From assembly GCA_030694265.1 (NCBI GenBank), contig JAUXYP010000008.1, forward strand, positions 1 to 64,000: a stretch of 64,000 nt of DNA, given 5' to 3'. Shown piece after piece: positions 1-64,000 of the stretch. Made by a program: the position numbers and the translations under genes. A model generated the notes under the pieces. That model made no database searches. It was given only the letters and a program-made list of their open reading frames with translations, and had not been told where the DNA came from. The first letter of the stretch is position 1; every line of letters starts with the position of its first letter. The DNA comes from Sulfuricurvum sp. GTDB taxonomy: Bacteria; Campylobacterota; Campylobacteria; Campylobacterales; Sulfurimonadaceae.

Positions 1-1640
<1,640 letters not shown>

Positions 1641-1732
1641 ATCTATGCTCATCGCCTTATTAAGCATAAGGTGGAATGTGCATAAAGTTACAATTGTTGA
1701 CGACTTAACAATGACAATCCAAGTGATCATAT

Positions 1733-1774
1733 CACTCAGATCAGAGTCTATCTCGATAGATTCGATTCTGAGTG
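1733..1774 (+). other. Imperfect hairpin in the 23S-5S spacer (likely rRNA processing stem)
   Basis: Two 19-base arms (1733-1751 and 1756-1774) pair imperfectly around a 4-base CTCG loop. The outermost eight bases, CACTCAGA, pair perfectly, as do the innermost TCTAT/ATAGA bases, with a mismatched middle. The stem ends directly where the 5S rRNA begins. It is plausibly an RNase cleavage or processing element of the rRNA precursor. The rest of the spacer (1641-1732) holds no tRNA. Confidence 0.5.
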
Positions 1775-1892
1775 CTCAGGTGGCTATAGAGAGGGGGAAA
1801 CGCCCGGTCCCATTCCGAACCCGGAAGCTAAGACCCTCTTCGCTCATAATACTGCATCTTTCAGGTGTGGAAACGTAGGTCGCCGCCTGGCC
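1775..1892 (+). rRNA. 5S ribosomal RNA
   Basis: The 5S core is clear: the 'cccggtcccattccgaacccggaagctaag' region lies near 1802-1832. Terminal helix I is visible as CAGGTGGC at 1777-1784 pairing with GCCGCCTG at 1882-1889. The length is about 118 nt, as expected. It lies about 135 nt downstream of the 23S end in the usual 23S-5S order. Ends are estimated from helix I. Confidence 0.93.
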
Positions 1893-1953
1893 TCAGATTT
1901 TAATCCCTTCTTACTAATTCTTAAACTCCCTTTCTTTAAAAAATTTAAACTGA

Positions 1954-1959
1954 TATACT
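1954..1959 (+). promoter_or_regulatory. Putative -10 box (TATACT) directly before the GNAT gene
   Basis: TATACT ends seven bases before the ATG at 1967, in an AT-rich context, and there is no Shine-Dalgarno sequence. If used, transcription would start at or next to the ATG and give a leaderless or near-leaderless mRNA. Confidence 0.45.
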
Positions 1960-1966
1960 CCCATTC

Positions 1967-2476
1967 ATGAATACAACTTTATTTTTTCTCAGATCATCCG
2001 AACAAAAAATTGCATATAACATCTTGCCATATGCTTTAGCTCTTGATGCAAATCTTCCAATATTAAATGTTTATACCAATGACTACGGTTTTAAGAGTAG
2101 TGATGTGGGTATTTATTCCCAGAGCAATAATTCAGTCTCTGCAGCTGCCTGGATACGTTTATATAAAGAATCTGATGGTGTTAGTGGTTATGTTGACGAT
2201 GTCACGCCTGTACTTGTGATTGGAGTAATCCCTGATGTTAGAGGGATGGGAATAGGTTCATTGGTAATGGATCAGCTATTGCAAGAAGCAGCTGTTGTCT
2301 ATGATCAAATCAGCGTTCAGTCTACTTCTTGTGCGATAAAATTTTATGAGCGATTGGGCTTTGTGCGGTTAATTGATTCAGAATCAAAAAATATTTTTAC
2401 AATGGTTAAGAAGCTTGAGAAAAAGGCACTTACGAGACCAACGGATGGATATGATCCGCGGCGTTGGATGGATTGA
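1967..2476 (+). CDS. GNAT family N-acetyltransferase
   Basis: A 169-residue protein with a recognisable GNAT fold in its C-terminal half. The acetyl-CoA binding motif A is at about residues 83-105 (VIGVIPDVRGMGIGSLVMD, fitting the V-x-P-x-x-R-G-x-G-x-G pattern), and motif B (FYERLGF) is near residue 125. Such enzymes move an acetyl group from acetyl-CoA to an amine; the substrate cannot be told. It follows the rRNA operon as a single gene with its own likely promoter and faces purL, whose stop is six bases away. No ribosome binding site is seen before the ATG, which lies just behind a -10 hexamer. Confidence 0.85.
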   Translation: MNTTLFFLRSSEQKIAYNILPYALALDANLPILNVYTNDYGFKSSDVGIYSQSNNSVSAAAWIRLYKESDGVSGYVDDVTPVLVIGVIPDVRGMGIGSLVMDQLLQEAAVVYDQISVQSTSCAIKFYERLGFVRLIDSESKNIFTMVKKLEKKALTRPTDGYDPRRWMD

Positions 2477-2481
2477 GGTGA

Positions 2482-4692
2482 CTAGAGGTCGCCCTCTATA
2501 ACTTCTTTAAAGGTGTTGTAGTAAACTGACTGCATATCTGAGAGGTTCATGGCAACATCATTAACAGAGAATATATCTCCTCCAACGATACCTATTTTTT
2601 GAGATTGAAGATCACCTAGCATTGCTTTAAAAGCGGCAGAATTTTCAGGGGCTACTTCGATAATTGCTCTAGACATACTTTCTGCAAATATATCGCGTGT
2701 ATCAACAACACTTACTGTAGCTTTAATACCTTTACCGCTGACACATGCCATTTTTGCTAAGGCAATGGCTACACCGCCAGCACTACAGTCTTTTGCAGAT
2801 GCCAATAGCCCTTTTTTATTAGCTTCAATGACGAGATTCCATAATGCACGTTCTGTTGTATAGTTGATGCTTGGTATTTTTCCCGCTACGGTTGCGTAGA
2901 GTTCTTTCATGTACAATGATCCACCAAACTCACTTTTATTTTCACCAATCAAATAAAGGGTATTACCTTCTTTTTGGAATGTAGATAGAAGTACTTTATG
3001 TTGGTCTTCATTGACACCGACCATAGCGATCGCTGGTGTTGGGAATACTGATTTACCATTGGTTTCATTGTAAAGAGATACATTCCCACCGATGACGGGA
3101 GTGTTGAGTTCAAGACATGCTTCTTTGATTCCAAGACACCCTTGGGCAAACTGCCACATGACCTCTTGGTTTTCAGGATTTCCGTAGTTGAGACAGTCCG
3201 TGATTGCTTTTGGAGTTGCTCCACTCATGGCTACGTTACGACCACTCTCTATAACGGCTGCTGCAGCTCCTGCTTTTGGATCTATGTAGCAGTAACGAAC
3301 ATTACAATCAGCACTCATGGCTAAAGCAACACCGGTTTCTTTGATCCGTATAACAGATGCATCGAGTTCACCGCCTTTTTTAATCGTACTGGCTTGTACC
3401 ATAGAATCGTATTGTTGGTAAATCCACCCTTTATCAACCACTTCCATGGATGCAATGAGTTTTTCAAAGGCTGTTTGATTGTCAATGACGTCAAAATCGT
3501 TGAGTGTTACGTTTGCGATAGCGTCTAAGTAGGTTGGACGGCTCATCGGACGATCCAAGATAGGCGCTTCTTCACTTACGGGATCAACAGGAACATCAGC
3601 ACATTTTTCGCCATGCCAGAAGAGTTCCATATTGCCTGTTGCGGTTACTTCCCCAATGACCGCACAGTCAAGGTCCCATTTTTCAAAAATATCGATAATA
3701 GCTTGCTCAGTTCCTTTACGTGCACAGATAAGCATACGCTCTTGGGACTCAGAGAGCATAAATTCATAAGGTGTCATTCCCTCTTCACGTGCAGGTACAC
3801 GGTCAAGGTGCATGATCATACCACTTCCTGAGCGTCCTGCCATTTCAAATGAACTTGAGGTAAGACCTGCTGCCCCCATATCTTGAATACCGACGACATA
3901 GTCGGTTTTAAAAAGTTCTAAACAGGCTTCTAATAGGAGTTTTTCGGTAAACGGATCACCTACTTGAACAGTTGGACGAAGACTTTTAGAGGCTTCGGTA
4001 AAACTGTCTGAGCTCATAACTGCTCCACCCAATCCATCGCGACCTGTTTTTGATCCTACATAGATAACAGGATTACCGATTCCCTCTGCCCGACCGTAAA
4101 AAATTTCATCGCTTTTCGCAAGCCCTAACGTAAATGCATTAACAAGAATATTGCCGTTATAGCATTCATCAAAACTGGTTTCACCACCAATAGTAGGAAC
4201 TCCCATACAGTTTCCATATCCACCGATACCAGCTACAACGCCACGCACTAAATAACGTTGATGTGCGCTGATATCGTCTTTGTTGCGGACATTTCCAAAA
4301 CGAAGTGCATTGAGGTTGGCGATAGGGCGTGCACCCATGGTAAAGACGTCGCGCATGATTCCGCCAACACCCGTAGCGGCTCCTTGATACGGTTCGATAA
4401 AACTAGGGTGATTGTGACTTTCCATTTTGAAAACCGCCGCATAGCCGCCACCGATATCAATAACACCAGCATTTTCACCAGGACCTTGGATAACCCATGG
4501 AGCTTTTGTTGGAAAACCATTCAGGTGTCTTTTTGAAGATTTATAACTGCAGTGCTCACTCCACATCGCCGAAAAAATACCAATTTCAACGAGATTTGGC
4601 TCACGCCCGAGTATTTTTTTAATATGAACATAATCGTCATTAGATAGTTTGTGTTGTTTGAGTACGGTTTGGATGTTTTCGAGAGTGCTCAC
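2482..4692 (-). CDS. purL: Phosphoribosylformylglycinamidine synthase subunit PurL
   Basis: The 736-residue length fits the small-type PurL that works with separate PurS and PurQ subunits in the fourth step of purine biosynthesis (FGAR plus glutamine and ATP to FGAM). Visible family signatures include [20 protein letters not shown] near residues 88-107, followed by GG-x-RD-x-F-x-MGARP, and [10 protein letters not shown] in the first half. Two AIRS-type ATP-binding halves follow one another. The start is GTG at 4692 preceded by AAGGAATC. A -10 hexamer lies at 4726-4731, so this looks monocistronic. purS and purQ are not in the window. Confidence 0.97.
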
Positions 4693-4725
4693 TGCGATTC
4701 CTTGAACAAATTAAAGATTACCGCG

Positions 4726-4731
4726 ATTATA
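4726..4731 (-). promoter_or_regulatory. Putative purL -10 box (TATAAT)
   Basis: On the minus strand, a perfect TATAAT lies about 34 bases before the purL GTG start, with a short leader and an AAGGA ribosome site in between. No clear -35 box is visible, as is usual for Campylobacterota sigma-70 promoters. Confidence 0.6.
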
Positions 4732-4765
4732 CCAAAGCCAAAGAGTCACCTCTCTTAAAGTGATG

Positions 4766-5293
4766 CTACTTGTATTCAAAATCGGCTTCGGTTCTATGAT
4801 TTTTTTTGAGACTAAATAGATCATAGAACATCATAGAGTCAACTTCATAAGTTTTTTTTCCACCGGGTAAAACAACAGTCAATTCATCTCCTTCTTTTTT
4901 TCCAAGCATTGCTTTTGCGAGAGGAGAGTGAACGGAAATGAGACCATTTTCGGGTTCACTTTCCAGTGTGCCGCAGATGGTATAGGTAAACTCGTCATCG
5001 CTGTCTTGATCTATGATGTGTGCGGTCAAGCCAAAATGTATACGCGAGTGATCTAACAGTGAGGGATCAATGATCTGTGCTTTCTCGATCATCGAATTTA
5101 GATAGAACAATCGCTTATCTATATGACGCAATTTTTCCTTTGCTGCATGGTACTCAGCATTCTCACTGCGATCTCCTAGTTCTGCGGCACACTGTTTTTC
5201 TTGATTTACTTTTGGTTTTTCGATATCTTTGAGATATTTAAACTCTTTGAGAAGTTCATCATATCCTTTTGGAGTCATAGGTTCAATGGGCAT
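4766..5293 (-). CDS. greA: Transcription elongation factor GreA
   Basis: GreA stimulates transcript cleavage by backtracked RNA polymerase. The N-terminal coiled-coil carries the family signature GDRSENAEYHAAKE near residues 40-53, and the C-terminal domain has the HSPLAKAMLGKKEGD signature near residues 120-134. I chose the ATG at 5293: it gives the typical N-terminus MPIEPMTPKGYDELL and follows the upstream gene's stop as TAA-c-ATG, a re-initiation arrangement. A longer TTG start at 5305 is possible but atypical. The length is 175 residues, slightly above the usual 155-165, because of a C-terminal tail rich in K, H and E. It forms an operon with the small upstream gene. Confidence 0.93.
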   Translation of the reverse strand: MPIEPMTPKGYDELLKEFKYLKDIEKPKVNQEKQCAAELGDRSENAEYHAAKEKLRHIDKRLFYLNSMIEKAQIIDPSLLDHSRIHFGLTAHIIDQDSDDEFTYTICGTLESEPENGLISVHSPLAKAMLGKKEGDELTVVLPGGKKTYEVDSMMFYDLFSLKKNHRTEADFEYK

Positions 5294-5294
5294 G

Positions 5295-5621
5295 TTATTT
5301 GGCAAAACCTAAAATATAATACGTGGGTTTTCCTTGAACTTTTTGAATTTCTACTTTGAATTTTTCACAAAAATGGTTGATTTTTCCCATGGCTTCAGCT
5401 TTACTGACATCACTTGTCGCATCAATTTTTATTTTAAAATGGTCGCTGCTGTTGGACAGGGCTACATAGGACTCGCTCGTTTTTAGTGCTTCGTGCAGAT
5501 CCAAAATATGTTTAATTATCTTTTCATATCCGTGTGTATTTTTTTCGATATTTTCCATTTGTAGCAAAAGTGCTTCGTTGGCGATTAGCCCTAATTGGTT
5601 TAAAACTGCATCATGTGTCAT
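5295..5621 (-). CDS. Conserved-looking hypothetical protein, 108 aa
   Basis: I do not recognise this protein. It is soluble, with a helical N-terminal half (NEALLLQMENIEKNTHGYEK) and a C-terminal half in which strands seem to alternate with helices and which ends YYILGFAK. There are no catalytic motifs, signal peptide or membrane segments. It has its own promoter-like TATAAT at 5644-5649 and an AGGAGAAGGAA ribosome site. It is the first gene of an operon with greA, one base separating its stop from the greA ATG. The coupling suggests co-expression but no defined role. Confidence 0.75.
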   Translation of the reverse strand: MTHDAVLNQLGLIANEALLLQMENIEKNTHGYEKIIKHILDLHEALKTSESYVALSNSSDHFKIKIDATSDVSKAEAMGKINHFCEKFKVEIQKVQGKPTYYILGFAK

Positions 5622-5643
5622 ACTTGAAATTCCTTCTCCTAAA

Positions 5644-5649
5644 ATTATA
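5644..5649 (-). promoter_or_regulatory. Putative -10 box (TATAAT) for the hypothetical gene-greA operon
   Basis: On the minus strand TATAAT is followed by a short leader with a strong AGGAGAAGGAA ribosome site before the ATG at 5621. It is divergent from the rnr promoter about 35 bases away. Confidence 0.6.
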
Positions 5650-5681
5650 AGGATTATTCTACCATAGAAGGATAGATAGAC

Positions 5682-5687
5682 TATAAT
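5682..5687 (+). promoter_or_regulatory. Putative rnr -10 box (TATAAT) abutting the start codon
   Basis: TATAAT ends six bases before the rnr ATG at 5694 and there is no Shine-Dalgarno sequence between them. Transcription would start at or within a base or two of the ATG, consistent with a leaderless mRNA. Confidence 0.5.
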
Positions 5688-5693
5688 ATCCCT

Positions 5694-7643
5694 ATGAAAT
5701 CACTCCTAATTCGTCTTACTCATGGTCTTTATGACCAAGACATTGCTCCTGAAGAACGTGAGCTGGTAGCTCAATGGCATGGTATGAAACTATTGATCCT
5801 GACAGATCATAAATATCAGTTTTCGACACAGTATCGCGCAGGTATTATAAGTCTTGCTCAAACTTCCGGTGCGTATTTACAGACGATCGGGGAAAGTATA
5901 CGTGACCATTTTATCGATACAAGTCACCTTATGGGGGCTAAAAACGGTGATCTTGTAATTGCTCAGAGGTTACTGGGTAAAAGAGGGGGGCCAAGTGCAA
6001 AAGTGATCCTAATTGTTGGACGCAGCGAAACATTTAGTGTCGCACTTTTGGTTCAAAAAAACGGTACGTTGGTACTGCAGGATATTCGTACCGAGCAGGG
6101 TGCGGGTTTTTCATTGAGCGATTTGCCTGAAGCACGTGAAGGGTCTGTTTATCAGATCAATAATCAAACAAATACGGTTACTGCATATCTGGGTAATATC
6201 AGTGACCCAAAAGTGGATGAAAAGATCGTTCTAGCCCTTTATAATAAACATGATGAGTTTCAAGAAGACGTTTTAGAGATGGCGGCATCGTTTCCAAAAG
6301 TTGTTGATGCCTCACTTTATCCTGATCGTCGGGATTTACGTCACTTGCCATTTTGTACGATTGACCCTGTAACTGCCAAAGACTTTGATGATGCAATTTG
6401 CTATATTCCGCAAACAAACACCCTATATGTCGCGATAGCTGACGTGAGTGAATATGTCAAACCCTTTGGCGCTATAGATGCTGAGGCGATTTATCGGAGT
6501 TTTTCGATTTATTTGCCACATCGCTCTATTCCGATGTTGCCAAGAGAGTTGAGTGAAACGCTCTGTTCCCTTCAGCCGTTGGTTGACCGTCTTGCATATA
6601 CCTTTGAGATGAAGATCAATCCTTCTACGTATGAAGTGGACTCTTTTGAATTGTATGAGTCAGTTATCCATTCTCATCGCCGATTTAGCTATGAGAATAT
6701 CGATGCTTTTTTAGAAGGAAATCTTGAAGCACAAAATCCGAAGGAAGCTTTAACGTTAGCTTATATTCCGGCACTCAATGAACTCACGGGAAAACTGAGA
6801 GAAGAACGTTATAAAAAAGGGTACCATTTTCGCTCCAGTGAGCTTGAAATGCGTATTGATGAAGAGGGCAATATCACCAAAACCGAGTTTGCGGTTGAAA
6901 CCCCATCTCATGGCCTGATTGAGGATTGTATGCTGTTGGCAAATAAAGCAGCGGCCTCGATGTATGAACGGGGTGTTTTTCGTATTCATGAAACCCCAAG
7001 TGCCCTCAAGCTACAGTCTCTTTACCAAGAATTGGCGAGTATCGGTATCTTCGTCGAATTTCAAGGTTCGATCAAAGATACGATCACTGCAATACAGGCA
7101 GAAGCCGAAAAACGAGATCTTACCAGTGAAGTGGATACATTGATCATCCGTGCTCAGATGCAAGCACGTTATGCTCCCTACAATATGGGACACTTCGGAT
7201 TAGGCTTTGATCACTATACCCATTTTACTTCCCCAATTCGCCGCTACAGTGATTTGATTGTGCACCGTTTACTTAAAGCGATCAAGGCAGGTGATACGGA
7301 GGAGGGCTCCTATGTATTGCGTAATATTGAGTCGTTGTGCACCTCAATCAGTGAAAAAGAGCGAGAAGCTAGCGACATAGAGATTCGATTCCAAGAGCGT
7401 AAATTTGCACGCTGGGCCAATACGGTTATCGGTCAGAGTTTCAAAGCGCGTGTTATGCGCGCAGAAGATCAGATTATGGCAGAAATCCATGATGTAGTAA
7501 CGGGAGCAAAAGTGAGTGTTACAACGCAATTTGGTCTCATGCTCTTCGATGATATCATTGTCAAAATTGAAAGTTCCAACCTCGCCACTGCTAAAATAAT
7601 GGGTTCTTTTGTGAATAGAATTGAGAAGGAAACGGATGAATAG
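5694..7643 (+). CDS. rnr: RNase R/RNase II family 3'-5' exoribonuclease
   Basis: A 649-residue processive 3'-5' exoribonuclease of the RNB family. The catalytic aspartate cluster is visible as TIDPVTAKDFDDAIC near residues 222-236, and the conserved HFTSPIRRYSDLIVHR block lies near residues 512-527. An N-terminal cold-shock-like RNA-binding region and a degenerate S1-like C-terminus flank the catalytic core. It is shorter than the E. coli enzyme (about 810 residues), as is usual for the short Campylobacterota form. Its end overlaps the start of holA by eight bases, so the two are coupled. The start codon sits six bases behind a TATAAT. Confidence 0.95.
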   Translation: MKSLLIRLTHGLYDQDIAPEERELVAQWHGMKLLILTDHKYQFSTQYRAGIISLAQTSGAYLQTIGESIRDHFIDTSHLMGAKNGDLVIAQRLLGKRGGPSAKVILIVGRSETFSVALLVQKNGTLVLQDIRTEQGAGFSLSDLPEAREGSVYQINNQTNTVTAYLGNISDPKVDEKIVLALYNKHDEFQEDVLEMAASFPKVVDASLYPDRRDLRHLPFCTIDPVTAKDFDDAICYIPQTNTLYVAIADVSEYVKPFGAIDAEAIYRSFSIYLPHRSIPMLPRELSETLCSLQPLVDRLAYTFEMKINPSTYEVDSFELYESVIHSHRRFSYENIDAFLEGNLEAQNPKEALTLAYIPALNELTGKLREERYKKGYHFRSSELEMRIDEEGNITKTEFAVETPSHGLIEDCMLLANKAAASMYERGVFRIHETPSALKLQSLYQELASIGIFVEFQGSIKDTITAIQAEAEKRDLTSEVDTLIIRAQMQARYAPYNMGHFGLGFDHYTHFTSPIRRYSDLIVHRLLKAIKAGDTEEGSYVLRNIESLCTSISEKEREASDIEIRFQERKFARWANTVIGQSFKARVMRAEDQIMAEIHDVVTGAKVSVTTQFGLMLFDDIIVKIESSNLATAKIMGSFVNRIEKETDE

Positions 7644-8601
7644 ACAAGACCTCGATCGGCACCTTCAAAACAATTCGGCACCCAGAGCAATGGCGCTGTT
7701 TGGTGAAAGCCATTTTTTGATTGATGGATATGCTCAAAAATTAGCGAGGATTGAGGGGGCTTCGGTTCTAAGTCTTTATCATGATGAATATGATTTTAAT
7801 GTTGCCAAAGCGCATCTTTCCCAAGGTTCTTTGTTCGGAGATCAAAACCTTTTGATTATCAAACATGAGAAAAAACTGCCAAAAGCAGAATTGGATACCC
7901 TCGTAGAACTGGTGGGAAAAAACGAAGATAATACATTTATTTACTGTTATATGGGAGAAGATGTCAAGGGTGCAGATACCGCATTCAAAGGTTCCCATAC
8001 TGGTTCGGTTCGTTTTTTTAATCCGTATGCAAATGAAGCGAGGGCAATCGTTCTCCAAGAAGCCAAAAATATCGGATTGAATCTCGATGCGCAAGCCGCT
8101 TTTCATTTGCTTGAAATGCACAATAATGATTTGGCATTAGCATGTAATGAGCTCTCAAAGCTTTTTATTTTGAATAAACCGATTACGATGAAAGAGATCG
8201 ATGAGCATGTATTTGGTCTTAGTGAAATAAAAATCGATCAATTCATAACACAAGTTATCGAAAAAAAAGAATTTCTCCCTGCATTGCGCCATCTATTGGA
8301 ATCGGGAGAGGATGAGATTCGGCTCCTTACGGGAATCAGTGCTTTTTTGACACAATTGTATTTATTTAATACCGCTATTAAGATTCACGGTGTCGCTGAT
8401 TCAGCACTCGTATTGGGGTATAAACTTCCCGGATTTATTGAAAAGGAGCGTGCGGCACTTTCCATCAAAATCACACCTGATGCGTATAAAAAGGGGCTCA
8501 ATCTCTTGCTTGATACTGAATTGAAAATGAAAGCAGTCGGTTCTCCGGATCAAGAAGCACTGCTACTTTCTTCGCTTCTCAAGCTTCAAAGTATTTTATA
8601 A
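7636..8601 (+). CDS. holA: DNA polymerase III subunit delta
   Basis: HolA opens the beta sliding clamp as part of the clamp loader. The 321-residue length and layout fit this family: an N-terminal degenerate AAA+ region (SHFLIDGYAQKL, then LFGDQNLLIIKHEKKLPKAELD) and a helical C-terminal domain ending LLLSSLLKLQ. The sequence is poorly conserved, as is normal for delta. I placed the start at the ATG at 7636 behind an AGAAGGA ribosome site; a TTG at 7621 in the same frame lies upstream of that site. It overlaps the end of rnr by eight bases. Confidence 0.88.
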   Translation: MNRQDLDRHLQNNSAPRAMALFGESHFLIDGYAQKLARIEGASVLSLYHDEYDFNVAKAHLSQGSLFGDQNLLIIKHEKKLPKAELDTLVELVGKNEDNTFIYCYMGEDVKGADTAFKGSHTGSVRFFNPYANEARAIVLQEAKNIGLNLDAQAAFHLLEMHNNDLALACNELSKLFILNKPITMKEIDEHVFGLSEIKIDQFITQVIEKKEFLPALRHLLESGEDEIRLLTGISAFLTQLYLFNTAIKIHGVADSALVLGYKLPGFIEKERAALSIKITPDAYKKGLNLLLDTELKMKAVGSPDQEALLLSSLLKLQSIL

Positions 8602-8674
8602 CCAAGTTACTTCTTTAGGTGTTTTGTAATGCCTGAAAGATTACTGCACGCTTCAATATTTAATCCTTTTAAGT

Positions 8675-8887
8675 TTGAGTAAAGCACTAACTAGCAATCC
8701 AACAGAGGAAATAGAACAAATTTTAAATAAATTCAATAATGTAAAACTCGATGAATTTCATTGGGCAGAATTAGATACATGGGCGAATAATCTCGAAGAT
8801 ATAGAAGCAAAAGAACGAGTTTTAAGAATAATAGAACAATTCAAAAATTGGCAACTGGATTCCCACAAGTTGGGAATGACGAGTTAG
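8675..8887 (+). CDS. Possible small hypothetical protein, 70 aa
   Basis: An open frame that starts only with TTG and has no visible ribosome site. The predicted product is acidic and helical (ELDTWANNLEDIEAKERVL), which looks more protein-like than a random frame, but the last codons run through an inverted repeat (8859-8877), suggesting that the natural end has been replaced or that this is a remnant. It lies between holA and a toxin-antitoxin pair on the opposite strand. I do not recognise it. It may be a decayed gene. Confidence 0.3.
   Translation: MSKALTSNPTEEIEQILNKFNNVKLDEFHWAELDTWANNLEDIEAKERVLRIIEQFKNWQLDSHKLGMTS
8859..8877. repeat. Short inverted repeat (7-bp stem, 5-base loop)
   Basis: ATTCCCA at 8859-8865 pairs with TGGGAAT at 8871-8877 around CAAGT and is followed by GACGAG. 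The form 'ATTCCC-loop-GGGAATGACG' resembles short palindromic intergenic repeats seen in many proteobacteria. It lies between two convergent genes and could also act as a terminator stem, though no T-run follows. Confidence 0.45.
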
Positions 8888-8891
8888 AAAT

Positions 8892-9128
8892 TTACGCGAC
8901 CGCTTCACTCCATCGAGCCACTTCAACCGTCACGTGCTTTTGACGAGCAGATTCAACGATATTTTCCAATTTCATAGCCGTGCTGTCTGATAGCCACTCT
9001 TCCCCACATTGGGAACAAACGGTGGCAGGGACATCACGTACAACAACGACACCAAAACCGAGATCAACTGTAAAGGTACTGACGCCATTGGCAATAGAGC
9101 CTTTGCATAACGGGCAAGTTTTCATCAT
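8892..9128 (-). CDS. MqsA/YgiT-type zinc-finger antitoxin-like protein
   Basis: A 78-residue protein with two CxxC pairs, CPLCKG near residue 5 and CSQCGEEW near residue 38, the treble-clef zinc finger typical of YgiT/MqsA N-terminal domains. The rest (residues 47-78) is helical and much shorter than the MqsA HTH domain, so DNA binding is not assured. Its start overlaps the stop of the upstream DUF4258-type gene by four bases (ATGA). The order toxin then antitoxin matches mqsRA-like modules. The role as an antitoxin is inferred from context and the zinc finger. Confidence 0.8.
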   Translation of the reverse strand: MMKTCPLCKGSIANGVSTFTVDLGFGVVVVRDVPATVCSQCGEEWLSDSTAMKLENIVESARQKHVTVEVARWSEAVA

Positions 9129-9403
9129 TTTATCCTTGTGGTAAAGTTATTCTCAAATTCATCAGAATTCGGTCTGTATGCAGTGATAATATAACAATCC
9201 TCACCCTCCATAGCCATTACGATATGAAGCGGCATCGGGTCTGAATACAAAACCAAAAAGCTGGGAAATGGGAAATCTTCGGGATAAGATTCTATAATCT
9301 CACCCTTGTATGCGCACTCCATCACTTCGTTACGGGTAATTGAGCGTTCAAACATACGTTCAAGAGCATGTTTTCGCCAAATAAACTGAGTGATTAAGCG
9401 CAT
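9125..9403 (-). CDS. DUF4258-type toxin-like protein
   Basis: A 92-residue protein with the DUF4258 pattern: a helix with HALERMFERSI near residues 12-22, then a strand-rich region with IESYPEDFPFPSFLVL and a C-terminal CYIITAYRP motif near residues 70-78. These small proteins are related in fold to RelE/BrnT-like ribonuclease toxins and usually sit beside YgiT-type zinc-finger antitoxins, as here. Its stop overlaps the antitoxin start by four bases. A TATAAT at 9436-9441 precedes it. Toxicity is inference. Confidence 0.8.
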   Translation of the reverse strand: MRLITQFIWRKHALERMFERSITRNEVMECAYKGEIIESYPEDFPFPSFLVLYSDPMPLHIVMAMEGEDCYIITAYRPNSDEFENNFTTRIK

Positions 9404-9435
9404 AATTTCTCACGATCATAATTGAGCTTTAGGAT

Positions 9436-9441
9436 ATTATA
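9436..9441 (-). promoter_or_regulatory. Putative -10 box (TATAAT) for the toxin-antitoxin pair
   Basis: On the minus strand TATAAT lies about 32 bases before the ATG at 9403. It is divergent from the rpsF promoter 50 bases away, so the two could influence each other. Confidence 0.5.
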
Positions 9442-9490
9442 CTACAAGAATCATGAAACTAAATAAAACTTATATTAAGCAAATTTTTAG

Positions 9491-9496
9491 TATAAT
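9491..9496 (+). promoter_or_regulatory. Putative rpsF operon -10 box (TATAAT)
   Basis: TATAAT with an upstream AT-rich tract (AAATTTTTAG) at the position expected for a vegetative promoter. The start of transcription would fall near 9503, giving a leader of about 77 nt before rpsF. Confidence 0.65.
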
Positions 9497-9502
9497 CCGC
9501 GC

Positions 9503-9560
9503 GTTCCTTGCTCTTTGCAACACGATTGTCGTGCTGTATAACAACCATAAGGGGCGAACA
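9503..9560 (+). promoter_or_regulatory. Structured rpsF 5' leader, possible S6:S18 autoregulatory RNA
   Basis: GTTC (9503-9506) can pair with GAAC (9557-9560), and CTT (9507-9509) with AAG (9550-9552), leaving a bulge GGGC on the 3' side. An inner hairpin CACGA-TTG-TCGTG lies at 9521-9533. rpsF leaders in many bacteria bind the S6:S18 complex through a bulged stem that mimics 16S rRNA, and rpsR is in this operon. I see the fold, but the conserved CCG bulge of the known motif is not clearly present, so the assignment is tentative. Confidence 0.35.
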
Positions 9561-9579
9561 CCATAAGGAGACATACGCT

Positions 9580-9972
9580 ATGAGACATTACGAAAACTTA
9601 GTAATCGTAAAACCTACTCTAACTGAAGAAGAAATCAAGAACACCCTCGCGATCGTCGAAGAGTTTATCACATCAAACGGTGGTGAAATCATTGCACGTG
9701 ACCCAATGGGTATGAAAAAATTGGCTTACCCGATCGAGAAAAACGCTCGCGGTTATTTTTACGTTATTTACTATAAAGTTGCACCTTCTGCAATTAGTGA
9801 AATTGAGCGTCGTTTCCGTATCAACGAGGAAATTTTACGTTTCGTCACTATGAAGTACGATACAAAGCGTGAGATCAAAGCATGGAACGATATGGTTGAG
9901 AAAACTAAAAAAGTCGCTCCTACTGCTCCTGCCGCTGTTGTTGCTGAGAAAACAGAAGAAGTAGCTTCTTAA
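9580..9972 (+). CDS. rpsF: 30S ribosomal protein S6
   Basis: A 130-residue S6 protein. The N-terminus MRHYENLVIVKPTLTEEE and the KNARGYFYVIYY block near residue 60 are typical, and the C-terminus has an alanine/lysine/glutamate-rich extension (PTAPAAVVAEK). S6 sits on the platform of the small subunit as a dimer with S18, whose gene rpsR is third in this operon. The start is the ATG at 9580 behind an AAGGAG ribosome site; the reading frame is open further upstream but the extra residues are not S6-like. The spacing to ssb is 16 bases. Confidence 0.97.
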   Translation: MRHYENLVIVKPTLTEEEIKNTLAIVEEFITSNGGEIIARDPMGMKKLAYPIEKNARGYFYVIYYKVAPSAISEIERRFRINEEILRFVTMKYDTKREIKAWNDMVEKTKKVAPTAPAAVVAEKTEEVAS

Positions 9973-9988
9973 GCCCTAAGGAAAACAC

Positions 9989-10501
9989 ATGTTTAATAAA
10001 GTAATTTTGGTTGGAAATTTAACGCGCGATATCGAGCTTCGATACTCGCAAAATGGCTCAGCGATTGCGAATACCGCTATTGCTACGAGCCGTAAGTTCA
10101 CTGTGAACGGTGAGAAAAAAGAAGAGACATGTTTTGTTGACATCACTTTTTTCGGACGTTCGGGTGAGGTTGCCAATCAATATCTTCGCAAGGGTTCTAA
10201 AATCCTAGTAGAGGGAAGATTACAATTTGAACAATGGGTTGACAAGACAAGCGGACAAAAGCGCTCTAAGCACTCCGTTATCGTTGAAACGATGCAAATG
10301 CTCGATTCACGTGGCGGTGAAGCTTCTCAGGGTGGTTACAATGAATACAGCGATGCCGGAAGTAGTCAAGGCGGGGGTTATGATGCTCCACAGCCAAAAG
10401 CGTACAACCAAGCTCCTGCATACAGCAAGCCATCTCCGGTAAGAATGCCGGAAAACAATCTTCCAGAGATTGATATTAACGAAGACGAAATTCCGTTTTA
10501 A
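9989..10501 (+). CDS. ssb: Single-stranded DNA-binding protein
   Basis: A 170-residue SSB. The N-terminal OB fold begins MFNKVILVGNLTRDIELRY, a classic SSB start. A Gly/Gln/Tyr/Pro-rich flexible linker follows from about residue 112, and the acidic tip INEDEIPF at the C-terminus is the partner-binding peptide. It binds single-stranded DNA in replication, repair and recombination. The AAGGA ribosome site precedes the ATG. The rpsF-ssb-rpsR order is the common bacterial arrangement. Confidence 0.97.
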   Translation: MFNKVILVGNLTRDIELRYSQNGSAIANTAIATSRKFTVNGEKKEETCFVDITFFGRSGEVANQYLRKGSKILVEGRLQFEQWVDKTSGQKRSKHSVIVETMQMLDSRGGEASQGGYNEYSDAGSSQGGGYDAPQPKAYNQAPAYSKPSPVRMPENNLPEIDINEDEIPF

Positions 10502-10522
10502 CGAAAGCACAAGGATAGAACC

Positions 10523-10783
10523 ATGTCAGAAAAAAGAAAATACAAAAAACGGTTTTGCAAATATTGCGAACAAAAAGTAGATTTCATTGATTACAAAGAT
10601 GTATCATCATTGAAATATTCGCTCTCTGAGCGTTTTAAAATCATGCCTCGTCGTCTTACAGGTAACTGTAAGCGTCACCAAGACATGGTTACGATTTCAA
10701 TCAAACAGTCTCGTGCTGCTGCATTGATCCCGTACACTGTATCACGTAAAGTGATCGCAGGTGCGCCATTCGACGAGCGTTAA
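10523..10783 (+). CDS. rpsR: 30S ribosomal protein S18
   Basis: An 86-residue S18 with the basic N-terminus [15 protein letters not shown] and the conserved [21 protein letters not shown] and TGNCKRHQ segments. A CxxC pair (CKYC) near residues 12-15 could bind zinc, as in the C+ form of the protein. It is last in the rpsF operon and is followed by an intrinsic terminator. Confidence 0.97.
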
Positions 10784-10790
10784 TCGCTCT

Positions 10791-10818
10791 TTTACCGGTT
10801 TTGTGCCGGTAAATTTTT
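10791..10818 (+). terminator. Intrinsic terminator of the rpsF-ssb-rpsR operon
   Basis: A perfect 8-bp stem TTTACCGG (10791-10798) / CCGGTAAA (10806-10813) with a 7-base loop, followed by TTTTT. It begins seven bases after the rpsR stop codon. Confidence 0.85.
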
Positions 10819-11012
10819 CTTCCTCTTTCCTCTTCAACAATTTACTTTTTTATTAGAATAAACAATCACTAAACTCAAATGCATTTGAGCTCTTTTTTTA
10901 ACTTCTAACTATTTGATTGATGATAAAAAAGGGATGAATAGCGGTTTTTGGTGTGAGAGACTGAATGCCCCCTAAAGGGGACTTTACCCATATATGCGGG
11001 AATGATAAAGTA
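10819..11012. other. Intergenic region between rpsR and murA
   Basis: About 190 bases without a convincing gene, between convergent transcription units. Two weak stem-loops are visible on the murA-downstream side: CCCC-TAAA-GGGG near 10969-10980, and an imperfect stem at about 10980-11008 whose arms begin CTTTA and end TAAAG. The second may help end murA transcription. Nothing else is recognised. Confidence 0.4.
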
Positions 11013-12275
11013 TTATTCTTTTAAACGCTCAATTTTGGCACCTAGGGCACGTAATTTTTGCTCTAGATTCTCATACCCACGATCAAGGTGATAAATACGG
11101 TGAACATTTGTCGTTCCCTCTGCGGCCATTGCCGCGAGTACAAGCGCACTAGAGGCTCGTAAATCTGTTGCCATTACATCTGCCCCCACCAGCGGAGACT
11201 CACCAATAACGGTTGCTGTATGACCGTTTAGACGGATGTCAGCACCGAGACGCTGAAGCTCACTGACATGCATGAAACGGTTTTCAAATAAGCGCTCTTC
11301 GATAATACTGGTCCCTTTGGCAAGTGTGGCCAGTGCTAAAAATTGTGCTTGCATATCGGTTGGAAATGCCGGATATTCTTGAGTGATCAACTCAACATGT
11401 TTTAGTTCAGCAGCTGGATGAATCGTCATGTTGGTACCGTCGATGTCAATAGTACATCCCATTTGCTCCAGTTTTGCAGTAACGGCATCAAGATGGTCAG
11501 GGCGTACTTTTTCCAGAGTAATAGTGGAATTGGTGATTGCCCCTGCACACAAATAGGTACCCGCTTCGATACGGTCAGGAATAATTTCAAAATCAACCAT
11601 ATCAATGGTTTTTCCACCTGTTCCTATGATCGTAAGTTCTGACGTACCAATACCTGTGATGTTGATACCGCTGTCTCGTAAGATTTCGCACAGCTGTACG
11701 ACTTCAGGTTCTTTCGCACAGTTTACAAGGACGGTTTTTCCATGGGCCAACGCTGCTGCCATAACGATATTTGCGGTACCCGTAACCGTGATTTTATCAA
11801 AGATAATATGGGCACCTTGTAACCCTTTTGGTGCTATAGCGTTAACATAACCCGCATGAATGGTAATTTCTGCACCCATTTGTTCTAACGCTTTGAGGTG
11901 TAAATCAATAGGGCGTTGACCGATTGCACATCCACCAGGAAGAGAAACTTCACAGTGGCCAAAACGTGCAAGCAATGGTCCAAGAACAAGAATTGAAGCA
12001 CGCATTGTCTTAACAATATCGTAATTTGCCATAGTATGATTGACGGTTGACGTATCAAGCTCTAAAACATGGTTTTTTAGTGTTTGTGTGGCGCCAAGAT
12101 TTTCCAACAGTTTAAGAAGTGTTTTGATGTCTGCCACTTCAGGTGTATTGGTCAAAGTGACCTTGTTATGCGCTAAAAGGGTTAAAGTAATGAGAGGCAA
12201 TGCTGCATTCTTCGCTCCCGAAATAGTAACGGTTCCGCTAAGCTTAGTAGGGCCTTGAATACGTAAATAGTCCAT
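11013..12275 (-). CDS. murA: UDP-N-acetylglucosamine 1-carboxyvinyltransferase
   Basis: MurA performs the first committed step of peptidoglycan synthesis, transferring enolpyruvate from PEP to UDP-GlcNAc. The 420-residue length is typical. Visible signatures are the N-terminal [11 protein letters not shown] with the conserved KN pair, the [14 protein letters not shown] loop near residues 113-126 that contains the fosfomycin-target cysteine (C115-like), and the C-terminal [13 protein letters not shown] block. A TATAAT lies at 12302-12307 on the same strand. It is divergent from the next gene. Confidence 0.98.
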
Positions 12276-12301
12276 AAAATTCCCAAATAATAAAGTGTAA
12301 C

Positions 12302-12307
12302 ATTATA
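12302..12307 (-). promoter_or_regulatory. Putative murA -10 box (TATAAT)
   Basis: On the minus strand TATAAT lies 26 bases before the murA start codon. It forms a divergent pair with the TATAAT at 12329-12334. Confidence 0.55.
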
Positions 12308-12328
12308 AGGTAATCTTGTTTAAAATGG

Positions 12329-12334
12329 TATAAT
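12329..12334 (+). promoter_or_regulatory. Putative -10 box (TATAAT) for the gene at 12365
   Basis: TATAAT preceded by GG, about 30 bases before the GTG at 12365, with an AAGGAA ribosome site in between. Confidence 0.6.
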
Positions 12335-12364
12335 TTGCCAACTTAAGAAAAACAAGGAACCCTC

Positions 12365-12799
12365 GTGAGTTCAGCACTTGATCGTTTAAAAAATCTGAGC
12401 GCGCAGATTTCCAGTTACGAATTAGAACGTAAGAATAATCTTAAGAGTCTTGAAGTACTTTATAGTTCTTTGGGCATTGATAGCAAGGTGGTATCTTTCC
12501 ATGACCTGTTTGAGTTTAAAGCTATTAATCTTTCCGGGATTTCACTGAGTGATGAGAGTCTTGGAGTGGTTAAAGAGGGAAAATACGCGCAGATTATCGG
12601 TATCATTTATGACAATACCGCTAAAGTCAAAAATAAAAATATCTCTTTGGCCTATTTCGGGCGCGCCGAAAAAGTGAGTGGAGCGATGAAACGAGACATC
12701 ATCACCTTTGTATTGGGATGGCGTTTTGAAAAAAGCTTTCGTACGTTAGAACACTATCATAACCTTATGGCACAGTTACAAAAATTACCGGGTGAGTAA
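12365..12799 (+). CDS. Hypothetical protein, 144 aa
   Basis: I do not recognise this protein. It starts with GTG behind AAGGAACC. The first 35 residues look like a coiled coil (LDRLKNLSAQISSYELERKN), and the rest looks alpha/beta without known motifs, signal peptide or membrane segments. Its stop precedes the next gene (an exonuclease) by three bases, so the two are co-transcribed from the promoter at 12329. A role linked to DNA repair or nucleotide handling would be a guess. Confidence 0.75.
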   Translation: MSSALDRLKNLSAQISSYELERKNNLKSLEVLYSSLGIDSKVVSFHDLFEFKAINLSGISLSDESLGVVKEGKYAQIIGIIYDNTAKVKNKNISLAYFGRAEKVSGAMKRDIITFVLGWRFEKSFRTLEHYHNLMAQLQKLPGE

Positions 12800-12802
12800 T
12801 GT

Positions 12803-13504
12803 ATGCTGATCTTTTTCGATACAGAGACAACAGGCTTGGAAGTAGGTGATCGACTCTGTGCGATTGGTTTGATCGACGGGGATGAGATCCATTATGAACT
12901 CATCAATCCCCTCAAAAAAGTCCCCCCGAGTGCGAGTGCCATACATCATATCACGAATGAAATGCTTAAAGATGCTCCCGTCTTTTCTGTCTCTAAAAGT
13001 CATGAAAAATTGGCATTGCTTAATACCCCTGAAAGAGTTTTGGTATCCCATAATGCCCCTTTTGATTTGGCGATGCTTCAAAAAGAGGGAATTACATGGC
13101 AGGGAAAAGTGATTGATACGCTTAAATGTTCGAAAGCATTGATGGATGATTTGGATGGGTATTCTCTACAGTTTTTACGCTATGAACTCAGGCTTTATCG
13201 TAATGAAGAAGATGTTTTTAGAAGCTATGGTATTGATATTGTCCCTCACCATCCCGTAAGTGATGCCCTGCACGCGAAAATGATTTATGAGTATCTGCTT
13301 GATTTGTCTGATGATAAAAGCTTGATAGAAATGTCTAAAAGTCATGTTTTATTGACACGACTTCCTTTTGGAAAATACGCAAAAAAGCGTATTGAAGAAA
13401 TAGCACTTAAGGACGCTGCATATTTGAAATGGATGTTAGAGAGTCTGATGGATATGGATGAAGATTTGCGCTACAGTATTGAACACCATTTACGTAGCTT
13501 ATGA
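12803..13504 (+). CDS. DnaQ-like 3'-5' exonuclease with C-terminal DUF3820/ExoX-like tail
   Basis: A 233-residue DEDD exonuclease. ExoI is FFDTETTGLE at residues 4-13 (D and E metal ligands), ExoII includes SHNAPFDLAML near residue 78, and ExoIII is HHPVSDALHAKMIY near residue 152 with the catalytic H-x4-D. The C-terminal part, LPFGKYAKKRIEEIALKDAAYLKWM near residues 190-215, is the small 'FGK' module found behind ExoX-type exonucleases. It probably trims single-stranded DNA in repair rather than proofreading as the polymerase epsilon subunit. It is in an operon with the hypothetical gene before it. Confidence 0.85.
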   Translation: MLIFFDTETTGLEVGDRLCAIGLIDGDEIHYELINPLKKVPPSASAIHHITNEMLKDAPVFSVSKSHEKLALLNTPERVLVSHNAPFDLAMLQKEGITWQGKVIDTLKCSKALMDDLDGYSLQFLRYELRLYRNEEDVFRSYGIDIVPHHPVSDALHAKMIYEYLLDLSDDKSLIEMSKSHVLLTRLPFGKYAKKRIEEIALKDAAYLKWMLESLMDMDEDLRYSIEHHLRSL

Positions 13505-13563
13505 ATTGTGTTAAGAGATGAATCTAAATCTATGTTAAAATACGGAAAATTTATGGAGGTTTC

Positions 13564-13947
13564 GTGAAAGTAGCAATTCAATGTGAATCTCCATTATTAC
13601 AGCGCTCATTAGAACTTTTTTTAGAAGGGCGTTTGAGCTCGCAGCGTCATTGTGATATCGTGGTTCGAGATCATGAGGTTCATAACGACGAGCATCTATC
13701 CTTGATTATCGGAACATCCAAGAATGCAGATTTGATCAAGCCATTTTCCAAAGCGCAACTGTTTCACGCACTTGGGCAAAAGTTGGATGTGGTTAAGCAT
13801 GAGGTATCACTAAGCACTTCCCCTCTTATTGAAGAGGAAGATGAAACGGAAGTGAGTTTTGACATCCTGGAACGTCATATTGAAAAATTGACACGTGAAT
13901 ATCAGGCAAATATCCTCAAAGCAGTTCGAGCATTTTATGAAAAGTGA
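13564..13947 (+). CDS. Hypothetical protein, 127 aa
   Basis: I do not recognise this protein. It starts with GTG behind a TGGAGG ribosome site. The N-terminal half (KVAIQCESPLLQRSLELFLE) looks like a small alpha/beta receiver-like fold without the acidic pocket. An acidic linker (LIEEEDETEVSF) and a C-terminal helix follow. The C-terminus overlaps the start of rsmD by 11 bases, so translation of the two is linked. Confidence 0.75.
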   Translation: MKVAIQCESPLLQRSLELFLEGRLSSQRHCDIVVRDHEVHNDEHLSLIIGTSKNADLIKPFSKAQLFHALGQKLDVVKHEVSLSTSPLIEEEDETEVSFDILERHIEKLTREYQANILKAVRAFYEK

Positions 13948-14524
13948 AGCGGTGCTAACCAAGCGGATTGTTGCCGGTAAATATAAGGGAAAAGTCTTAA
14001 AGCTACCTTCCAAGGAGACTACACGAAGCTCAAAATCGATTGTTTTGGAGTCATTTTTCAATACACTTCAATTTGATGTGATTGATTCAGTCTTGGTCGA
14101 AGTCTTTTCAGGAAGCGGTTCGATAGGATTGGAAGCGCTGAGCCGTGGGGCAAAGAAAATTATCTTTATGGAAAAAGATCGCGATGCGATTAAAGCGCTT
14201 CGCAGTAATATTGCCCAAACGGACCCAAGTGCATGTGAGGTGTATGAGGGTGACAGCTTTGCGAATATCGTACAGGTAAAAAAACGGCTTGAGGCGCTGA
14301 GGGAGAGTGCTTTTATCTATGTCGATCCTCCATTTGCGTTTCGTGAGGGGATGGAAGAGATTTACGACAAAATGTTACTGTTAATTGCCTCTTTACCTCT
14401 AAGCATTGTTCAATTGATCACTATTGAACATATGAGCACATTGGAACTTCCCGAATCAATTGGTGAATTTCACCGTATTAAGTCCAAACGCTTTGGAAAA
14501 ACCTCGCTTACCTATTACGCCTAA
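13937..14524 (+). CDS. rsmD: 16S rRNA (guanine(966)-N(2))-methyltransferase
   Basis: A 195-residue Rossmann-fold methyltransferase. The N-terminus RIVAGKYKGKVLKLPSKETTR is the RsmD signature, SAM motif I is VEVFSGSGSIGLEALSRGA near residues 55-73, and the catalytic N2-guanine motif is YVDPPFAF near residue 128 (usual form D-P-P-F/Y). It methylates G966 of 16S rRNA. The start is placed at the ATG at 13937 within the end of the preceding gene; the longer frame from 13895 adds residues not typical of the family. Confidence 0.93.
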   Translation: MKSEAVLTKRIVAGKYKGKVLKLPSKETTRSSKSIVLESFFNTLQFDVIDSVLVEVFSGSGSIGLEALSRGAKKIIFMEKDRDAIKALRSNIAQTDPSACEVYEGDSFANIVQVKKRLEALRESAFIYVDPPFAFREGMEEIYDKMLLLIASLPLSIVQLITIEHMSTLELPESIGEFHRIKSKRFGKTSLTYYA

Positions 14525-14550
14525 ATTTCCTCCTCTAAGCCTTTAAAATA

Positions 14551-14566
14551 TGGAACAATGTTTGCT
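14551..14566 (+). promoter_or_regulatory. Sigma-54 promoter (-24/-12) upstream of flgI
   Basis: TGGAAC-N5-TTGCT matches the RpoN consensus TGGCAC-N5-TTGCW with the essential GG and GC dinucleotides correctly spaced. In Campylobacterota, middle flagellar genes such as flgI are RpoN-dependent under FlgS/FlgR control. Transcription would start near 14578, about 17 bases before the ATG. Confidence 0.8.
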
Positions 14567-14584
14567 ATATCTTTGCATATAGCA
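14563..14584. repeat. Perfect 8-bp inverted repeat between the sigma-54 -12 box and the flgI ribosome site
   Basis: TGCTATAT (14563-14570) and ATATAGCA (14577-14584) are perfect inverted copies around CTTTGC. The left arm overlaps the -12 element. It could be an operator, or part of a short hairpin before the AAAGGAT ribosome site. Confidence 0.5.
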
Positions 14585-14594
14585 AAGGATATCG

Positions 14595-15641
14595 ATGAAA
14601 TTACTGGCTCTTTTTTTCCTTTTATTTACGTCATTACATGCAACACGTATTAGTGAAGTTGCTAATATTGTGGGTGTTCGTGACAACCAAATTATCGGTT
14701 ATTCGTTGGTCGTCGGTTTGAAAAAAACCGGTGATGGCACAACCTCTAAATTTACTCTTCAATCTATCGCCAATATGCTTAAGGCCATGAATATTGATAT
14801 GAATCCGGTTGATATCAAATCAAAAAATGTCGCTGCGGTTGTCGTAACGGCTAAATTTGCTCCGTTTGCACGACAGGGTGATGCCTTTGATGTAACGGTA
14901 TCCTCTATCGGTGATGCAAAATCTCTCGAGGGCGGTACGCTTTTAATGACACCTCTAAAAGGGGTAGATGGCAAGATTTATGCATTGGCCCAGGGTCCTG
15001 TGAGTATTGGCGGAAAAAATGAAAAAGGGGCAGGGGCTGAATCACATCCAACTGCCGGTATGGTCTATGGAGGCGGTTTAGTTGAACGTGAGATAGCACA
15101 AGATCTTGCGCACCAAGAGAGTGCGACGCTTTCGCTGAAGACTTCAAATTTCGCGAATGCTGTCTCCATCCAAAATGCGGTTAATGCCAGGTTCAAGACA
15201 GAGATTGCAAGCGCACTTGATTCACGTACGATTTTAATCAAGCGACCAAACAATAAAAGTATGGTTGAGTTTATCGCTGAGGTTGAGAATCTTTCCATTG
15301 ATTATGCATTAGAGCAAAAGATCATTATCAATGAGCGTACGGGTACGATTATTGCTGGTGTTGATGTAGAAATCCAGCCTGTTGTGATTACGCAAGGTGA
15401 GATTACGGTTAAGATTCTTGCGCAAGATACGGTTTCAAAACCAAATGGAAGTGTTGCAATGGATAAATCTTTGGTGATCGGTTTGAATGAAAATGAAGTT
15501 TATACCCAAAAAGGGACAACTACAGTTGCTAATATCGTTCGATCTCTCCAAAAATTGGGAGCGAGTCCAAAAGCGATGATCTCCATTTTGCAAGCGATGA
15601 AAAGTGCCGGTGCTATATCCGTTGAATTGGAAGTGATCTAA
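14595..15641 (+). CDS. flgI: Flagellar P-ring protein FlgI
   Basis: A 348-residue FlgI with a short signal peptide (KLLALFFLLFTSLHA, cleavage about residue 16). Family signatures include RISEVANIVGVRDNQIIGYSLV, then GLKKTGDG, and later TPLKGVDGKIYALAQGP. FlgI forms the P ring around the rod in the periplasm at the peptidoglycan layer. It stands behind a sigma-54 promoter, and its stop codon overlaps the ATG of flgJ by one base, so the two are coupled. Confidence 0.98.
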   Translation: MKLLALFFLLFTSLHATRISEVANIVGVRDNQIIGYSLVVGLKKTGDGTTSKFTLQSIANMLKAMNIDMNPVDIKSKNVAAVVVTAKFAPFARQGDAFDVTVSSIGDAKSLEGGTLLMTPLKGVDGKIYALAQGPVSIGGKNEKGAGAESHPTAGMVYGGGLVEREIAQDLAHQESATLSLKTSNFANAVSIQNAVNARFKTEIASALDSRTILIKRPNNKSMVEFIAEVENLSIDYALEQKIIINERTGTIIAGVDVEIQPVVITQGEITVKILAQDTVSKPNGSVAMDKSLVIGLNENEVYTQKGTTTVANIVRSLQKLGASPKAMISILQAMKSAGAISVELEVI

Positions 15642-15925
15642 TGGATATTGCAAGCGTTAATACGCAAAAAGTTCTTCCAACAATCGGCTCAAAAGATGGG
15701 GACAAAGTACTTCGTGAAAAAACGGATCAATTTGAATCCATTATCGTAAAAATGATGTTGGATGAGGCGATGAAGGATGAAAAGAATCTTTACACTACCA
15801 ATGATCCTGGTGATAAGATTTTTAAATCAATGTATCGCGAAGAGTTATCCAATGCGAGTGCGGGAGGGTTTGGATTTTCACAAATGCTTTTCGAACACCT
15901 GACTCAAAAAGGGGTGAAACATTAA
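15641..15925 (+). CDS. flgJ: FlgJ-like rod-binding protein (short form)
   Basis: A 94-residue protein matching the N-terminal rod-binding domain of FlgJ: FESIIVKMMLDEAMKDEKN near residues 27-45, then DKIFKSMYREELSNA, and FGFSQMLFEHL near the end. The C-terminal muramidase domain of enterobacterial FlgJ is absent, as is normal in Campylobacterota. It helps cap and assemble the rod. It is coupled to flgI. Confidence 0.88.
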   Translation: MDIASVNTQKVLPTIGSKDGDKVLREKTDQFESIIVKMMLDEAMKDEKNLYTTNDPGDKIFKSMYREELSNASAGGFGFSQMLFEHLTQKGVKH

Positions 15926-15949
15926 ATTTTTTGGTATTTTTGCCGATAT
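15923..15949 (+). promoter_or_regulatory. Sigma-28 (FliA) promoter upstream of flgM
   Basis: TAAA at 15923-15926, exactly 15 bases of AT-rich spacer, then GCCGATAT at 15942-15949: seven of eight bases match the FliA -10 consensus GCCGATAA. The element overlaps the flgJ stop codon and would drive flgM, the flgN-like gene and flgK as late flagellar genes. Confidence 0.85.
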
Positions 15950-15990
15950 GATGAATAGACATCATAAACGTAAAAAAATAAGGATTTAAC

Positions 15991-16197
15991 ATGATTTCAA
16001 GCGTTAACGGCTCACTCATTAGAGGAGCTTATCCAGAAACAACATTGAAAAGCAAAGAGCAGGAGAAATCCTCTCAAACCGTAACAAAGCAAGGTGATAC
16101 AAGCCGAATCGAAGAGCTTAAAGCTTCTATCGAAAAAGGGGAGTATCGAGTGGATATAGAAGAGTTAGCAAAGCGCATCGCGCACGAGCTAACCTGA
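15991..16197 (+). CDS. flgM: Anti-sigma-28 factor FlgM
   Basis: A 68-residue FlgM-like protein. The C-terminal half, RIEELKASIEKGEYRVDIEELAKRIA at about residues 38-63, is the sigma-28-binding helix pair of the family; the N-terminus is disordered and Ser/Thr/Gln-rich as in other FlgMs. FlgM holds FliA inactive until the hook is complete. It sits behind its own sigma-28 promoter and ahead of the flgN-like gene and flgK, the standard order. Confidence 0.88.
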   Translation: MISSVNGSLIRGAYPETTLKSKEQEKSSQTVTKQGDTSRIEELKASIEKGEYRVDIEELAKRIAHELT

Positions 16198-16211
16198 ATC
16201 TTTAGGAGTTT

Positions 16212-16643
16212 ATGATGTTGTCTTTCCAATTACAAAGTGCGATCAAAGAGTTAGACGCTCTGATTGCACTCTCGCTCGAAGATATTGAAAATATAAAAGA
16301 AGCTAAGCACAATCCACAGTTTGACCGGCTTTCAATCAAAGAAGAAAAAATTAAAAGCTTTGAACATAAAAAAGCGATGATTGATCATGAAATTTCAAAA
16401 TTAATGACACAAGAGCCTGTTAAACCTCTGAGCGAACTTTTGGATGAAGAACAACATCAGCAATTGGAAACACTTAAATTACGTCTTAATACACTTCGTA
16501 CCGTGAATCAACAGTATGCAAAAATGGTTTTGAGTGTAGGCGCATTTTTTAATACACTGCTAGAACGTATTATGCCAACTCAGATGCATGGGTATCGCAG
16601 TGTGGCCACACGAGATTCTGCATTTTTGGAAGTGAGAGCATAA
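16212..16643 (+). CDS. flgN: FlgN-like flagellar export chaperone
   Basis: A 143-residue, largely helical protein. Long amphipathic helices (SFQLQSAIKELDALIALSLED, residues 4-24, and later LETLKLRLNTLRTVNQQYAKM) match the FlgN chaperone pattern. Position directly between flgM and flgK is the hallmark of flgN, which delivers the hook-filament junction proteins FlgK and FlgL to the export gate. Primary sequence similarity within this family is low, so the name rests on helix pattern and context. AGGAG precedes the ATG. Confidence 0.75.
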   Translation: MMLSFQLQSAIKELDALIALSLEDIENIKEAKHNPQFDRLSIKEEKIKSFEHKKAMIDHEISKLMTQEPVKPLSELLDEEQHQQLETLKLRLNTLRTVNQQYAKMVLSVGAFFNTLLERIMPTQMHGYRSVATRDSAFLEVRA

Positions 16644-16644
16644 C

Positions 16645-18519
16645 ATGGCATCTATATTTAACGCACTTCACATTGGTTATTCCGGACTTAACGCAGCACA
16701 AATCGGTATCGACACTACAGGGCATAATATCGCCAATGCTGAAACAGAAGGGTACACTCGTCAAAGAGTGGTGACATCAGAGGCTCCACCTATTAGTATT
16801 ACTCCCGGTTCTAGGGGAAATGGTACAAAAATAACTGAAATTGTTCGCGTATTTGATTCTTTTGTGAATGACCGTTACAGTGCAGCAGCGCAAAATAAAG
16901 AGTATTCAGACACACTGAAAAAGAATCTTGAAGAGTTGTCGACCTATTTTCCTGATATTGATAATGTTGGTATTAAAGAGGATTTGAAAAATTATTTTGA
17001 TTTGTGGCAATCTCTTGCATCAAATCCAAGTAATACAGCAGTAAAGATAGCATTGGCACAGCAAACGCAGACTTTGACTCAGCATATTTCACAAACGCAG
17101 GCACAAATTGGAGCCTTGCAAAGATCAACGGATGATCAAATTTTGGTTAATGTTGAAGAGGTAAATCGCATTGGCGGACAAATTGCTGATCTTAATAAAG
17201 CAATTAATGTCGCGGAAAGTGACGGAGTAAGCAATGCGAATGATTTGCGAGATCAACGTGAAGTACTGTCCATGTCATTGGGTAAATTAATAGGTGCGAA
17301 AGTATTTTCAGGAAGCCTTGAAAGTAATATGCCTGTTGATAGCAATATAGCAACAAAAAATGGAACTTACACAATACAAGTCGGTGGATTTAATATTGTT
17401 GATGGTTCGTATTTTCATCCCATAGGTGTAGATGCCAAAAGCAATGCAGGACAATTTAATGATATTTATTATGAGCGCCAAGATGGTGTTCGATTTCCTT
17501 TTGCTGATAAAATTACAGGTGGGAAAATAGGGGCATTGATCGAATTGCGCGGTAGTTTGATAGGCAATGACGGGAAATTTAATGATGGGTTTTTGCAAGA
17601 GAGTATAAATACCTTTGATGTCTTTGCAAAAGGGTTGATCGAGGTTACTAATAATTTGTACGCACAAACTGCAACTAAAACAATGCAGTCCAATGCATTG
17701 TCATTTAGCGACAATCAAGCGTTGCTTAGTACGGATGAAAATTTTAAAGCAGGTACATTTGATCTAGTCGCGTATGATATCAACGGTAATGAAGTCGCTC
17801 GTAGAAGTGTCACTATCAATGCAAGTAGCGTTATTGATAATGCAGGTGTGACCAATTTATTGGGCGACGGTATTACTAAAAACAGTATTGCAGAGCAATT
17901 AAAAGCACAAAAAGATGATACCGGTGATAATAATGCGCTCAATGACATCGATGACATGATTACAGCGACGTTTGCTAAGCCTAGCAATGTTTTTTCCCTT
18001 TCTATGAACGGTACCTATGCGGCTTCAGGATTCACATTTTCTATTGAGGATCATGGAACCAACTTTGCAGGTGTAACAGGGGTTAATCGCTTTTTGGACG
18101 GTAATAATGCCAAAAATATTGAGTTAAGCGCACCTTTAAAAAAAGATCCATCGGCTATTCATGCGTATAAAGCTCCTGCCGCCGGCGATAATCAAACAGC
18201 ACTTGATATGGTGCAACTTCAATTTGGCCGTTTTGATTTTAAAGATCGCTATAATAAAACGACATCAGATAGCATGTATGGTTATTTTGATCAAATGGTG
18301 ACGAGTATTGGTACAAAAACAAATGCAGTCATCGCTTCCAATGATAGTATTACGTCACAATTTAATGCTATTAAGCAAGAGCATGATTCCATCAGTAAAG
18401 TGAGTATTGATGAAGAGATGGCCAACCTTATCCGTTATCAGACCTCTTATGGGGCAGCTGCAAAAGTTATTACTACCATTGATCAGATGATGACGACACT
18501 TTTAGGACTCAAGCAGTAA
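16645..18519 (+). CDS. flgK: Flagellar hook-associated protein FlgK
   Basis: A 624-residue FlgK. The N-terminal FNALHIGYSGLNAAQIGIDT and GHNIANAETEGYTRQ segments and the C-terminal SIDEEMANLIRYQTSYGAAAKVI followed by DQMMTTLLGL form the two conserved ends that make the coiled-coil core of axial proteins. The middle is variable and Asn-rich. It is the first hook-filament junction protein. It is transcribed from the sigma-28 promoter at 15923, and its TAA overlaps the ATG of the following permease gene by one base. Confidence 0.97.
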   Translation: MASIFNALHIGYSGLNAAQIGIDTTGHNIANAETEGYTRQRVVTSEAPPISITPGSRGNGTKITEIVRVFDSFVNDRYSAAAQNKEYSDTLKKNLEELSTYFPDIDNVGIKEDLKNYFDLWQSLASNPSNTAVKIALAQQTQTLTQHISQTQAQIGALQRSTDDQILVNVEEVNRIGGQIADLNKAINVAESDGVSNANDLRDQREVLSMSLGKLIGAKVFSGSLESNMPVDSNIATKNGTYTIQVGGFNIVDGSYFHPIGVDAKSNAGQFNDIYYERQDGVRFPFADKITGGKIGALIELRGSLIGNDGKFNDGFLQESINTFDVFAKGLIEVTNNLYAQTATKTMQSNALSFSDNQALLSTDENFKAGTFDLVAYDINGNEVARRSVTINASSVIDNAGVTNLLGDGITKNSIAEQLKAQKDDTGDNNALNDIDDMITATFAKPSNVFSLSMNGTYAASGFTFSIEDHGTNFAGVTGVNRFLDGNNAKNIELSAPLKKDPSAIHAYKAPAAGDNQTALDMVQLQFGRFDFKDRYNKTTSDSMYGYFDQMVTSIGTKTNAVIASNDSITSQFNAIKQEHDSISKVSIDEEMANLIRYQTSYGAAAKVITTIDQMMTTLLGLKQ

Positions 18520-19313
18520 TGTTCTATGCTAGTGTCGTCCTGCTTGTGGGCGTCATATTGCTCTCTTTTTTTGGTGGGGTAGTTTACTGTGTAGATCCCT
18601 CGCATCTGGATAAAAACAGTATTCTTCTTGCTCCTTCGTATACACATTTATTTGGTACTGATCGCTTGGGACGAGACTTGCTTGCACGTTTGATTGAAGG
18701 GGGGGAAGTCTCCTTGATTATTGGCTTTATAAGTGCCTTATTGTCCACTTTTATAGGATTGTTATACGGTGTGAGTGCAGCACTGTTGAGAGGTGGGTTT
18801 GATAAGATTTTCATTGTTATCGTAGACTTATTTTTGACCTTTCCGACCCTCTTTTTACTCCTTACGCTTGTAAGTTATGTCAATGCATCGGTATGGGTGC
18901 TGATACTGATTATTTCAATTACGGGATGGATGGGGACGGCGCGCTTAATTCGTTCTGAAAGTTTTGCGATTGCCTCCAAGCCCTTTATCCGGATTTTACA
19001 CATCGCCCATGTTCATCCGCTTAAAATCATTTTCAAATATTATGCACCATTACTTGCACCCATCGTATTGGTCAGCTTTACCTTTGCAGTTGGGGGAGCC
19101 ATTTTGGCAGAATCAGGACTTTCGTTTTTGGGTCTTGGTATCACAGCACCCGCGATGAGTTGGGGAAGTATTCTTAGTACTGGAAAAGAAGTTATTGATA
19201 TTGCATGGTGGGTGAGCTTTTTTCCCGGATTGATGATCTTTATTGTCACCTTTTCCCTTATGAATATTTCCAATACCTTGCAGGCACGGTTAAATCAAAA
19301 AGAGATACGTTGA
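18519..19313 (+). CDS. ABC transporter permease, DppC/OppC family
   Basis: A 264-residue inner-membrane permease with about six membrane segments. GTDRLGRDLLARLIEGGEVSL near residues 46-66 is the signature of DppC/OppC/NikC permeases, and AESGLSFLGLGITAPAMSWG near residues 196-215 is the C-terminal hallmark after the EAA loop. It would move peptides or nickel with a partner permease, ATPases and a binding protein, none of which is next to it. It is coupled to flgK by a TAATG overlap, an unexpected pairing. The substrate cannot be told. Confidence 0.88.
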   Translation: MFYASVVLLVGVILLSFFGGVVYCVDPSHLDKNSILLAPSYTHLFGTDRLGRDLLARLIEGGEVSLIIGFISALLSTFIGLLYGVSAALLRGGFDKIFIVIVDLFLTFPTLFLLLTLVSYVNASVWVLILIISITGWMGTARLIRSESFAIASKPFIRILHIAHVHPLKIIFKYYAPLLAPIVLVSFTFAVGGAILAESGLSFLGLGITAPAMSWGSILSTGKEVIDIAWWVSFFPGLMIFIVTFSLMNISNTLQARLNQKEIR

Positions 19314-19335
19314 TTATCTTTTAATTTAGTATTAT

Positions 19336-19869
19336 TCAAAGTATCCTTGTGATTTCCAGCAGACTGTCCGGGAATAAAAAGTGGTTTTCCTTTAGTGCTT
19401 TAGAATTGATTAGGATGACCGGATTACGCTCCATCTGAATCGAGAGTAGTAGGCCGCTTTCTGCGAGCTTGTTGGAGTCATATATGGCAGTTATGGTACC
19501 AGAGGATGTAGTGGCAGTATGTACTTTTTTGAGTTGAGACACACTTGCTTTTAGTACATAAATAAAATGATAAGAGGCAACGTTATCGACTTTATCAAAT
19601 GGAAGTATCTCTATGAGGATGGGATGAGTATTGATCCGTCCATTTAAATTTCGCATAAGTGTCTTCATGGATGATTTGGCTATATCATCGTCTTCGCGAT
19701 CATAAACAATCAAAATTTTGAATGGAGATTTATTGTTTGCAAATATGAGATTTTTTTCAAGTATTGCAATTTTAGGCAATAGAGTAAGCTGCGTATCCAA
19801 TAGAAAGGTATCATAGGATGCGTTGCAACTAAATGATGTTAGGGCAAGCATCATGATTATTTTTTTCAA
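19336..19869 (-). CDS. YfiR-like (DUF4154) periplasmic protein
   Basis: A 177-residue protein with a signal peptide (MKKIIMMLALTSFSCNA). The mature part has the YfiR/HmsC-type layout: an N-terminal helix with KIAILEKNLIFANNKSPFKI, an alternating alpha/beta core, and the C-terminal VILINSKALKENHFLFPDSLLEITRI that matches the family ending. In Pseudomonas, YfiR restrains the diguanylate cyclase YfiN from the periplasm. Here it is the last gene of a coupled trio (four-base overlap with the TonB receptor) and sits near a membrane GGDEF-EAL protein. The family call is from pattern memory; function is inferred. Confidence 0.65.
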   Translation of the reverse strand: MKKIIMMLALTSFSCNASYDTFLLDTQLTLLPKIAILEKNLIFANNKSPFKILIVYDREDDDIAKSSMKTLMRNLNGRINTHPILIEILPFDKVDNVASYHFIYVLKASVSQLKKVHTATTSSGTITAIYDSNKLAESGLLLSIQMERNPVILINSKALKENHFLFPDSLLEITRIL

Positions 19870-21920
19870 AATGTACCCCTTAACGTAGCCATAAACGTGC
19901 GACCTATTGCAGGATAGTCTCCGTTATAGGTTTGATTTGGACTAGGATAAAGTTCACGCTCATTAAAAAGGTTCTTAACGCTGAATTGGATCTCACTGTG
20001 AAGATGCGGTAGTTTATATCCAATAGTAGCATCGATTATCCCGATTGCTTTCATATCGTCTCGAAGATCAGCGGAAGCTCTTGGTGTACTCCCTTGCCAT
20101 CGTCCGGATACCGATCCGTACCAGTTTTCATATAGATCGTGAGAAATGAATCCACGCAGTGTGTCAGACGGGGTATTTGCGAGAGTAATGCCGTTGCCAT
20201 CTTCGGCCAAGACATGCGTATATGCGGCATAAAAGGTTGTTGTATCGTAGCGTTTTCGCCACTCGCTTTCGATACCTCGAATAGTGCTTTTTAATCCATT
20301 GATATATTCATAACGGGCCAATGGTGTATTGTATTGCAAGTAAATTTGATTGCTGTTATCGAGTTGAAAAAGATTAAGAGATAGGGTGTGTTCTATGTCG
20401 AATCGATGGATGAATTGGCTTTCATATGCCGTTACTGTTTCGGGGAGTAGCTCTGGATTCCCCCATCTTGCTTTATTATTGAGGGTAAACATCTCTTGCC
20501 ATGAAGGATTTCTGTGGGCATGGGAGACTGAAATTTTAATCGAATTGTCAGAGTCAATGGTGTAAATAGCTGCGATTCTTGGAGCAATTTGTGCATTCAT
20601 TGTATTGCGCTTTTCGACAGTTAGTGAAGCATAGCCGATCCACGAAGAAGATAGTGGCCGTTCGTAGTTGACATAGGCGTTCAACTTACGTATAAAGCCA
20701 TCAGGATTGAAAAATGGGCGAGTCGCTGAATAATCAGTCATACCGATACCGCTGTCCCTATCCGTACTGAGGGTTTTCTCGGATACCACACTACTCCATG
20801 ATCCTCCTACTCCGAAAGTTGCATCTCCACCGTATATTGTTCCCTCAATGGTGTTATTGACCTGATAGGTTCGGATAATAGCTTCGCTAATTCCGTAAAA
20901 ACCATTAGGATAGGTAACGGCTACTGTTGGCGGAGTAAGCGATGGGAGAATGAGTCCTGCGGGACCAAGGAGAGAATTACTGGTAAAACTGTCTTGAACC
21001 ATTACGGCTTGCAGGGTTCCTGTAAAATCTGCTGCTGTATAGTGAGCACCGGTACGTACTTGCCATTGATCAATATTATAGTGGTCATCATCGGAAGCAA
21101 GGGCATAGTTAATTCCCCCACCGGAGCCATGCCGGTACGAAGAGAGGCGTCCATCTGCGAAAAAGGCCCCTTTTGAGATCGATGCGGAAAGCATAGTAGC
21201 ATCGGTAGCTGATGGGGCACCACCTGATCGAGAGAGTGGTGCATTTACCGTGCCGAGTAAATTATTAGACAGACCATCCTTTTCATAGGAGAGTGAGAGA
21301 TTGTCATGAACCGTATAAAAATCTGCGGCAAAAGAAAAGTTGTCATGCGATGATGCATACGATGCTCCGGCTTTCTTGGTGCCATAGTTTCCTATTGAGG
21401 TGAACCATCGTCCACCTTCTTCTGAGGCTTCCCCTTTGTAGGTTGTTACCATGATGGATCCGGCATAGCCTGAATGGCCGTTACTATAGTTGCCAGGGCC
21501 GCGTACAACTTCAATGCGCTTGATCATATCAATGGGCATTGTCAGGTAGGCGGTATAGCCATCAAAGAAAAGGTCATTGACCTCGATACCGTCAACGATC
21601 AGCTTGCTCTGACCGTAAGCAACGGGATTGGAACCTCGAAAAACGGGATTAAACAAGGAAAGATTGTCACTGGCGATGTTAACTCCCGCCACAAGAGCAA
21701 GGGCTTCTTTGAGTGAAGAAGCACCTGCATGAGAGAGTTCTTCTCCATCAAATACGGTCATAATATACGGAAGATAGTCGATATTTTCCCGGTGAATTTT
21801 GGCTGTTTTTGAAATAATAGTCATATCGTTAGTGAGACTCTTCAAAAGATCAGAATCGGACTCATTTGCTAACAGTGAAAATGGAATTAAGAGTAACGCA
21901 GAAGAAAAGCGGGTCTTCAT
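19866..21920 (-). CDS. TonB-dependent outer-membrane receptor
   Basis: A 684-residue receptor with a signal peptide (FSSALLLIPFSLLANES). The plug domain spans roughly residues 50-160, with VFDGEELSHAGASSLKEAL, an NPVFRGSN motif and IKRIEVVRGPGNYSNG. A C-terminal beta-barrel with VKNLFNERELYPSPNQTY and the terminal aromatic ending TLRGTF follows. Such receptors import siderophores, cobalamin or other ligands using TonB, or sense them. The ligand is not evident. It overlaps by four bases both the acyltransferase before it and the YfiR-like gene after it, and no siderophore transport genes are nearby, which suggests sensing rather than bulk uptake. Confidence 0.9.
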   Translation of the reverse strand: MKTRFSSALLLIPFSLLANESDSDLLKSLTNDMTIISKTAKIHRENIDYLPYIMTVFDGEELSHAGASSLKEALALVAGVNIASDNLSLFNPVFRGSNPVAYGQSKLIVDGIEVNDLFFDGYTAYLTMPIDMIKRIEVVRGPGNYSNGHSGYAGSIMVTTYKGEASEEGGRWFTSIGNYGTKKAGASYASSHDNFSFAADFYTVHDNLSLSYEKDGLSNNLLGTVNAPLSRSGGAPSATDATMLSASISKGAFFADGRLSSYRHGSGGGINYALASDDDHYNIDQWQVRTGAHYTAADFTGTLQAVMVQDSFTSNSLLGPAGLILPSLTPPTVAVTYPNGFYGISEAIIRTYQVNNTIEGTIYGGDATFGVGGSWSSVVSEKTLSTDRDSGIGMTDYSATRPFFNPDGFIRKLNAYVNYERPLSSSWIGYASLTVEKRNTMNAQIAPRIAAIYTIDSDNSIKISVSHAHRNPSWQEMFTLNNKARWGNPELLPETVTAYESQFIHRFDIEHTLSLNLFQLDNSNQIYLQYNTPLARYEYINGLKSTIRGIESEWRKRYDTTTFYAAYTHVLAEDGNGITLANTPSDTLRGFISHDLYENWYGSVSGRWQGSTPRASADLRDDMKAIGIIDATIGYKLPHLHSEIQFSVKNLFNERELYPSPNQTYNGDYPAIGRTFMATLRGTF

Positions 21921-22474
21921 AGGTATTCTTTTATTGAAGTTGTATATTCTAGGGTGGATAACATGACAGGATAGCGTTCAGCACCTATGAGGTATTGAAG
22001 CGGACCAATTGGCGTATAGGGGAGACCAGAACAATTGAGAAGCCGGAGAAAAGCCAGTTCAATTGCCCCGACAAATTGTACTATGCCATAATCCAATGAT
22101 ACTCTATGAATTTCATTTTGCATTGCTTGAAGAATTTGCATCGTTTTTTTGAAAGTTCTGTGCGCTGAGAGAACAGTAATGCGTGAAATTTCAGCGGTTG
22201 GCTGATCTCTTTGAAATTTTATGGAATCAATTGTCATCGAATTAAGTGTAGGCAGCCCCAGTGCACTATTAGGGAGGATGAGGCGGCACGATGCGATGAG
22301 AGTATCATTTTCCCAGACACCGAATAACAGTGCATACTCGTCATATTGATCGTATTCGACTCGTTTTCCATCCTCTTTGGGTGCGAAAAAATGAAATTCT
22401 TCCACAAAAATATCATATCGCTGTTGTAAAATTGCAATCTGTTCTGTTTTAATTGATGACATTCTGCATTCCAC
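21917..22474 (-). CDS. LuxI/FeeM-superfamily acyltransferase (autoinducer-synthase-like)
   Basis: A 185-residue protein carrying the catalytic pattern of acyl-homoserine-lactone synthases and their relatives: R19-x3-F23, then D42-x2-D45 (EYDQYDEY), CRLILP at 63-68 and EISR at 95-98. The tryptophan usual near LuxI position 34 is not seen; F29-F30 lie there. N-acyl amino acid synthases (FeeM) and PEP-CTERM-associated acyltransferases share this pattern, so the acceptor is undetermined. GTG at 22474 is chosen because AGAGGA lies eight bases before it; an ATG four codons on is too far from that site. It is the first gene of a trio with a TonB receptor and YfiR-like protein. No luxR is adjacent. 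Confidence 0.75.
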   Translation of the reverse strand: MECRMSSIKTEQIAILQQRYDIFVEEFHFFAPKEDGKRVEYDQYDEYALLFGVWENDTLIASCRLILPNSALGLPTLNSMTIDSIKFQRDQPTAEISRITVLSAHRTFKKTMQILQAMQNEIHRVSLDYGIVQFVGAIELAFLRLLNCSGLPYTPIGPLQYLIGAERYPVMLSTLEYTTSIKEYL

Positions 22475-22704
22475 GCTACGGATCCTCTTATATTTTAAAA
22501 AAGTAATTAAAAACAGTTAATCATAGCTAAAATAGGCTGTTTAAAGTGTTATTAAATGAATTTTACAATAGAATACATAACTTTAAAGATAGATTCAGGT
22601 TAGTTTGCTAGCAATGTGATAATATTTTGATATTTAAAATAATAATATATAACTGTCAGTGAATTAAAGTGAATCGTTTTCTTTTGAATTTAAAAGGTAT
22701 TTTA
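22475..22704. promoter_or_regulatory. Divergent control region between the acyltransferase trio and the GGDEF-EAL gene
   Basis: About 230 very AT-rich bases. On the minus strand TATGAT-like and TATAAG-like hexamers could serve as -10 boxes for the trio; on the plus strand several TA-rich hexamers lie near 22615-22655. No single promoter or operator stands out. A shared regulatory region would couple the two divergent units. Confidence 0.4.
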
Positions 22705-24627
22705 ATGACATGTCGCTTTAATAGCCGTCTTTCGTATAAAATTGTTGGATCATTAGTTTTGGTTTATATTTTGATTAGTGTGATACTTGGAATAGTTTTT
22801 AGTATGGTAGTTGAAAATACGATGCTTGTTTCAGAAAAACAAAAAGCAAATCTTTTGTTGCAAACCATTGAAAAACCGCTTCAGATTATGCTTTATCTGA
22901 AATTTTATGATCAAATTTCCGAAAAAGTTTCACCTGTAGTCTCTGTCCCTGATGTAGCAGAATTGTTAATTCGCGATTCCAGTGAAAAAGTTTTGTATTT
23001 TTATAGTAAGCATAAACAACCAGGCTCATCCGTTCATAAAGCAGTGAGCATCACGCATTCGATTAAAGAACCTACTACTAGGCGAGTGATTGGATCGGTT
23101 ACATTGCGCTATAGTGATTTGGCTTATCATGATACACGTGGATCGATTTATAAAATGTTATACAGTATTGGCATACTAATGGTTGTTTTATTTTTTATGG
23201 CGGCATGGTGGGTTCGCTATTTACTTTCACCATTGACGATCATTGCTCGTAAAGTTCAGTATTATCAGCCTGGTGACATTATGGAACTGGAGGAGAATGG
23301 GAGTATAGAGATAGAGCAAATAGTGATGGCATTTAATACGATGCAAAAGGTTACTAATCTCTATCTTAAAAAGATGGAAGAGATGAATGCCTCATTAGAG
23401 ATAGCAGTTAACGAAAAAACACTCGAGCTTGACAATCAGTATTACATAGATAATTTGACAGGATTACCTAACCGTTACCGTCTTCAGGAAAAATTAATGA
23501 AGGGGGACATTACGGCACTTGCAATTGTCAATATAGATGATTTTAAGGAAGTTAATGACTTTTTTGGAATTGCGATGGGTGACGAAATGCTGGTTGAACT
23601 CGGCGCATGCCTAAATGAGGTGTCAAGTCCGTGCTATCGACTAGGCGGTGATGAGTTTGCATTAGCATTTTATGGGCTTTTTGATCAAACTGAACTAGAA
23701 CATCGCTTGACAGTACTTATTAAGCTATTGGATGAAAAGGCCTATATAATAAAAGGGCAGAGTCTAAATATCAGAGTGACTATCGGTGTTACTGTGGGCA
23801 GTGAAAAAGCGCTTACACGTGCCGATATAGCTTTACATCATGCGAAACATAATAAAAATCAGATTGCTTTTTACCATCAGGTAGATGGAGGGGAGGCACG
23901 ATACCACTCCAATCTAATGATGGCGGCTCATATACGAAAAGCACTTTTTGACCATCGGATCATTTGCCATTATCAGCCGATAGTCAATATAAAGACGGGA
24001 AGAATTGATAAATATGAGACTCTGGTTCGAATGTTGGATGAAGAGAATAATATTGTGCCGCCGATGGATTTTTTGCCCATTTCAAAAAAGACAAAACTTT
24101 ATCCTCAAATTAGTCTTGCGGTAATCCATCAAGCCTGTGCTCTTTTTGCAACGCGTAGTGAAGAATTTTCGGTTAATTTGTCTGACAGTGATATCCGTAA
24201 TCCACATACGGTAAGTGAAATCATTAAAGCCATAAAGGATACGGGAACTGGTCCTCGAATCGTTTTTGAGATTTTGGAATCGGAAGGGATTGAAAATTAT
24301 GATGAGGTGACTCAATTTATTTCTACTGTGAAAGCATTGGGGGCAAAAATTGCAATTGATGATTTTGGTACCGGGTATTCTAATTTTGAAAATATACTTA
24401 AATTAAGTGTTGATTACATTAAAATAGATGGTTCGCTGGTCCGTGAAATTAGTTCTAACACACGTCATCGCATAATTGTTGAAACTATTATTGATTTTTC
24501 TCAAAAAATTGGCGCCAAAACAATTGCAGAATTTGTCACTGATGAGAATACTTACAATATCATCAAGGAATTGGGAGTGGATTATTCACAGGGGTATTTT
24601 ACGGGTAAGCCAATTCCGCTTACATAA
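22705..24627 (+). CDS. Membrane-bound sensor protein with GGDEF and EAL domains
   Basis: A 640-residue protein. A first membrane helix (VGSLVLVYILISVILGIVF) is followed by about 115 periplasmic residues, a second helix (SIGILMVVLFFMAAWWV) and a HAMP-like linker. The GGDEF domain has the intact RLGGDEF signature, predicting cyclase activity. The EAL domain reads YETLVR in place of EAL but keeps the metal-binding residues (NLSD, LESEG, DDFGTGYSN, KIDGS), so phosphodiesterase activity is possible. The layout resembles YfiN plus an EAL domain. ATG at 22705 is preferred, behind AAAAGGT; GTG at 22669 would add 12 residues without a ribosome site. Confidence 0.9.
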   Translation: MTCRFNSRLSYKIVGSLVLVYILISVILGIVFSMVVENTMLVSEKQKANLLLQTIEKPLQIMLYLKFYDQISEKVSPVVSVPDVAELLIRDSSEKVLYFYSKHKQPGSSVHKAVSITHSIKEPTTRRVIGSVTLRYSDLAYHDTRGSIYKMLYSIGILMVVLFFMAAWWVRYLLSPLTIIARKVQYYQPGDIMELEENGSIEIEQIVMAFNTMQKVTNLYLKKMEEMNASLEIAVNEKTLELDNQYYIDNLTGLPNRYRLQEKLMKGDITALAIVNIDDFKEVNDFFGIAMGDEMLVELGACLNEVSSPCYRLGGDEFALAFYGLFDQTELEHRLTVLIKLLDEKAYIIKGQSLNIRVTIGVTVGSEKALTRADIALHHAKHNKNQIAFYHQVDGGEARYHSNLMMAAHIRKALFDHRIICHYQPIVNIKTGRIDKYETLVRMLDEENNIVPPMDFLPISKKTKLYPQISLAVIHQACALFATRSEEFSVNLSDSDIRNPHTVSEIIKAIKDTGTGPRIVFEILESEGIENYDEVTQFISTVKALGAKIAIDDFGTGYSNFENILKLSVDYIKIDGSLVREISSNTRHRIIVETIIDFSQKIGAKTIAEFVTDENTYNIIKELGVDYSQGYFTGKPIPLT

Positions 24628-24645
24628 GGAATGGCAGGGAAGTCA

Positions 24646-24849
24646 TTATTGCTGTTTTAAAATAGCTTCAGCGTTCATAATGGCATAAGGGAAGGGGAGA
24701 TTGATGGAATCACATGAGGTTTCCAAGCATTCACCGCATCCTTTTCCGATATCTGCTTTTGCCTTAATGATTTCGGGATCATTGCCGTATTTTTCTACTA
24801 AATCGACAACATCATCCAATGTAACATTTTGGCAAATACAGACGGTCAT
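24646..24849 (-). CDS. BFD-like [2Fe-2S]-binding protein
   Basis: A 67-residue protein with the BFD-like pattern of four cysteines: CIC near residues 4-6 and CGEC near residues 38-41 (KGCGEC). These domains hold a [2Fe-2S] cluster and mediate electron transfer, for instance in iron release from bacterioferritin or as modules of nitrite reductase and NifU. An extra cysteine follows (TSC). Its start overlaps the preceding glutathionylspermidine-synthase-like gene by four bases, so they are coupled. The partner is unknown. Confidence 0.8.
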   Translation of the reverse strand: MTVCICQNVTLDDVVDLVEKYGNDPEIIKAKADIGKGCGECLETSCDSINLPFPYAIMNAEAILKQQ

Positions 24850-26027
24850 CGCAGTACGTGCCCTACAAATTTAGACATATTATTGAGAATTTTACTGCCG
24901 CGTCTAAATCCTAAGCCGCACGCTTCATAGGCGAAGAAAACACCAGCTTGATAACTGTTTCCCTGAGCATCTTTGGGCAGCTCAACATACTCTTGATAAA
25001 TAGCTTTGAAATTTCCGTAGGGTCCGTCATTAGCTTCTATTGTCTTACCTGAAGCATCAATGATACGTATATTTGCCCCCTCACGTCCAAATACGCGTTT
25101 TTCAACACATGCGATCCCTGGCAACGGTTCAAATAAGGTTTTTAGGAGATAAGGAGAATCAGGGAAAAGGTCGCAAAGAATTTTGAGCATCCCTTTGGAT
25201 TGAAAGAGCAGGGTATATGCAGGGTTCAGAATAATTGCTTTTTGATTGTTGACAATGGAAGAAAGTAAAACAGCGAGTTCCGGTTCATCGATGGCAATGT
25301 CTTCCCAAGGGAAAAGTTTAAACCAGTACTCATAAGGGTTATCGTCGCTGTCGTATATCCCTTCTTCATCGAATTTAACACCGCCCATAGCTTCAAAACC
25401 TGTTTCAAACCCGGTATCTATTGCCATTTGCTGAAGTAAACGTACGGTTTGCTCTTCCTCGACGTTATCGTTGATAGAACTGAACAGTATTTTCCATCCA
25501 TCATAGTGTTCGTCAAAGGTTTCAGTATCGTCAAAAAGGGTAACCAGTCTGCGAAAGTTCTCGCTGATCGCTTCGTACACATTGTTAAACTGACGTTCTT
25601 CATCCATGTTGTTGTGCTTGAGAATAGCCCATTGTAAAATGGCGGTTTCAAAGAGTGACGTTGGGGTATCGGCATTGAATTCGATCAGCTTAATCGGTAT
25701 ACCGTCAATCCCGCCTGCGAGATCAAAACGGCCATACAGATGCCAGTGAACATCATTGTCCCAGCTTTTTTTAATCAATTCGATCAGGTTAAATGGAATA
25801 CCTAGCTCAAAAAAAAGATTATTGTCGATGACGTGCTGCGCCGCAGTAGCATACATCTCATAAAGCTCGTTAACGGCCTCATAGTACGCTTCTGCCTCTT
25901 GATCGCTCACGAGAACGAGTTCATCGGCTACGTATTTGGTTTGATCGCTGTCGGTATGCCAGTGAAACCCAATGGTTTCCAGTACGGTATCATTAATGGG
26001 TTGTATTTTTTGCAGGTTTACCATCAT
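24846..26027 (-). CDS. Glutathionylspermidine synthase-like ATP-grasp protein (YgiC/YjfC type)
   Basis: A 393-residue protein with the C-terminal synthetase fold of glutathionylspermidine synthase: WHLYGRFDLAGGIDGIPIKL, then EFNADTPTSLFETA near residues 112-132, and ERRVFGREGAN-type residues (KRVFGREGAN) near 317. The amidase domain of the bifunctional E. coli Gsp is absent, as in YgiC/YjfC. These proteins likely ligate an amine or peptide using ATP, but the substrate is unknown. It overlaps the end of the UPF0323 lipoprotein gene by one base, and ygiC is likewise paired with a lipoprotein gene (ygiB) in E. coli. ATG at 26024 is an equally good start. Confidence 0.88.
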   Translation of the reverse strand: MMVNLQKIQPINDTVLETIGFHWHTDSDQTKYVADELVLVSDQEAEAYYEAVNELYEMYATAAQHVIDNNLFFELGIPFNLIELIKKSWDNDVHWHLYGRFDLAGGIDGIPIKLIEFNADTPTSLFETAILQWAILKHNNMDEERQFNNVYEAISENFRRLVTLFDDTETFDEHYDGWKILFSSINDNVEEEQTVRLLQQMAIDTGFETGFEAMGGVKFDEEGIYDSDDNPYEYWFKLFPWEDIAIDEPELAVLLSSIVNNQKAIILNPAYTLLFQSKGMLKILCDLFPDSPYLLKTLFEPLPGIACVEKRVFGREGANIRIIDASGKTIEANDGPYGNFKAIYQEYVELPKDAQGNSYQAGVFFAYEACGLGFRRGSKILNNMSKFVGHVLR

Positions 26028-26608
26028 CAGCCTCCGAAGCTACTGGATGAACTACTACTTCTAGAGCTTGAGCTTCCAAAAAAACTTTTTTTAGAGCTTC
26101 CACCAGAGGCTTTGCTACCGCTTTGATTGGCGGAGCGATGATAGGCTGATTTATTGGAGGCATCTTGATTTTTGCGGAAATTGGTGTTGTTCATAAGGCT
26201 ATTGGCAATCATATTACCCAGTAATGCTCCACCTGCTGCTGCGAGAATGGTTCCCCCAAGGCCAAGCCCTTCGCTTTTTGGCTCTGAGTTGAGTTCGGAC
26301 TTACCTTCCTGCATTTTTTTGTACTCTTGATCGGCCATCGCTTTGAGTTCTGCTTCACTCATAACCCGTTCGTGGACGGTACCGTTTTCATCGGTTTCGT
26401 GGATAATAGCGCGGCTTGGTCCCGTTGTTGGCATCTCTTCGATTACCACATATTTACCGTTTGGCTGTTGTTCTACGACCAAAAATTTATTAGGTGCTTC
26501 TTCGTTTTTTGTCTCATCTTGAGAGCTTTGGCATCCGCTTAAAGCACTTAACACGGCCAATCCTGCTGTTCCCATTATGACATTACGTGCACTAATACTG
26601 TGTTTCAT
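26027..26608 (-). CDS. UPF0323 family lipoprotein
   Basis: A 193-residue lipoprotein. The signal sequence ends with the lipobox LSALSGC, the lipidated cysteine being near residue 25. The mature part has a conserved EEAPNKFLVVEQQPNGKYVV region, a glycine-rich segment (GGTILAAAGGALLGNMI) and a serine-rich tail ending SSSFGG. It resembles Campylobacter UPF0323 proteins. The start is the ATG at 26608 behind AGGAGA; the frame runs open further upstream without a signal peptide there. Pairing with the YgiC-like gene echoes ygiB-ygiC. The role is unknown. Confidence 0.85.
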   Translation of the reverse strand: MKHSISARNVIMGTAGLAVLSALSGCQSSQDETKNEEAPNKFLVVEQQPNGKYVVIEEMPTTGPSRAIIHETDENGTVHERVMSEAELKAMADQEYKKMQEGKSELNSEPKSEGLGLGGTILAAAGGALLGNMIANSLMNNTNFRKNQDASNKSAYHRSANQSGSKASGGSSKKSFFGSSSSRSSSSSSSFGG

Positions 26609-26618
26609 GATAATTCTC

Positions 26619-27047
26619 CTATCGTAGTTGTTTATAGTGGGTAGAAGTGAGTCTAAATATTTTTGAGGGCTCACGCTCATGAAAACCTTGCGCATCTTCT
26701 ATGATGAGATCGCTGTGCTCTTCACAAAAATGGCGATCAAAGTGTTTCCCGCTTTCGTTGGCTGAAGTCGAATAGAGCCACCCATATTTTGCAATCAATG
26801 ATGCATGAGGTTCTTCGCTTACATAACGGAAAGCCTGATTTTTGAGGACAAAGGTTGTCTTTCGTGCATGACGAAACCATACCCGATATTTGAGGGGAAT
26901 ACGGGTATGCTCTTGTAAAATTTTGAGAGAGGCAAACACTTTTAAGTAGGGTTTCCCCTCCTTGCGCCCTTTGACAATATTTAATCGTGATTTATCTTGG
27001 GAAAGAAATCCGACAGTAGTGTCGGTCTGAGCGAGAATGAGATGCAT
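26619..27047 (-). CDS. Short Sua5/YciO/YrdC family protein
   Basis: A 142-residue protein with the YrdC-like pattern: LAQTDTTVGFLS at the N-terminus (equivalent to the P-T-E-T-x-Y-G-L motif), VKGRKEGKPYLKVF (the K-x-R catalytic residues), and YSTSANESGKHFD near residue 91 (S-A-N-x-S-G). TsaC makes threonylcarbamoyl-AMP for tRNA t6A. This protein is some 40-60 residues shorter than standard TsaC, so it may be a compact form or a divergent paralog. It lies four bases downstream of carB. Confidence 0.78.
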   Translation of the reverse strand: MHLILAQTDTTVGFLSQDKSRLNIVKGRKEGKPYLKVFASLKILQEHTRIPLKYRVWFRHARKTTFVLKNQAFRYVSEEPHASLIAKYGWLYSTSANESGKHFDRHFCEEHSDLIIEDAQGFHEREPSKIFRLTSTHYKQLR

Positions 27048-27051
27048 TGGC

Positions 27052-30000
27052 TTATTGGTTTAGATAATCTTGCAATGCTTGCGGCTTCATCCATGTATCA
27101 TCATGCATTTGTTCCATAGCTTCAATGGCAGCACGGGCAGCACTTAAAGTTGTAAAATACGGGATACCCATACGCAAGACAATTTGACGAATCTGCTCTG
27201 CATCCTTTTTAGCTGTCTGGTTATCGGAGGTATTGATGGCAAGAGAAATATCACCATTTTTCATGATGTCTTCAATGTTTGGGCGACCTTCGGAAATTTT
27301 GAGTACTTTTTCACATGCAATACCGGCATCCGCTATGATTTTCTGTGTTCCACCTGTCGCTACGAGTGTAAATCCTTGTGTTGTTAATCCACGTGCAATC
27401 TCAATGGCATGTTTTTTATCTGCATCAATAAAGGAGAGGAAACATGTACCGGAAGTGGGAATTTTATTCCCTGCGGCAAGTTGGCTTTTTGCAAAACTGA
27501 CCCCGAAGTTTTGGCTGATACCCATAACTTCACCCGTTGATTTCATTTCAGGAGAGAGGACCAGATCAGCACCGTAGAGCTTGTTGAACGGGAATACGGC
27601 TTCTTTAATGGCAACATGCCCTTTGAGACGAGGTTTCAATAAACCGTCCTCTTCCATGACAACATCGTAGTTATCGTAGTATTTTAGGGCATTGCGCAGA
27701 GTATCTCCCAGCATGACACGAGTCGCGATTTTAGCCAATGGCATACCGGTAGCTTTTGAAACAAACGGTACGGTACGGGATGCTCTTGGGTTCACTTCAA
27801 TAATGTAGACTTCATTTTGATAAATTGCATATTGAATATTGAGAAGTCCAATGACGCCAAGTCCTAGTGCAATCACTTTGGTTTGTTGTTCTACTTGGTA
27901 TTTAAGCTCATCACTTAATCCTACAGGAGGAAGGGAACATGCGCTGTCACCTGAATGGATTCCTGCTTCTTCGATGTGCTGCATAACAGATCCGATATAG
28001 ACTTCAGTTCCATCAGAAATCGCATCCACATCAAGTTCAACGGCTTGATCAAGGAACTTATCAACGAGGACCGGAGAATCATTACTTACCGATACTGCGA
28101 CATCCATATAGGTTCTAAGATCGTTCTCGTTGTAAACGATACGCATTGCGCGTCCGCCCAAAACATACGATGGACGTACAAGTACCGGATAACCCAATTC
28201 TTCAGCGACAATAAATGCCTGCTCTTTGGTCATAGCAATACCGTTTTCAGGCTGCTTTAATCCCTGCTCAACGACAAATGCGGAGAATTTCTCACGATTT
28301 TCTGCCAAATCAATAACAGCAGCAGATGTTCCGGCGATAACAGCACCCATCTCTTCGAGTGAATTGGCCAATTTTAACGGCGTTTGGCCCCCAAAGTGAA
28401 CAATAATACCGTTTGGTTGTTCCGCTTCGACAACGGCACGGACGTGCTCAAAATCAATAGGTTCAAAATAGAGGACATCCGAAGTATCATAATCGGTTGA
28501 AACGGTTTCAGGATTACAGTTGTACATAATCGTCTCAATACCCATTTCTTTGAGTGCAAATGCAGCGTGAACACAACAATAGTCAAATTCGATTCCCTGA
28601 CCGATACGGTTTGGTCCACCGCCTAAGATAAGAACTTTTTTCTTATCACTTTTACGAGGCTCTTGACGTCCAAGCCGGGAGATATTGGTCGTTGAATACA
28701 AATATGGAGTCAGTGCTCCAAACTCGGCAGCACAGGTATCTACTTCATTGTATTCAAAGGCAATTTGGAGTTCTTTGCGGGCATTATAAACATCCTTTTC
28801 TTTTGCATTGCCACCATTTTGAGTAATGAGACGCGCGATATTTTTATCTGAAAAACCTTCTGTTTTAAGGCGTCGTAGTTGGTTTTCATCTTTGAGTGTA
28901 GCTGCCGTAATCACAGACTCTTGGGCCACTAGCTCTTCTAATTGGGTAAGGAACCATGGATCGATTTTTGAAAGTTCAAAGATATCACTGTGGCTTAAGC
29001 CCATACGGAACCCTTGTGCTACGTAGAGGATACGCTCAGCATTGGGACGACGTATCTCATGTTTTACAAATTCTAAATCGCCATCAATAGGATCAAATCC
29101 GCTTAAACCCGTTTCGAGAGAGCAGAGCGCTTTTTGGACAGACTCTTTAAAAGTGCGGCCAATTGCCATCGCTTCACCGACCGATTTCATACTGGTAGTA
29201 AGGGTTGACTCGGCTTCTGGAAATTTTTCAAAGGTGAAACGAGGAACTTTGGTGACGATATAGTCGATAACGGGTTCAAAACTCGCCGGTGTTCCGGTAA
29301 TGTCGTTGGTAAGCTCATCGAGTGTAAATCCAACCGCAAGCATCGTAGCGATTTTGGCAATCGGATAGCCGGTTGCTTTGGATGCCAATGCAGATGAACG
29401 GGAAACACGTGGGTTCATTTCGATGACGATCATACGTCCTGTTTTTGGATCAACGGAAAACTGTACATTTGATCCACCGGTGTCAACGCCCACTTCACGT
29501 AAAATAGCAAAAGAGGCGTCACGCATACGCTGATACTCTTTGTCGGTGAGGGTTAGAGCAGGGGCTACGGTGATGGAATCACCTGTATGAACGCCCATAG
29601 GGTCAAAGTTTTCAATGGAACAAACGATGATACAGTTATCGTTACGGTCACGGATAACTTCCATTTCGTACTCTTTCCATCCAAGGAGAGACTCTTCGAT
29701 CAAAATCTCCGTAACAGGACTTTCATCGAGTCCTCTTTGTGCTAAGAGTTTGAATTCATCGATGTTGTAAGCAACACCGCTTCCTCCGCCTGCGAGGGTG
29801 TAGGAAGCTCGAATAATAAGGGGGAAACCAATATTGTTGGCAGCGGCAATGGCTTCGTCAATGTTGTACGCATATTGTGAGATAGGAAGATCCATTCCAA
29901 TTTTAATCATGCACTCTTTAAATGCTTGTCGGTCTTCTCCTTTTTTGATAGCAGAAGGGCTGGCACCTAAAAACTCAACACCTTCCAACATCCCTGCTTC

Positions 30001-30309
30001 ATGCATTAACATAGCAGCATTGAGTGCTGTTTGTCCCCCCATGGTTGGCAAAATTGCATCGACGTTTTCTTGTTTAATAATTTGGGCAATAATTTCAGGT
30101 TTGATGGGTTCAATATAGGTGCGATCCGCAAACTCAGGATCGGTCATGATAGTAGCCGGATTGGAGTTGATCAAAACAACGCGATAGCCTAACTCTTTGA
30201 GGGTTTTAACCGCTTGTGTTCCAGAGTAGTCAAATTCGCACGCCTGACCGATGACAATCGGGCCTGATCCGATAAGGAGTATGGTTTTGATGTCTTCGCG
30301 TTTTGGCAT
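27052..30309 (-). CDS. carB: Carbamoyl-phosphate synthase large subunit
   Basis: A 1085-residue CarB with two homologous ATP-grasp halves. The N-terminal [23 protein letters not shown] and the second-half equivalent [22 protein letters not shown] near residue 560 are the twin nucleotide-binding starts; [20 protein letters not shown] and [18 protein letters not shown] are the paired synthetase motifs. The C-terminal MGS-like allosteric domain is present. It makes carbamoyl phosphate for arginine and pyrimidine synthesis. carA is not in the window. Confidence 0.98.
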
Positions 30310-30378
30310 TAGTATCCCTCATAATCAATAAATTTGCTAATTGTAGGGAAAAAGCACTTAAAATCGGATTATTGAAGG

Positions 30379-31140
30379 CTATCTCACCTTCGTGATAATA
30401 TGAAAATAAGCAGGTTTTTTGGCATAAAAATAAGGTTCTAATACGGCACTTTGATAACCGCTGGCTCGTGAGATAGAAATGACTTTTCCAACTTGCAAGC
30501 CAGAAAGAAATATTTGGTCCAATCCAGAGGTAGTTACTTCATCTCCAATGGCAATCGGGACCCATGTCGGGATAAAATCGACGATCAAATGACGTTCATT
30601 GTTCCCTCGAACAATACCGGGGGCCATTGAACTGCCTACTGAAACGGCATAGGTACTTTTGATATCTCCGTTGAGCAAAGCCATAGGACGTTTATGGTTA
30701 GAAACCACAATACCTGCGGCATATCCTCGATACAAAAGGCCGTAAACCTGTTTGGGGTCAAAATGATCCATTTCGAGCCACAGTTTATGAGGGTCTCCCA
30801 TACGAACATAGGATATGGTACGTACCAATTCAATTGAGGGAAGGGTTTTGATCGAACTGTTTTGTTCCCGTAGCATATTACGGTACTCATCTGCTACTTG
30901 GTGCATTGTTAAGAGTTCACGTTCATAATAACGATTTTCACGTTGCAGTCGAATGATGGTGTTTTTTTGATTCAGATGCTCTGTCGCGCTTTGGTTAAAA
31001 CTCTGAATTTGATTCAGATAGACAAGCTTGATGGATTGTGATAACTTTAAAAAAGGGGCTTGGAGAAACGGGCTGAAATAAAGAGCTCCGCTCACGCATC
31101 CTACAAAGAAAAGTGTGAGCGAAATACGCTGTTTATTCAT
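30379..31140 (-). CDS. mreC: Rod shape-determining protein MreC
   Basis: A 253-residue MreC with one N-terminal membrane helix (SLTLFFVGCVSGALYFSPF), a periplasmic coiled coil (HLNQKNTIIRLQRENRYYEREL) and a beta-rich C-terminal domain with VGSSMAPGIVRGNNERHLI and GDEVTTSGLDQIFLSGLQVGKV, typical for the family. It links the elongation machinery to MreB. The start ATG at 31140 lies inside the last codons of mreB (eight-base overlap). mreD is not downstream. Confidence 0.93.
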   Translation of the reverse strand: MNKQRISLTLFFVGCVSGALYFSPFLQAPFLKLSQSIKLVYLNQIQSFNQSATEHLNQKNTIIRLQRENRYYERELLTMHQVADEYRNMLREQNSSIKTLPSIELVRTISYVRMGDPHKLWLEMDHFDPKQVYGLLYRGYAAGIVVSNHKRPMALLNGDIKSTYAVSVGSSMAPGIVRGNNERHLIVDFIPTWVPIAIGDEVTTSGLDQIFLSGLQVGKVISISRASGYQSAVLEPYFYAKKPAYFHIITKVR

Positions 31141-32170
31141 TATCAAACAGTTCGTGAAGTTGATCAATTTCTTCTAAAGCACGTCCGGTACCGCGCGCAA
31201 CACATAAAAGTGGTTCATCGGCTACGTACACAGGGATTTTAATGGTTTCTGATAGGAATTTATCAAGCTGGCGGATTAACGCTCCACCACCTGTCAAGAT
31301 GACTCCGTTATTGACAATATCACCTGCTAGGTCTGGGGGCATATTCTCAAGTACATCGCGAACAGCCTCTAAGATTTCTTTGAGTGGATCACGCATCGCT
31401 TCACGTGCATCTTCACTGCTAAGTTCCAGTGAGGTTAACAAACCTTCCACCTGATCACGACCGTTAACGATCATTTTCAGCTCTTGTGCCAATGGCATCG
31501 CCGTACCGATATTGATTTTGATATCTTCAGCGATACGCTCACCGATGAGAAGATTGTATTTACGTTTGACATAATCCATGATCGCACGGTCAATTTTGTC
31601 ACCTGCTACACGAATGGAACGGCACAGTACCAAGCCGCCCAAAGAGATAACACCGATTTCAGTAGTTCCCCCTCCGATATCGACAATGATATTTCCTTTT
31701 GGTTCACGGATATCGATTCCAGCACCAATAGCAGCAGCCATCGGTTCATCGATAAGATACACTTCACGTGCACCCGCGCTCATAGCTGACTCACGAACCG
31801 CTTTACGTTCAACTTGCGTCAAACCGTAAGGGATACAAATGATAATACGAGGACTGATAAGGCTGCTACGTCCGTGCGCTTTTTCGATAAATTTACGGAT
31901 CATTTTTTCCGTCATATCAAAGTCAGCGATAACTCCGTCTTTCATTGGACGGATGGCTTTAATATTACCTGGAGTTTTTCCCACCATTTCTTTTGCTTCA
32001 CTACCGACGGCTAATACTCTTTGGTGGCCATTTTTTTCCGTTTTAACGGCAACAACAGAAGGTTCGTTGATCACAATCCCTTTTCCTTTGACGATAACGA
32101 GGGTATTTGCGGTTCCCAAGTCGATGGAGAGATCATTCGAAAACATACCGATAAATTTATTGAATAACAT
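31133..32170 (-). CDS. mreB: Rod shape-determining protein MreB
   Basis: A 345-residue bacterial actin. The phosphate-1 motif SIDLGTANTLV near residues 15-25, the phosphate-2 motif VDIGGGTTEIGVISLGG near residues 164-180, and VILTGGGALIRQLD near residue 291 are classic. MreB filaments direct lateral wall growth. It follows clpX by nine bases and overlaps mreC, so clpX-mreB-mreC is likely co-transcribed, as in other Campylobacterota. Confidence 0.98.
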   Translation of the reverse strand: MLFNKFIGMFSNDLSIDLGTANTLVIVKGKGIVINEPSVVAVKTEKNGHQRVLAVGSEAKEMVGKTPGNIKAIRPMKDGVIADFDMTEKMIRKFIEKAHGRSSLISPRIIICIPYGLTQVERKAVRESAMSAGAREVYLIDEPMAAAIGAGIDIREPKGNIIVDIGGGTTEIGVISLGGLVLCRSIRVAGDKIDRAIMDYVKRKYNLLIGERIAEDIKINIGTAMPLAQELKMIVNGRDQVEGLLTSLELSSEDAREAMRDPLKEILEAVRDVLENMPPDLAGDIVNNGVILTGGGALIRQLDKFLSETIKIPVYVADEPLLCVARGTGRALEEIDQLHELFDNE

Positions 32171-32179
32171 TTTTGTGTC

Positions 32180-33412
32180 CTATGCGCTTTTTTTAGTAGT
32201 TTTTTTGATATACACGGGTTTAGTTCCCTCTTCGACCACTTCTTTGGTGATGAGGACTTCGTATCCAGGATATTCAGGAAGCTCATACATGATATCGCCC
32301 ATGATCTCCTCAAGGATTGCACGTAATCCGCGTGCTCCTGTTTTACGAGCCAATGCTTTTGCTCCGATGGCACTTAGCGCTTCTTTTTCAAAGGAGAGTT
32401 CAACATCATCAATCGCAAAAAGTTTGGTGTATTGCTTAATCAACGAATTTTTAGGTTCCGTGAGGATACGGACCATCTCTTCTTCACTGATTTTGTTCAG
32501 GGATGCAATGATCGGCAGACGTCCGATAAGTTCAGGTATAAGCCCATAGCTGACCAAATCATCAGGTTCAACATTTTCAAAACTGTCATCAATTAGAGTT
32601 GTAGAGCGTTTATCATGACCGAAGCCCATAATATTATTACCACGTTTACGCTCTAAAATTTGACCCAATCCATCAAAGGCACCTCCACAGATAAAGAGAA
32701 TACCCGAAGTGTCAATTTGAATGAAATCTTGATTAGGGTGTTTTCGTCCCCCTTTTGGAGGGATATTAACGACTGCGCCTTCGATAATTTTGAGCAGTGC
32801 TTGCTGCACACCCTCTCCTGAAACGTCACGGGTTATGGAACGATTTTCAGACATACGTGAAATTTTATCTATTTCGTCAATAAAGACGATTCCTTGTTGT
32901 GCTCGCTCAATATCTCCATCGGCTGCTTGAAGGAGTTTGGTAAGAATATTTTCAACATCCTCCCCAACATATCCAGCTTCCGTTAGGCTTGTGGCATCGG
33001 CAATAGCGATAGGAACATTCAAGACGCGGGCAATGGTTTGTGCCATAAGGGTTTTACCGCTTCCGGTAGGACCTATGAGGAGAACATTGGATTTTGCAAT
33101 TTCGGTTTCATCATCAACCAAATGGCGTTTGAATATACGTTTGTAGTGGTTATATACGGCCACGGACAAGAGTTTTCGTGCACGTTCTTGTCCAATGATG
33201 TACTGTCCCAAAAAGAGGTTGAGTTCTTTTGGAGTAAGCAATTCAGTGGTGGTTATATCGGACGTTTCAGATCCAGTTGTTTCACTGTCTCCAAACATGA
33301 TTTTATAGGCTGAAAATACACAATTTTTACAAATATAGACAGCTGTTCCAGCAATCAGCGGATTGTGTTCGCTTTCTTCTGCTTCGCAAAAGCTGCAATG
33401 GCGATGAATCAT
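32180..33412 (-). CDS. clpX: ATP-dependent Clp protease ATP-binding subunit ClpX
   Basis: A 410-residue ClpX. The N-terminal zinc-binding domain shows CSFC near residue 7 and CKNC near residue 28. Walker A is GPTGSGKT near residue 113, Walker B is [10 protein letters not shown] near residue 173, and the IGF-type ClpP-docking loop appears as [10 protein letters not shown] near residue 268. It unfolds substrates for ClpP. Its start overlaps the end of lpxA by four bases. Confidence 0.98.
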
Positions 33413-34194
33413 CCTTGAGTCCTTTCATAGGGGATACCCCGTTTGGTATTGATAATAAATGTACACATGTTTTTAACATAGTCGCTGGCAGTACTTTCTA
33501 AAAGGGCAGTTGCAACCTCTTGCAGTGGCTTACCTGATTCAAATAACTCACGGTACGCACTTCGAAGAGCATCAATGTCTTCGCGTTCAACATTCCGGCG
33601 AAGGCCGTTGAGATTTAGTCCACGCAATACTGCACGATTGCCTTCTACGAGACAATAGGGAGGGACGTCTTGGGAGAGTGCGGAAGCACCGGCAACCATC
33701 GCGTAGTCACCAATCTTTACAAATTGATGAACCGGTGTCATTCCGCCGATTACGGCATGATTTCCCATTTCAACATGGCCTGCTAATGTTGCTGCATTGG
33801 CTAAAATACAGTGGTCTCCGATAATAACATCATGCCCTAGATGGACATATCCCATAAACAAGTTATGCGATCCAACAACGGTTTTTCCACCGCCGCCAGC
33901 TGTACCTGGATTAAAGAGGGTGAATTCACGTATGGTGTTATGATCACCGATGATCAATTCAACTTCTTCACCGGCATATTTGAGGTCTTGAGGGATCGAT
34001 CCTAAAACGGCATGGGAAAAAATGGTATTGTATTCACCGATTGTCGTATTTCCGTAAATGCAAGCACCTTGGGCAATTTTAGTCCCTTTACCGATTTTGG
34101 ACTTACTTGAAATAAAACAAAAAGCTCCGATTTCGACATCATCGGCGATTATGGAACCTTCTTCAATAATGGCGTGAGGAGAGATTAAGCTCAT
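33409..34194 (-). CDS. lpxA: UDP-N-acetylglucosamine acyltransferase LpxA
   Basis: A 261-residue left-handed beta-helix protein. Hexapeptide repeats fill the first 190 residues, and the conserved [29 protein letters not shown] stretch at about 98-126 contains the catalytic histidine (GHDV). The C-terminal helical domain has [10 protein letters not shown]. LpxA performs the first step of lipid A synthesis. It lies six bases after fabZ, whose product shares the hydroxyacyl-ACP pool. Confidence 0.97.
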
Positions 34195-34200
34195 GGGGAC

Positions 34201-34644
34201 CTACTTGTCTACGATCATGGCTTTGAGTTCGGCCTCGGAAACGAGCGCATTATCTACGTAGGCTTTACCTTCTAAAACCCAAATAGACCCTTTGTGTTTG
34301 ATTACCTTCATACGGTATTCTAGACGATCTCCCGGACGAACAGGTGCACGAAATTTTGCACCGTCAATACTCATGAAATAAACGACTTTTTTTGCTGCTT
34401 CTTCTTCGGTCATGTCCATGCTTTGAAACGCGAGGATACCACCTGCTTGAGCCATACCTTCCAAAATCATAACACCTGGATAAATTGGATGCCCTGGGAA
34501 GTGTCCCTCGAATATTTGTTCACCGATAGTGACATTTTTGAATCCGATAAGAGATTCGTTAGGGGTAATTTCCGTTACTCTGTCAACAAGCAGAAAAGGG
34601 AAACGGTGTGGTAAAATTTTTTGTATTTGAATAACATCCATCAT
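34201..34644 (-). CDS. fabZ: 3-hydroxyacyl-[acyl-carrier-protein] dehydratase FabZ
   Basis: A 147-residue hot-dog fold dehydratase. The N-terminal [14 protein letters not shown] and the active-site [20 protein letters not shown] (catalytic His in HFPGHP, Glu in LEGMAQ) are diagnostic. It dehydrates 3-hydroxyacyl-ACP in fatty acid synthesis. The ATG at 34644 gives the usual N-terminus; a GTG at 34656 or TTG at 34650 is possible because the AAGG ribosome-like site sits somewhat far away. It heads the fabZ-lpxA-clpX-mreB-mreC run. Confidence 0.96.
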
Positions 34645-34696
34645 ATGCAATAACACCTTGGTTAAATTAAAGTGGCTGATTTTAGCGTAAAAACGG

Positions 34697-35779
34697 TTAA
34701 TTGGTAATTATAAGTTGTTCTCTAGTGTCATCGTAGGTTTTTGTTTCTAATATCAAGGTGATTTTAGAACTTGGAATCTCATCGATCACAATTATGGCAG
34801 ATGTGTTAAACGCCCCTTTGCATAGATGCATGCGTAATGTTATTTCTACTTCTGATGAAGGTGCGTTAAACATCAGCTCTTGTGTGTTTTTGTAGTTTGA
34901 TGAGGTCAAATTGTTAAAGGTTTCTAAGGTAATAAAACGGACCTCTTCACGGTTTAAAAAATGTTGACGGTCAAGTTCAAAATCAATTTTCCCCTCTGTG
35001 CGTGTACGGTTAATCGTTGAGTAGATGAGCGGATAAGAAGGGATAATATCCGTCCCTGCTTTTAGAGATGCGCGTATGAGACGATAGTTTAAAAAGCGCT
35101 CACGTATGATTTTATAGGGGATGTTGGTATCTTCAAGATCCATACGCTTGGAATAGAGTTCAAGACGTTCTTCAATGGAAGCGGGAAGGATTTGTTTAGA
35201 GAGGGGAGAAAACATTTCATCCATCAATTTATGTTGTTGATCACGTTGCATGGTGAGGCCGAAAATACATCCGCAGTAGTCTTGACGGTAGAGCTGTTCA
35301 GTTTTACTAACTCTGGATTGATCGTTCGTTCCGCCGTTTTTACGGTAATCAAACGCGATGAATTCGACACCGTGTGATACATGAAACGCATCGCCTGATT
35401 TTTTAAGCTGTTCTTGGGATTTTTGGGGACTTACAAGCAGGGTGGTTGTCATGGAGGTTTCGCCCAATTCCAACGCTTTATGGGCACTTACTTCAAAGCG
35501 GCGGTCAAAACACACTTCGCAACGCGCCCCTTTTTCAGGCTCTTTTTCAAGCCCTCGGACGGCGTTCATCCATGCTTCAAAATCGTAAGGTCCTTCGATG
35601 AGGTCAATACCCAGTTTCTTACAGCTTCGTTCAACGTCCAGAAATCGTAGTTGATATTCGCTGTAAGGGTGAATATTGGGATCATAGAAAAACCCGGTGA
35701 GTTTTTCATCGGGGTATTCCTGCTGCAGCTTCTCCATAAAAAAGTGAGAATCAACGCTGCAGCAGATGTGTACGAGCAT
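34697..35779 (-). CDS. queH: Epoxyqueuosine reductase QueH, with C-terminal extension
   Basis: A 360-residue protein whose first ~190 residues are Que[11 protein letters not shown] at the N-terminus, [13 protein letters not shown] near residue 30, CEVCFDRR near residue 87 and the iron-sulfur-type YCGCIFGL near residue 175. QueH reduces epoxyqueuosine to queuosine, the last step of that tRNA modification, in bacteria lacking QueG. About 160 further residues, mostly beta, follow the core and have no motif that I recognise. It is three bases from the cyclophilin gene and probably co-transcribed with it. Confidence 0.88.
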
Positions 35780-35781
35780 GA

Positions 35782-36288
35782 TTAGTCGCGTGCTGCTAAA
35801 ATTTCTACTTTTTCGATGACGTCACGCATTTGGATGCTGTCAAGAACCGCCATAGATTCTTTGTCATCTGCTTCGATTCCGCCAAATACTGTGTGGACAC
35901 CATCAAGGTGTGGAGTCGCAGCAAAACAGATGAAAAACTGGCTTCCGCCTGTGTTTGGTCCTGCATGTGCCATAGAAAGAGTTCCCTTGACGTGACGGTG
36001 CGTGTTAAGGGATGTTTCACAAGGGATAGCCCATCCTGGACCGCCGGTACCTGTACCCGTAGGACAACCGCCCTGTGCCATAAAGCCTGGAATTACACGA
36101 TGAAAATTAAGACCATTATAATAACCGTCATTGACAAGTGCTGCGAAATTTGCAACGGTATTTGGAGTCTCTTCATTGTAAAGCTTGATCCACATAACCC
36201 CTTTAGCAGTGGTCATTTTTGCCCATTGGTAGCTTGCTGCCTCTTCGGCAGTTGGTGTATAGGTTTTAAGTTCTTTGCGTCCGAACAT
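35782..36288 (-). CDS. Peptidyl-prolyl cis-trans isomerase, cyclophilin type
   Basis: A 168-residue cyclophilin. NGLNFHRVIPGFMAQGGCPTGTGTGGPG near residues 58-85 and the later SMAHAGPNTGGSQFFICFAATPHLDG carry the conserved catalytic Arg, Phe, Met and Gln residues. There is no signal peptide, so it is cytoplasmic, the PpiB type. It catalyses proline isomerisation in protein folding. TATAAT at 36316-36321 precedes it. Confidence 0.95.
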   Translation of the reverse strand: MFGRKELKTYTPTAEEAASYQWAKMTTAKGVMWIKLYNEETPNTVANFAALVNDGYYNGLNFHRVIPGFMAQGGCPTGTGTGGPGWAIPCETSLNTHRHVKGTLSMAHAGPNTGGSQFFICFAATPHLDGVHTVFGGIEADDKESMAVLDSIQMRDVIEKVEILAARD

Positions 36289-36315
36289 AATGAATCCTTC
36301 AGGGAATTTTTTGCA

Positions 36316-36321
36316 ATTATA
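36316..36321 (-). promoter_or_regulatory. Putative -10 box (TATAAT) for the cyclophilin-queH unit
   Basis: On the minus strand TATAAT lies about 28 bases before the cyclophilin ATG, with a GAAGGA ribosome site between them. Confidence 0.55.
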
Positions 36322-36355
36322 GTCGATTTTGCTTAACTGATCGGGCGTAATGGGC

Positions 36356-36361
36356 TATAAT
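36356..36361 (+). promoter_or_regulatory. Putative -10 box (TATAAT) for the histidine kinase gene
   Basis: TATAAT starts six bases after the ATG at 36350 that would extend the reading frame, which argues against that ATG as the start. Transcription would begin near 36368, ahead of the AGGA-preceded ATG at 36389. Confidence 0.6.
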
Positions 36362-36388
36362 TGGAGAATTTTATTTGATAGGAATGGC

Positions 36389-37624
36389 ATGGAATCATGG
36401 TTGCAACGTCGCTTATCTCGTATTTCATTAAGAGAGCTTAATTTTTATACGATTGTTTTTATCCTTTTTTTTACCTTTATCTTTTCATCTTTATTGATTT
36501 ACGATGAGTACAAAGATTTTTTAAAAACAGCACAACATGGGACTGAAATAAGTAAAAACAACTTACCGGGAACTCCTATTTCCTTTCAAGACTTGCCGAA
36601 AACACGTTTAATTAAAGTGATGGTAGAAATTGCAACATTAGCATTGATTTTATTTGGATTTATTGTAGGGGTATCAAAAATTATTAATACGATGATTGCC
36701 AGAGATATGGAGCGATTTTTGACCTTTTTTGAATCAGCACATGAAAAAGAGGTTTGTATTCTTTCCAGTGATCTTTATTTTAATGAGTTTAAAAAAATGG
36801 CCGGATATGCCAATGGTATGGCAGCTATGATTTATGATCAAAAAGAGTCACTTTACACGCTCAATATAAGTTTAGAGGAGCGTGTGAGACAAAAAACGGA
36901 AGCGTTACAACTTAAAAATGTTGCGCTTGAAAAGGAACAAAAATTTTCCGAAGGATTGCTAGAATCACATAAACAGTTTATCCGTTATGCGATTCACGAG
37001 ACAAACACACCGCTATCGGTGATAATGGCAAATATTGAACTTTTTACGATGAAAGAGGGACGTAACCGTTATCTGGCAAAAATTGAAGCGGGAGTCAAAA
37101 ATATTTTTAGTATTTATGATGATCTGAGCTATCTTGTGAAAAAAGATCAAATCGAATATCCTAAAAAAGCGATTGATTTGGGGGAATATGTAGCCAGCAG
37201 GATTGAATTTTTTGATGAGGTTGCTCATTTTTCTAATCTTTCTTTTGAGTATATAAAACCTGAATTTTCGTCTTGGATATCTTTTAATGAAACAAAACTT
37301 CAAAGAGTCATTGATAATAATCTGACCAATGCCATTAAATATTCAATAAGCGGTGAAGTAATCCATGTAGGAGTCCATTGCAGTATGATGGAATGCGCTT
37401 TTTGGGTTCAGAGCAAATCTGAAAAAATTTACAATGAAGAAAAGATTTTTGAAGCATACTATCGTGAGCGTAAAAAAACGGATGGATTTGGTCTTGGACT
37501 GAACCTCGTCAAATCGATATGTGATGAAGAGGATATCTCTATCGTGATTGATTCCAATTTAGAATTTACCCGTTTTGAGTATAAATTTAAAAAGAGGGGC
37601 ATGGATGAAAATTTTCCTTCTTGA
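36389..37624 (+). CDS. Sensor histidine kinase of the acetate-block two-component system
   Basis: A 411-residue kinase. Two membrane helices (FYTIVFILFFTFIFSSLLIY and VEIATLALILFGFIVGVSKI) enclose a short periplasmic loop of about 45 residues, too small for a large sensor domain. A coiled-coil linker leads to the phosphoacceptor helix YAIHETNTPLS with the histidine at about residue 203, and an ATPase domain with NNLTNAIKYS and GFGLGLNLV follows. The ATG at 36389 is chosen because AGGA precedes it and a promoter overlaps the longer frame. It overlaps the response regulator by 20 bases. The stimulus is unknown. Confidence 0.9.
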   Translation: MESWLQRRLSRISLRELNFYTIVFILFFTFIFSSLLIYDEYKDFLKTAQHGTEISKNNLPGTPISFQDLPKTRLIKVMVEIATLALILFGFIVGVSKIINTMIARDMERFLTFFESAHEKEVCILSSDLYFNEFKKMAGYANGMAAMIYDQKESLYTLNISLEERVRQKTEALQLKNVALEKEQKFSEGLLESHKQFIRYAIHETNTPLSVIMANIELFTMKEGRNRYLAKIEAGVKNIFSIYDDLSYLVKKDQIEYPKKAIDLGEYVASRIEFFDEVAHFSNLSFEYIKPEFSSWISFNETKLQRVIDNNLTNAIKYSISGEVIHVGVHCSMMECAFWVQSKSEKIYNEEKIFEAYYRERKKTDGFGLGLNLVKSICDEEDISIVIDSNLEFTRFEYKFKKRGMDENFPS

Positions 37625-38270
37625 AGATGACACGATGCTTTGTGAATCGATTCATGAGTATCTTGTATCCATAGGGCATTATGTCGTTACCTGTGCGAAT
37701 GGTGACGAAGCGCTTAAAAAGATTCAATATGAGTCTTATGATCTGCTTTTACTGGACATTAATGTTCCGGGGATGAACGGCCTTGAATTGCTTGAGAAGC
37801 TGCATGAGCTCAAAATCCGCACCACATCGATCTACATCAGTGCTCTCGTCGATATTGAGGGGATTAGCAGAGCATATGATTTGGGATGTTACGATTATTT
37901 GAAAAAACCTTTTCATTTGAAAGAGCTTGCGTTGCGTATTGATAAAGTCATGCAGAATACTGCACTGCCTCAAAGTCATTTGCGTCTTTCCAAAAGTTAC
38001 AGTTATGATGTATCGACCTCAACGCTTATGTGTGAAAACAGTTCACAGATGCTATCGAAAAGGCAGCTTCAGATCATCGATTTATTGGCGCGTAACCGTG
38101 GCAGAATTGTTGAATTTGATCAGTTTAGGGCTTACATATGGGATGATGATTATGTCGATAATGCAACCATACGGGCAGAAGTGAGTCGTCTAAAAAAAAG
38201 TCTTAAAGAAGATTTCATCCAAAATATTCGTGCGTTAGGATACATGATCGATATTCCTCGTGGAAAATAG
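37605..38270 (+). CDS. OmpR/PhoB-family response regulator
   Basis: A 221-residue regulator. The receiver domain has the acidic pair E7-D8-D9, the phosphorylation site D51 (LLLLDINVPG) and the YLKKPF lysine motif. The C-terminal winged helix (residues 135-221) has LSKRQLQIIDLLARNRGRIV and DNATIRAEVSRLKKSL, the DNA-recognition pattern of the OmpR family. It is coupled to the kinase by overlap and lies just ahead of the porin gene, whose upstream region holds a direct repeat suited to such a dimer. Likely an activator of the acetate-uptake genes, by inference. Confidence 0.92.
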   Translation: MKIFLLEDDTMLCESIHEYLVSIGHYVVTCANGDEALKKIQYESYDLLLLDINVPGMNGLELLEKLHELKIRTTSIYISALVDIEGISRAYDLGCYDYLKKPFHLKELALRIDKVMQNTALPQSHLRLSKSYSYDVSTSTLMCENSSQMLSKRQLQIIDLLARNRGRIVEFDQFRAYIWDDDYVDNATIRAEVSRLKKSLKEDFIQNIRALGYMIDIPRGK

Positions 38271-38340
38271 CGTTACTTTTTTACTCACTATTTTATAGCT
38301 ATTCTGATTTTTACAGATAAATTTTTCTAATTTATCTAAT

Positions 38341-38359
38341 GCTACGTTCGCGCTACGTT
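38341..38359 (+). promoter_or_regulatory. Direct repeat, possible response-regulator binding site before the porin gene
   Basis: GCTACGTT occurs at 38341-38348 and again at 38352-38359, 11 bases apart centre to centre, about one helical turn. OmpR-family regulators usually bind tandem half-sites with this spacing. The repeat ends about seven bases before a TATGAT -10 box, the position expected for an activator site replacing the -35 element. Confidence 0.55.
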
Positions 38360-38366
38360 TTCTTTT

Positions 38367-38372
38367 TATGAT
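38367..38372 (+). promoter_or_regulatory. Putative porin -10 box (TATGAT)
   Basis: TATGAT lies just downstream of the direct repeat and about 30 bases before the porin ATG, which follows a very strong AAGGAGG ribosome site at 38392-38398. Confidence 0.5.
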
Positions 38373-38402
38373 GATGGAGTATGAAACCATTAAGGAGGAC
38401 AG

Positions 38403-39761
38403 ATGAAGCACGTGTTGTATCGATCGCTTTTAGCATCTATAATTGTATCCAATGCTTTTGCAGCGGATGATTTAACCGGAATGTTTAAAGAGGGAAAAGC
38501 AAGCGGGCAAATCCGTTTCTTTTATGTAGATAGGGATTATTCGGGAATTGTTTCTACCCATCGTGATGCTACGGCTATCGGCGGGTATTTGAAATATGAA
38601 ACCGGTGTGTGGAACGGGTTTAATCTGGGCGCGGCATTTTATACGACGAATGGATTGATGATTCGTGATAATAAAGCGACCAATCCAGAAGTGGATCCAA
38701 CGCTGCTGGGTAAAGATAATGATTCTATCAGTTATTTGGGCGAAGCGTATCTCCAATATAAAAAGGACAATACAACGTTTAAAGGGGGGCGTCAAAAGCT
38801 GGATACTCCGATGGCGGGAAGCGATGATGCCCGTATGCTGCCGAACCTTTTTGAAGCGTACATGCTGAGCAACACGGATATCAAAGATACGACGCTGATG
38901 GTGGGACATATCACCAAATTTGCGCAGGGGACATTCGGCCGTGCGTATAATGGCGCGGGTACCTATGCGGACAAAGTATTGAGTGTTACTTCGGGCTACT
39001 CGATGGTTGATTCCAAAAACCATGTCGGCGAGTTTGTGAACATGGGAACCTACGCTATCGGTGAGAATACCGGTGGGGTGAGTGTTCTTTCGGCTAGCTA
39101 TACGGGGATTCCTGGATTGAAACTTCAGCTGTGGGATTATTATGCCCACGATATTCTCAATGCGATTTATGCGGAAGCTTCATACGGCTGGTCCTACACA
39201 AGTGGTATTGCACCGTATGTAGCGGCACAATGGATCAATGAGCAGGACGTAGGATCAAACACTGCTAATCCTACTTATGAACTTGCACATATTAACAGTG
39301 ATTTTATCGGTGTAAAAGCAGGGGTAAAAGTAGCCAATTTTGACCTGTATGGTGCCATTTCTCACAACAGTAAAGATGATAATGCAGCTATTAATGGCGG
39401 AACGATGACACCGTGGGGCGGTATGAGTGCTTATACGCAGGGAATGGTGACTCGACATCAGTTTATGGCCGGAACCGATACGTGGAAAGTTGCAGCTTCA
39501 TACGACTGGAAAGATTACGGAATCAATTTGAATACGGGGGTGTTCTATGTCGAATTTGATATGGATTCCTTAAACGGATATTCAACAGCAGGTTATCAAA
39601 CAACGGCAAGTGAAGCGGGATTCGATATCATATACAATCCACAAGCCATCAAAAATCTCCAACTGCGTCTGCGGGGAAATTTTCCACGAGAGTATAAAGA
39701 GACAGCGGCGGGCAATATGGATTGGGATGAATACCGTGTTATTGCCAACTATAATTTTTAA
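38403..39761 (+). CDS. Outer-membrane porin (OprD-like)
   Basis: A 452-residue protein with a signal peptide (LYRSLLASIIVSNAFAA), then an aromatic and Gly/Asp-rich sequence of alternating beta strands. Segments such as SGQIRFFYVDRDYSG, KGGRQKLDTPMAGSDDARMLPN and the terminal YRVIANYNF fit the OprD-type porins of Campylobacterota. It would let small organic acids such as acetate through the outer membrane, a function inferred from being directly upstream of DUF485-actP. AAGGAGG and a direct repeat precede it. Confidence 0.88.
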   Translation: MKHVLYRSLLASIIVSNAFAADDLTGMFKEGKASGQIRFFYVDRDYSGIVSTHRDATAIGGYLKYETGVWNGFNLGAAFYTTNGLMIRDNKATNPEVDPTLLGKDNDSISYLGEAYLQYKKDNTTFKGGRQKLDTPMAGSDDARMLPNLFEAYMLSNTDIKDTTLMVGHITKFAQGTFGRAYNGAGTYADKVLSVTSGYSMVDSKNHVGEFVNMGTYAIGENTGGVSVLSASYTGIPGLKLQLWDYYAHDILNAIYAEASYGWSYTSGIAPYVAAQWINEQDVGSNTANPTYELAHINSDFIGVKAGVKVANFDLYGAISHNSKDDNAAINGGTMTPWGGMSAYTQGMVTRHQFMAGTDTWKVAASYDWKDYGINLNTGVFYVEFDMDSLNGYSTAGYQTTASEAGFDIIYNPQAIKNLQLRLRGNFPREYKETAAGNMDWDEYRVIANYNF

Positions 39762-39773
39762 AGGAGCTTTACT

Positions 39774-40091
39774 ATGAAACAAGAGATGGTTGATCGACTT
39801 AAAAACGATCCTGATTTTTTACAACTTGTACGTGTACGAAGTAAGTTCGCATGGACATTGACGATTGTTATGTTGGTGATTTATTTCGGATTTGTTTTAA
39901 CGATTGCATTTGATCCATCTATCTTAGGAACACCGCTGTCTACAGGGTCTGTAACAACCGTTGGAATTCCAGTGGGTGTTGCGGTTATTGTAAGTGCTTT
40001 TCTTTTAACAGGGATTTATGTACGTCGTGCAAATGGTGAGTTTGATGAACTTACTCGCCGGATTAAAGACAAAGCGAAGGGGGAAGTATGA
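39774..40091 (+). CDS. DUF485 membrane protein (ActP partner)
   Basis: A 105-residue protein with two membrane helices ([20 protein letters not shown] and [21 protein letters not shown]) and the DUF485 start [16 protein letters not shown]. Genes of this family (YjcH in E. coli) almost always precede actP. Its stop overlaps the actP start by four bases. It probably assists or stabilises the acetate permease. Confidence 0.93.
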
Positions 40092-41749
40092 AACCAATAA
40101 TTTTTTTACTTTTAGGGTCAGCAGGTATTTTTGCAGCTGAAGCAATTAGCGGTGCGGTAGACAAACAACCGTTAAATATGTCAGCAATTATTATGTTCAT
40201 AATCTTTGTAGGAGCAACACTAGGGATCACCTATTGGGCAGCAAAACGTACTAAAACAGCCAAAGATTTCTATACTGCCGGCGGTGGTATAACCGGTTTT
40301 CAAAACGGTATGGCGATTGCGGGAGATTATATGTCTGCTGCATCATTTTTGGGGATCTCAGCTCTCGTCTATGGAAAAGGGTATGATGGCTTGATCTACT
40401 CTATCGGATTTTTGGTCGGTTGGCCAATTATTTTGTTTATGGTGGCCGAACAGCTCCGTAACCTCGGTAAATATACATTTGCGGACGTTGCCTCATACCG
40501 TTTGCGTCAAATGCCTATTCGTACATTGGCAGCGTTTGGGTCAATTTTGACGGTTGTTTTGTATCTTATCGCTCAAATGGTCGGTGCGGGTAAACTTATT
40601 CAACTTCTTTTTGGCTTGGATTATGAAATCGCTGTTATTTTGGTCGGTGTTTTGATGATTCTTTATGTAACATTTGGAGGAATGCTGGCGACTACGTGGG
40701 TACAAATCATTAAAGCATTTTTGCTTTTATCGGGTGCTACATTTATGGCGATTGCGGTTATGGCTCATTATAACTTTAATTTTGAATCCTTATTTGCAAC
40801 AGCCGTTCAGATGAAAGATGTCTCGATTATGGCTCCTGGAAAATTAGTGAGTGATCCGATTTCGGCGATTTCACTTGGTATCGCGTTGATGTTCGGTACT
40901 GCGGGTCTTCCACATATCTTGATGCGCTTTTTCACGGTCAGTGATGCAAAAGAAGCACGTAAATCAGTTTTCTATGCGACAGGGTTTATCGGGTATTTTT
41001 ATATTCTGACATTCATCATCGGTTTCGGTGCAATTGTTATGGTATTTCAAAATCCGCAATATCTTGATTTGGCAAAACAAGCCGTAGATGGTGGTTATCC
41101 GATCCTTGGCGGCGATAATATGGCGGCAATTCACCTTTCTCATGCTGTGGGCGGCGATTTCTTCCTCGGATTTATCTCTGCGGTCGCATTTGCAACCATC
41201 CTTGCGGTTGTATCTGGTCTGACACTTGCGGGTGCTTCGGCGATATCCCATGACTTGTATGCCAGTGTGATTAAAAAGGGTAAAACCGATGGATTGATGG
41301 AGATGAAAGTTTCTAAAATCGCAACGGTTATTCTCGGTATCGTAGCAATTTTCTTGGGGATCACTTTCGAAGATCAAAATATTGCGTTCATGGTTGGATT
41401 GGCCTTTGCAATTGCGGCAAGTGCAAATTTCCCGATTTTGTTCCTCTCTATGTATTGGTCAAAACTTACAACTCGTGGCGCATTATTTGGCGGTTCATTG
41501 GGCTTATTGACGGCGGCAGTATTAGTGATTTTAGGGCCGACGGTATGGGTAGATGTATTGGGTCATGCAGATGCAATCTTCCCGTATAAATATCCGGCAC
41601 TTTTTTCTGTGAGTGCCGCGTTTATCGGCATTTGGTTCTTCTCAATTACTGACAGCAGCGATTCTGCTGCTAAAGAACGTGAAGCATTTGAAGCGCAATA
41701 CATTCGTGCTCAAACAGGTATTGGTGCTGAGGGTGCGGTAGAGCATTGA
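40088..41749 (+). CDS. actP: Cation/acetate symporter ActP
   Basis: A 553-residue sodium:solute symporter family protein with about 13 membrane segments after a signal-like N-terminus. The signatures [34 protein letters not shown] and [15 protein letters not shown] are typical of ActP. It imports acetate and related short-chain acids. It is coupled to the DUF485 gene and is followed after about 90 bases by the CBS/DUF294 gene and then acs. Confidence 0.95.
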
Positions 41750-41756
41750 TAGGAAC

Positions 41757-41821
41757 GTACAAGGAATACATCCCTTGTACTACGCTCGCCGCTAAGGCAC
41801 TGAAGCTTGCCCCTTTGGGGC
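41757..41821 (+). terminator. Two stem-loops between actP and the CBS/DUF294 gene
   Basis: GTACAAGG (41757-41764) pairs with CCTTGTAC (41773-41780), and GCCCC (41809-41813) pairs with GGGGC (41817-41821). Neither is followed by a proper T-run, so they may be attenuators or mRNA-stabilising structures separating actP from downstream genes rather than strong terminators. Confidence 0.45.
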
Positions 41822-41840
41822 AGATAATTAGGAGTTGTCT

Positions 41841-43664
41841 TTGAGTCTTTTTGATCAAAAAGCATTATTGATGTCAATCCATCCTTTTGATCTTTTGAGT
41901 GAACGGATGATCGAAAAACTTATGACCCAAATGGACATCGCGTATTATCCAAAAGAAACGGTATTGATCGCTCCGAGGGTAATAGCTGAATTTTTGGTCA
42001 TCATTATCAAAGGGATTGTCAATGAAACAATCGATGGTGAAGTTCAAAATGTCTATTTTGAGCGTGATAGTTTTGACGCTAATGCCCTGATTTACGGAAA
42101 TACTGAAAGTACTTTTATTGTTGCAGAAGACCTTATCTGCTATGAACTCCCCAAAGAATTTTTTCTTAATCTTCTACAAGACGTCGAACCGTTTCAAAAC
42201 TACTTTATGCAAGACTTCATCACCAAACATCTCCATCTTAAAGAGCGTCAGCATCAAAATGAGTTAACCCCTTTTATGATGTCGCACGTTGATGAAATAT
42301 ATTTGCATAATCCATGTATCGTAGAGGCCAGCCAATCGATCAAAGCATCACTTCAAATTATGACACAGCATCATGCTGATGTAATTTTGCTGCATGATGA
42401 GAATCGCATGGGAATAGTAACCGATACAAATCTGCGTGAAAAAGTTCTTTTGGTTGGGAAAAGTACTGATGATCCGATTGGAGAAATTGCATCGTATGGT
42501 CTAATTACAATTCAACGAAGCGATTTTTTATTTAATGCCTTATTGCTTTTTACTAAGCATGGAGTAAAACGTCTTGTCGTGATGGAGGATGATAAAATCG
42601 TCGGGGTACTGGAACAGCTAGACTTACTCAGCCATTTTGCCAATCATACCCACTTGATTGCTGCATCGATAGAGCGTGCTGTAAGCATCGATGAATTACA
42701 AAGTGCACAACGTGCTCTTACTCATTTAGTACGTTCTTTAACGAGCAAGGGAGTACGTGTACGGTACATTTCGAAACTTGTAAGTGAACTTAATAGTAAA
42801 GTCTATCGTAAAGTCTTTGAGATGGTCTTGCCCCCGTTGCTACAGGATAAATGTGCACTGATCGTGATGGGAAGCGAAGGGCGGGGAGAACAAATTCTAC
42901 GAACCGATCAAGATAATGGTCTGATTATTCGTGATGGCGAAGATGAAGGGATCTTTGAATCGTATATGATCACGTTCAATACGTATCTGATTCAGCTTGG
43001 ATTCCCAAAATGCAATGGGAATGTAATGGTTTCCAACCCATATTGGCGCCATACTGTAACCGGGTATCACAAGATGATAGGTGAGTGGATGGATACGTTC
43101 AATGAAGAGGCTTTGATGGGATTGTCGATTTTTTTGGACGCCCATTGTGTTGCAGGAGATGAGGCACTTTTACAAGAGTGTCGACACTTTCTTTTTGAGC
43201 GTTTTGAAGGGCGAAGCGATATTTTGGCACATTTGGCTAAATCTGCTTTGGCTTTTGAAACACCATTAAGCCTCTTTTCTGGTTTTGTCTTGGGGAGAGC
43301 GGAGCATGAAAGTGAATTTGACATCAAAAAAGGGGGGATTTTTGCCATTGTGCATGGTATTCGTATTTTGTCATTGGAATATAAAATTCCCCTAACCAAT
43401 ACGACTGAACGGATCAAAGAGCTTAACAATCTAGGATTGTTTGATAAACAATTCGCTAGCGAGCTTATCGAAGCATATGACACGTTACTGAGCATTCGCT
43501 TACGATTTATACTATCGCAAAAGCATGGGAATGATGAGCAAAATTATGTAAATCCAAAATTGCTTACAAAGCCCCAACGGGATTTACTCAAAGATGCTTT
43601 TAAAGTTGTCAATACCTTTAAAAAATTTCTTACCTATCACTTTCATTTGGGAATGGTCGTATGA
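41841..43664 (+). CDS. CBS-domain protein with DUF294 nucleotidyltransferase
   Basis: A 607-residue protein. An N-terminal cyclic-nucleotide-binding-like domain (residues 1-135) is followed by two CBS motifs (about 150-280, including ILLHDENRMGIVTDTNLREKV), then the DUF294 nucleotidyltransferase core with VMGSEGRGEQ and the metal-ligand DQDNGL near residue 360, and a C-terminal helical domain. The layout resembles GlnD-like regulatory nucleotidyltransferases. Genes of this type commonly neighbour actP and acs. TTG at 41841 is chosen, six bases after AGGAG. Its stop overlaps the exonuclease start by four bases. Confidence 0.9.
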   Translation: MSLFDQKALLMSIHPFDLLSERMIEKLMTQMDIAYYPKETVLIAPRVIAEFLVIIIKGIVNETIDGEVQNVYFERDSFDANALIYGNTESTFIVAEDLICYELPKEFFLNLLQDVEPFQNYFMQDFITKHLHLKERQHQNELTPFMMSHVDEIYLHNPCIVEASQSIKASLQIMTQHHADVILLHDENRMGIVTDTNLREKVLLVGKSTDDPIGEIASYGLITIQRSDFLFNALLLFTKHGVKRLVVMEDDKIVGVLEQLDLLSHFANHTHLIAASIERAVSIDELQSAQRALTHLVRSLTSKGVRVRYISKLVSELNSKVYRKVFEMVLPPLLQDKCALIVMGSEGRGEQILRTDQDNGLIIRDGEDEGIFESYMITFNTYLIQLGFPKCNGNVMVSNPYWRHTVTGYHKMIGEWMDTFNEEALMGLSIFLDAHCVAGDEALLQECRHFLFERFEGRSDILAHLAKSALAFETPLSLFSGFVLGRAEHESEFDIKKGGIFAIVHGIRILSLEYKIPLTNTTERIKELNNLGLFDKQFASELIEAYDTLLSIRLRFILSQKHGNDEQNYVNPKLLTKPQRDLLKDAFKVVNTFKKFLTYHFHLGMVV

Positions 43665-44278
43665 TGTTTGAATCATTGTTTTGTAGTTGGAACCGCAAAA
43701 ATTTGCTTGACTCAAAATACGAATGGCTTTTTGATTCGTATACTGGCGATGAGGTTGTGGTCTTTGATACGGAAACAACGGGATTAAATACAAAAGAAGA
43801 TGCAATTTTAAGCATAGGAGCAGTCAAGATAAGGGGAAATAAAATTCTTACTTCCCAGACTTTTGAACTCTTCTTAAAACCATCAAAAGAGATCAGTGCT
43901 CAGAGTATCAAAATACACCATATTCGGCCGTGTGATCTGGAACATGCCGTTGACCCGCTTGAAGCGGCACATGCATTCTTGGAATTTATCGGTAATCGAC
44001 CCCTGATTGGCTATTATCTTGAGTTTGATATGGCCATGATAAATCGCCTTATCAAGCCGTGGCTTGGGGTTACTTTGCCTAATAAACAAATAGAAGTTTC
44101 TGGGCTATATTTTGATAAAAAAATTGCTTTGATTCCTCAAGGAAATATTGATTTACGCTTTGATACAATCCTCCAAGATTTAAGCATTCCAAAGATGGGT
44201 CTGCACAATGCATTGAACGATGCAATCATGACAGCCATGATCTATATAAAGTTACAACAACCATTTAAACTACATTAA
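43661..44278 (+). CDS. DnaQ-like 3'-5' exonuclease of the acetate block
   Basis: A 205-residue DEDD exonuclease. ExoI is VVFDTETTGLN near residue 34, ExoII includes IGYYLEFDMAMINRL near residue 120, and ExoIII is GLHNALNDAIMTAMI near residue 186 with the catalytic H-x4-D. It is coupled to the CBS/DUF294 gene; this gene pair occurs next to acs and actP in many proteobacteria. Its role there is not established, though a nucleotide or RNA/DNA trimming activity is likely. Confidence 0.87.
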   Translation: MMFESLFCSWNRKNLLDSKYEWLFDSYTGDEVVVFDTETTGLNTKEDAILSIGAVKIRGNKILTSQTFELFLKPSKEISAQSIKIHHIRPCDLEHAVDPLEAAHAFLEFIGNRPLIGYYLEFDMAMINRLIKPWLGVTLPNKQIEVSGLYFDKKIALIPQGNIDLRFDTILQDLSIPKMGLHNALNDAIMTAMIYIKLQQPFKLH

Positions 44279-44290
44279 GGAGAATTAAAA

Positions 44291-46249
44291 ATGAGTGATA
44301 TCGTAAAACCAACTTTTCAACCTAATCGAGAGTTCGCAAAGCAAGCCCGTATTAAAAATATGTGTGAATATAACGATCTGCAAACATGGGCCTCAGAGGA
44401 TTATGAAGGATTTTGGGGACATTTTGCCAATGAGAAGATTGATTGGTTCTCTCCTTATAGTCAAGTTCTTGATGAGAGTACTGCACCGTTTTATAAGTGG
44501 TTTGTGAATGGTAAATTGAATGTTGCGCATCAATGTATTGACCGTCACCTCGCAACGCGAAAAAATAAAGCAGCGATTATTTTTGAAGGTGATCGTGGTG
44601 ATAAACAAATCATTACCTATCTTGAACTTTATTACAACGTTAATAAATTTGCAAACCTTCTTAAAAATGAATTTGGTGTCAAAAAAGGTGACCGTGTTGT
44701 TATCTATATGCCGATGATTCCGGAAGCTGCGTATGCGATGCTGGCATGTGCCCGTATCGGTGCTATTCACTCGATCGTCTTTGGCGGATTTTCTGCTGAG
44801 GCGCTCAAAGACAGAATCGAAGATGCTGATGCAAAAGTGGTCATCACAGCAGACGGTGCTTACCGAAAAGATAAGCCGTATATGTTAAAGCCGGTTGTCG
44901 ATGAAGCGTTAAGTGGGAATACTCCGGTTCAAAAAGTTTTGGTTATTGAGCGAAACAACGAAGAGATTACCTGGGTTTCAGGACGTGACTACTCGTACAA
45001 CGAACTCATCAAACATCAGTCAACTAAATGTGAAGCGGAAGTAATGGATGCGGAAGACCCACTCTTTTTACTTTATACTTCAGGTTCTACCGGAAAACCA
45101 AAAGGGGTTCAGCACAACAGTGCGGGATATATCCTTTGGGCGCAAATGACGATGGAATGGGTCTTTGATGTCAAAGAGAACGATACCTACTGGTGTACTG
45201 CCGATGTTGGCTGGATCACAGGGCATACCTACATTGTTTACGGTCCACTTGCTATGGGTGCTACGACGGTCATGTTTGAGGGTGTTCCGACCTATCCGGA
45301 TGCAGGTCGTCCATGGAAAATGGTGGAAGAGTATAAAATCAATCAGTTCTACACGGCTCCGACAGCTATCCGTGTTTTACACAAAATGGGTGAAGACGAA
45401 CCGGCTAAATATGATCTTAGCAGCCTAAAAGTTCTTGGAACGGTTGGTGAACCGATTGATCCTCCAGCGTGGAAATGGTACTACGAGGCAGTCGGTGGCA
45501 GTAAGTGTGCTATCGTCGATACGTATTGGCAAACGGAGACGGGTGGTCACATTGTCTCTCCACTTCCGGGTGCGACTCCGATCAAACCTGCATGTGCAAC
45601 GTTTCCGCTTCCAGGTATCATCGCTGAGATTTTAGATCCACAAACGGGTGAAAAAGTGGGAGTGGGCGAGGGCGGTTATATGTGTGTTACACGTCCTTGG
45701 CCGTCTATGATTCGTGGCATTTGGGGTGATCCAGAGCGCTTTGTGAAATCGTATTTCGGTGATGTGAAAAAAGATGGGAAGCCTGTATATTTTACGGGCG
45801 ATGGCGCTGTCTATGACGAAGAAGGCTATATTACGATTACTGGGCGCACAGATGACGTTATCAATGTCTCTGGTCACCGTATGGGTACTGCTGAGGTAGA
45901 AGCGGCATGTAAAAAACACCCAAATGTTGCGGAAGTTGCAGTTGTCGGCAAGCCGCATGAGCTCAAAGGTGAGGGGATCTTCGCATATATTGTTTTAAAA
46001 AGCGAAGATACTATGGCTGAAGAGATGGAAATGGTCAAAGAGATCAACAAGGTTATTATTAAAGAGATTGGAAACATCGCTATCTGTGATGATATCGTTT
46101 TTGTACCTGGATTGCCAAAAACACGTTCAGGGAAAATTATGCGCCGTATTTTGCGCTCAATTGCCAAAGGCGAAGTGATTACGCAAGATATCTCGACTCT
46201 CGAAGACCCGAGTATCGTGGCGACGATCGAAGTCAAAGTTAAAGGATAA
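44291..46249 (+). CDS. acs: Acetate--CoA ligase
   Basis: A 652-residue acetyl-CoA synthetase. The P-loop-like [12 protein letters not shown] near residues 263-274, the YWQTETGGH motif near 412-420 and the C-terminal acetylation-site region [11 protein letters not shown] near residue 603 are diagnostic. It activates acetate to acetyl-CoA through acetyl-AMP. AAGGAG precedes the ATG. It closes the acetate-uptake block and could be switched by lysine acetylation like other Acs enzymes, by family knowledge. Confidence 0.98.
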
Positions 46250-46344
46250 CTTTCTTTGTATTCCCCATTGCGGGAATATTATAAACTGCAAATTTCCCTA
46301 CCATGCGTTATACTTATGCCTAAACTTTAGAATAATGGATTTTC
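46250..46344. other. Spacer after acs: hairpin and promoter-like element
   Basis: A short stem ATTCCC/GGGAAT near 46260-46277 follows the acs stop codon by about 10 bases and may end transcription, though no strong T-run follows. TATACT at 46309-46314 is a plausible -10 box for the next gene. Confidence 0.4.
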
Positions 46345-47067
46345 ATGAGATATAAAATTGGACATTTTCAAAACAGCATTGCAACCTTAGAACTAAAAGA
46401 GAGAACGCTCTACCAAAACACGTTGATTTTAGGAGAAGAGGGATCTGGTAAGACTCATCTAGCAAATAAAATACGACATTATGTGATGGCTAACGGTATT
46501 CCTACCCTTTATCTTGATTTTTCAGACCCCTCTATCGAAAAAATCGAAGAGAAGTTCAAAGATGCGGATACGTTTTTTTACCTTCGTTTTGAGGAGAGTG
46601 ACGAATTTGAAGCGGCTCTTGATAAGGCGATTGCAGAGCGTCGTAATATCTATATGGCGGCTAGCACTTCGTACTTTGCCAGTAAACGCAATGTAAAAAG
46701 CAAGCTCTCTCGGATGATACAAAAGCATGAATTATTGGAAAATTATTATTACTTTTTCCATGAAATCGAGAGTTTGAATGGATTTTATACCAAATTTGAA
46801 GATTTCATTTATTATATTTTCGATCTCGTTAATATGAAAAAATACGGATTTACTTTCCTCGCACAGCCTAATGAGATATTCGAAGATTCACGCATCAAGC
46901 TTCTTTTCACATTCCTCTATTTGGGACGCTGTTCAAATGCGCATTATTACAATACATCGGTTTTACGAAGTTTGAAGACTAATACGTTTTATTATCAGTA
47001 TCGTATGGATAATCGCTCATTGTTGTTTAATCAGATACAAAGTGATATCGCCATTATTGATGCCTAA
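46345..47067 (+). CDS. Hypothetical P-loop ATPase-like protein, 240 aa
   Basis: The N-terminal third has a Walker A motif, LILGEEGSGKTHLANK near residues 28-43, and a strand ending YLDFSD that could start the Walker B region. The rest is rich in aromatic residues (YYYFF, YYIFDLV) and has no further family marks that I know. There are no membrane segments. It resembles small DUF87/HerA-like helicase fragments but lacks the long insert, so the family is uncertain. It has a probable own promoter and no operon partner. Confidence 0.75.
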   Translation: MRYKIGHFQNSIATLELKERTLYQNTLILGEEGSGKTHLANKIRHYVMANGIPTLYLDFSDPSIEKIEEKFKDADTFFYLRFEESDEFEAALDKAIAERRNIYMAASTSYFASKRNVKSKLSRMIQKHELLENYYYFFHEIESLNGFYTKFEDFIYYIFDLVNMKKYGFTFLAQPNEIFEDSRIKLLFTFLYLGRCSNAHYYNTSVLRSLKTNTFYYQYRMDNRSLLFNQIQSDIAIIDA

Positions 47068-47103
47068 GGCATTTGCTTTTTATCTTTGACTCAGTTGGAT
47101 TAA

Positions 47104-47122
47104 TCAGGCAAAAACTGCCTGA
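47104..47122. terminator. Bidirectional stem-loop between convergent genes
   Basis: TCAGGCA and TGCCTGA form a perfect 7-bp stem around AAAAC. The stem lies between the P-loop gene and the chemoreceptor gene, which run toward each other. Confidence 0.5.
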
Positions 47123-47134
47123 GCGGATAGTGTG

Positions 47135-48586
47135 TTAGGCGGGATTGGCTTCTTGAACCATTTTTTCGAGTAAACTGAACAGTTCTGTACTGTGTTGTTC
47201 CATCAACTGCATATTCTGAACAATTGAATCTTTACTCTTAACGCTTTGGCAATCTTTTCGTGTTACACACTCAAGCGTTTGCGCTACGAGTTTGTGAACA
47301 GCGCTATGCGGTGCTTCCATCATTTTGTATGCGGATGTATTGGAGAAAAGTTGTTTTCCTTCACCCTCGTAGTACCATTTACCCATTCGGCAATTATGAT
47401 GATCTGTTGTAGCGATGGTATTGCTGGAATTTTCATGGATAATTGAGGAGTAAGTATTGTGTTTGAAAATGATATGATCGACTTTTACCAGCGTAGTGAA
47501 AAGTGAGTCATTGATGTATTTTGCCGCTTTTGCAGAACTGTGTGCCGTGCTGGCAAAATTTTCCAAAATATTTTCAAACTCGTAGACATCGGAACGTGAT
47601 TTTTGTGCAATGTCTCCGATGGTATCCGAATTGCCTTGGATGTCATTGGCCTCTTGCTGCAGCGTGTTGAGGGTCATGGAAATCTCTTGTGTTGCTTTTT
47701 GGGTTCGCTCTGCGAGTTTTCGTACTTCGTCCGCTACGACGGCAAATCCACGTCCATGTTCACCTGCTCGTGCGGCTTCGATCGCCGCATTGAGTGCTAA
47801 GAGGTTGGTTTGGTCAGCGATGTCTTTGATAAGGTTGGCAACAGCGTTGATCTCATTGGTGCGTTGAGTAAGCGAGGTAATGGCATCACTCGAAGTAGAG
47901 ATTAACTCCATAAGGTTTTCGAGATTAGAGACAACAGTTGTGACACTGGATTGGCTTTTGGTGACTACTTGTGCTGTTGCGGAAGAAGCGTTATTGATCT
48001 CTCTAGCAAAATCACAGTTTTTTTGTATGTCATTTTGGATAGTGGACAGAGAGGTGGATACGCCACCGCTGATACGTTCAAATTCACGACCTAATTCGGT
48101 GCTCATTTTGCCTTTGAATGAGAGGGCAATTTCATCAATGGCATTGTTGAATACAGCGCCAATTTCGGTGAAATCCCCTTTGTACCCTTCTTTGAACAAA
48201 ATACGGTTGATTTTCCCCTGATTAGCAGAATCCAGAGAGGCGTGAATGTCTCGCATCATTTGCTCTACTTGATCGAGGAGATCATTGATACTCCACGCAA
48301 TACCTTGGAGAGTATGTTTGTCTGAGATATGGGTAATACGCTCTGAAAGATTTCCACTGGATGCTTTGAGAAGAACATCGCGTATTTGGCGCACGAGGGT
48401 GTCATTGAAAATTTTTGCACATGGGTCATCATTCTGGGTGATAAAAAGACCTCCAGTAGCCGCTATGAAAAGAATACCTGCAGGTATAAATGTGCCAAGA
48501 ATTGCTAAATAGACAGCGGCACCAATCGTAAGGACGAAATAAAAAAGAGTCTTTTTATTGCTGAAGAGAGAGGACGAATTCGTCAT
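47135..48586 (-). CDS. Methyl-accepting chemotaxis protein with C-terminal CZB domain (CetA-like)
   Basis: A 483-residue chemoreceptor. An N-terminal pair of membrane helices ([19 protein letters not shown] and [14 protein letters not shown]) has almost no periplasmic domain between them, and HAMP-like segments follow. The signalling tip [33 protein letters not shown] is intact (here split: [20 protein letters not shown] near residues 265-285). The C-terminus holds a zinc-binding CZB domain ([10 protein letters not shown]). The layout fits an energy-taxis transducer that works with a separate PAS protein, encoded just upstream. ATG at 48586 is chosen behind AAGGAG. Confidence 0.9.
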
Positions 48587-49064
48587 AGGTGACTCCTTGT
48601 TCATTTAATACGGTGTTTAGTAGATTAAGAGACGCGTCCATACCGCCTGTTTTTTCTGCTGCGAGGAGTTGCGCATAGATTCCAGGGATAACTTCGAGTG
48701 CTTTTTTACTGGGCTTACGGCGTACGGAGTGGAAATCACGAATACTGCCGTTGGTGTTTTTGGTTGCTGTGACATTGGCAAAAACCCAATAGTATGAGCC
48801 GTCTTTTGATAGGTTTTTGACGTAAGCAAAAATCTCTTCTTTATTTTGAATACGATCCCATAAAAGTTTGAACACTATTTTTGGCATATCGGGATGACGT
48901 AAGATTGAGTGAGGAGCATCTAGCAGTTCGTGTTCTTCGTATCCTGAGATTTTGATGAACGTTTTATTGCCGTAAATGATTTTACCGCGAGTGTCAGTTT
49001 TGGAAACAATAAAATCATTTTCATTGAGCGTTTTTTCATTTTTTGTCGGATTTGGTCGCTGCAT
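48555..49064 (-). CDS. PAS-domain protein, Aer/CetB-like
   Basis: A 169-residue soluble PAS protein. [20 protein letters not shown] near residues 17-36, then [18 protein letters not shown] and [11 protein letters not shown] near 100, match the Aer and CetB PAS domain that binds FAD and senses redox state. It has no membrane or signalling domain, so it must act through a partner. Its 3' end overlaps the chemoreceptor start by about 32 bases, strongly suggesting a CetB-CetA type pair. FAD binding is inferred. Confidence 0.88.
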
Positions 49065-49066
49065 GT

Positions 49067-52000
49067 TTACTCCTTTGTAATTTTAGTATGTTGGTGTTCT
49101 TTGCAAAATGTGTTAAACATCTCAGGTAAAAGAGGTTTACTGTAATAATATCCTTGTATTTCATTGCATCCTTGTGCTCGTAAGTATTCAAGCTGTTCTA
49201 TGGTTTCTACTCCCTCGGCGATCGATATGAGTCCAAGGCTATGCCCCATTTGAATTACGGCACTGACGATGGCTTTGTCCTCAGGATCGGTACTGATATC
49301 ACGGACAAAGGATTGATCGATTTTTAGTTTGTAAATTTTAAACTTTTTGAGATAAGCCAAAGAAGAATAGCCCGTACCAAAATCATCTATCGACATACGA
49401 ATACCACGCTCATGTAGATCATTCATAATGGCGATAGCGGATTGCGGATTGTGCATCGCTATCCCTTCGGTTAATTCGAGTTCCAAATATTCGGGAGGCA
49501 AATCCACTTCTTCAAGAATACTCGTGATGAGATTAGGCAGATTCGGATGTCGAAATTGAACGGCAGATAGGTTTACTGCCATGATGATTGGAGACTGCCC
49601 TTGCATAATCCAACTTTTAGCTTGAGAAATTGCGGTGCGTAATACCCATTCTCCGATGGGAAGAATCATTCCATTATCCTCAGCAATAGGGATGAATTCA
49701 ACCGGAGAGATGAAGCCAAATTGCGGATGTTCCCAGCGAATTAATGCTTCTGCCCCAATGACAGTGGCATCTTGTGCACTCAGTTGGGGTTGGTAGACGA
49801 GATGAAATTCATTTCGCTCTAATGCGGTATGCAAGGCATTAGTAAGATCGAGGTTACGTTGCGAATTTATTTGCATTTCGGGAGTAAAGAAAGAATAGGC
49901 ATTGCGCCCCTCTTTTTTTGCTCGATACATTGCGACATCTGCATTTTTAGAGAGTGTTTCGATATCGGAGCCATCGGATGGGTAGAGTGCAATTCCCAAT
50001 GATGCAGTGACGGAGAGCTCATGATTTTCCAGATGGAATGGATTGGCGATGGATGTGAGTATTTTTTGGGCGACTTGAGCGGCGCCATTGACGTCGGTTT
50101 CGGGCAATAAGAGGACAAATTCATCTCCCCCCATGCGAGAAACGGTATCTCCATCACGCAGCCCATCAGTGAGTCGTTTTGCTAAATCTATGAGCAACAA
50201 ATCCCCGATGCTGTGACCGAGTGTATCATTGATGGTTTTAAAATGATCAAGATCGAGGAAAATAAGAGCAAATTGATCTTCGTTTCGCTTTGCGAGATTG
50301 AGAGTATATTGGAGGTGATCGTCCATTTGGATACGATTTGGAAGTCCTGTAAGTGCATCAAAATTCGCCAAATAATGGATCTTCTCTTGCGTCTTTTTTT
50401 GTTCGCTGATGTCTTCTTCAATGGCAATGTAGTGCGTCGTTCGGCCCTCAGTGTCTAAAACAGGAGCAACGTTAATGGAATAGATGTAATTCGTTCCATC
50501 TTTGCGTTTGTTGATAAATTCTCCCTGCCATTTTTTCTGTTGTACTAATGCTTCCCACATAGAATCATACGCATGTGCTGGTGTATTTCCTGATTTAAGA
50601 AGACGCGGATTTTTACCGATCACTTCCTCTGACGTATAACCCGTATTGGTGATAAAAGCAGCATTAACGTATTCGATGTTCGCTTTGAAATCGGTGATGA
50701 TAATGGAATTCGGGCTTTGTTCCATAGCTTGGGTTTGAACGAGAAGTGTGCTTTCATCAGATTTTCGTTGGGTAATATCTCGCGTGACTCCCAATAGGTT
50801 TGTCACTTCACCTTTGGCGTCGCGCATTGGGGTTGCATGGGTTTCGAGCCAACGGCGTGTCCCTTGAAGCCCTGTTACTTCAAATGCAAAAATACCGCTT
50901 TCTCCACTCATAACTTTGCGATGCAAAGCTATAAATCCTGCGCGGTATTGGGGAAGTATATAATCGGTTAAGCCATATTGCTGTGCCTCTTCGAGCGTTT
51001 GCGCCTCGAGCATCGCCAAACCTGCCGGATTCATTTGCACTAATTTACCGCGGGAATCGACGACTTTAACGCATTCAGGTTCGGTTTTAATAATGGTATC
51101 AAGACGCTGTTCGCTTTCGATCAGTGCATTTTCTGATTTTTTGCGGTCAGTGATGTCTTGGTAAATTCCAAGTAATCCTATAATAGTATGATTTTGGTTA
51201 TAGAGAGGTACTTTTGAAGTACTTAGCCAAATTTGTTCTCCCGATGGTGTGGTTTGAGGCTCTTCAAAAAAGAGTTTTGGAATACCGCTGTCTATGACTA
51301 GGCGATCATCTGCACGGTAGAGTTCTGCTTGCTCTGCCCACGGCATTTCAAAATCATCTTTGCCGATGAGCTCTAGGGAATTTTGTTTATCTGCATCATT
51401 CGCAAAGACATCATTACAGCCTAGATACTTTAAATCGAGATCTTTCCAAAAAATACGCATTGGTGCAGTGTTGATAATCGTCGTCAGTAGATGGTATGAA
51501 TCGGAGAGTTTTTGCTGTGCACGAATGCGTGCGGCATCACGCTCGAAGTTGTCCAGCGCATAGTCAATATCGGTTGCCATTTCGACCAATAGTTTTTGAG
51601 CAGCTTCGTCGAAAGCGTTTCTCTCACCAGCATAAAGGGTAAAAATACCGATCACAACACCGTTACGGTGCAGAGGTACTGCGGCAGAGGCTCCCCATCC
51701 GAATTGTTCACCTTTTTGATGCCATTGCGCAGTGGCGGGGTCATGGATGAAATCCTGGCACCAAAAAGGGCGATTTTCGCGGAATGCTGTCCCTGTAGGA
51801 CCGTGTGAGGATGGATGGGCAGGGTCTAAAAAAATACGAAGAGTTTGAAGATAATCAGTGCCGTCTCCGGCATAAGCAACTGCTTTTAACTCATTGGATT
51901 CTTTATCAGCTAATCCAATCCATGCCATCTTCATCCCGCCGAAGGTGACGGCATCTTGACAGATCTGAGGAAAAAGCTCATCTTCGTTTTTACTGCGAAC

Positions 52001-52963
52001 AATGGCTTGATTACACTGGCTGAGGGCAGCGTATAAATCGCGCATTCGATGAGCATCTTCTTGTGCTTTAGTACGTTCATTATTGATTTTGGCAAGTTTG
52101 TTTTGGGTTTCGGACAACCATGCTAGAACACTGTCTTCCATCCCTTTGTTAATTTGTATTTTAGAAGAGAAATCTCCGCTACCAATACGTACGATATGAG
52201 AGTGAAGGAGTCGTAATGAGCCTCCCAGTGTCAAATACAAAGCTTGACGTATGCGCCATAGCGTCCATATTAATACAAAGCCAATAAAAATAAAAGCTAG
52301 ACGCATCATCAATGCCATTTTTTCTGCGTTATGAACTGCTACTTGGGTTCGCTGATCCATTAAAGTGTGAGCATCACTGATTGGTTTCATTATGGCGTAT
52401 TTGGCTTGATGATAGAGGGCATCGTGCAGCATTTTAAATGCTTTATGGCGATTTTCATCCGTTGTCGGGGTTGTTGATTCGACAATCTTTATGGCATTAA
52501 ATTCAATTTTAGTAAGCTGGTCTGAATGGCTCTTTGCTTCAGAGAGCAGGGCAAATTCTTGGCGCGTAAATTCAAGCTTTTGCATCATGGTTAACAAGGA
52601 AATGGGTTTTGTTGCTGGATAGGGACGTTTGTCGTCCGATAATACGAGATCCCAATAGATGTCTCCGTAGTGAAGAGGGCGGGGTTTTAGTCCATTTCGG
52701 ATATCGAGAATTTCTTGGTAGTGCTGTTTGTAGATTGGATCACCGGTAAGGACATACGTACGCACCATACGGGTTAAATCATCGGAGGATTGGCGAAGTT
52801 CATCCGCTATTTGATGAGATTCATAACGCTGATGATTGGCTCTATCGATGGCTTTTTCGGAGCGTACATAGAGGACAAAGATAAGAACAGAAATTAAAAA
52901 TACGGAAATCGATCTCCACAAATAGTGATTAAAGAGAGATATGTCTTTATTGGATAAGAGCAT
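49067..52963 (-). CDS. Large multi-sensor GGDEF-EAL protein (GAF plus three PAS domains)
   Basis: A 1298-residue membrane protein. Two membrane helices (SVFLISVLIFVLYV near residue 20 and LAFIFIGFVLIWTLW near residue 220) flank a periplasmic sensor of about 190 residues; then come HAMP, a GAF domain (about 330-490), three PAS domains (about 500-870), GGDEF with RMGGDEF intact, and EAL with GAEALIRW and DDFGTGYSSLAYL intact. Both cyclase and phosphodiesterase activity are possible. It is first in an operon with the PAS protein and chemoreceptor, three bases from the next gene. Confidence 0.93.
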   Translation of the reverse strand: MLLSNKDISLFNHYLWRSISVFLISVLIFVLYVRSEKAIDRANHQRYESHQIADELRQSSDDLTRMVRTYVLTGDPIYKQHYQEILDIRNGLKPRPLHYGDIYWDLVLSDDKRPYPATKPISLLTMMQKLEFTRQEFALLSEAKSHSDQLTKIEFNAIKIVESTTPTTDENRHKAFKMLHDALYHQAKYAIMKPISDAHTLMDQRTQVAVHNAEKMALMMRLAFIFIGFVLIWTLWRIRQALYLTLGGSLRLLHSHIVRIGSGDFSSKIQINKGMEDSVLAWLSETQNKLAKINNERTKAQEDAHRMRDLYAALSQCNQAIVRSKNEDELFPQICQDAVTFGGMKMAWIGLADKESNELKAVAYAGDGTDYLQTLRIFLDPAHPSSHGPTGTAFRENRPFWCQDFIHDPATAQWHQKGEQFGWGASAAVPLHRNGVVIGIFTLYAGERNAFDEAAQKLLVEMATDIDYALDNFERDAARIRAQQKLSDSYHLLTTIINTAPMRIFWKDLDLKYLGCNDVFANDADKQNSLELIGKDDFEMPWAEQAELYRADDRLVIDSGIPKLFFEEPQTTPSGEQIWLSTSKVPLYNQNHTIIGLLGIYQDITDRKKSENALIESEQRLDTIIKTEPECVKVVDSRGKLVQMNPAGLAMLEAQTLEEAQQYGLTDYILPQYRAGFIALHRKVMSGESGIFAFEVTGLQGTRRWLETHATPMRDAKGEVTNLLGVTRDITQRKSDESTLLVQTQAMEQSPNSIIITDFKANIEYVNAAFITNTGYTSEEVIGKNPRLLKSGNTPAHAYDSMWEALVQQKKWQGEFINKRKDGTNYIYSINVAPVLDTEGRTTHYIAIEEDISEQKKTQEKIHYLANFDALTGLPNRIQMDDHLQYTLNLAKRNEDQFALIFLDLDHFKTINDTLGHSIGDLLLIDLAKRLTDGLRDGDTVSRMGGDEFVLLLPETDVNGAAQVAQKILTSIANPFHLENHELSVTASLGIALYPSDGSDIETLSKNADVAMYRAKKEGRNAYSFFTPEMQINSQRNLDLTNALHTALERNEFHLVYQPQLSAQDATVIGAEALIRWEHPQFGFISPVEFIPIAEDNGMILPIGEWVLRTAISQAKSWIMQGQSPIIMAVNLSAVQFRHPNLPNLITSILEEVDLPPEYLELELTEGIAMHNPQSAIAIMNDLHERGIRMSIDDFGTGYSSLAYLKKFKIYKLKIDQSFVRDISTDPEDKAIVSAVIQMGHSLGLISIAEGVETIEQLEYLRAQGCNEIQGYYYSKPLLPEMFNTFCKEHQHTKITKE

Positions 52964-53014
52964 TGTGTTCCAATTAACTTTAATAAAATAATTTATAGAT
53001 GTAATAAAATTGTA

Positions 53015-53020
53015 ATTATA
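53015..53020 (-). promoter_or_regulatory. Putative -10 box (TATAAT) for the signalling operon
   Basis: On the minus strand GCTATAAT lies about 52 bases before the start of the large GGDEF-EAL gene. It would drive that gene, the PAS gene and the chemoreceptor gene. Confidence 0.5.
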
Positions 53021-53066
53021 GCGTATAACAAGGGGATATTTAAGGACTTCGGAATAAATTTAAAGT

Positions 53067-55340
53067 TTAATTATTTCGTTCCTTGGCAAATGCTGCAAAT
53101 GCCTCTGGCAATAATGGTTTACTGTAATAATACCCCTGTATCTCATCACAACCTTGTTCACGTAAAAATTCCAGTTGTTCAAGCGTTTCTACCCCCTCTG
53201 CGATTGTTTGAAGCTCAAGGCTTCGGGCCATATTGATGATTGCGCTGACGATTGCTTTGTCTTCGGGATCGGTACTGATATCACTGACAAAGGACTGATC
53301 AATTTTGAGCTTATAAACTTTGAATTTTTTGAGATAACTTAAAGAAGAATAGCCCGTACCAAAATCATCGATGGACATTCGGATACCGCATTCGTGCAGA
53401 TTATTCATCGTGTCGATAGCGACTTGTGGATTACTCATTGCTATGCCTTCGGTTAATTCAATCTCCAAGTACTGGGGCGGCAGTCCTGTTTCTTCTAAGA
53501 TGCTAGTGATGAGATCGGGTAGATTGGGGTGACGGAACTGAAGCGCGGAGATATTAACGGCAATAATCATTGGAAGTTGCTCATTGTCTATCCAGCTTTT
53601 TGCTTGTTGGATCGCAGTACGCAGTACCCACTCTCCTATGGACAAAATCATTCCGTTTTCTTCAGCAATGGGTATGAATTCAGCCGGAGATACGGTACCA
53701 AATTCAGGGTGCTGCCAGCGAAGCAATGATTCTGCTCCAAGAACACGTTCTCCTGATGCACAAAGCTGCGGCTGATAAACAAGATACAGTTCGTCACGCT
53801 CAAGCGCATGATGCAATGCATTGCTCAATTGAAGAATGCGATGAGAATTGGCTTGCATCTCGGGAGTAAAAAAGCAGTAGTTATTTCGTCCTTCATTCTT
53901 GGCCCGATACATTGCAGTATCGGCATTTTTTGAGAGCATTTCAATATCTGTACCGTCATTGGGATACAAAGCAATGCCGATGGAGGCTGTGATCGAAAGT
54001 TGGTATTCTTCTATCAAGAACGACTGGGCAATGGAATCCAATAATTTTTGGGCTACTTGAATCGTTCCGTTTATATCTGAACCGGGCAATAAAATAATGA
54101 ACTCGTCACCGCCCATACGAGATACGGTATCTTGATCCCTCAGTGATACAGTGAGACGTTTGGAAAGCTCAATGAGTAACTTGTCTCCAATGCTGTGTCC
54201 CAGTGTATCGTTGATGTTTTTGAAGTGATCGATATCGAGGAATAAAACGGCAAAAAATCCATCATTTCGCTTTGCCAAACTCAAGCTGTATTGCAGATGG
54301 TCTTCCATTTGTATTCGGTTGGGCAATCCCGTAAGAGGGTCGAAATTCATGAGATAGTGAATGCGTTTCTCGGCTTGTTTACGCTCCGATATATCCTCTT
54401 TTATAGCCATGTAGTGCGTTATTTTTCCATCGTTTTGGCGAACGGGAGCGATGCGAATAAATTCGATGTACTCGGTACCATCCTTGCGCCGATTGATAAA
54501 TTCACCCTGCCAATTTTCACCTCGCGTCAGATGATCCCACATATCGGCATAGCTAGTAGAAGGTGTTTTCCCGGAGTGGAGCAATTGCGGATTTTTACCG
54601 ATCACTTCATCCAGCTCATATCCTGTTGTTTTTACAAAAGCGGCATTCGCGTACTCGATGTTTGCATCGAGATCCGTGATTACAATGGCATTAGGGCTTT
54701 GCTCTACTGCTTGGGAGAGTATAAGCAGTTGATCTTCACTCTTTTTACGCTGAGTGATGTCGCGGGACAAAACGATAAAGCGGGGGTTCTCTTCGCCGAC
54801 TTCCAATTTTTTAGATACTGAAAGTTCAAACCATGTTTTTCCCTGCGGAAGTAGTAGCTCGATTTGCCTATCGTATGAAAATCCATTTTTATTCGCTTCT
54901 TGCAATGCCAGAAGGCACGTTTCGGCCGCTTCAGCTGGGAGGATGTCACGAACGGTTTTTCCTAAAAGTGTTTCGGGTGAAGCTGCGAGTAAATGCATAC
55001 GCGGTGAATGGTAATCGTAATATTTCCCTTCCAGATCTACCTCAAACAATAAATCCGGGATAGCATTGAGTGTAGCGGATATTTGGTTATGTACTTTGAG
55101 TAATTGTTTATGCCAGCCTCGCAGTAATACATAAAGAATAGTGCCGGTTGCGATGACAAAAAACACCCCTTTTCCCAATTCAAATTGGCTTGCGATAAGG
55201 GTATTGCTGATATTAATGGCTAATAGATAGTCAGACCCAAAGATCCATAAGAGGCCGATGAGAATATAAACAAATGTTAAGGAAATGGGAGTCAGCCAGC
55301 ATGTATGGCAAAACCGAAAAAACTTGCTAACCAAGGACAT
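53067..55340 (-). CDS. PAS-GGDEF-EAL protein, paralog of the preceding gene's product
   Basis: A 757-residue protein. One or two N-terminal membrane helices (LTPISLTFVYILIGLLWIF and FVIATGTILYVLLRGW) are followed by two PAS domains (about 95-330), GGDEF with RMGGDEF intact, and EAL reading GAESLLRW with DDFGTGYSSLSYLKKF intact. The second PAS, GGDEF and EAL segments closely match those of the large protein at 49067-52963, phrase by phrase, showing a tandem duplication. ATG at 55340 is preferred because GGAG lies five bases before it; the frame stays open to 55397. Confidence 0.92.
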   Translation of the reverse strand: MSLVSKFFRFCHTCWLTPISLTFVYILIGLLWIFGSDYLLAINISNTLIASQFELGKGVFFVIATGTILYVLLRGWHKQLLKVHNQISATLNAIPDLLFEVDLEGKYYDYHSPRMHLLAASPETLLGKTVRDILPAEAAETCLLALQEANKNGFSYDRQIELLLPQGKTWFELSVSKKLEVGEENPRFIVLSRDITQRKKSEDQLLILSQAVEQSPNAIVITDLDANIEYANAAFVKTTGYELDEVIGKNPQLLHSGKTPSTSYADMWDHLTRGENWQGEFINRRKDGTEYIEFIRIAPVRQNDGKITHYMAIKEDISERKQAEKRIHYLMNFDPLTGLPNRIQMEDHLQYSLSLAKRNDGFFAVLFLDIDHFKNINDTLGHSIGDKLLIELSKRLTVSLRDQDTVSRMGGDEFIILLPGSDINGTIQVAQKLLDSIAQSFLIEEYQLSITASIGIALYPNDGTDIEMLSKNADTAMYRAKNEGRNNYCFFTPEMQANSHRILQLSNALHHALERDELYLVYQPQLCASGERVLGAESLLRWQHPEFGTVSPAEFIPIAEENGMILSIGEWVLRTAIQQAKSWIDNEQLPMIIAVNISALQFRHPNLPDLITSILEETGLPPQYLEIELTEGIAMSNPQVAIDTMNNLHECGIRMSIDDFGTGYSSLSYLKKFKVYKLKIDQSFVSDISTDPEDKAIVSAIINMARSLELQTIAEGVETLEQLEFLREQGCDEIQGYYYSKPLLPEAFAAFAKERNN

Positions 55341-55493
55341 AATGCTCCGATAAATAAAGAAAATTGAAGAAGTTGAAGATTCGTTGTATTCTAGCATAAA
55401 CTACTTCTTTAAAGGAGCGCTTGAGAAGATTTTGAATTGGTTTTTAACCATTAAACAGCTATAGTTGCATTAATTTTTTATGGGAGTCTGTGT

Positions 55494-56201
55494 ATGGGTA
55501 GAGCGTTTGAATATCGTAAGGCAGCAAAAGAGAAGCGGTGGGGCAATATGTCCCGTATATTTCCAAAGCTGGGCAAAATGATCACACTGGCGGCAAAAGA
55601 AGGGGGTGCAGATCCGGATATGAATCCGAAACTGCGTTCTGCTATTTTGAGTGCTAAAACGCAAAACATGCCAAAAGACAACATTGAAGCAGCGATCAAA
55701 CGTGCTTCGGGCAAAGACGCCTCAACGATTTTTGAGATGAACATCGAGGGGAAAGCTCCGCACGGTGCATTGATCTTTGTTGAATGCGCTACGGACAACA
55801 ATGCCCGTACGGTTTCGAACATTCGCACCTGTTTTGGCCGTGCCAAGGGTGAGACGCTCAATAACGGTGCATTAGAGTTTATGTTCAGCCGAAAAGCAGT
55901 TTTCCGTTTTCCAAAGCCTGCGATGGATTTGGATGAACTCGAATTTGCACTTATCGATGCAGGGATCGAGAGTATCGAAGAAGAAGAGGGCGAAGTGAGT
56001 GTGTACGGTGACTACACCGCATTTGGCGCTTTGTCCGTTGAACTGGAAAAAATGGGAATTACTCCTGACAGTGCGGCATTAGAGCGTATCGCAAACTCAC
56101 CGGTAGAATTTACCGATGAACAGATGGTTGACATTGATAAACTAATCGAAAAGCTCGAAGACGACGAAGACGTACAATTCGTCTACACCAATATTGCCTA
56201 A
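55494..56201 (+). CDS. yebC: YebC/PmpR family transcriptional regulator
   Basis: A 235-residue protein with the family start [20 protein letters not shown] and the segments [34 protein letters not shown] and [11 protein letters not shown]-type ([19 protein letters not shown]). YebC-family proteins bind DNA as regulators and were recently linked to relief of ribosome stalling at proline runs. GGGAG is present before the ATG. It stands alone. Confidence 0.95.
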
Positions 56202-56216
56202 GTAAATACCTATTTA

Positions 56217-57431
56217 TTAATCTGTAAGTCGCCGTGCGGCGACCATCCCTCCACATAACATCACTATCGTAAAACCGTACAATACCGTATAGCCATAGGT
56301 TTCCAAAATAACTGCTCCGGGAATGGCAAAAAACAGACCAATTGAAGTAATATTGGACTGTAATGCGAGGTACACCGGGCGTAAATGCTCAGGGGAAATG
56401 ATGAGGATATTGTTGGAAAATGCCAGACGCATCCCATCCATACCAGCCCCGAGTAAAAAGAATAACAGTGCATAATGCCACAGATGGTCGGCAAAAAGTG
56501 CGAGAGCATTGGCGGTGATGTAGGCTATGAAAGAGACGGTGATGATGAGGCGGATTTTTCCGCGTGATGAGAGTTTCCCCCACAATAGATTGCTGAGCAT
56601 TCCACCAACGACTTGAGAAGTAAGTAAATAGCCGATTTGAACGCCGCCTAGGTGTAAGATGGATTGGGCCTGCAAGATAATAAAGGGGAGTGAAAAGAGG
56701 TGACTGTAGGCGAGCAAGTAGGTACGGATTTGGCGTCGCAGTTGTGCATCGGAACGTAACAGGGAAAACGACTTGCGTAAAAAGGTACGAAAATGTTCCT
56801 CTTTGGGTGTGATGTTTTCTTTGATGGGTTCATGGATAAGGGCATAGGGGATAACGCCCAAAAGCATCACCAAAGCACTGAACATAAAAAGATAGGCGAA
56901 ACTCTGGGGGGCAGGAGTGTATTCCAAAATAACACCTGCGCTTACACCGCTGATCAGCGCACCGACCCCTGCGGCAAACTGACGTTGTGCGAATACCCGT
57001 CCGCGATAACGATGGGAGAACACTTTGCCCAATATCTCATTGAAATAGATTGAGCCAAAGCCTGCTGCAAATGAGAAAATAAAAAGACCTATGCCGATGC
57101 ACCATAATGTCCATGAGGGATGGGTCCCTCCAAAAATATAGATACCTATACCGATTCCAAACCATGAGAGAAAACGTGCCAAGAAAACAAAACGTAAATA
57201 GGGCATAACGCGTGTGTAACTCTGAGCGCCAAACGCGGCGAAAAGCTGAACGATGATCGCTCCACCTTTGAGCAACGAAGAGAGCAGTCCGATAATAAGA
57301 GAGGATGCTCCAAAAAAGTTGAGTATCAAGGGGAGGATAATAGCAGGTTCGGCTATGGTAGTGGTAATCGAGAGAAAGAAGCCGTGGGTAACTGCTTTTA
57401 ACCGTGAAGATCGGGTGTCAATGAGGGACAT
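56217..57431 (-). CDS. MFS transporter, 404 aa
   Basis: A 404-residue protein with about 12 membrane segments, starting with a cytoplasmic stretch and TTTIAEPAIILPLILNFFGASSLIIGLL. An RYRGRVFAQRQFAAGVGALISG segment between helices 4 and 5 resembles the G-x-x-G-R-R-type loop motif of the superfamily. The substrate is unknown; an efflux role would be typical. Its first base overlaps the stop codon of the transglycosylase gene, so the two are coupled. Confidence 0.85.
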   Translation of the reverse strand: MSLIDTRSSRLKAVTHGFFLSITTTIAEPAIILPLILNFFGASSLIIGLLSSLLKGGAIIVQLFAAFGAQSYTRVMPYLRFVFLARFLSWFGIGIGIYIFGGTHPSWTLWCIGIGLFIFSFAAGFGSIYFNEILGKVFSHRYRGRVFAQRQFAAGVGALISGVSAGVILEYTPAPQSFAYLFMFSALVMLLGVIPYALIHEPIKENITPKEEHFRTFLRKSFSLLRSDAQLRRQIRTYLLAYSHLFSLPFIILQAQSILHLGGVQIGYLLTSQVVGGMLSNLLWGKLSSRGKIRLIITVSFIAYITANALALFADHLWHYALLFFLLGAGMDGMRLAFSNNILIISPEHLRPVYLALQSNITSIGLFFAIPGAVILETYGYTVLYGFTIVMLCGGMVAARRLTD

Positions 57432-58087
57432 CAGAGCGTGTCACTGTCCGATTTTGTATGGTGTATCGCGGCATCAAGGAGAAGTGTTTTGGCAAAATGA
57501 TTTCGGGTCCCTTTTGGAAATTCAGGGTCTTTGATCAAGACGGAGATTTTTTTGCTACCGTTTTTACGGATGAGTCGTTGCAGTTTTAGCTCTCCCATCC
57601 CATAGGCAAAATCGACAAGATACCACTCTTTGAAAATACTTTTTAGATCTTTGATATAGCGTATGGCGGCATCGGTTGAGAGGCAAACATCGGTGCGTTG
57701 ATCGTTCCCTTTTTCGATTTTTAGTCCGTAGGTACGTCCTGATTGAGCCATAAATTGCCATAGTCCTGCTGTACCGTGTCCGTAGGCATTGGGATTGAAG
57801 TTAGACTCGCAATAGGGGATGAGAGAAAAGAATGCAGGTATGCCTGCCTCTTCAAACTTTTTTACAATTTTTTGATGCTCTTCTTGGGTATTCTTGTACC
57901 GTTTATAGAGTCCTTTGTACCCTGTTTTGTAGTCCTCGTTGACGTTTGAAAGAGCATCAATATCCTCGATAGCCTCAGTTGAACCGATGGAAGAGAGAGA
58001 TGCATTCAAAGCCGATTCACTAGGCTGTGCACTCAGGGAAGTACAGGCAAGAGCGAAGAGTAAAAGAAGGGTACGTAAAGTGTTCAT
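57431..58087 (-). CDS. Lytic transglycosylase (SLT domain)
   Basis: A 218-residue periplasmic enzyme with a signal peptide (LRTLLLLFALACTSLSAQ). The SLT core is IPAFFSLIPYCESNFNPNAYG with the catalytic glutamate in YCES near residue 115, followed by TAGLWQFMAQSGRTYGLKI. It cleaves the glycan backbone of peptidoglycan to make 1,6-anhydro ends. It is short, with little besides the catalytic domain. It sits between two MFS transporter genes and overlaps each by one base. Confidence 0.9.
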   Translation of the reverse strand: MNTLRTLLLLFALACTSLSAQPSESALNASLSSIGSTEAIEDIDALSNVNEDYKTGYKGLYKRYKNTQEEHQKIVKKFEEAGIPAFFSLIPYCESNFNPNAYGHGTAGLWQFMAQSGRTYGLKIEKGNDQRTDVCLSTDAAIRYIKDLKSIFKEWYLVDFAYGMGELKLQRLIRKNGSKKISVLIKDPEFPKGTRNHFAKTLLLDAAIHHTKSDSDTL

Positions 58088-59319
58088 TATGCCTCGATGT
58101 AATCCAAATCTTTGTGAAAGGTTTCATGGGTGTAATACAGTGCGACAAGTGCAAGACCAAAACAGACAGAACCTACGATAGCTGCGGATGCTAGAAAGCC
58201 GTAGTCTCCTTTGAGTGCCATAAACGATAGAGTGATTGGAACGACGGCCCCGCGTACAAAATTGGGAACGGTGGTCGCAACGGTGGCTCGGATATTGGTT
58301 CCGAACTGTTCTGCTGCCATGGTGATAAACAAAGCCCAATAGCCGCAGAAAACACCAAGGGCAAAGCATGACCAATAGAAGTCTTGGACTGCGGCGCCTT
58401 TTAGGGTGTACATCCATGCAACGCTAAACAGTGATAAGAGTAAAAAGAAGGTAAATGCTTTTTTACGGCTTTTGAGTTTTTGTGAGAGGTAACCGCTTGC
58501 AAAATCACCGACGGATAGACCGATGTAACAGTACATCAATGCCTGACCAGCGGTTACTTCACCTGCAATCTCCAGCGATTTTGCAAATTCAGGAGAGAAC
58601 ATGACGAGGATTCCGACAACATACCAAAGAGGGATCCCAATTGCGATGGCTTTGAGATATTTTCCCAAAAGAGCGCGATGGGTAAAGAGGGAGAAAAAAT
58701 CACCGCGGTGGATATCTTCACTCAAATTGTGCTCAAACATGCTGGATTCCCGTACTTTTAAACGCAGTAAGAGCAGTGAGAAGCCTAAAAGCCCCCCTAA
58801 AATATACGCATTGCGCCAGTCGAAATTTTGTGCGACGAGATTGGCCGCCACAACGCCCAATACCCCAACACCTGCGATGGTCATGACTCCATATCCTCTG
58901 AGATGTTTCGGTAGGATTTCCGCAACCAGTGTTACCCCCGCACCCAGCTCCCCTGCCAAACCGATTCCAGCAATAAAACGAAGTGCGGCGTATTGTTCGA
59001 CATTGGTGACAAAAGCATTGAGAAAATTGGCTACAGAATAGAGGATGATCGAGGCAAACAAAACCGATAGACGTCCTTTCTTGTCCCCCAATATTCCCCA
59101 TAAAATTCCTCCGATGAGCATACCGCCCATTTGCATATTTAAAATGGTAGTTCCCCATGAAGTAACCTGCTCAGGATTGAGTCCAAGCTCGGTGAGGCTG
59201 GCAACACGGACAACGCCAAATAAAATAAGATCGTAAATGTCAACAAAATAGCCCATCGCGATAACGATGACGGGGAGGCTCAATACTTGGCGGATAATAG
59301 TTAGAGATGAGGTCGGCAT
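58087..59319 (-). CDS. MFS transporter, metabolite:H+ symporter (MHS-like) type
   Basis: A 410-residue protein with about 12 membrane segments. MGYFVDIYDLILFGVVRVASL in the first helix and GGILWGILGDKKGRLSVLFASIILYSVANFL (superfamily motif GDKKGR near residue 80) fit the metabolite:H+ symporters for organic acids. FIAGIGLAGELGAGVTLVAEILPKHLRGYG carries the second conserved loop. The substrate cannot be told. It is first in the operon with the transglycosylase and the second transporter. Confidence 0.87.
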   Translation of the reverse strand: MPTSSLTIIRQVLSLPVIVIAMGYFVDIYDLILFGVVRVASLTELGLNPEQVTSWGTTILNMQMGGMLIGGILWGILGDKKGRLSVLFASIILYSVANFLNAFVTNVEQYAALRFIAGIGLAGELGAGVTLVAEILPKHLRGYGVMTIAGVGVLGVVAANLVAQNFDWRNAYILGGLLGFSLLLLRLKVRESSMFEHNLSEDIHRGDFFSLFTHRALLGKYLKAIAIGIPLWYVVGILVMFSPEFAKSLEIAGEVTAGQALMYCYIGLSVGDFASGYLSQKLKSRKKAFTFFLLLSLFSVAWMYTLKGAAVQDFYWSCFALGVFCGYWALFITMAAEQFGTNIRATVATTVPNFVRGAVVPITLSFMALKGDYGFLASAAIVGSVCFGLALVALYYTHETFHKDLDYIEA

Positions 59320-59419
59320 TAAAACTCCGTAAAAAATGGTTATTTGATTATATAGAGTTTCTACTTAGGAGAGGTTGTAAGTGGTGTTATGTCATAGTTG
59401 TGCAATAACAAGGAGCGAC

Positions 59420-59950
59420 ATGGCCGCTGGATCAACGATTTGCAAAGCACAGCTTAGTATGGCTGATATGGATCGACATTATTACGAAACGCATGAAATA
59501 ACGATTGCGCAACACCCCTCTGAGACACAGCAACGTTTAATGATCCGTTTGGCGGCATTTGCCCTCAATGCGGCTGATCGATTGACGATAAGCAAAGGAA
59601 TCGGCGGAGAGGATGAAGAGCCTGAACTGTGGGAGAAAAACTACGGCGGTGATATTGAACTTTGGATTGATCTAGGGCAGGTCGATGAAAAACGACTGCG
59701 AAAAGCGTGTGGAAGAGCCGATAAGGTAATCGTTTATACCTATAATCTCAAAAGTGCAGAAGCATGGTGGAGACAAAATAGCGCAACGTACGCAAGGTTT
59801 AAAAATCTAAGTGTCAGGCATTTGCATGCCGAGGGGATTGAAAAACTCTGTGCTAGAACGATGCGACTGCAATGCAATATCAGCGATGGAGAGCTAACTT
59901 TGCACAGTGAGCTTGGTGATGTGGCCATCCGCCAAGAAATATGGCAGTAA
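59420..59950 (+). CDS. yaeQ: YaeQ family protein
   Basis: A 176-residue YaeQ. STICKAQLSMADMDRHYYE at the N-terminus, the PSETQQRLMIRLAAFALNA segment and EEPELWEKNYGGDIELWIDLGQ are typical, followed by RLRKACGRADKVIVYTYN. YaeQ has a PD-(D/E)XK nuclease-like fold with no confirmed activity. The ATG at 59420 is chosen because AAGGAG lies just before it; the frame from 59381 adds residues that are not YaeQ-like. It is a single gene. Confidence 0.92.
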   Translation: MAAGSTICKAQLSMADMDRHYYETHEITIAQHPSETQQRLMIRLAAFALNAADRLTISKGIGGEDEEPELWEKNYGGDIELWIDLGQVDEKRLRKACGRADKVIVYTYNLKSAEAWWRQNSATYARFKNLSVRHLHAEGIEKLCARTMRLQCNISDGELTLHSELGDVAIRQEIWQ

Positions 59951-60043
59951 TTTGAAAAAAAATTAATGTATTGATATCTAAAAGACGATCTTGTAACAAA
60001 TATAAACAATAAATTATTTTAAAAGAGCAGAAAGGGTAGGCGG

Positions 60044-60274
60044 ATGCAAGAAGAAAGGAAGAAAATTCTTCAGTATGCCTTGAATTATGATATCAAGGAT
60101 GTCCATACTTATTCGGGTTACAAAGGTGATTTGATGGTTAAGATTATTACCAAAGAAGAAAAAGTAGTCACCGCCATCAAAGAGTATGCGCTTTCTCTTG
60201 AAATCAAAGAGGTAGTTGTCAAACACAATGTGGATTATGAACTCTATTGTGTGACGGCTGAAGAACTGGTATAG
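60044..60274 (+). CDS. Small hypothetical protein, first of a tandem pair
   Basis: A 76-residue protein that I do not recognise. It has alternating helix and strand (ILQYALNYDIKDVHTYSGYK, then DLMVKIITKEEKVVTAIKEY), is charged and soluble, and lacks a signal peptide. It aligns over nearly its full length with the next gene's product, with shared blocks such as TYSGYKGDL and KEYALSLEIK. AAAGGG precedes the ATG. The gap to its paralog is 31 bases. Confidence 0.8.
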   Translation: MQEERKKILQYALNYDIKDVHTYSGYKGDLMVKIITKEEKVVTAIKEYALSLEIKEVVVKHNVDYELYCVTAEELV

Positions 60275-60305
60275 AGTTTATACGATAATTTCTAAGGGGT
60301 ACTGC

Positions 60306-60593
60306 ATGCAAGGAGAAAGAAATAAAATTATTCGATATGCTTTGGATTTTTACATCGAGGATGTTAACACCTATTCAGGATATAAGGGTGATCTGATCGT
60401 CAAAATTACGACAAAAGACAAAGAAGCCGTGATCGCTATACGAAAATACGCATTATCTTTAGGGGTGAAAGACATCGTTGTCAAGCATAACCCGAATTTA
60501 GTGCTGTATGAACTTTATTGTGTAACTGCCAATGAAGATGTGTATCACATCAAGATAGAAGATTTAATGAGTGAGACTAATCACAAGTCGTGA
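60306..60593 (+). CDS. Small hypothetical protein, second of a tandem pair
   Basis: A 95-residue protein, paralogous to the preceding one: YALDFYIEDVNTYSGYKGDL and KYALSLGVKDIVVKHN match closely. A C-terminal extension of about 18 residues (VYHIKIEDLMSETNHKS) is not shared. AAGGGG precedes the ATG. The final 17 bases overlap the end of the convergent methyltransferase gene. Function unknown. Confidence 0.8.
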   Translation: MQGERNKIIRYALDFYIEDVNTYSGYKGDLIVKITTKDKEAVIAIRKYALSLGVKDIVVKHNPNLVLYELYCVTANEDVYHIKIEDLMSETNHKS

Positions 60594-61518
60594 CATTGAT
60601 TCTCGTTGCCGTTAAAAATACATAGTCTTTACCCGTTAGGGTTACTCGAAACTTTTTTTGTTGTAAATATTTTTTGCAATAGTAAACGTCTTTATACAAC
60701 AATGTCATCTCTGAATAGGGGTAGTTAGGCGCTTTTGCTCCGTAAATCATCTCCCCTCCCATCCATCGACAGTTCGGAAATCCTAAAATCAGTGCGCCAT
60801 CGTGGGTTAAATACTCTTGAACGAGCTTCATGAACAGCGGTTTAAACTCAATACCAGGACTTTGAAGTGTGCCGATTGTGATGATGAGGTCAAAGCGTCC
60901 TAGGTCTAACGATGCTAGGTTATTGATATTGTGAACGTAGAAGATTGCATTCCCCTCGTTAAATCGCTCACGTGCCTTCTCAATCGCTGAAACAGAGTGG
61001 TCGATTCCGACTAGCTCTATCGTTTCGTAGTCATTGGAGGGAAGGATTGTACGAATAAGTTCAAACTCATCTCCTGTGTTGATTCCAAGATTAAGAATCC
61101 GTTTTCGCTCACCAACGCGGACACTGCGCAGCGCTCTGAGATACGGAGAGAGAAATGCAGGCTCTTCGTTTTTATGAATCGCGGCAAAGCGGGACTCTAC
61201 CCCGTATTTTTCCTCTTTGGCGTCACTGTGATGAAACGAGTCGCCCAGATCGAGTTTCTCATAGGCGATTTGTACGGTATGTTCTGAGATAATTTTTGGT
61301 GTAAGCATTCGGCAAAAAAGAATCTCTCCCAAATCGCTCCACGCCTTGTAACTGCGGTAAATATAGGTAGCTTCATCGATGTGTATCGATTCTCCAGCAT
61401 AGCTTCCGCGACCGATATCGGGGTTCAGAACTTCAAAACTGAGGGTAGTGTTTTCTGTGAGTGTTTTATGTGCCCAGCTGAGAATATCACTAAGAGGTTC
61501 GGAGGTGAAGGTTTTCAT
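60577..61518 (-). CDS. Class I SAM-dependent methyltransferase
   Basis: A 313-residue protein. The SAM-binding motif I appears as RILNLGINTGDEFELI near residue 140, with the acidic residue ending strand 2 in VELVGIDHSVSAIEKARE, and motif IV as FDLIITIGTLQSPG near residue 205. About 130 N-terminal residues have no recognised domain and may bind the substrate. The target is unknown. It appears monocistronic and starts six bases behind a TAAAAT hexamer. Confidence 0.83.
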   Translation of the reverse strand: MKTFTSEPLSDILSWAHKTLTENTTLSFEVLNPDIGRGSYAGESIHIDEATYIYRSYKAWSDLGEILFCRMLTPKIISEHTVQIAYEKLDLGDSFHHSDAKEEKYGVESRFAAIHKNEEPAFLSPYLRALRSVRVGERKRILNLGINTGDEFELIRTILPSNDYETIELVGIDHSVSAIEKARERFNEGNAIFYVHNINNLASLDLGRFDLIITIGTLQSPGIEFKPLFMKLVQEYLTHDGALILGFPNCRWMGGEMIYGAKAPNYPYSEMTLLYKDVYYCKKYLQQKKFRVTLTGKDYVFLTATRINVTTCD

Positions 61519-61524
61519 GGTGAG

Positions 61525-61530
61525 ATTTTA
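61525..61530 (-). promoter_or_regulatory. Putative -10 box (TAAAAT) directly before the methyltransferase gene
   Basis: On the minus strand TAAAAT ends six bases before the ATG at 61518, with TATGAT four bases further upstream; no ribosome site fits between. Either hexamer would give a leaderless or nearly leaderless transcript. Confidence 0.35.
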
Positions 61531-61589
61531 TCATATACGAGAACGATTTTTGCTTGTTATATCTATTAAACCAAGAGTAGGAATTTGTC

Positions 61590-62126
61590 ATGAATATAGA
61601 TTCTGTTTCGAGTATTTCTATGAGTACAGCCTCTGCTGTTACCAAAGATGAGAGTGTTGACCAAGATTATATGACGCTGATTGGACAGTTTTATCATGCC
61701 GAACCGTATGAAACTAGAGATGAGATCAATGCCAAAGATGGTGAATTGGCACAGTTTAAAGAAGATTTGGTCACCAAAGGGGCAGCTGTTTTTCTCAAAG
61801 ATTTGAACGAAGAAAAAATTGAAGCACTGGTCGAAGAGTACCGCCAAAAACTCCTCAAAGAAAAAGAGAAAAATCCCGAGCAGCCGATGGATATTAACCA
61901 AATGGTAAACGATTTCCGTAAACAGCTCCTTAAAGAGCTGATGGAAGCGCAAAAAGCACAAAAAGATAACAAGCCAACGGAGAGTACAGCATTAATGAGC
62001 AGTGATATTCTCGAAAAGATCAAAACTACTCAAGATGATGGAAAATCGGGCTTGCCAGAAATTGGATTTTTGGAGCAGATACTTAGCTCTTCAAATAGTG
62101 AAGCAAAGAAAAAAGAGATTGTATAA
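61590..62126 (+). CDS. Hypothetical protein, 178 aa, coiled-coil
   Basis: I do not recognise this protein. It has a Ser/Thr-rich N-terminus (NIDSVSSISMSTASAVTKDE), a long charged helical middle (LNEEKIEALVEEYRQKLLKE and QMVNDFRKQLLKELMEAQKA) and no signal peptide or membrane helix. The serine-rich, disordered start and amphipathic helices are reminiscent of small secreted or flagellum-associated proteins, but that is only an impression. AGGAATTTGTC precedes the ATG. The EamA transporter follows 36 bases downstream. Confidence 0.75.
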   Translation: MNIDSVSSISMSTASAVTKDESVDQDYMTLIGQFYHAEPYETRDEINAKDGELAQFKEDLVTKGAAVFLKDLNEEKIEALVEEYRQKLLKEKEKNPEQPMDINQMVNDFRKQLLKELMEAQKAQKDNKPTESTALMSSDILEKIKTTQDDGKSGLPEIGFLEQILSSSNSEAKKKEIV

Positions 62127-62162
62127 GTTAGGTGATATTTATAAGAGAGATTGGAAAACGGT

Positions 62163-63056
62163 ATGGATGATACCAAAAATACAACAAAGTATTTTATAGG
62201 GATGATTGTTGCGATGCTCTTTTGGGGGGTTGCATGGACGGCGGGCAAAGTTGCGGCGGAACACTCCAATGCACAAGTGGCCGCATTTTGGCGTTATGCT
62301 ATTTCGTTTATCACGATCATTCCGGTTATTTGGTATTTGAAAATACCGCTTAAAACAGACCGGATAGGGTTTATGTATATGTTCTTAGCAGGGATATTGA
62401 CATCACTGTTCAACTATCTCTTTTTTGCAGGACTTTTTCATGGTCAAGCAGGGTATGGCGGTACGATGGTAACCTCTTTGGCCCCTATCATCACCTATAT
62501 CCTCTCGATCTCATTTTTGGGGACCAAGGTCACAGGCCGACAGGTCATGGCGCTTTCCATTGGAATTTTCGGTGCGTTGATTTTACTTCGTGTACCGTTT
62601 GAGGGATTTGCGTTTTTGAATGTAGAGAGCTCTTATTTTCTCGGTTGTGCCGTTGTGTGGGCATTTGTCACCATCATCGCCCAAAAAGCCGCCAAAAGAG
62701 TTCATTTGATGTTTCATACGTTTGTTGTTTTTGGGATTGCGGCTGTGATCAATTTGCTGTTCGCACTCCCGCATCATCCATTTGATTTTACTGCGTATGA
62801 TGAGACTTTTTGGGTGACTATTATATTTATTGGATTGGTTCCGGGTACGTTTAGCACGGCGCTGTATTTTGTCTCAGCGGGCAAAGTAGGAGCGCATCGA
62901 ACAGGGGTATTTATGTTTATCGTCCCTGTGGGAGCGATCATTTCGAGCTGGTTTGTCTACGGCGAAGCATTGGCACTCTCGACGCTTATTGGATGTCTGT
63001 TGGCATTTGTGGCGGTGATTTTGTTTAATATGAAAAAAACTTCGAGTAGGATTTAA
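62163..63056 (+). CDS. DMT-superfamily transporter (EamA type)
   Basis: A 297-residue protein with ten predicted membrane segments in two EamA repeats. FIGMIVAMLFWGVAWTAGKVAAEHSNAQVAAFWRY at the N-terminus and AFVTIIAQKAAKRVH at the start of the second half are typical. Members export amino acids or metabolites; the substrate is unknown. ATG at 62163 is preferred, though a TTG at 62151 is in frame. One base separates it from the pentapeptide-repeat gene. Confidence 0.9.
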   Translation: MDDTKNTTKYFIGMIVAMLFWGVAWTAGKVAAEHSNAQVAAFWRYAISFITIIPVIWYLKIPLKTDRIGFMYMFLAGILTSLFNYLFFAGLFHGQAGYGGTMVTSLAPIITYILSISFLGTKVTGRQVMALSIGIFGALILLRVPFEGFAFLNVESSYFLGCAVVWAFVTIIAQKAAKRVHLMFHTFVVFGIAAVINLLFALPHHPFDFTAYDETFWVTIIFIGLVPGTFSTALYFVSAGKVGAHRTGVFMFIVPVGAIISSWFVYGEALALSTLIGCLLAFVAVILFNMKKTSSRI

Positions 63057-63057
63057 G

Positions 63058-63663
63058 ATGGCATCTGAACACATCGTCGATAATATGGATGTTTTTGCAG
63101 AGAGTTTTGAGGGGATTAGTCTTCATGGGATTAAGATTAGTAAAGCAGAGTTTGAGGATTGTACGTTTATCTCGTGCGATTTCAGTGAGACTTTTTTCTT
63201 TGCGTGCAAGTTTGTAGAATGCCGTTTTGTAAACTGTAACCTGAGCATGATGAAGCTAACCAATACGAAAATGAGCGATGTTGATTTTCTCTCGTGCAAA
63301 ATGATCGGAATTGATTGGACAATGGGAGATTGGAAGAGTTTGCTCAATGCCGATCCATTACGATTTCGTGAGTGTATTCTCAACGACAGCAACTTTTTTG
63401 GTCTTACGTTGGAGGGAATGGTGATGAAGGAGTGCCGTGCCAAAGAGGTTGATTTTCGTAACGCAACACTTAAAAATGCCAATTTTGTTGGCACGGATTT
63501 CAAAGGGGCGTTGTTTGCCAATACCCAACTCGAAGGTGCCAATTTTACCGATGCTCAAAACACCTCGATTGATATACGCTCCAACCATCTCAAGGGAGCG
63601 ATTTTCAGTCGGTATGAGGCACTGTTTTTACTCGAAACGATGGGAATTGTGTTGGTGGATTAG
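63058..63663 (+). CDS. Pentapeptide-repeat protein, Qnr-like
   Basis: A 201-residue right-handed beta-helix protein. Repeats of the A(D/N)LXX type run from about residue 20 to 185, e.g. FEDCTFISCDFSETFFFACKF and LKNANFVGTDFKGALFANTQ, with an insert around residues 83-100 (IDWTMGDWKSL). The C-terminal YEALFLLETMGIVLVD matches the ending of Qnr/MfpA-type gyrase-protecting proteins. Whether it acts on gyrase is unknown; many such chromosomal proteins confer no clear resistance. It overlaps the MGMT stop by four bases, tail to tail, and follows the exporter by one base. Confidence 0.88.
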   Translation: MASEHIVDNMDVFAESFEGISLHGIKISKAEFEDCTFISCDFSETFFFACKFVECRFVNCNLSMMKLTNTKMSDVDFLSCKMIGIDWTMGDWKSLLNADPLRFRECILNDSNFFGLTLEGMVMKECRAKEVDFRNATLKNANFVGTDFKGALFANTQLEGANFTDAQNTSIDIRSNHLKGAIFSRYEALFLLETMGIVLVD

Positions 63664-64000
63664 GCTTGCTTTATTTTCTTCTTTTCTAATTCTAATAAAA
63701 ACTTTTTTTTCTCGATCCCTCCGCTGTAACCGCCTATGCCCCCTCCTGTTGCAATGACACGGTGGCAGGGGATTAGGATGGAAATGGGGTTGCGGCCATT
63801 AGCGTTTGCAACGGCACGAATCGCTTTGGGATTGCCACATAACTTGGCTTCTGCGGCATAGGAGACGGTTTCACCATAGGGGATGGTGCATAGAATCTGC
63901 CAAACTTCTTTTTGAAACAAGGTTCCGATAGGAGAAAGTGGGAGGGTAAATATTTCTCTTTTACCTTCAAAATATTCGTACAGTTCCTCTTCCAAACGCA
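63660..64000 (-). CDS. Methylated-DNA--protein-cysteine methyltransferase (partial at window edge)
   Basis: At least 113 residues of an MGMT. GTLFQKEVWQILCTIPYGETVSYAAEAKLCGNPKAIRAV (quoted in parts: FQKEVWQIL, IPYGETVSYA) leads to the active site ISILIPCHRVIATGGGIGGYSGG, where the PCHRV cysteine accepts the alkyl group from O6-methylguanine. The frame remains open to the window edge, so the N-terminal part lies outside; a TTG at 63995 is not a real start. It repairs alkylated DNA in a one-shot reaction. Confidence 0.93.
   Translation of the reverse strand, partial: RLEEELYEYFEGKREIFTLPLSPIGTLFQKEVWQILCTIPYGETVSYAAEAKLCGNPKAIRAVANANGRNPISILIPCHRVIATGGGIGGYSGGIEKKKFLLELEKKKIKQA

Follow-up and report, generated by a model that had tools for sequence, protein, structure and literature searches.

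Four neighbouring genes of the sulfur-oxidising bacterium Sulfuricurvum sp. were analysed within the window, that is, the whole stretch of DNA under study (64,000 nucleotides, positions 1 to 64,000 of contig JAUXYP010000008.1); their coordinates are given in Table 1. The acyltransferase gene is the first of an operon that continues with a TonB receptor and a YfiR-like protein, and the ORF coordinates are those stated in an earlier note on this DNA and confirm that these minus-strand genes have four bases in common at each junction (21917-21920 between the acyltransferase and TonB genes, 19866-19869 between the TonB and YfiR-like genes). A shared divergent region of 230 bases had also been described; with the listed starts the gap is 194 bases, and a length of about 230 bases is recovered if the GGDEF-EAL gene begins at the Met preferred by most relatives. 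A promoter scan of 22475-22668 returned promoter-like matches no better than chance, and no Fur-box-like site was found in the window, which is weak evidence, as the consensus was of the E. coli type.

Table 1. Genes and intergenic region of the four-gene cassette in the window
Feature	Position	Strand	Remarks	Basis
YfiR-like gene	19336-19869	-		ORF call and family profiles
TonB receptor gene	19866-21920	-		ORF call and family profiles
Acyltransferase gene	21917-22474	-	Proposed synthase	ORF call and family profiles
Intergenic region between acyltransferase operon and GGDEF-EAL gene	22475-22668		Divergent; common to both units	ORF coordinates
Membrane GGDEF-EAL gene	22669-24627	+		ORF call and family profiles

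The four proteins

The earlier note proposed a LuxI/FeeM-like synthase and called for a profile search of 21917-22474. The encoded protein of 185 amino acids exceeded the cut-off of PF13444 (43.6 bits; cut-off 22.4), and fell below those of the LuxI model PF00765 (22.1 bits; cut-off 24) and of TIGR03694 (54.8 bits; cut-off 111.95). TIGR03694 is the best NCBIfam model for the protein and is matched by all 35 members of the acyltransferase family, with scores of 47.6-81.8 for the four other members tested. The PDB matches of the family profile were the AHL synthases TofI (the best, E 2e-6), LasI, RpaI and BjaI, and weak OlsB-type matches were also obtained. The motifs D42-x-x-D45 and E95-x-S97-R98 are invariant in the alignment of the 35 acyltransferases, and dN/dS is well below 1 in every member tested. 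An AF2 model (pLDDT 81), built only from sequences of the window and related loci, has BjaI, RpaI, TofI, FeeM and LasI as its nearest folds in Foldseek, and the VIA-align Z scores of FeeM (16.8, over 169 residues with an rmsd of 3.9), TofI (16.2) and LasI (16.0) amount to ties. On its sequence and modelled fold, the acyltransferase is classed as a member of the LuxI/FeeM superfamily with an intact core, as had been proposed. An ordinary GNAT without this core, which according to the earlier note would undo the idea of a circuit, is excluded by the invariant residues and by the matches to FeeM and AHL-synthase folds.

At the position of the LuxI Trp (position 29; W34 of LuxI), which is W in the aligned TofI, LasI, RpaI and BjaI, the 35 family members have Y (14), F (13), W (3) or another residue (5). 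The LuxR signal-binding domain PF03472 was found in none of 34 carrier genomes, which excludes a LuxR partner among them and bears out the description of an autoinducer-synthase-like gene tied to a TonB receptor and not to LuxR. The exosortase domain PF09721 occurs in only three of these 34 genomes, and not in the window's own, excluding an exosortase-linked enzyme. Judged by sequence, the protein fails the AHL-synthase signature and is not a typical AHL synthase, because the Trp is absent, the LuxI and exosortase-acyltransferase scores lie below their cut-offs and LuxR is lacking from the 34 genomes. Synthesis of an N-acyl amino acid is our preferred guess over that of an AHL, with family resemblance as its sole basis.

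The TonB receptor (684 amino acids) comprises a plug and a barrel (PF07715 plug, 55.2 bits; PF14905, 28.8 bits) and by these features qualifies as a TonB-dependent receptor; an STN signalling domain was not found in it. TIGR01783 scored 97.6 bits, under its subfamily cut-off. Siderophore-receptor models are the top scorers, yet below cut-off, and the plug resembles that of the colicin I receptor (E 2e-5).

The YfiR-like protein (177 amino acids) has an N-terminal signal sequence and is predicted to be periplasmic. Its claimed kinship to YfiR is supported as a probable remote homology. The PF13689 (DUF4154/YfiR) score of the window protein is below cut-off (22.0 bits; cut-off 24.9; E 2e-4), single-sequence hhalign against E. 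coli YfiR gave no significance, and nine of 30 members have E values below 0.01; three paralogues of the same kind exceed the cut-off (25.2-35.2 bits). All 15 of the best fold matches to a weak AF2 model (pLDDT 58) are YfiR or YfiR complexes (E about 0.001-0.01), among them the P. aeruginosa structures in oxidised and non-oxidised forms. These remote yet convergent matches point to a YfiR/HmsC-like identity. No conserved cysteine pair was found in the YfiR-like family, which makes control by disulfides, as in the P. aeruginosa protein, improbable. P. aeruginosa YfiR has a weak affinity for L-Trp or vitamin B6, with a Kd in the tens of millimolar, and binds them in a hydrophobic pocket located at the YfiB site (PMC4887326); by analogy this may serve as a precedent, though one of very weak binding, for a small-molecule ligand.

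The GGDEF-EAL protein (652 amino acids) has two apparent transmembrane helices, a weak HAMP match and both catalytic domains (EAL, 206.7 bits; GGDEF, 67.1 bits), and its alignment with E. coli DgcN spans the periplasmic region to GGDEF. The EAL residues E450, N503, E534, D564, D565, K585, E621 and Q641 are kept in all 38 proteins with data, whereas the GGDEF motif is intact in only 10 of 39 module-linked proteins, the remainder having SGDEF (20), GSDEF (4) or other forms (5); SGDEF-type motifs are no proof of lost cyclase activity. Because EAL is fully kept and GGDEF often eroded, phosphodiesterase activity is the likelier output, and that of a plain YfiN-type cyclase is not upheld.

Linkage, loss and exchange in Campylobacterota

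Of 397 Campylobacterota genomes scanned, 30 had a strong acyltransferase match and 49 a YfiR match; the 30, together with five further Sulfuricurvum genomes, form the carrier set of 35. All four genes lie side by side in 29 genomes, and contig ends divide the cassette in two more (G415 and G427; L061 with L132, L066 with L133), across eight genera and three families. Included in the 29 are one locus in which the GGDEF-EAL gene runs past the contig end (L016) and two in which it lies in two ORFs (L015 and L067); the split at L067:11711-13660 (G107) is a frameshift or a sequencing error. The GGDEF-EAL gene is divergent in Sulfuricurvum and co-directional in the other cassette-bearing genera. At one locus (L019) the four genes stay together despite internal rearrangement. 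Comparison of up to three neighbours on each side showed a common flanking gene in 4 of 233 cross-family locus pairs and in none of 132 Sulfuricurvum-g23 pairs. The four-gene association is real and beyond chance, because the genes recur side by side in 29 genomes while the cross-family flanks are unrelated. The neighbourhood survey therefore upholds the four-gene unit, and a scattering of the genes among relatives is excluded by the 29 contiguous cassettes. Among the 397 genomes, 28 have both the synthase and a module-type YfiR, two the synthase only and five YfiR only (Fisher p = 1e-35, a nominal value uncorrected for relatedness and phylogeny).

Other arrangements were also found. The acyltransferase is present without YfiR in G039 and G338, and in G039 (L023:9138-11520) it stands alone and divergent from a gene for a 519-residue membrane GGDEF protein. 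In G335 and G408 it lies elsewhere in the genome, unlinked to the receiver, and overlaps a PF04072 (LCM) carboxyl-methyltransferase gene (L078:7457-8924 and L079:8255-9783), pointing to a methyl-esterified form of the product; both of these acyltransferases carry the LuxI Trp. The cassette tree departs from the families, with G335 (family f9) nesting among f1. This placement of the G335 receiver (L118) inside another family suggests horizontal transfer of the module. No plasmid relatives of the synthase or YfiR were found with tblastn, and a contig scan beyond the phylum with strict patterns returned only a Campylobacterales bacterium and Sulfuricurvum, relatives whose acyltransferases are 51-68% identical to that of the window.

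The earlier note regarded the circuit as self-contained, which is true of most carriers. In five genomes (G176, G419, G297, G335 and G408) the receiver has no functional synthase linked to it. In G297 a decayed acyltransferase remnant with internal stops (L084:8874-9086) immediately precedes an intact TonB-YfiR-GGDEF-EAL set. In the receiver tree (TonB, YfiR and GGDEF-EAL) all five, including G297 with its pseudogene, branch within clades that bear the synthase, an indication of synthase losses. In G322 the HpcH gene, which is the upstream neighbour of the synthase in relatives, abuts YfiR-GGDEF-EAL, and neither synthase nor TonB was detectable between HpcH and YfiR; this resembles a paired loss of the two. 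Synthase-less receivers, in turn, can be likened to receiver-only LuxR solos. In addition, TonB-YfiR pairs adjoin HisKA/HATPase histidine kinases at four loci (L124-L127), and contig 9 of the window's own genome carries a second TonB-YfiR module with a 420-residue GGDEF protein (L121:6524-10571). Because no acyltransferase accompanies the TonB-YfiR pairs with kinases or a GGDEF cyclase in all cases examined, the pair is read as a generic receiver, to which the synthase is an add-on of one subfamily; with kinases, it would be a general outer-membrane-to-kinase module.

Synthase alleles appear to be exchangeable among Sulfuricurvum strains. Between G026 and G379 the acyltransferases are 63% identical, as against 91% for TonB, 88% for YfiR and 93% for DppC, and dS is 3.05 for the acyltransferase and 0.55 for tonB; between G012 and G035 the identities are 65%, 88%, 87% and 95%, respectively. 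Nucleotide identity falls sharply across the acyltransferase gene and the beginning of tonB and rises again beyond these limits, and exchange with such sharp borders reaching the tonB start was seen at the window's 21917-22474 and at L015, L083, L016 and L018. Two receiver clades, {L014,L016,L018} (AU p 0.0001) and {L015,L017,L083} (AU p 0.011), are rejected by the acyltransferase tree, which gives no rejection for the two close pairs alone (p 0.22 and 0.16). The pattern fits allele exchange combined with faster change of the synthase. One synthase type is defined by four residues (P71, Q105, G139 and Q148). Co-swapping of synthase and receiver was looked for and not found, with no site in TonB, YfiR or GGDEF-EAL tracking the synthase type. 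Because the synthase has been exchanged without co-variation of the receiver, these sequences count against a tight, allele-specific pairing of synthase and receptor.

A proposed circuit and its competitors

The best explanation, to which we give about an even chance, is that the four genes form one functional unit in which the acyltransferase product feeds its receptor. The acyltransferase would acylate an amino-acid-type acceptor, and the resulting small amphiphile would be exported from the cell. The TonB receptor would then capture the cell's own product, or similar molecules of its neighbours, and pass it to the periplasm; that the product of the cassette acyltransferase is the ligand of the receptor is what we infer. 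The imported molecule may alter the YfiR-like protein, which would release or engage the periplasmic domain of the GGDEF-EAL protein and so change c-di-GMP turnover, most likely hydrolysis. In favour of such a unit are the linkage, flank turnover and co-occurrence of the genes, the core and fold of the acyltransferase, the low dN/dS, the lack of LuxR, the occurrence of TonB-YfiR as a general receiver, the paired loss in G322 and the cohesion at L019. Counting against it are the exchange of synthase alleles without corresponding receiver changes, the receivers that lack an intact or a linked synthase, and the remoteness of the YfiR homology; moreover, YfiR is known for restraining a cyclase, whereas the activity kept here is that of an EAL enzyme. 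A more specific form, to which less than an even chance is given, is a LuxR-independent quorum-type system, with an acylated amino-acid signal, TonB import, a YfiR-like switch and a c-di-GMP phosphodiesterase, in which some strains would only receive, others would only produce, and synthase alleles could be swapped.

Most TonB receptors serve to take up scarce nutrients, and the cassette may serve scavenging instead: a surfactant or metallophore-like amphiphile would aid nutrient capture, TonB would import the loaded form, and YfiR and GGDEF-EAL would report on supply, without cell-to-cell signalling. The siderophore-receptor scores (below cut-off), the resemblance of the plug to that of the colicin I receptor and the synthase-less TonB-YfiR-kinase paralogues all fit this reading, which is nevertheless considered unlikely, as an acyl amino acid made by one enzyme has no obvious set of metal ligands, the cassette holds no other biosynthesis genes and, as weak evidence, a Fur-box-like site (E. 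coli-type consensus) is lacking from the window. Still less probable is that a membrane aminolipid or a surface amphiphile, formed by the acyltransferase, is itself the output of the pathway, the enzyme being only co-regulated with a receiver that senses something else. PF13444 includes aminolipid N-acyltransferases (PMC11631085), N-acyl tyrosines of Stieleria change biofilm communities (PMC7293339), and both the weak OlsB-type matches and the missing co-variation of synthase and receiver are consistent with such a role. However, the acyltransferase heads a TonB-YfiR operon and not a set of lipid genes, none of the four cassette genes was recognised as encoding an O-acyltransferase, the acyltransferase is confined to one receiver subfamily, and in G322 it has apparently been lost together with TonB. 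Horizontal co-transfer of two independent units, the synthase and TonB-YfiR-GGDEF-EAL, with no common function would account for the departure of the cassette tree from the families (G335 within f1) and for the few genomes in which the synthase is unlinked or missing; it is rated very improbable, given a cassette that persists with overlapping reading frames at non-homologous sites in three families, its retention after rearrangement and the paired loss.

If the proposed circuit is correct, acyl signalling would proceed by active uptake at the outer membrane, as opposed to diffusion to a transcription factor. Campylobacterota carriers, which are without the LuxR signal-binding domain, would gain a candidate acyl-signal pathway. 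For many of the N-acyl amino acid synthases discovered so far no receptor is known; the cassette offers a candidate receptor and second-messenger output for a synthase of this type.

Comparison with known systems

In the literature searched, no published account was found of this four-gene cassette, of YfiR and TonB receptors as one system, or of a LuxI-type system in Campylobacterota. The cassette enzyme is like FeeM and NasP (TIGR03694, exosortase-associated) in its fold, that of FeeM, and in the TIGR03694 matches of 35/35 members, but the window protein scores 54.8 against a cut-off of 112; PEP-CTERM genes accompany NasP/TIGR03694, whereas TonB-YfiR-GGDEF-EAL accompanies the cassette enzyme and exosortase is absent from 31 of 34 genomes. 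With the LuxI enzymes BjaI, RpaI, TofI and LasI it has in common the fold, the D-x-x-D and E-x-S-R core and profile matches, and it differs in its replaced Trp (W in 3/35), its PF00765 score below cut-off and the lack of LuxR (0/34).

In the YfiBNR system of Pseudomonas and E. coli, periplasmic YfiR works with a c-di-GMP enzyme of the inner module and a partner in the outer membrane, a layout that the cassette would match through its probable YfiR-like protein and its membrane-bound GGDEF-EAL enzyme. The outer-membrane partner in YfiBNR is the OmpA-like lipoprotein YfiB, whereas that of the cassette is a TonB receptor, and its output is YfiN, a cyclase without EAL, in contrast to GGDEF with an intact EAL; moreover, the cassette has an added acyltransferase and a YfiR-like protein without conserved cysteine pairs. 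The YfiR-like and TonB families of TOL_0243/TOL_0244 (NF053591/NF053590) are matched weakly here, at scores far below their cut-offs (20.8 against 125 for NF053591 and 42.4 against 645 for NF053590), and the consecutive locus numbers of TOL_0243 and TOL_0244 suggest that a TonB-YfiR pair occurs outside Campylobacterota.
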